From NCBI GenBank assembly GCA_018398765.1, contig JAHBMJ010005873.1, forward strand, positions 34,515 to 57,856: a DNA stretch of 23,342 bases, given 5' to 3'. The notes below the pieces were generated by a model, which worked only from the letters and a program-made list of their open reading frames with translations, had not been told where the DNA came from and ran no database searches. The stretch is from Chromera velia (Eukaryota > Sar > Chromeraceae). Numbering within the stretch: the stretch's first letter is position 1; every line of letters begins with the position of its first letter. Made by a program: the position numbers and the translations under genes. This document shows, piece by piece, positions 1 through 23,342 of the stretch.

Positions 1-409
1 TCTGTCTGTCTTCCTATCTGTGTATCTGTCTGTCTTCCTATCTGTGTATCTTTCTGTTTTTCTATCTGTGTATCTGTCTGTCTTCCTGTCTGTCTGTCTT
101 CCTATCTGTGTATCTGTCTGTCTTCCTATCTGTGTACCTGTCTGTCCGCCTGTCTGTCTGCCTGCCTGTCTGTCTGTCTATCTGTCTGCCTGTCTGTCTG
201 TCTGTCCGCCTGTCTGTCTGTCTGTCTGCCTGCCTGTCTGTCTGTCCGCCTGTCTGTCTGTCTGCCTGTCTGTCTACCTGCCTGTCTGCCTGTCTGTCTA
301 CCTGCCTGTCTGCATGCCTGTCTGTTCGCCTGTCTGCCTGCCTGTCTGTCTGTCCTCCCTGTCTGTATGTCTATCTGTCCGTCTGCCTGTCCGTCTGTCT
401 CTCTGTGTG

Positions 410-444
<35 letters not shown>

Positions 445-1290
445 GTGTCTGTCTGTCTGTCTGTCTGTGTGTGTCTGTCTGTATGTATGTCTATCTGTCC
501 GTGTGTCTGTCTGTGTGTCTGTCTGTCTGCCTGCCTGTCTGTCTGTCTTCCTGTCTACCTGCCTGTCTGCCTGCCCGTCTCCCTGCCTGCCTGTATGTCT
601 TCCTATCTGTGTATCTTTCTGTTTTGCTATCTGTGTCTCTGGCTGTCTTCCTATCCTAGCTTCCTATCTGTGTATCTGTCTGTCTTCCTGTCTGTCTGTC
701 TTCCTATCTGTGTATCTGTCTGTCTTCCTATCTGTGTATCTGTCTGTCTTCCTATCTGTGTGTCTGTCTGCATGTCTTCCTATCTGTGTATCTGTCCGTC
801 TTCCTATCTGTGTATCTGTCTGTCTTCCTATCTGTGTATCTTTCTGTTTTTCTATCTGTGTATCTGTCTGTCTTCCTGTCTGTCTGTCTTCCTATCTGTG
901 TATCTGTCTGTCTTCCTATCTGTGTATCTGTCTGTCTTCATATCTGTGTGTCTGTCTGTATGTCTTCCTATCTGTGTATCTGTCCGTCTTCCTATCTGTG
1001 TATCTGTCTGTCTTCCTATCTGTGTATCTTTCTGTTTTTCTATCTGTGTATCTGTCTGTCTTCCTGTCTGTCTGTCTTCCTATCTGTGTATCTGTCTGTC
1101 TTCCTATCTGTGTATCTGTCTGTCTTCCTATCTGTGTGTCTGTCTGTCTTCCTATCTGTGTATTTGTCTGTCTTCCTATCTGTGTATCTGTCTGTCTTCC
1201 TATCTGTGTATCTGTCTGTCTTCCTATCTGTGTATCTGTCTGTCTTCCTACCTGTGTATCTGTCTGTCTTCCTATCTACGGACGCAGTTG
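1..1290. repeat. TCTG-type satellite with 24-bp higher-order unit
   Basis: The whole stretch is built from TCTG/TCTA/CCTG tetramers. From about 600 to 1280 a 24-bp unit (TCTGTCTGTCTTCCTATCTG plus TGTA) recurs. A longer module containing TTTCTGTTTTTCTATC returns at 51, 841 and 1029, and a variant lies near 616. The 841 and 1029 copies are 188 bp apart. Long open frames on both strands (Cys/Leu/Ser/Val-rich on plus, Asp/Arg/Lys/Thr on minus) come from the repeat itself, because the tetramer lacks stops, so I do not call them genes. The left end is cut by the window. Confidence 0.95.
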
Positions 1291-2335
1291 GACGGCCGTT
1301 CTCGCAGTTGGAGGGTGCGCATACAAGGAAAGAAAGAGGCAGAGGCAGGAAGGGGCAAAGATTGAAGTCAGAGAGGTCCACCGATCCTCTTCTCAAGAGA
1401 GAGACAATGAATGATGCTACACGACGATGCATTTATTCAAACAATCCAAAATAATCCAAAATAATTCAAAATAATCCAAAATGATGGGACTCCTCAAGAG
1501 AGACAATGAATGAATGATGCTACACGACAAAAACAACAGAAGGGCAAGGAAGGGAAAAGGAGGGCAGGAAGGCAGGGAAACACAGGGAGGGAGGGCCCTG
1601 CAGCGACCGACTGACCGACCACAGAGCTAAGGGCCCCTCCAGGATTTATGAGGGCGAAGAGCATCGCTGTGGTTCCCTCCTGCAGGCAGATTGCAGGCAG
1701 GCAGGCAGGCATGTTCATTATGCATGTTATTATATTAATATATGTATGTGTGTGATATGTATAATTATTATTATGTGGTTCCCTCCTGCAGGCACACAGG
1801 CAGGCAGGCAGGACGCATTATTGGTTGTTCTCGATGGAACATGCGCAAAATTTACTCTCGCGCAAGAAAAACAGAGCTTCTTCTCTCCGGTCTCGTTTTT
1901 GTTTTCTTATTTTCACCAGCAGGCAGCAAGACAAGCAAAAACATTGAATGAGAGACAGAACGAATAAACAAACAAACAAACGAAAGACCGAAGGAAGGAA
2001 GGAAGGAAGGAAGGAAGGACAGAAAGAAAGACAGAACGACAGAACGACAGAAAGAGAGAGAGAGAAAGAAGCGGAATCCGACCATCAACATATCCAGCTC
2101 TAGATAGCGCAAGGAAGGCACACAGGCAAGCGACAGACCGTATGTTCTTCTTTTTTCCTTTCTCTTCTTTTCCTTTCGCACATCAAAAAACGAAACATAA
2201 AAAAGAAAACAAAAACAAACGCAAAACAAAATCAGACAGGCAAGCAACAGACAGACAGGGAGAGAAGCAACTTGAAGTCCGCCCCCCTCCCACTCACCCG
2301 CGCAGCCCCTTCACAAGAATGAATCAATGCATACG

Positions 2336-2366
<31 letters not shown>

Positions 2367-3529
2367 ACACGAAAGAATAATGCGGACCGACTGACCGACT
2401 GGCCAGCCGAGTGAGATGAGGCCTCTGAGAAAGACCTCTTTGACCCCCCCGTTCTCCCTCCCGCACTTCGGTTCGACGCCTTCCTGCATGCTCGAAGAAG
2501 CGATCGAGGCATGTCGTTGGTGAAAGGAAAGGAAGGGAAAGAGACGATCAATTGTTATGGAGCCAGCCCTTTTGGTTGCCTTCCTTATTCATTTGCTCGT
2601 TCGTTCGTTTGTGGTGACGTGCAGGGAGGGAGTGATTGAAGAGAAAGTTCTTTCGAATACAGTGAAACGTCAACGGACATACAGGCCCGCCTGTATCACC
2701 TTCTTGAATCTCGACAGACAGGCAAACAGATGTCGACAGACGTCATCGTTCCTTTCTTTTCTTTTCTTTTCTTTTTCTCTTCCGTTCTACACACAGAGAA
2801 AAACTATACTGACAGACTGGTGGGTATATTCTTCTTTTTTCTTTTTGTTCTTCTTCCTGACAGACAGACTTCTTCTTTTTTCTTTTTGTTCTTCTTCCTG
2901 ACAGACAGACAGATAGCCGGACAGACAGAGTACGAGAGAGACATAATTGGGGGAGCGGCGCGGATAATTGAGCAGAGAGTCAGCAGAGAAGAGAAAACAC
3001 GTGCAGCTCATCGACAAACTAGATATGAGGAGAGAGGGGACGTGCACAGCAAAAGCATGTATGGCTGGGAAAGAGGGTCCTCAGAGATCGATCGCGCAAC
3101 TGATTGATTGACTGGATAATCGATCAACCCTCATGCTCATGTACCACATTGACTCCCCCAATCACCCACTCACTCACTCACTCACTCATTCATTCTGACT
3201 GACTAACTCTGAGACATCTTCTGGATTTGTGCGGATGGGCGGCGGTCGCATTCCTCCTTTCCCTTCCGCCCTCTTCCTTCCTGCGCCTCCTCGCCCCCCC
3301 TCCCCTTTCCCTTGCCCTTGCCCAAGTTGCCCCTCTAGCGGGGAGGAATAGGAGACTGCTCCTCCTCCTCTTCCTGCTGTTGCCCCAGCAGAGCTCGCAG
3401 AAGCGCCACTTGGGGAAGACCAACACTTCTTCACCTTCGAATGTGCCGCCTGCTTCGCTCGCTGAAGGGCAGGCAGCCCCGTATTCAGGCTGCACCGACA
3501 CGCACATATGCATGCATGGATACACACAC

Positions 3530-3568
<39 letters not shown>

Positions 3569-3747
3569 GATACACAGGGACACACACAAGATTGCATAGA
3601 GGGAGGAGAGGGAGAGGGAGACGGAAAGGGGGGGCAGAGGGGGGCAGAAGGAGGGGAGAAGGAGGGGAGAAGGAGGGGAAAAGGAGGGGAGGGGGAGAGG
3701 GAACAACAGGACGATCGAGCAAGCCATATGACACACTCAGACACACA

Positions 3748-3789
<42 letters not shown>

Positions 3790-5108
3790 AGGCATTCATT
3801 CATTCATTCTGAGGGCGGTAACGAGACCCACTCATTGATCGATGGATTTACTGATCGACTCACTGACTGGTTCGTTCATACGCTGGTTGAGCGATCGATC
3901 AGCTGACTGATGGATGGATGGATGGATGCATCGATCGACTGCATGGAGGCAGAGAAGAGGCAGACATGACTGACTAATTGAATGATACACTGACAGGCGA
4001 ATGTTTGAGTGAGTGAGTGAGTGAATGAATGAATGAATTGCTTAAATCTCGAATGACGAGTTTTGGAGTTCCAGACCCATGCATAGGTTTTCCTGACTGA
4101 CTGACTGACTGCTGAAGTGTATGGTTGATTGGATGAATGATCGAAAAAATTGACGCACGCACTTGTTTCTGCCCAAAGGCAACGGCGGCTTCTGCGCTGA
4201 GACTTTCAAAGAAGCTTTGGGGGGGGGCGGCTGGGACGCCGTCACTGAAGATGATGATGAGGCTGTCTGCAAGCATGAAGGAAGGAAGAACGGTTCAAAA
4301 CATGCATGCTCTCAATCAAGTGCAGGCAGACAGAGGTTTATTCATTTTTTTTTTTCATACAGAGAAAAAGAATTCTGTATGAAAGTAAACGCATGCTCTC
4401 AATCAAGTGCAGGCAGACAGAGGTTTATTTTTTCTTTCTGTGTCCCGCCTCGCATTCCTTTGCTCTCTCTATCTCCATGCACTTGGCCGTGCTCCTCTCT
4501 CATCAGTCTCTGTATCATCTTTCTGTCTGTATCGCTTTTATTTATTTTTTTATTTCTCTGTATTGGTGTCTGCTCTCTCTATCTCCATGCACTCGGCCGT
4601 GCTCCTTCGATCCTGCGTGAATATCTCTCTCTCTCTCTCTCTCTCACCTTGACCGACCGACCTTCGTGTTCTCCTTATTGTCCTTCTCCTCTAACTTGAG
4701 CATTTTGATTCCTTCTGTAATAGCCCCCACGCCGCCATTCTGTTTCTGCGGAGGGGGCGCCTGCAGGTGAGCAGGCAGGCAGGCAGGCAGGCAGGCGTGT
4801 GCGCATCGAATTTGAATGAGTACTCGTCAGCATGGGTGTTCAATCAGGAATCCAAGCAGACTATATGTTTCTTCTTTTCCCTCTATTTCTTCAGACAGAC
4901 TATATGTTTCTTCTTCTTCTCCCTCCTTTTCTTTATGAACACAACAGACAAAAAGAAAGAAAGAACAAAGACAAAAGAACAGCACCAACAATCAAACAAC
5001 GTGGGCAGGGGGCCCGAAAGGTGAGAGTTAAGCGCCCCTTGCCTCTCCACCTCCCGACAGACTTTCACGTGATCACTGGTTTCACACGCTACTCCTCTGC
5101 TGCTTCCA
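1276..5108 (-). CDS. Multi-exon hypothetical gene, Ser/Pro/Gly-rich (gene 1)
   Basis: Not recognised. Proposed minus-strand exons in order: 5108-5063, 4760-4662, 4266-4163, 3489-3204, 2483-2400, 1679-1620 and, weakly, a terminal exon 1386-1276 ending in TAG. Each has an AG acceptor (usually CTGCAG or GCATGCAG) and a GT donor, and successive phases agree (0, 0, 2, 0, 0, 0). Recognisable pieces are a charged segment with GAITEGIKMLKLEEKDNKEN, a Ser/Pro-rich exon, a Gly/Lys-rich exon ending in PPPIRTNPEDVSEL, then EGVEPKCGRENGGVKEVFLR and EGTTAMLFALINPGGALSSV. No catalytic motif or membrane signature is clear. The first exon is not found; 5198-5703 or gene 2 may supply it. The best-supported exons are 4760-4662, 3489-3204, 2483-2400 and 1679-1620. 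Low-complexity sequence around the exons makes false joins possible. Confidence 0.45.
1392..1528. repeat. Direct duplication around an AATCCAAAAT-rich spacer
   Basis: About 34-36 bp (CTCAAGAGAGACAATGAATG and following bases to ACACGAC) occurs at 1392-1425 and 1493-1528. The copies differ by small indels in the AGAG and GAAT runs. The 67-bp spacer holds four degenerate AATCCAAAAT units. On the minus strand the lower copy runs into the proposed acceptor of the terminal exon at 1386. Confidence 0.8.
1668..1794. repeat. Direct duplication of a splice acceptor and exon start
   Basis: An identical 21-bp block (TGTGGTTCCCTCCTGCAGGCA on plus, less one base) lies at 1668-1688 and 1774-1794, each followed by CAGG repeats. 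On the minus strand each copy reads CTGCAG then GAGGGAACCACA, that is, acceptor plus the first codons of the exon 1679-1620. The 85-bp spacer is AT-rich. Confidence 0.75.
2331..2371. repeat. CA/CG dinucleotide repeat
   Basis: Run of CA, then CG, then CA dinucleotides. It sits in a proposed minus-strand intron, just downstream of the donor of exon 2483-2400. Confidence 0.9.
2831..2912. repeat. Two tandem 41-bp copies, pyrimidine-rich with CAGACAGAC
   Basis: CTTCTTTTTTCTTTTTGTTC followed by TTCTTCCTGACAGACAGAC occurs at 2831 and again at 2872, directly adjacent. It lies in a proposed minus-strand intron of gene 1. No coding signal is seen here. Confidence 0.85.
3525..3790. repeat. CA, purine-rich GGGGAGAAGGA and CA/GA repeats
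   Basis: A CA run covers roughly 3528-3566, G/A-rich GGGGAGAAGGA-like units cover about 3605-3705, and CA followed by GA runs cover about 3741-3789. All lie in the proposed minus-strand intron between exons 4266-4163 and 3489-3204. The overlapping open frames on both strands are repeat-driven. Confidence 0.9.
4304..4429. repeat. 39-bp direct duplication flanking a small inverted-repeat insert
   Basis: An identical 39-bp block starting GCATGCTCTCAATCAAGTGC lies at 4304-4342 and 4391-4429. The 48-bp spacer has an 11-bp perfect inverted repeat (TTTCATACAGA at 4353-4363, TCTGTATGAAA at 4374-4384). Bases 4364-4395, which run from the spacer into the second copy, are identical over 32 bp to 20043-20074. 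It lies in an intron of gene 1. Confidence 0.9.
4461..4606. repeat. 36-bp direct duplication with 74-bp spacer
   Basis: TGCTCTCTCTATCTCCATGC plus the bases to GCTCCT occurs at 4461-4496 and 4571-4606 with one mismatch (ACTTGG/ACTCGG). The spacer is T-rich. It is a neighbour of the 4304-4429 duplication in the same intron. Confidence 0.85.
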
Positions 5109-5197
5109 CTCAAGACAAGAAAGAGAAGATAAGAAGACAAGACAAAAAAATTCAAAAAACAAAAAACAAAAAAAGAAAAAAAGAAACAGAACTGCAC

Positions 5198-5709
5198 GCG
5201 GGGACCGGCACCGTCATGGTCTTTAGACAGGGGTGGGGGGGTGGGGGGGCGTCCCTGCGGAGGGGGATTCTTCTGATGCTGTGTCTTCGTATCTTGCGGA
5301 AGGACTCTTTCGGCGGTAACGAAACTCTCAAAGTCCCATACCGAAAGAGCGACGGTGCTGGTGGGGCCGAAAACCTTCTCCAGAACCTCTTCTCTCTCTC
5401 AGGATTCCTGTTCTGAAGGGGACGGGTTTTGATGCTCTTGGTCATGCGTGGAAGCTCGGTGGGGGATGTCGCTAGAAGCAGAAGCAGAAGCCGAAGCGGA
5501 ATTGGGTGCTGCGGCTGGGGCGGAGACGGGGGCTGGCATGGGATCGGGGGCGGCGGCTGCATTTGGCTCTGGCTCGTTCTCTTCTGTTCGGTGCAGCCTT
5601 CTTGATTTTCCTGGTGACGACCTTCTCCAGGGGGGTTGCGATAATCGTGGGGCTTCAGGGGGAGGGTCTTCGGAGGGAGCCGGAGGATTCGGCAATGCTG
5701 CTGCTATAG
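5198..5709 (-). CDS. Coding-like minus-strand segment, frame uncertain
   Basis: On the minus strand a long pyrimidine tract ends at an acceptor (CTCCTCAG at 5710). Three readings compete. One frame is open from 5703 to 5198 and joins gene 1 in phase 2 (506 nt), giving a Pro-rich then Arg-rich basic stretch. A second frame reads TEENEPEPNAAAAPDPMPAP to a TGA at 5399-5401, then continues in the same frame with EEVLEKVFGPTSTVALSVWD, which looks like ordinary protein. A third frame, reached from a GTGGGT donor in the upstream exon, stops at about 5655. The plus strand is also open and Ala/Gly/Glu-rich. I am sure only that the segment has coding-like composition. Confidence 0.3.
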
Positions 5710-5796
5710 CTGAGGAGGAGGAGGAGGACGACGAAGAGGAGGAAGAAGAAGAGGGAAGGGAGGGATCGGGGAGGGGAGGGTTCGGGTCCAGACAGA

Positions 5797-5805
5797 CAGA
5801 CAGAC

Positions 5806-5840
<35 letters not shown>

Positions 5841-5842
5841 CA
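5797..5842. repeat. CAGA and GA repeat
   Basis: A CAGA tetranucleotide run passes into a GA dinucleotide run. More CAGA runs follow at about 5945-6005 and 6055-6090. No gene is seen from 5710 to 6250. Confidence 0.9.
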
Positions 5843-6251
5843 TCAGACAGACTATATGTTTCTTCTTCTCCCTTCTTTTCTTCATGAACAGACTATATCG
5901 TCTTTTCTTCACTTCACTTTTTCCGAATCGCTTCCTTTCTTTCGGACAGACAGGCAGACAGACAGACAGACACACAAACAAGCAGACACAGACAGACAGA
6001 CACAGACGAACAAACAGAGCCTTCCCTTCATTCTCTTCTGTTTTCTTCTTTGAACAGACAGACAGACAGACAGAGAGACATCAGACAGACAGCGATGGAT
6101 CCGATCCTTAAGTAAGGCCGATCGATGGGTGATCACTACGCCTTGCCCGATCATTTTGCGACTTGCTAGATGCTTGCCCGACTCCCCACATGCACTCAAT
6201 TGATCAATCAATCGTGCGCGTGCATACCCACCCGTGCACCCACCCCCTCAC

Positions 6252-6981
6252 CTTCACGCGCCTCGACAAAGAAGAAAAAGAAGAAGCAGGTCGCTGTGTC
6301 GTCGTCGAGGAGGTCTCCTGCTGCGGCAGCTGGGCGAGAAGGAAGTTCTCTTTCTTCGTCAGCTCCATGTCCTGGAGCACCCTCTGCTCGGGTGTGGCGC
6401 TCGCCCAATGGCCCTCCCCCTTCTTGACCTCCTCCTTCTCCTCCCGCACTTTCTTGAGCTCATCCTCGATCGAATACGAAGAAGTATTCTCATGGACGTG
6501 CCGTTTCTTCGTCTCGTTCGACAGAGCCCACTCTGCACCACGCACACGCAATCAGCAACCACTGCAGAACCCTCTGACTCACTCACTGGCTCACTGACTG
6601 AAAAACTGACTGAATGACACACTGACTGACTGACTGATTGACAGACACACAGACTGACTGACTCACTGACTGACTAAGCCTGACTGGCTAAGTGACTGAT
6701 ACACAGACTCACAGACACACTTACTGACTGGCTGACTGACTCACAGACATACAGACTCACACAGTGACTGACTTGCTGACTGATACACTGACTCAAACAC
6801 TGACTGACTGACTGACTTGAGTGAGTAAGTGAGTCAGTGTGTCGGTCAGTCAATCAGCCGAAAGACTGAGTGGCTCACTGACTCACCAACTCACTGACTG
6901 ACTGCCTGATTGACTGTCAGTCACTGACCGGCAGGAGGAGGGGGATGGCTGCTGCCCTGCGGCTCCGCTGAGGGAGACTGG
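6252..6981 (-). CDS. Hypothetical charged coiled-coil-like protein, two exons seen (gene 2)
   Basis: Family not recognised. Exon 6981-6929 (acceptor CACAGCAG, donor GTCAGTGA) encodes about 17 residues rich in Ser and Pro. It ends in phase 1 and joins exon 6532-6252 to give a Glu codon followed by WALSNETKKRHVHENTSSYS. The second exon continues with a Lys/Glu-rich, probably helical or coiled-coil run (IEDELKKVREEKEEVKKGEG), then HWASATPEQRVLQDMELTKK and a Ser/Thr-rich tail. The donor is either GTGAGG at 6251 (phase 0) or GTGGGT a few bases further in (phase 2), and this choice decides how it connects to 5198-5709. The upstream start is not found. It may be the 5' part of gene 1, since strand and spacing allow that. 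Confidence 0.5.
6588..6905. repeat. Degenerate GACT tetranucleotide tract
   Basis: Diverged ACTG/GACT tetramers fill the proposed intron between exons 6981-6929 and 6532-6252. On the minus strand they read as GTCA/AGTC, the same tetramer as the donor GTCAGTGA at 6928. Confidence 0.9.
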
Positions 6982-6999
6982 CTGCTGTGCATCGATCGA

Positions 7000-8490
7000 T
7001 TGACCGATCAATGGATGGATCATGAACAGGACAGATAGGGGGGGCGTCTCTCTGCCCGGCTGCCTGCATAATTTAAATGAGAGAAGAAAGACACCATCGA
7101 TCAACCGCATGGAAAGCTGAAAGGCATGATAACGGAAAGGAATAGAACGCCTGTCCACACGCACGGAAGCAAGGAACGAAGGAAATAAGGAGGGCAGGAA
7201 GGGAGGACACCCAAGGAAGAAAGAAGAAAGGAGGACTCCCTTGCAAGCACGAAAGCCGAGAGATTGACTGCTTCAAATGCACTCGTTCGATCAATCGAAC
7301 ACAAAAAAGGGAAGGAATCTGACTCGAACAGATTGAAGACTACACAAGCACACGATCCAGGATTCCAAACAAACGAAGTCGGGCAATAGTTTCTTCTGGC
7401 ATCTCTCTGAGTGTGATCAGCAGCAAACTGACTTTTTTTTGTGCTTCTCTCCAGCGGCGGAGGACGCTGATTGCGAAGAACGTCCGGCTGGTCCCGTGTC
7501 TTCGCTCGTTCACAAAGTTCCTCTCGAGGAATCGCGTGCGTCTCCAGATGAGTGTGCAATTTAATTCAAAGAGAAACCAAAGGGTCCAGCTCAGACTACA
7601 ATAGAGCCTTCACGACGTCACATGCACAAACGCACGCACTGACGCACTATTGACGCACTGAGGCGGTCAGAGAGGAACAGAGCATGCACTCAAAAGCTAG
7701 CCCGGGCTATGCCCGGCGTCTCTTTTCTCGATCCGCTTCCCCGATCATGCTGATCGAATTGTCGTGGATATAAATATCCGTGCATGCATGAGTTGTTCCT
7801 GGTTTTCCATCTATTTTTCGAAAAAAATGTGACCAGACAGAAACTGAAGCTGTGAATTAAGTGCCAAAAAATGTCCAAAAACTCAAGTCGCAACAAAGCA
7901 CTCGTCCTATACAGTTGCATGAGAGTGCATGGGCCAAGTAACTAAATAATTGATTGTCCCACCATAGCATATTTGTTGAGTTGCGGAGCTGCCATCAGTG
8001 GAAAAACAAAATTACATTTCTGCACAGAATCTGCCATGCGGGGCCGTGTTTTTCCCTGCTTTTTTTTTTTTGCGCACAACTTTTCCAGAAATTCCAAATT
8101 CGCTTTCCGGGACATTTTGCGGGGCCACGGTGTGCTTCGTCAAAAAATGTCAAAAACATGGCGAGTGAGTTCCTGGGATGGCCAGACTATTTTTTCACAG
8201 TTCCGACGCACATTTTACACATGGGAGTTGCCGCTATATTTCCAAAGGGCCCTAAACGGGGGCCCTAAACGGGAAAAAAATGCGGCCGCGAGAAAAAAAT
8301 GATTTACGCCATCGAAAACAACAACTTCAGTTCACCCATGTTCACCCACCTAAGAAACTTGAGTTCACAACAGCAACCTGAACTCTCATTCAGCCCATTT
8401 GATCTGCTGATTCTGAGTCTGCTGATCGAAGCACCTGAGAATATCTTCTCATCTCGGATACGAAGCAACACAATTCTCGATCAATCCTCG
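7000..8490. other. Region without a firm gene
   Basis: No gene is firmly supported. One stretch (about 7440-7560) is coding-like on both strands. On plus, a good acceptor (TTTTTTTGTGCTTCTCTCCAG ending at 7453, less one base) precedes an open segment containing EDADCEERPAGPVSSLVHKV that stops at a TAA near 7563. On minus, the same bases read THLETHAIPREELCERAKTR before a GTCAG. I cannot choose between them. 7770-7780 holds a TATAAATA inside an imperfect palindrome. 7800-8290 has several A/T runs and short repeats of AAAAAATGTC. A 14-bp unit, GGGCCCTAAACGGG, is repeated twice near 8247-8273. Confidence 0.4.
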
Positions 8491-8493
8491 AAA

Positions 8494-8955
8494 ATGCGCT
8501 CCTTCTTTGCAAATCTCTTCAAAAACTGCCAGGTCCCTGCACTGGACGAAAATGAGGTGCAGGTGATCCGCCACTCCCGCCACCCCCGCTACGCCTCCCA
8601 CGTGGCTCAGGCGACCCACGACTCGCTCCTTTCTCAGGGGCGGGTCCAGGAAGCCGAGTCCGTGGTGAGTTCCCTCACCGTCCACGACCTCACCGGTCCT
8701 CCTCCCTCCACCACCGCCCCCCGCACCATCAACGCTTCCCTCCCTGGTCTCCCCCTTCGCTTCTGCGCGTCGATTCCGGCGGCAGATATAATTTATTCTG
8801 ACATGCCGGAGGAGGTGGACGGGGTTCCTCGTCCCCTGAAGGACTTGTATAGAGTTCCGTCCCCTCCGTCCCCTCCTCCTCCTCCTGCTCCTGTTGCCGA
8901 TGAGGACTTCTGGTGCCTCTTCGGCCAAGAGAACGAGGGATACTTCGTCCACTGA
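8494..8955 (+). CDS. Hypothetical protein, single exon, proline-rich C terminus
   Basis: Not recognised. This is a 153-residue ORF beginning MRSFFANLFKNCQVPALDEN and ending at TGA 8953-8955. I chose the ATG at 8494 over the upstream ATG at 8299 because third positions become strongly C/G-biased only after 8494; the 65 codons before it are A/T-rich and low complexity like a 5' UTR. The middle has an Arg/His patch (about residues 28-35), then a Thr/Pro segment. The C-terminal third has a six-proline-type run followed by an acidic, aromatic tail ending in ENEGYFVH. No signal peptide or membrane segment is evident. It is flanked by non-coding sequence, and no introns are needed. Confidence 0.5.
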   Translation: MRSFFANLFKNCQVPALDENEVQVIRHSRHPRYASHVAQATHDSLLSQGRVQEAESVVSSLTVHDLTGPPPSTTAPRTINASLPGLPLRFCASIPAADIIYSDMPEEVDGVPRPLKDLYRVPSPPSPPPPPAPVADEDFWCLFGQENEGYFVH

Positions 8956-10135
8956 AGAGGCAGGGTAGCGCGTTGCTGCCCTGAGAAAGGGAGTTAGGGT
9001 CTCATCCGCCCGTTCTTGCCCTCAAACCTCTCTCTGGCTCAAAAAAAAAGAAAAGCGAAAACTGACCCCTCTGTGTGCTCGTATGTTGGTTGCAGGCTGC
9101 TGACACTCTTCATTCCATGCACGGGGCCTTACTGAATCCCTTTGGGGTCAGTAAGTCGGCCGGTTGGCCCGTTTTGCGGTCTAACAGGTACGATCCTTTG
9201 TTGGGGTGGGGCGGTCTCTTTGATTCCTTTGGAGTAAAGAGGCAGCTCTTGTCTGTGTGCTTCTCTGGAAGGACAGACTTGAGTTTGTTGGCAGTGTGGA
9301 TTGAGCCTGGATGTTCTTTTTTTTTTACTCTCTGCTTAACCCTTTGGGTGATGCGTGAGTGAGGAAGGCAGAAGGGCGGGGAAAGAGAAAGCGAAAAACC
9401 TGGATGTCGAAGGATGGATGTCTGACCCCTTTGGGTGAGGACGGAAATCTGGAGGACGGAAAGGCAACAAGAAGCGAATCTCTGGTTAGAAAGCACACAG
9501 GAAAGACGAAAAAAAAAAAAAGCGCAACAAAAGAAAAGAAACAAAGACAAATTCACAAAACGGCAAGCGCGTGAAAAAAAGGGGCAGAAAAAAAAGAAAA
9601 GAGCAGATCGAGAGAGAAAGGAAAAAGAGAAAAGAAACCTTGAAGAAAGCCCAGAAAGGCCGCGGGCAAAAAAGAAAGAAAAGGGCCCTGGACAAAGACG
9701 CCAGATATGGGCAAAGGATGATTGATTCTCTCTCTCTTCTTTCTGAGCAACTGCAGCAACTGCAGCTTCCTCCTCTTCAGTTTTCTCAGAGTGACTTACT
9801 GACTCTTTTTCTTTCAATCTTGGCATCAGATGGACGAGTCAATTCAATTCTCTCCTCTGAGTGCAATACAAAAAAACCAAAAAAACAAAAAAAAATCAAA
9901 AAATCAACCCCCCCCCCAAAAAAACCCTTCGATGCACACCACCGTGACGTGGTGAAGGGGCTTACGCCTCCTCAAACATTATTTTGTTGAGGCAACCAAG
10001 AGTGTGCAGCTTGCCTGCCTGTCTCCTTCTTGGCTGTCTGTCTCCTTCTTAGCTGACTGTCTCCTTGCCTGCATGCCTGTTTCTTGACAGGACAAGAAGG
10101 TGCGTCGGTCTGTTGGGTGCATGCCTGTGGGCCTT

Positions 10136-10176
<41 letters not shown>

Positions 10177-10420
10177 TTGCGTTTCAATCCATCTTCTCTT
10201 TCTCTGCATGCCTGTGGCGTCTCTGTTTTCATCCTTCTCATTTTCTCTTTTTGCCTCTCTCTGAATCGTTCGATCGCTCTGCAGTCTGCCTCTTTCTTTG
10301 CTTCAAACGTTTCCCTCTTCTTTGCCTCTCTTGCTTGCAGCAGGAGAGCCGAGCTCTCTTCTTCATCGTCCGCCCCCCCCTCTCTTCTTCGTCGTCATCG
10401 CGATTGCCCTGCACATTTCT
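8956..10420. other. Non-coding-looking region, purine/pyrimidine tracts
   Basis: No gene is supported. 9060-9440 has a recurring CCTTTGGG-like motif (about 9136, 9226, 9339, 9428), often next to CTGA or TGAC. 9490-9700 is A/G-rich and gives a Lys/Arg open frame by composition. 9880-9930 has A and C homopolymers. Two short hairpins lie at 9937-9954 (CACCAC/GTGGTG) and about 9968-9992 (CCTCAA/TTGAGG). 10137-10170 is a CT dinucleotide run. Confidence 0.6.
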
Positions 10421-11207
10421 TTCTTCGAGATCGCGTGGGAGTCCTTGCAAGAACGTCTCGGTGTGCATCCCCCCCCTTTCTTCGAGATCGCGTGGGAGTC
10501 CTTGCAAGAAGGTCTCCGTCTGCATCCCCCCCTTTTCTTCGAGATTGCGTGGGAGTCCTTGCAAGAACGTCTCCATCTGCATCCCCCCCCTTTCTTCGAG
10601 AGCGTGGGAGTCCTTGCAAGAACGTCTCCGTGTGCATCCCCCCCCTTTCTTCGAGATCGCGTGGGAGTCCTTGCAAGAAGGTCTCCGTGTGCATCCCCCC
10701 CCTTTCTTCGAGATCGCGCGGCAGTCCTTGCAAGAAGGTCTCCGTGTGCATCCCCCCCCTTTCTTCGAGATCGCGCGGCAGTCCTTGCAAGAACGTCTCC
10801 GTGTGCATCCCCCCCCTTTCTTCGAGATCGCGTGGGAGTCCTTGCAAGAAGGTCTCCGTGTGCATCCCCCCCCTTTCTTCGAGATCGCGTGGGAGTCCTT
10901 GCAAGAAGGTCTCCGTGTGCATCCCCCGCCTTTCTTCGAGATCGCGTGGGAGTCCTTGCAAGAAGGTCTCCGTGTGCATCCCCCCCCTTTCTTCGAGATT
11001 GCGTGGGAGTCCTTGCAAGAAGGTCTCCGTGTGCATCCCCCCCCTTTCTTCGAGATCGCGCGGGAGTCCTTGCAAGAACGTCTCCGTGTGCATCCCCCCC
11101 CTTTCTTCGAGATCGCGTGGGAGTCCTTGCAAGAAGGTCTCCGTCTGCATCCCCCCCCTTTCTTCGAGATCGCGTGGGAGTCCTTGCAAGAACGTCTCCG
11201 ATGTTCG
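10421..11207. repeat. 57-bp minisatellite, 14 units
   Basis: Units starting TTCTTCGAGATCGCGTGGGA begin at 10421, 10478, 10535, 10592, 10647, 10704, 10761, 10818, 10875, 10932, 10989, 11046, 11103 and 11160. All spacings are 57 bp except one of 55, where a unit lost two bases near 10600, and the last unit is partial. Units vary at a few fixed places: GAACG/GAAGG, GTGGGAG/GCGGCAG, CCGTGTG/CCGTCTG and the length of the C run. Because 57 is divisible by three, the array is open in most of the six frames; these ORFs are by-products. A degenerate half-unit precedes it at about 10370-10420. Confidence 0.95.
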
Positions 11208-11639
11208 GATGCCTGGCTGGTTGACTGGATGACTGACTGCATGAGCTCTCGATCATGCGCGCGTGTTGTTTGTATCGCAATTCACTCGCTCAGCCTGCCG
11301 TTTGATCGTTTGTCTGCATGCCTTTGTTGGCCATCTTTGAACGTGTCTTTCTCGATCGGTGTTCAAACGGAATCATGGCGTGCCTGTGCATCACAGAAGC
11401 AACCTGAGAGATTCTGATCGAACAGCATGCGAGACAGAACAGTCCTTTCCGCCTGCATGTCCGTCTTCGGTCACTCATGTCTGAGATGCTCGTGTGAGAC
11501 GTTGTATATGAATCGATCGTTGCATATGGTATGCATAGGCTGGCCGGCCGCTGTCGTCGCCTGTCGATCGTTGTCTAGATCGCTGTATGAGTCGATCGTT
11601 CTAGCAATCGTTGCATGCCCGGTGCCGTGCCTTACATTG

Positions 11640-12795
11640 AAAATTGAAATTTCTATCATTTTTCTACTAGTTTTTCTAATATTTCAAGTTAACTTTTGTC
11701 CTAAAACTTTTGTTTTGACCTTTGTAAGGAGTTAAGGTTAGGATAGGGTAGGATTAATGTCTGGAGGATTGGCCGCAGGAGTCTTGCCCCAATGCCGAGC
11801 GTTCGACGTGCGGTGTCAAAGAAAAGCGCATATATACGCGTCAGACCTTCCTGGCCGGCCCACACAAGCTAAAAGACCTGTGCTGCAATTTGGCCCGCAA
11901 ACTGTTTACCGTTTACGTGGTAATCAATCGATTATACTATCAATCAGTTAATTTTAAACTGGATTTTAAATAAGATTAATAATTTAAAGCTAGTTTGCAT
12001 AGACTAGCATAGTCTAGCATATAGCATAGCATTTTAAATAGTAACTGATAAGTGATTTATTGGTGCACTATAAGACCTAGTAGTATAGATCACTAGTTGT
12101 CACCGTTTTGTTTTATAGAGGTTGCCCCTATAAACGATAGGGAGTAGTATTGAGATATATTGAGAAAAAGATGTATCAGGTGCTGGTGCCATTCGCCTGG
12201 GAAGGAGGGACCTGAAATTAAGTACCAAATCAGGTGTTTCTCTAGGTGTCTCTTTTGACCTAAAAACACTTGTGTTCTAAAAACCTTTTCTACTGTTTGA
12301 TTATTTGATTGATTGATTGATTGATACGCTCCGCACTAGGCTTTCCCGCTATCTAGGGTGCATGAGGTGTTCGAAGTCCGTGTTCGGTGTTCCAGATCAT
12401 GGACCAGATGCAAATAAGGTATACTAAGTACACTTTTCGTGACACATGTTTTCTCAGGTATACCTTTTCTGAATCCTATAGCAGAGAGTGTATACACGTA
12501 CTTCAGCGTAACTAGCAATGTAAATATAAATTTTAATATACCAATGTAAAGTTACCATGCTAGTTATTATTACTAAGTTATACCACGTAGAATCAACACA
12601 CTCTAGCGAATACTCCATCAATCTTGATCGTCCGACATCTTTGCACATTAAAAAAAAACTCTCATTAAACGAATGCAGCTGGTGTAACACACTCATGCAC
12701 TGCATCCCTCGATCCACATTGCTCACAACGTACTTAATTAATTCCTTCTTAATTCTCATCCATCGAGGCGTAGTCAGTCACTGCAGCATGCAGCT
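11640..12795. other. AT-rich island without a clear gene
   Basis: Composition shifts sharply to A/T compared with both flanks. It contains short repeats such as TAGCATA (about 11995-12030), GATTGATT (about 12305-12325) and AAGGTTAGGATAGGGTAGGA near 11731-11753. A 64-codon plus ORF at 11757-11951 and a few others are present, but none shows coding features I trust. No terminal repeats or transposase remnants are seen. It could be a decayed insertion or simply spacer. Confidence 0.5.
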
Positions 12796-12800
12796 CATCA

Positions 12801-15187
12801 TCATGATGTCCCGTTCATGACAGAGGGACACTTGCTCTGCGGCCAGCAGCCCAGCCAGGTGTTCCAAGACTGTTGCTTCCGTCTCCAATCCGTCTGCAGA
12901 GAGTGGGGCATCAGGAAGCCGCTCTCGATCTCGTCTGAGTAGGCCACCAGAGAGAAGGTCTCGGGGTCGATCTCCAAAATGACTGCATGCATGCAGGCAA
13001 AGTCAAAGCATTAGCATGAAGACGCATGAATAAATGGAGAAAGGGAATATCCGTCTGACTGACTTTCTGCATGACCATGTCACTGACTGCCGACCATGCA
13101 GCTGGCATGCAGACTTTCCTGCCTGCATGCCTTCCGGCTTGCTTGAGTGTCTGTCTCTCTGTCTCTCTGTCTGCCTAGCTGTTCGCCTGTGTGCCTAGTC
13201 TGCCTGCCTGTCCAGCTGACTTACTGACTGACTGACTCACTGACTGACTGACTTGCGCTGAGGACGCTCTCGATGACCAGGAGGACCTCCGACGAGTTCT
13301 CCTCCAGTGTCTGCGGGCTCTCTGCCCCCTTCTCCGTCTCCAGCTTTTCGTTCCACGCCTTCTCAAAATCACCCAACACGCCATCGAACGGGTTCTTGAC
13401 CCCCCCCTTCTTCTTCTCTGCATCTCCATTTGAACCCAGATCCACTCCTGTATCGATCAACGTCATCAAATGGGATGAGTGCCAATTCTCTGGATACCCG
13501 TCCGAACCCGCCCAGAATCTCTTCACAAACCGCAAATTGGTAAATGAATAAAAAGGGTCGTTGCCTTCCACAGGGCTGACTCCGTTGTTCGTCGACAGAG
13601 AGACGTTCAACGGGACCTCCCACACCGCGTAGCTCCCTTTCCTTCTCTTCTTGTTGCTCTTGCAGTCCCGCACCTCCCCCATAAACCCCCTGTCTCCCTT
13701 CTCTCTTTCCTCCTCCACTTCGTCCTCACAGTCTGCGTCCCCCTCCTCTGATATCCACGCGATCGCCTTGGTCCACCCGTCCTCCTCTGCCACCACAAGG
13801 AAGAGCTGGTCGGTCGAGGGGTGGTACACAAGCTCTGCCTGGTTGAATCCGGCGATGATACCTGCATGCCGAGAGAGATGGAAGGAGAACATGGACGTGA
13901 TTGATTGAGCCAGGTCGACAGGTAGGAAGGCAGGAAGAACGGAAGCAAGCAGTCATGCACACGAGTTGTCAAAGAAACCAGAAAGAGAAGAGCTTTGCCA
14001 GGCACACACTCTGCGTTCCGAGCCGCCCCTCTTCTCACTGAATTTGCATGCATGTCCACAGACAAACGTGAAACCAGCCGAAAAGAATCCTGAGTGAACA
14101 ACACAGTTAGGAGCATTGCGTGGATCCCCACAGAGATTTCAGATTGACACACAAAAAGAAAGAAGGCAGAATGGAAGGACGGGTAGATCACAAAGAAGCT
14201 CGGGAAAATTCCACAAGGAAACCCCTTACTTACCTTCGCACTGCGTCTCTGCAGGAAACTCGGAGCCGTCCAGCGGACCCCCACACCACTCTGCGATCTG
14301 GATGCCCTCCCCCGTCTCCGACCAGCTGTCGAACAACCACATCCCGGGGGGAATCAGTTCTTCCACCTCCTCAGGGGAACTCGCGTGCAGGAGGTACTGG
14401 GCACTCCCCCCGAGGGCCCAACGGTCGTCGATCCAGGTCACAACGGGGCCTCCCAACAGACCCCTGCATCCAGGAATGCATCCATGCATGCCACAAAGCA
14501 GCGCATTGTATATGTGCACAGTCACAACAGGGCATTCCGAGAAAGCCATGCATGACATGCAAAACTCCTTTCGTGTAGTGAGCATTGAAAAGTCCAAGAG
14601 AAAGGACTGCAGACCGACCTCCTCTCTCGCGTGCCGTAGTAGAAAGTTCGCTTGAAGGTCAGATCTCCCGTCTCCAGATCGACCTCAAACAACTGCATGC
14701 ACGCGGGGGGGGCGGGGGGCACAGAATTGATTCAGGTGTGCTCAGAAGCGTAGTGTCTATATACGTAGCCATTGTAAGAAATCTGTCTCTCTCACGGTTT
14801 GTCTTCTGATTGTCTGCTCATTTTCTCTACCCACTTCCGTATCTTTGCAGTGAAGTATCGTTACTTCTTTTTTCTTTCCTTTTTCTCTGTTTCTCTCTCT
14901 CTCATTGCATTTCCTTCCTTCCTTCCTTACTAACTTACTTACTTACTTGCTTACTTACCTGCATGGTCCCATCTGGGTAAGTGGGGGCAGAGAAGGCGAG
15001 GTTGCCAGAGGGGTTCGTCCATATGCCGTGGAGCTGGTCGGACACCCCGGGGAAGGCGAAGGTGTTCGTCTTCTTGTTTGTGCGGGGGTCGATGAGGAGA
15101 ATGCGGTCGTCCGAGTAGACGTTCCAGTACACCCAACTGTACAAGCAATACACGCATGGGACTGTGAATTTTCCTTCTGTTTTGTTT

Positions 15188-15221
<34 letters not shown>

Positions 15222-17896
15222 GCACACCCACCTGTACATGCATGTATAGATGGTTGGGGGTATACATATGTTCACGATCTATCTTCGTCTTTCGGTCTTT
15301 CGAGGACACTCAAAAAAACATGCAGTGTGTTTCACAGCTAGAGACTGCCAATCACCCCGTCTCGTCTTTCTAACGAAAGAGCAGACATGCGCAAAGAAGC
15401 CTATGCACACGCAGACAATCGGTCATACAGGAAAGGAAACACATCAAGGACAGAACAGACAGACACACACACACACACACACACACACAGGTCTCCATGA
15501 ATTCAGACGACCCACCGCAGGCCATTGAGGTGTCCGTCTCGTTTAAAGTTCCCGACCAGGGTGGGTGCGTGCAGCTGCGTCTGGGCCATCGTGATCATCG
15601 GAGTGAAGAACCCGACCTGCTTGCAGGCAGGGAGGGAGAGAGGGAGACAGACGGAAGAAGAGAGTGAGGGAGGGAGGGATCCTCAGGGGGCTCTACAGGA
15701 TGAATCAGAGGAAACAGAAAGGTCGACAGGCGAAGTGCTCGCCGCATTTAATTCTGCCAACAGACAGCGACATGACAGAAATCGATCGGGGAGCTGGGGG
15801 CAGGCAGGAATGTAGAGAGAGAAATTAAGCGAATTAAGTGAAGCATGCATACAGACAATTAATTTGCATGCAGGTCGAGGTTCATTGACCCGGTCGAGGA
15901 GCTCTTTTTCTTTCTTTTCCCATACACCTCTTTGCAAACCCATGCAGGCGGACAAAGCGTGAGTGTACACACACACACACACACACACACACAGACGTAC
16001 GGACGCTAACATGTCTATACACATGTACATATACGTATACACGAGAGTGGGCGCGCATCGCGCGCCGAAGAATTTCGGACAACGTAGTACGCGGACGAAC
16101 CGAGTATAGAAGCGCACACAAACTTTGTGTTTTGTCAATTCTGGCGATTCGGCTTCCCAAAAACGTAACGCGCTGAGAGTGAGATTGGACTATAGAAGAG
16201 TAAGACATATACATGCACCGTCTGGCGGTTGACTGACGTTCTGTCCCCCGTCGACTTCCTCTGGCAGTTTGAAGACATAGTCTGACTTGGGCACGATCAA
16301 GATCTCCTCGACCAGCTTCACGTCCGCCGTCTCCTTCTCCCAGTCCACCTCGGAGACCTCAATTATCATCAGACTGCACGGCACCTGCAGATTTTTTCGT
16401 TTTCATATGTACGTATGTACTTTGTATTCTATGTATTCTATCTATGTATGCACAGTTTACCTCGGAGACCTCAATGATCATCAGACTGCACGGCACCTGC
16501 AGGCAGATTTGGGCGGACGGCAGTCATCGGTTGGGATGGCCAAGATGCGTTGGTTGTCTTCGAAGGGAAGGGAAGGAAAGGAAAGTGTTCGGAGAGGCCT
16601 ACCAGAACAGATGGTAAAAAGAGGACAATTGTCTCGAAGAAAAGTTTTGGTCCAATCCTGCTACTCCCTGACAGAATTTGTTTGCATACCCACCTCTTGA
16701 CACAAAATATTCACTAACCTGTAGCGGTCCCCCTGCAGCGATGTGGAATGTCTTCCCGTCATCCATTGCCCCCACATGAACGTTTTCATATGTATGTATG
16801 TATGTATGTATCTATGTATGTATATATGTATGTATGTATGTAGGTATGTATTTTGTCTGTATGCACACTCACTCACTAACCTGTAGCGGTCCCCCTGCAG
16901 CGATGTGGAACGTCTTCCCGTCATCCATTGCCCCCACATGAACGATGGGTCCGATTGGGTGAACAGTCGGGAGACTGAGCAGGTTGTAGATGATCATTTG
17001 GTGCGTGCGTGCGTTGACGAGCGCAAAGTCCGCAAGAAGAATGTCCCCGTAGGCGTACCAAATGTCGCCGTCAATGTCCCCACCCCCCCCGGAGAGTTTG
17101 CCCTTCAGGGATAGAGGGGCAAACCTTTGGAGAGGGTCCCAGTGCTCCCTCACGTCCCTCCGGGCCATGTACGCTGGGGTGTCCTTGTCAATGTATCTGC
17201 ACGTATATACATTTATTTTCATACAGAATGATGCATACATTTGTTTTCAGACAGAATGATGCATACATGCACTTATCTTCATACAGTATGTATACGCAGG
17301 GGTGTCCTTATCGATGTATCTGCACGTACACAGGAGAAGGGGGAGGAAGCCGTTCTTTCGGCAGTGTGTGAATCGTTAGCGTGTGTTGTAGACTGTTTGC
17401 CATGCGTGTGGTGGGGCTCTGGGGCTGTTGCCCTGTACATGCATGCTCATGTGTGCAGATGGTGTGACAACTACGCCTCAATTTACACGGATGTCTTTCG
17501 TGCAAGTAGAGTGCATCTGAAGACACGTACGCATACGTGTACGTACTTTGGCGGGTAAGCTTCCAGGAAGGGCGGGAGCTGTTGCCTGAACTCATTGGTC
17601 CACTCTGGCAAGTACTTGCCGAGCTTCTGTATCTCCTTCACGCGGTCTCTCACAGCGAAGTATTCCTCCACAGCCCCGTAGGAGGTCGGGAACTCTTTTC
17701 GGATCTCCAACGCTACCTGCTTCCTCATCGCCCCCTTCGCCCTCTCTGCCACCTCTCCTTCTTCTCCAGAGAGACCCTCGAACAGAGTGCCCAAGCCCTT
17801 CAAGTCGAACTCGAATGCACCGTTGTCGGAGGAGGCTTGCGAGAGCAGGATGCTCATGTAAAGCACCCCCAGCGGAATAAAAGAAAGGGAGCGCAT
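12801..17896 (-). CDS. Secreted nine-exon protein of unknown family, beta-propeller-like
   Basis: Exons (minus strand): 17896-17547, 17196-16881, 16384-16238, 15616-15516, 15136-14959, 14692-14619, 14463-14234, 13861-13253 and 12982-12801. Together they make 2187 nt, 728 codons plus TGA, with matching phases at all eight junctions. All donors fit GTNNGT, and acceptors are mostly GCAG. Residues 1-23 (MRSLSFIPLGVLYMSILLSQ...) are a typical signal peptide. Residues 24-116 look helical and charged. From about 140 to 560 there are repeated aromatic/Asp strand-like blocks, for example DIDGDIWYAYGDILLADFAL, WVYWNVYSDDRILLIDP, LFEVDLETGDLTFKRTFYYG and ELVYHPSTDQLFLVVAE. These resemble blades of a beta-propeller; that is inference from pattern only. 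About 500-540 is an acidic then Lys/Arg-rich insert. The C-terminal exon adds another such block and a Cys-containing tail. No catalytic motif was identified. Three exon borders carry partial duplications. Confidence 0.85.
13140..13252. repeat. CTGT/CTGC/GACT tetranucleotide runs in an intron
   Basis: These fill the end of the intron between exons 13861-13253 and 12982-12801. On the minus strand the donor GTCAGTCAG is the first unit of the tetranucleotide run. Confidence 0.85.
15187..15222. repeat. CAGA repeat in intron
   Basis: About nine CAGA units in the intron between exons 15616-15516 and 15136-14959. A CA dinucleotide run follows at about 15464-15489 in the same intron. Confidence 0.9.
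15966..16200. repeat. CA run and small hairpin inside intron
   Basis: A CA dinucleotide run covers about 15967-15993. Near 16050-16066 GGCGCGC-ATC-GCGCGCC forms a perfect 7-bp stem with a 3-nt loop. Both are in the 621-bp intron between exons 16384-16238 and 15616-15516. I saw no embedded gene. Confidence 0.7.
16347..16502 (-). repeat. 44-bp duplication of acceptor plus exon start; possible 36-nt mini-exon
   Basis: 16347-16390 and 16459-16502 are identical except one base (AATTATC/AATGATC), with a 68-bp spacer between. On the minus strand each copy reads CTGCAG followed by the exon start for VPCSLMIIEVSE. The upstream copy is bounded by an acceptor (CTGCCTGCAG) and by GTAAAC, which would make a phase-neutral 36-nt exon at 16496-16461. 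Using both copies would repeat those 12 residues; skipping the upstream copy gives one. Confidence 0.9.
16711..16944 (-). repeat. 72-bp duplication of exon end plus donor
   Basis: 16711-16782 and 16873-16944 differ at one base. Each holds the end of the exon coding for MDDGKTFHIAAGGPLQ plus the donor GTTAGTGA. The upstream copy (higher coordinates) is contiguous with exon 17196-16881. The downstream copy sits in the intron after a 90-bp spacer rich in ATGT tetramers that starts TTTTCATATGTATG on plus. Confidence 0.9.
17170..17328 (-). repeat. 36-bp duplication of acceptor plus exon start; possible 24-nt mini-exon
   Basis: 17170-17205 and 17293-17328 match with three differences. On minus, each copy has CGTGCAG and then codons for YIDKDTPAY. 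The upstream copy could be a 24-nt phase-neutral exon (17319-17296) if GTATAC acts as donor. The 87-bp spacer contains TTTTCATACAGAATGATGCA and a near copy, TTTTCAGACAGAATGATGCA. Confidence 0.85.
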
Positions 17897-18658
17897 GATA
17901 ATTGAATGGCCGGTATGTGCAGAGATCTTCTGAGAGTTTGGGCCGGAAAATTTTGCTGGGTTGAAAGTGTATGGTGTTGTTCAGCAGCCGTACACTCAAG
18001 GAGACGAACAGCTGCCTGCATCGAAAATGAAAGAACAAAAATTACACATCCCACCAGATTCTGTTGATGCCAGGTAAAGACATGTGCTGTAGAATCATTG
18101 ACAGGTTTTGTCCTCACTATATAAGCGTCCAGTACGTTTTGGCAACTCACGTGCTGAGCATATTGAAGTCGATCTGCAATGATTTCTGCACGCAGAATTC
18201 GAAGCCTGAATCGAAGGTCAGGCAAATCTGCATGAATGTTGCAGTGCATGAACGCGTGGCGGCGCGGGAGTTCGCGGAGTCGGCCCAACGCGTACCAGCT
18301 AGCTAGGTTTTAGGAGCCCCACGCGCCGCCGCGGGCCACATGATCCCCTCGTCGCGCGGATCGTGTTGCTTTGTGTTGCTTGCTGCCATGCACCTTGCTT
18401 CAATGCATGGTTGTCTTCACATGTGAGAGACTATGAGAGTCTCGATCAGCCGACTTCGGACAAAGGCTGACATACTCGATAACTAGCTGCTGCCTGATTG
18501 ATCTTATTGCATGACCCGTCGCCAGAATGTTTATCCTCAAGACTTTCTGAGAGAACAGACAGATCCTTAAATTCGGACTCTCCACCGAGGTATATATGTA
18601 GATTGAATCTTTTCCTTCCTTTTCTTTCTGTTCACCCGTGAATCCACGCACTTCAGCA
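17897..18658. promoter_or_regulatory. Divergent intergenic region between two genes
   Basis: 762 bp separate the start codon of the minus-strand secreted protein (17896) from the proposed start of the plus-strand TBC gene (18659), so both promoters should lie here. TATATAAG occurs at 18118-18125 and TATATAT at about 18591. At about 18250-18345 is a GC-rich, CpG-rich block with GGCGGCGCG and its complement CGCGCCGCC about 60 bp apart. No transcription start motif can be assigned. Confidence 0.35.
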
Positions 18659-21600
18659 ATGTCGTGCGGTCTACTTCCTCTCGCTGACGACCTTGTTGAC
18701 TTTTTTGTGGACGGCGTGTTGAAGGGCGATCCAGTCTTTCTTGAATGCAAACGCTCGGCCATCGACTTGGCAACACACTTGGAAAAGGAGAAGGACAAGC
18801 CAGAGAGACAACAGAGAGGGAAGGCCGAGAGCGCGGAGGCAGATGCGCAAGAGCAAGCACGGTTGTTGGAGGCGGTCAACGGAGTTGTGCAGAGAGAGGA
18901 ATTCGCCAACCACATAAAAAGCGCGGCGTACCGGTTTTACCTCGGCACAGAGGGACTCAAACTCAGGCGCAAAGCCCGTCTCTGTCTGGGAGGCCCTCAA
19001 GGTGGGTAGAGGGAATGTGTGTGTGGGGGGTCAAGAATGGCAGAGAGAAAGGAAAAGAGGGAGAAGGAAGTAGGGACCGAACGAAGAAACGGCAGAGGGA
19101 CTGAAAAAACCAAACAAAGAAGGAATGGCAGACAGAATGAAGCAAGGCAGGACGGAGGAATGCAAGAAAAACAGGAGGCAAGGAAGTCTATCTACGCAGC
19201 CTTTTGTGGAGAGAAAAGGGTATAAAGAAAATACGACTTCGGAGGGCCGTGCGTCCACGTATCCCTGTTTACGTCCCTGTCCGTTCGTTCATTTGCCCGT
19301 CCGTCTATCCCTCTGCCTGCAGGTTCACTCGGCATACCTGAGTCAGTGTTCCAACAACCCAAAACGGGTGAGTGGGTATCTGGGAGTGCAGGTAGGGGTG
19401 GAAGTGTTTTTTCTCAAATTTGTATTTCCTTTTCCCTTCTCCGTTCTCTCATTTCCCTGTTCTGCTTTGACGTCCTGTCGCCCCGCATCAAGCACTCCAG
19501 TGTCTTGGCATCAGTCCTCACACTCGATCAGCCCTTCAGTTACCCTCTCTCTGCCTTTCTCTTTGTGTCCCTTTTCTTCCTCTCCCTCAACCCTTTCCCC
19601 CCCTCCCCCGGGCCCTCTGTGACTCCGTCCGTCCGTCCGTCCGTCCGTCGGTCTACGCATCATCGATCGATCAGCAATCCAGATGGATCCGCCTGCCTGC
19701 CTGCCTGCAGGGTCCTTTGATGCCCACGCAGGGCTGATCGATGCGAGGTCGAAGTGGGCAGCGCGGCTGCGGAAGGTTCGTGTTAGAAAGAAAGGGGAGG
19801 GGTGTGTGGTCGTTTGGGAGCTCAAATGTGCAAACCCTCTGCCTCTGAGGGTCCTCCTCTCTGCTTTGGAGTGAGTGAGTGAGGTGGCAGGGAAGAATTA
19901 AGTGACCTCAGTTTGGTTGGTTTGTCTTCCTCCTGTGTTTTTTCTATTTCAGCTGGTGGAATGTCTGTCAGGGAGGGACCTGGCACACCGGAACGAACTT
20001 TTTGTTTTTGCTTTCATACAGAATTCTTTTTCAGGGAGCGCTGAAAAAGAATTCTGTATGAAAGTAAACGCATGAACTGTCAGGGAGGGACCTGGCACAA
20101 CGGAACGAACTTTTTGAGATTTGGCTTCTTTCTGAACCTTGCGTCTTCTCTCTTATTTCTCTGTTTCTTTTCAGTTCCTTCCAGCGTGTCTTGCTGCTTG
20201 GCCATTCTTTTCTTCTGTCGCTTTTTTTTTCTTCCTCCCTTCCTTTTGCTTCCCCTTCCTTTCTTCCGTCTTCCTTTCCGGAATTGCGACTTCTCTGCAT
20301 TCATTCATTCATTCATTTTCAGACCGAATTCTTCTTTCTGTCTTCCTTCCTTCCAGGAATTGCGACTTCTCTGCATTCATTCATTCATTCATTTTCAGAC
20401 CGAATTCTTCTTTCTGTCTTCCTTCCTTCCAGGAATTGCGACTTCTCTGTATTCATTCATTCATTTTCAGACCGAATTCTTCTTTCTGTCTTCCTTCCTT
20501 CCAGGAATTGCGACTTCTCTGCAGGGAGCAGACGCAACCTGTGCTCAGGTCTGTTTGTCTGCTTAGTTTTCTGGCTGTGCATGCGTGGGTGTGTCTGCTT
20601 AATTGTCTGTTTGAAAGTCAGGGGAGCGATTTGGGAGGATCAGTCAGGTCGGGAGGATTTGTTCAGGCAGTTCAGGAAGAAAGAAGAATAAATACAACAT
20701 GTTGGCAGGTGAAAGGGAGAGAGGGACTGGTTTTGCTAAACGACGCGAAAGAGAAAACGTTTACACATGACGCAGGTCTATTAGTATTTATCTGACGGCT
20801 CAGGACATGCATCAAACAAATAAATGATGCACGCATGGACGCATCCAAATAAGTGACGCACGCACATATATTCATCTGACGGCTCAGTACATGCATCAAA
20901 CAAACAAATAAATGAATGAATGTGTGATTGCAGAGTGAGGCAACCAGAAAATGAACCAGAAGAAGTGCAGACACGGCCCCTTGCGGAAATGCCGGAGCTC
21001 TACCAAGTCCGTCTTTTGTCTCGTCTCGTTTCATTGTTTTTCCTCCCTCCCCCCTTTGCTCTCTCTGGCTTTCTGTCTCTCCTCTCGCGTGGAGGGCTCG
21101 AGGCCTAGGTGTATCCCATGCAACCAATAAGTCGGGGGGGGTTCCCCTTCCTTCTCTTTCTCTCTCTGCTGTTTGGTTTCGCAGAATCCAGTCTAACTCT
21201 TGTGGTTTTTTTTTTTGTTCACACAAGATCTTCCCTTTGTTTGAGAATATCCTTAGAGATGTTTTTATTCGTCCGTGAACCCAGACTCACTTTCTTCTTT
21301 CTTCTGCCTCTCTTTTTTTTCATCTTCTCATCGACTCTTGGCTTTTGCTTCCGTTCCTTTTTTTTTTTGCCTGCCCTCTTTCTTTCTTTCTTTCTTTCTT
21401 TTCTTCCTTTCTTTCTTTCTTTCTTTCTTTCTTTCTGTTTGTCTGTCTGCCTGCCTGTCTGTCTGTCTGTCTGTCCGTCTTTCTTTCTTTCTTTCTTTCT
21501 TTCTTTCCTCTTTTCATCCCTCCCTCTGCACTGCAGGCCGCTCTCTCGTTCCAGCCCTCCTACTCCCCGTCTGTGCGTCTGCCTGGCTCCCTCGGGCTTT

Positions 21601-22709
21601 CTTCCTCTGTTCCTCCTCCGTCCTCCCCCTCTGGCTCCAGTAGCTCGGCAGGGGGGGCAGGGGGGACGGCAGGGGATTTGGGGAAAGGGGGTGGTTCTTC
21701 TTCTGTGCCTGTGCAGAAAGGGGGCGGTGCGGTGCTCGTGTCTGACCTCGTGAAGGCAGTCAGGGGGGGAGGCTGGAAGGACAGAGAGAAGCAGCAAGGG
21801 GCCCATCAGAGTGAAGGAGAGAGGGCGAAAGGAGGGAGTCAGAAGGAAGGAGGAGACGGAAAAGAAAAGGATAAGGTGAGCAACGAGAACGAGGCGGACA
21901 AGCAGAAGCGAAATCAAGGGGGGGAGAATCTCGCTCTGCTGAACTCTTCTTGGTGCTGTGTGAAGGCGCTGCTCCCGACAGGTCGGTCGGTCGGTTGGGT
22001 GAAGTTGGTTGGGTGTGCATACAGCTCTGTATGTGTTTATTTTCGCAGGCTTACTTGCAGTCAAACTTCTTCGTCAAAACTTTTCTTCCTGCCACAGGTG
22101 GGTGGAATCCTGTAGTTGTCTTTTCATACGTTTTATCTGGAAGGGGACGCAAATTTATTCCCGTCTCCATTCGCGTAGTCCCCTTTCGTTACTCTTCGCA
22201 TTTTTGGGGTTTCTTTTGTGTGTTGTCAGTAGGTGTTTTCTTGGCTCCAGTGTCTCTTTTAGTGACAATCACTTGTTGTACTATCGATAAACTTCCTTTT
22301 GCCATACTCATCTTTGAGAGTCTGTCTCTCTGTTTGTTCAGATTCCCTGTGGACTCTGCGAAAGAAATACTGGATGTTTTTGGATATGTTTGGAATATCC
22401 AGATAAAAATGTCTCTCTGTTTGTTCAGATTCCCTGTGGACTCTGCGAAAGAAATACTGGGAACTGGGAGTTGAATATCCACAGGTGGGTGGGGGGGTGC
22501 ATGGGGGGGGGTCTGTCTGCTTGGATGGAGGCTTTGCATGGGCGATTCTGTCTCTGTCTCTCTCTGTCTCTCTCTGGGCGGAAGGGTCTTCGTGTGTCTA
22601 CCCAGATTGTGCCTGCCCTCCCTCCACTCTTCCCTCCCTCGCTTTTGCTTTGGTCGATAGATTTGGCTGGAGAGGACAGACTTCGCCTCTCCTTTCTTCA
22701 CTTCATGGC

Positions 22710-22758
<49 letters not shown>

Positions 22759-22779
22759 TGTGTGTGCGCGTGTGTGTGC

Positions 22780-22819
<40 letters not shown>

Positions 22820-23342
22820 ATAGGAGTGGATTCGGAGTCAAAATTTCTTCAAGCTCGCACGGAGAGGGCAAAGCGAATGATGAAGAAGGTCGGTTGGTTG
22901 GGGAGTTTGCCATATTGGTTGCACGCGTACCTTTTTTTTTTCTTTCTCGAGCTGTCATTCAAGCTGTCTATCGCGCGTTTTTCGTCTCCTCGCTTCTTCA
23001 TCTGCGCAAGATGGTGTAGGCCTGCACCCGAATCGAACAATTGATTTGCATACATATATAACATGACGAGAATTTTTCATTCATTTATTCATCTTCCTTC
23101 TCTGTCTGTCCCTTTTTTTTTCGTTCATGCAGCCCGATGCTGGTCGCATGGCCAGATTCCTCCGGAGGGGCGTGCCCGCTGGGTGCCGTCTCTCCTTCTG
23201 GAATTTTGTGCTTCTGGGAGACGGGGAGGAGAGGAGACAGGTGCGTGCATGTAGGTATGTATCTACGTGGAAAGACGTTCCTTTTTCTTTTTGATCCGCC
23301 TGCGTGTACGGCAGAAGAGGAGAAGTCGGTGGGTTCATGCAC
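18659..23342 (+). CDS. TBC-domain protein (putative Rab GTPase-activating), 3' end outside window
   Basis: Exons: 18659-19001, 19323-19367, 19711-19775, 19953-20003, 20505-20548, 20934-21006, 21537-21875, 22049-22097, 22429-22484, 22820-22888, 23133-23240 and probably 23315 onward. Phases agree throughout, giving 414 codons before the last partial exon. Residues 1-114 are mostly helical and charged (DDLVDFFVDGVLKGDP, then a Lys/Glu/Gln-rich run). About 208-320 is a Ser/Gly/Lys-rich linker. Later exons give AYLQSNFFVKTFLPAT and DSLWTLRKKYWELGVEYPQ. Residues 386-407 (RFLRRGVPAGCRLSFWNFVL plus LG) match the opening of TBC domains: basic residues, G-(I/V)-P, an Arg, then W and L-L-G. The catalytic Arg and Gln fingers would lie beyond the window. 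TBC proteins stimulate GTP hydrolysis by Rab GTPases in membrane traffic. The exon 4 donor (GTTTTT) is weak, so that border is uncertain. Confidence 0.7.
19965..20116 (+). repeat. 40-bp exon duplication flanking a perfect hairpin insert
   Basis: 19965-20004 and 20077-20116 (one mismatch, CACACCGG/CACAACGG) both encode LSGRDLA(H/Q)RNELF. The 72-bp spacer holds a perfect inverted repeat with 24-bp arms at 20011-20034 and 20041-20064 and a 6-nt loop GGAGCG. Left arm starts CTTTCATACAGAATTC. Right arm ends in GAATTCTGTATGAAAG, followed by TAAACGCATG, which creates GAAA/GTAAAC, a possible donor. The first copy is contiguous with exon 4. Confidence 0.95.
20281..20520 (+). repeat. Tandem ladder of splice acceptor plus exon start, four copies
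   Basis: GAATTGCGACTTCTCTG starts at 20281, 20357, 20433 and 20505 (periods 76, 76, 72). The last three copies are preceded by CTTCCTTCCTTCCAG, so each has a full acceptor; the first has CCG instead of CAG. Between copies is ATTCATT microsatellite plus TTTTCAGACCGAATTCTTCT. Only the last copy continues into the exon that ends at 20548. Confidence 0.95.
20791..20912. repeat. Intronic direct duplication, about 31 bp or more
   Basis: ATCTGACGGCTCAGGACATG followed by CATCAAACAAA occurs at 20791, and again at 20875 with one change (AGGACA/AGTACA). The spacer is about 50 bp. It lies just upstream of the exon at 20934 and does not include the exon. Confidence 0.85.
21363..21512. repeat. TTTC and TCTG/CTGC tetranucleotide runs
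   Basis: TTTC runs on both sides of a TCTG/CCTG block, just before the acceptor CACTGCAG of the exon at 21537. The intron is 530 bp. Confidence 0.95.
22324..22460 (+). repeat. 50-bp perfect duplication of acceptor plus exon start
   Basis: 22324-22373 and 22411-22460 are identical. Each has CTCTGTTTGTTCAG followed by the exon codons for DSLWTLRKKYW. The 37-bp spacer has an imperfect inverted repeat (TTGGATAT ... ATATCCAG). Only the second copy runs on into the rest of the exon, to 22484. The first has no clear donor. Confidence 0.95.
22707..22817. repeat. TC then TG dinucleotide repeat in intron
   Basis: A TC run (about 22711-22741) passes into a TG run with a few GCG interruptions and ends directly in the acceptor TGTGTGCAG before the exon at 22820. 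The repeat itself thus provides the sequence next to the splice site. Confidence 0.95.

Follow-up and report, generated by a model that had tools for sequence, protein, structure and literature searches.

Short inserts scattered through the Chromera velia genome, each set between long direct repeats of host DNA, appear to be patchworks of one unit of about 44 nt, called T here (TGCATGCRTTTACTTTCATACAGAATTCTTTTTCAGGGAGCGCT), and of its complement; judged by their sequence, they do not look like copies of one element with terminal inverted repeats. We propose, with a probability of about 0.6, that each insert is the product of two-ended templated synthesis on a single short template at a staggered break.

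The window, which is the whole stretch of 23,342 nucleotides analysed here, contains three places belonging to this family. The insert at 20005-20076 carries a perfect hairpin whose arms (20011-20034, plus strand, and 20041-20064, minus strand) are exact reverse complements over 24 bp, with a 6-nt loop, GGAGCG, at 20035-20040. This is the longest perfect inverted repeat in the window with a loop of 20 nt or less, compared with 8-11 bp in dinucleotide shuffles (n = 20). On either side lies a 40-bp copy of duplicated host sequence (19965-20004 and 20077-20116, identical at 39 of 40 positions). By tiling and arm comparison, the insert consists of one sense and one antisense copy of T with a few other terminal bases. 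The sense piece (20007-20042, plus strand) runs from TTTGC to the inner limit AGCGCT, and the antisense piece (20043-20074, minus strand) from GAAAAAG to GCATG, and at the turn the two pieces may share 4 bases (CGCT). The two arms are unlike in their outer variants, TTTGC and TTTAC.

Positions 20043-20074 are identical to 4364-4395 over 32 bp, and the match extends on neither side. The latter segment begins in the second family insert (4343-4390), where genome matches and arm comparison indicate a short sense piece ending TTTCATACAGA and then an antisense piece from 4364. Its flanking duplicates, 4304-4342 and 4391-4429, are identical at 39 of 39 positions; the border between insert and right duplicate is ambiguous because GCATG at 4391-4395 closes the antisense piece as well. 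The original prediction of the hairpin, the shared 32-bp segment and the flanking duplications was reproduced exactly. The identity of the two segments does not, however, mark a special relation between two sites, since the segment is one arm of a genome-wide family. At the third place (17170-17328), repeat alignment defines duplicates at 17170-17205 and 17293-17328 (36 bp, 92% identical) around an insert at 17206-17292 that includes TTTATTTTCATACAGAA.

Other repeats are also present in the window. A unit of about 72 bp occurs three times at 20281-20521, with TTTTCAGACCGAATTCTTC resembling a decayed T arm and an acceptor-like TTCCAG; a tandem array of a 57-bp unit, CTTTCTTCGAGATCGCGTGGGAGTCCTTGCAAGAAGGTCTCCGTGTGCATCCCCCCC, occupies 10420-11210; and a long degenerate array of CTGT-type tetranucleotides covers 1-1270. 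Three assembled stretches of the window gave no match to Pfam.

The genome searched comprises 177.8 Mb in 4,040 contigs. Matches in it number 58 for light-harvesting proteins (PF00504) and 11 for alveolins (PF12314); the plastid gene psbA had no match in the assembly, a result with no bearing on the host. At least 105 matches to the 72-bp insert were found with 40 of 145 candidates scored, many places matching on both strands, and at least 55 to the second window site (query 4340-4403; 40 of 124 candidates scored), many of them on further contigs. One 27-nt half of the insert, searched with up to 3 mismatches, matched 261 times (125 forward and 136 reverse), while the reversed-pattern control matched 0 times.

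Flanks were fetched for places among the listed matches of the 72-bp insert and the 27-nt half, giving 107 independent places. A direct repeat round the insert scored at least 30 at 102 of these and at least 40 at 91. The places scoring below 30 are L057, L062, L081, one site of L054, and L079, at which there is no duplicate at all. For mismatched flank pairs (n = 699, under slightly different scoring) the 95% and 99% values were 24 and 40 and the maximum was 59. All 20 held-out places, taken from the second-site matches, reached at least 30 and 18 reached at least 40; in their control, with the same parameters and 570 pairs, the 99% value was 29 and the maximum 38, so that the two weakest held-out places (32 and 34) fall below that maximum. 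A multicopy family with flanking duplications, as originally predicted, is therefore present: it is not restricted to a few copies in the genome, and the places sampled do not lack duplications. The reversed-pattern, mismatched-flank and shuffle controls led us to reject a chance origin, and since the family occurs on many contigs, a single-site assembly error cannot explain it.

The duplications are as unusually long as had been suggested, with a median of 42 bp (mean 44, sd 15, 91 places), and their length is not a constant of the family; the spread is inflated at its upper end by tandem arrays (L024, L026 and L058 among others) and at its lower end by decayed repeats. Units of repeat plus insert have also been amplified in tandem after insertion, as at L024:1957-2434, where five family inserts lie in a row, and at L058, L026, L116 and L120. 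The length distribution bears on a rather unlikely alternative, in which the inserts are a MITE-like, non-autonomous family with terminal inverted repeats, palindromic when inserted, whose transposase makes long and variable duplications and whose centres are later deleted or scrambled by hairpin-directed repair. Consistent duplication lengths mark DNA transposon families and variable lengths mark LINEs (PMC8969392), and the wide spread seen here therefore argues against a transposase.

The arms fit the one unit T, in which the outer variants TTTAC, TTTTC, TTTAT and TTCAT precede TTTCATACAG. The point within the outer 13 nt at which T starts varies from copy to copy. Of 199 arm occurrences, 30 extend to the inner limit, AGCGCT, and in no case does a longer shared sequence lie beyond it; what follows is T again, the complement of T, a short private string, or the flank. 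No special fold of T was detected (z = -0.38 and +0.81 for the two strands).

Tiling with T and its complement, at costs that were our own choice, was carried out for 88 inserts of 30-160 nt from 91 places. In 79 of the 88, the sense pieces all come before the antisense pieces (67 with both orientations and 12 with only one), and the order is broken in 9. The predicted terminal inverted repeats are thus found as opposed arms, sense and then antisense, in those 67. T restarts in the same orientation in 47 of the 88 inserts; L016 and L036, for example, both restart between GAATTCTTT and CATACAG, and L060 and L013 show head-to-tail reiteration. Neighbouring pieces overlap by at least 2 bases at restarts (18 of 37) and at turns (14 of 46) more often than the 16% given by random positions.

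The centres of the inserts are nearly all private. The 59 inserts with two recognisable arms have 58 distinct arm-to-arm cores and 54 distinct sets of breakpoints (5 inserts share theirs with another), which is not the pattern of an interior common to the copies by descent. The single repeated core, in L035 and L048, is bordered by different outer variants in the two. No insert among the 59 consists simply of a full palindrome; in L009 such a palindrome is present, with one mismatch, and an additional half unit comes after it.

The two arms of an insert nevertheless agree with each other more than expected. Both arms were found at 72 of the 107 places, the other 35 lacking a usable pair, and 28 with an arm outside the four variants were left out; 38 of the resulting 44 have the same outer variant in both arms, where 17.1 would be expected. 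Exact 8-mers give agreement in 26 of 55 (13.0 expected). Mean repeat identity is 0.968 for TTTAC, 0.969 for TTTTC and 0.928 for the more decayed TTTAT, and as the first two are equal, age differences do not explain the agreement of the arms.

Junctions with target DNA were measured at 74 loci, 127 junctions in all, with 12 loci, mostly arrays, left out by hand. T directly adjoins the repeat at 80 junctions, and other bases lie between duplicate and T at 47. Where T adjoins, its match runs at least 2 bases into the duplicate in 42 of 80 cases, compared with 28.6% in an insert-swap control, and at least 4 bases in 13 of 80, compared with 12.2% in simulation (Mann-Whitney p = 4e-5). The excess of microhomology to the target appears real but modest.

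A MITE-like family would be expected to have symmetric ends, flanking duplications and variants common to both arms, and perfect palindromes are unstable, which also favours that alternative, as does the full-length palindrome, with its one mismatch, in L009. However, same-orientation restarts are not expected from deletion of a centre, nor do the variable starting points with their excess of target microhomology, or the want of even one plain full palindrome, fit such an origin. No long element with T ends was seen among the sampled places, which represent about half of the 261 half-copies. Of the miniature terminal-inverted-repeat element first proposed, then, the many copies, the symmetric ends and the long duplication stand, but the reading as such an element is not supported, given the variable duplication lengths, the private cores, the variable starts, the microhomology and the restarts.

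Inserts between duplicated flanks are not limited to T. In the loci and the window together (255,888 bases) we identified 62 duplicated-flank events, 29 of them with family sequence, and block-shuffled sequence gave 0; as most loci were chosen for the T family, the 62 are not a genome-wide rate. Some of the non-family inserts, made of (TAA)n, (AT)n or CATA repeats, sit between perfect repeats of 47, 46 and 31 bp, an indication that T may be just one of the fillers used in a broader process. Among the non-family events, 26 have a spacer of at least 16; several of these are unflagged tandem arrays, one is a family piece (L013:2118), and about a dozen are, by eye, clean insert sites. Perfect duplications with (TAA)n, (AT)n and T-like fillers occur at L033:642-688 (47 bp), L025:860-905 (46 bp) and L015:1061-1099 (39 bp).

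These other fillers between similar perfect duplicates, together with slippage and microhomology at restarts, turns and target junctions, are what would be expected if staggered breaks were closed by DNA-templated end joining of a polymerase-theta-like or microhomology-mediated kind, with the ends copying genomic copies of T or stray DNA and no dedicated template RNA taking part. We consider this quite improbable, however. What recurs time after time is a single constant unit whose inner limit is fixed, and both ends use the same variant of it; scattered genomic templates should bring varied flanks with them, and the 30 full-length arms show none.

Two-ended synthesis on one template would proceed as follows. 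Nicks on opposite strands, typically about 42 nt apart, would open the site, and each 3' end would then anneal, often through 1-5 bases, to the outer part of the template T of about 44 nt. Each primed end would copy T inward, at most to AGCGCT, often slipping back and copying again; the two copies would be joined in the middle, often at 1-3 matching bases, and fill-in of the overhangs would duplicate the host DNA. Since the two ends of the break would read a single template, their copies would point towards each other; what look like terminal inverted repeats would then be a pair of opposed template copies, not transposon ends. The duplications, the order of the pieces, the private centres, the covariation of the arms and the excess of microhomology appear directly in the sequence, and around them we infer the nicking, the priming, the enzyme, RNA as the template and the order of the steps. 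We set aside fold-back of a single primed strand: inspection by eye shows slips in one arm that have no counterpart in the other, and a right arm that finishes at a target junction of its own. An inserted palindrome that was later repaired at its centre could produce some of the same features.

The template would most likely be an RNA copied by a reverse transcriptase, in a manner resembling twin priming or telomerase, since a single event reuses a discrete template that has a sharp limit. As in twin priming, two opposed copies are joined inside the insert (ordered in 79 of 88, with the same variant in 38 of 44), and microhomology is present, if modestly, at the target (42 of 80 against 28.6%) and at inner junctions (14 of 46 turns against 16%). 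As with telomerase, a bounded template is copied reiteratively, with restarts in 47 of 88 inserts and AGCGCT as the limit. Reverse transcriptases are abundant in the genome, all 150 scored candidates, of 1,759, being matches. We found no template RNA, source gene or enzyme, and no reverse transcriptase gene tied to T. Rfam, at gathering thresholds, returned nothing for the window and 8 loci (51,320 bases), so that a known RNA is unsupported as the source of T, and the telomerase profile PF12009 had no match in the genome, the same search being silent in all 14 control genomes as well. A more elaborate possibility, which we regard as doubtful, is a dedicated ribonucleoprotein that combines a bounded template of about 44 nt with a reverse transcriptase of the telomerase or Penelope kind. 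It would create wide staggered breaks, or mend them, and in doing so add its template sequence to each of the two ends. The template would then spread as a mobile element without any copy being cut out or transcribed whole, and the long duplications would permit harmless landing at exon edges through copying of splice sites.

T does supply the acceptor-like CATACAG and the donor-like GTAAAC noted in the original prediction, as well as the acceptor-like TTTTTCAG, and some duplicates have motifs resembling splice sites, two of them in genes supported by protein-family matches (L020 and L050). Of 20 open frames near family sites, 2 match Pfam (L020 and L061). At L020, a 20-bp repeat (2251-2270 and 2353-2372) includes both an acceptor-like TTTGTGCAG and the opening 11 bases of an open frame reading SVSQGACGSCYANAV, which we take to be the active-site motif of papain-like proteases; an upstream frame on the same strand matches CathepsinC_exc (E = 4.9e-7). 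At L050, the repeat (1960-1983 and 2028-2051) holds the end of the frame GFDPAGLEKYDKK and a donor-like GTGAG, and lies between two same-strand light-harvesting matches (E = 3.9e-12 and 3.1e-4, with one stop read through in each); GFDP we take to be a light-harvesting motif. The exon borders at both loci are predictions from the sequence. Since each of the two repeats holds a predicted splice site, it appears that a splice site can be copied along with the duplicated DNA, with one copy ending up on the correct side of the insert.

These strings and motifs are also what would speak for introner-like elements that create or supply introns, an origin that we judge very improbable. At L020 and L050 the element adjoins a splice site that is carried by duplicated host DNA, and enrichment tests do not support targeting of splice sites. 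TGCAG is found in the duplicates at 10.99 per kb compared with 4.27, but the same holds for TGCA with A, C or T as the next base, and for donor-like strings no consistent enrichment is seen (ratios of 1.35 and 0.39); because of this general enrichment of TGCA and the inconsistency of the donor-like strings, splice-site targeting was not accepted. The suggested likeness to introners accordingly extends to the splice-like strings in T, but not to the source of the splice site or to the length of the duplications. Three further places in the window (16347-16502, 16711-16944 and 22323-22460) have duplicated flanks of 44, 72 and 51 bp around AT-rich or hairpin-like inserts outside the T family, and their duplicates contain acceptor-like CTGCAG or TTCAG and donor-like GTTAGT, in the same orientation as the open frames nearby.

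If two-ended templated synthesis is the correct reading, a tiny sequence multiplies by having each copy rebuilt from one template, not by moving as a unit, and tools that seek common interiors and fixed duplications would tend to miss such families. Duplications of about 40 bp are long enough to take in a whole splice site, and this would provide a testable route to duplicated, shifted or buffered exon-intron borders. Among the papers listed from the open-licence literature, whose silence is weak evidence of absence, we recognised no published account of the T family.

Several known systems share features with these inserts. Introners of Amoebophrya and other protists are multicopy inverted repeats flanked by direct repeats, with alveolates among their hosts (PMC7789003, PMC9860276). 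Their published direct repeats, however, measure 3-5 nt in Amoebophrya and 3-9 bp in the other families, compared with a median of 42 bp here, and published introners are introns, whereas the T inserts are at most putative ones. MITEs are likewise short and multicopy, with symmetric ends and flanking duplications; the T inserts differ from them in their long, variable duplications, their nearly always private patchwork interiors and their variable starts. Penelope-like retroelements (PMC8969392) are target-primed and leave truncated, tandem or inverted partial copies, but no coding sequence or long body was seen at the T sites sampled.

Telomerase action at double-strand breaks, which yields interstitial telomeric sequences and TERC fragments, resembles the present case in that a fixed template is copied repeatedly at a break, with 1-5 nt of microhomology to the break, and in that staggered breaks have left a duplication at some loci (PMC2246262, PMC7215372). 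T differs in not being a short telomere-type repeat and in being copied from each side of the break. Duplication is also usual here (102 of 107 places) but rare in telomerase insertions, where 3 of 66 horse loci are given as a simple duplication. In twin priming by LINE-1, which gives 5'-inverted L1 copies, a single RNA is primed from the two ends of a staggered cut. The opposed cDNAs pair through a short match, microhomologies are seen, and the length of the target duplication varies (PMC2912911). Here, in contrast, each end starts within the same outer stretch of a unit of about 44 nt, which is why the product is nearly palindromic; the unit is reused within an insert, the duplications have a median of 42 bp, and no LINE body is attached. 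Among the published mechanisms that we considered, L1 twin priming and telomerase action at breaks appear to be the closest to what we propose for T.
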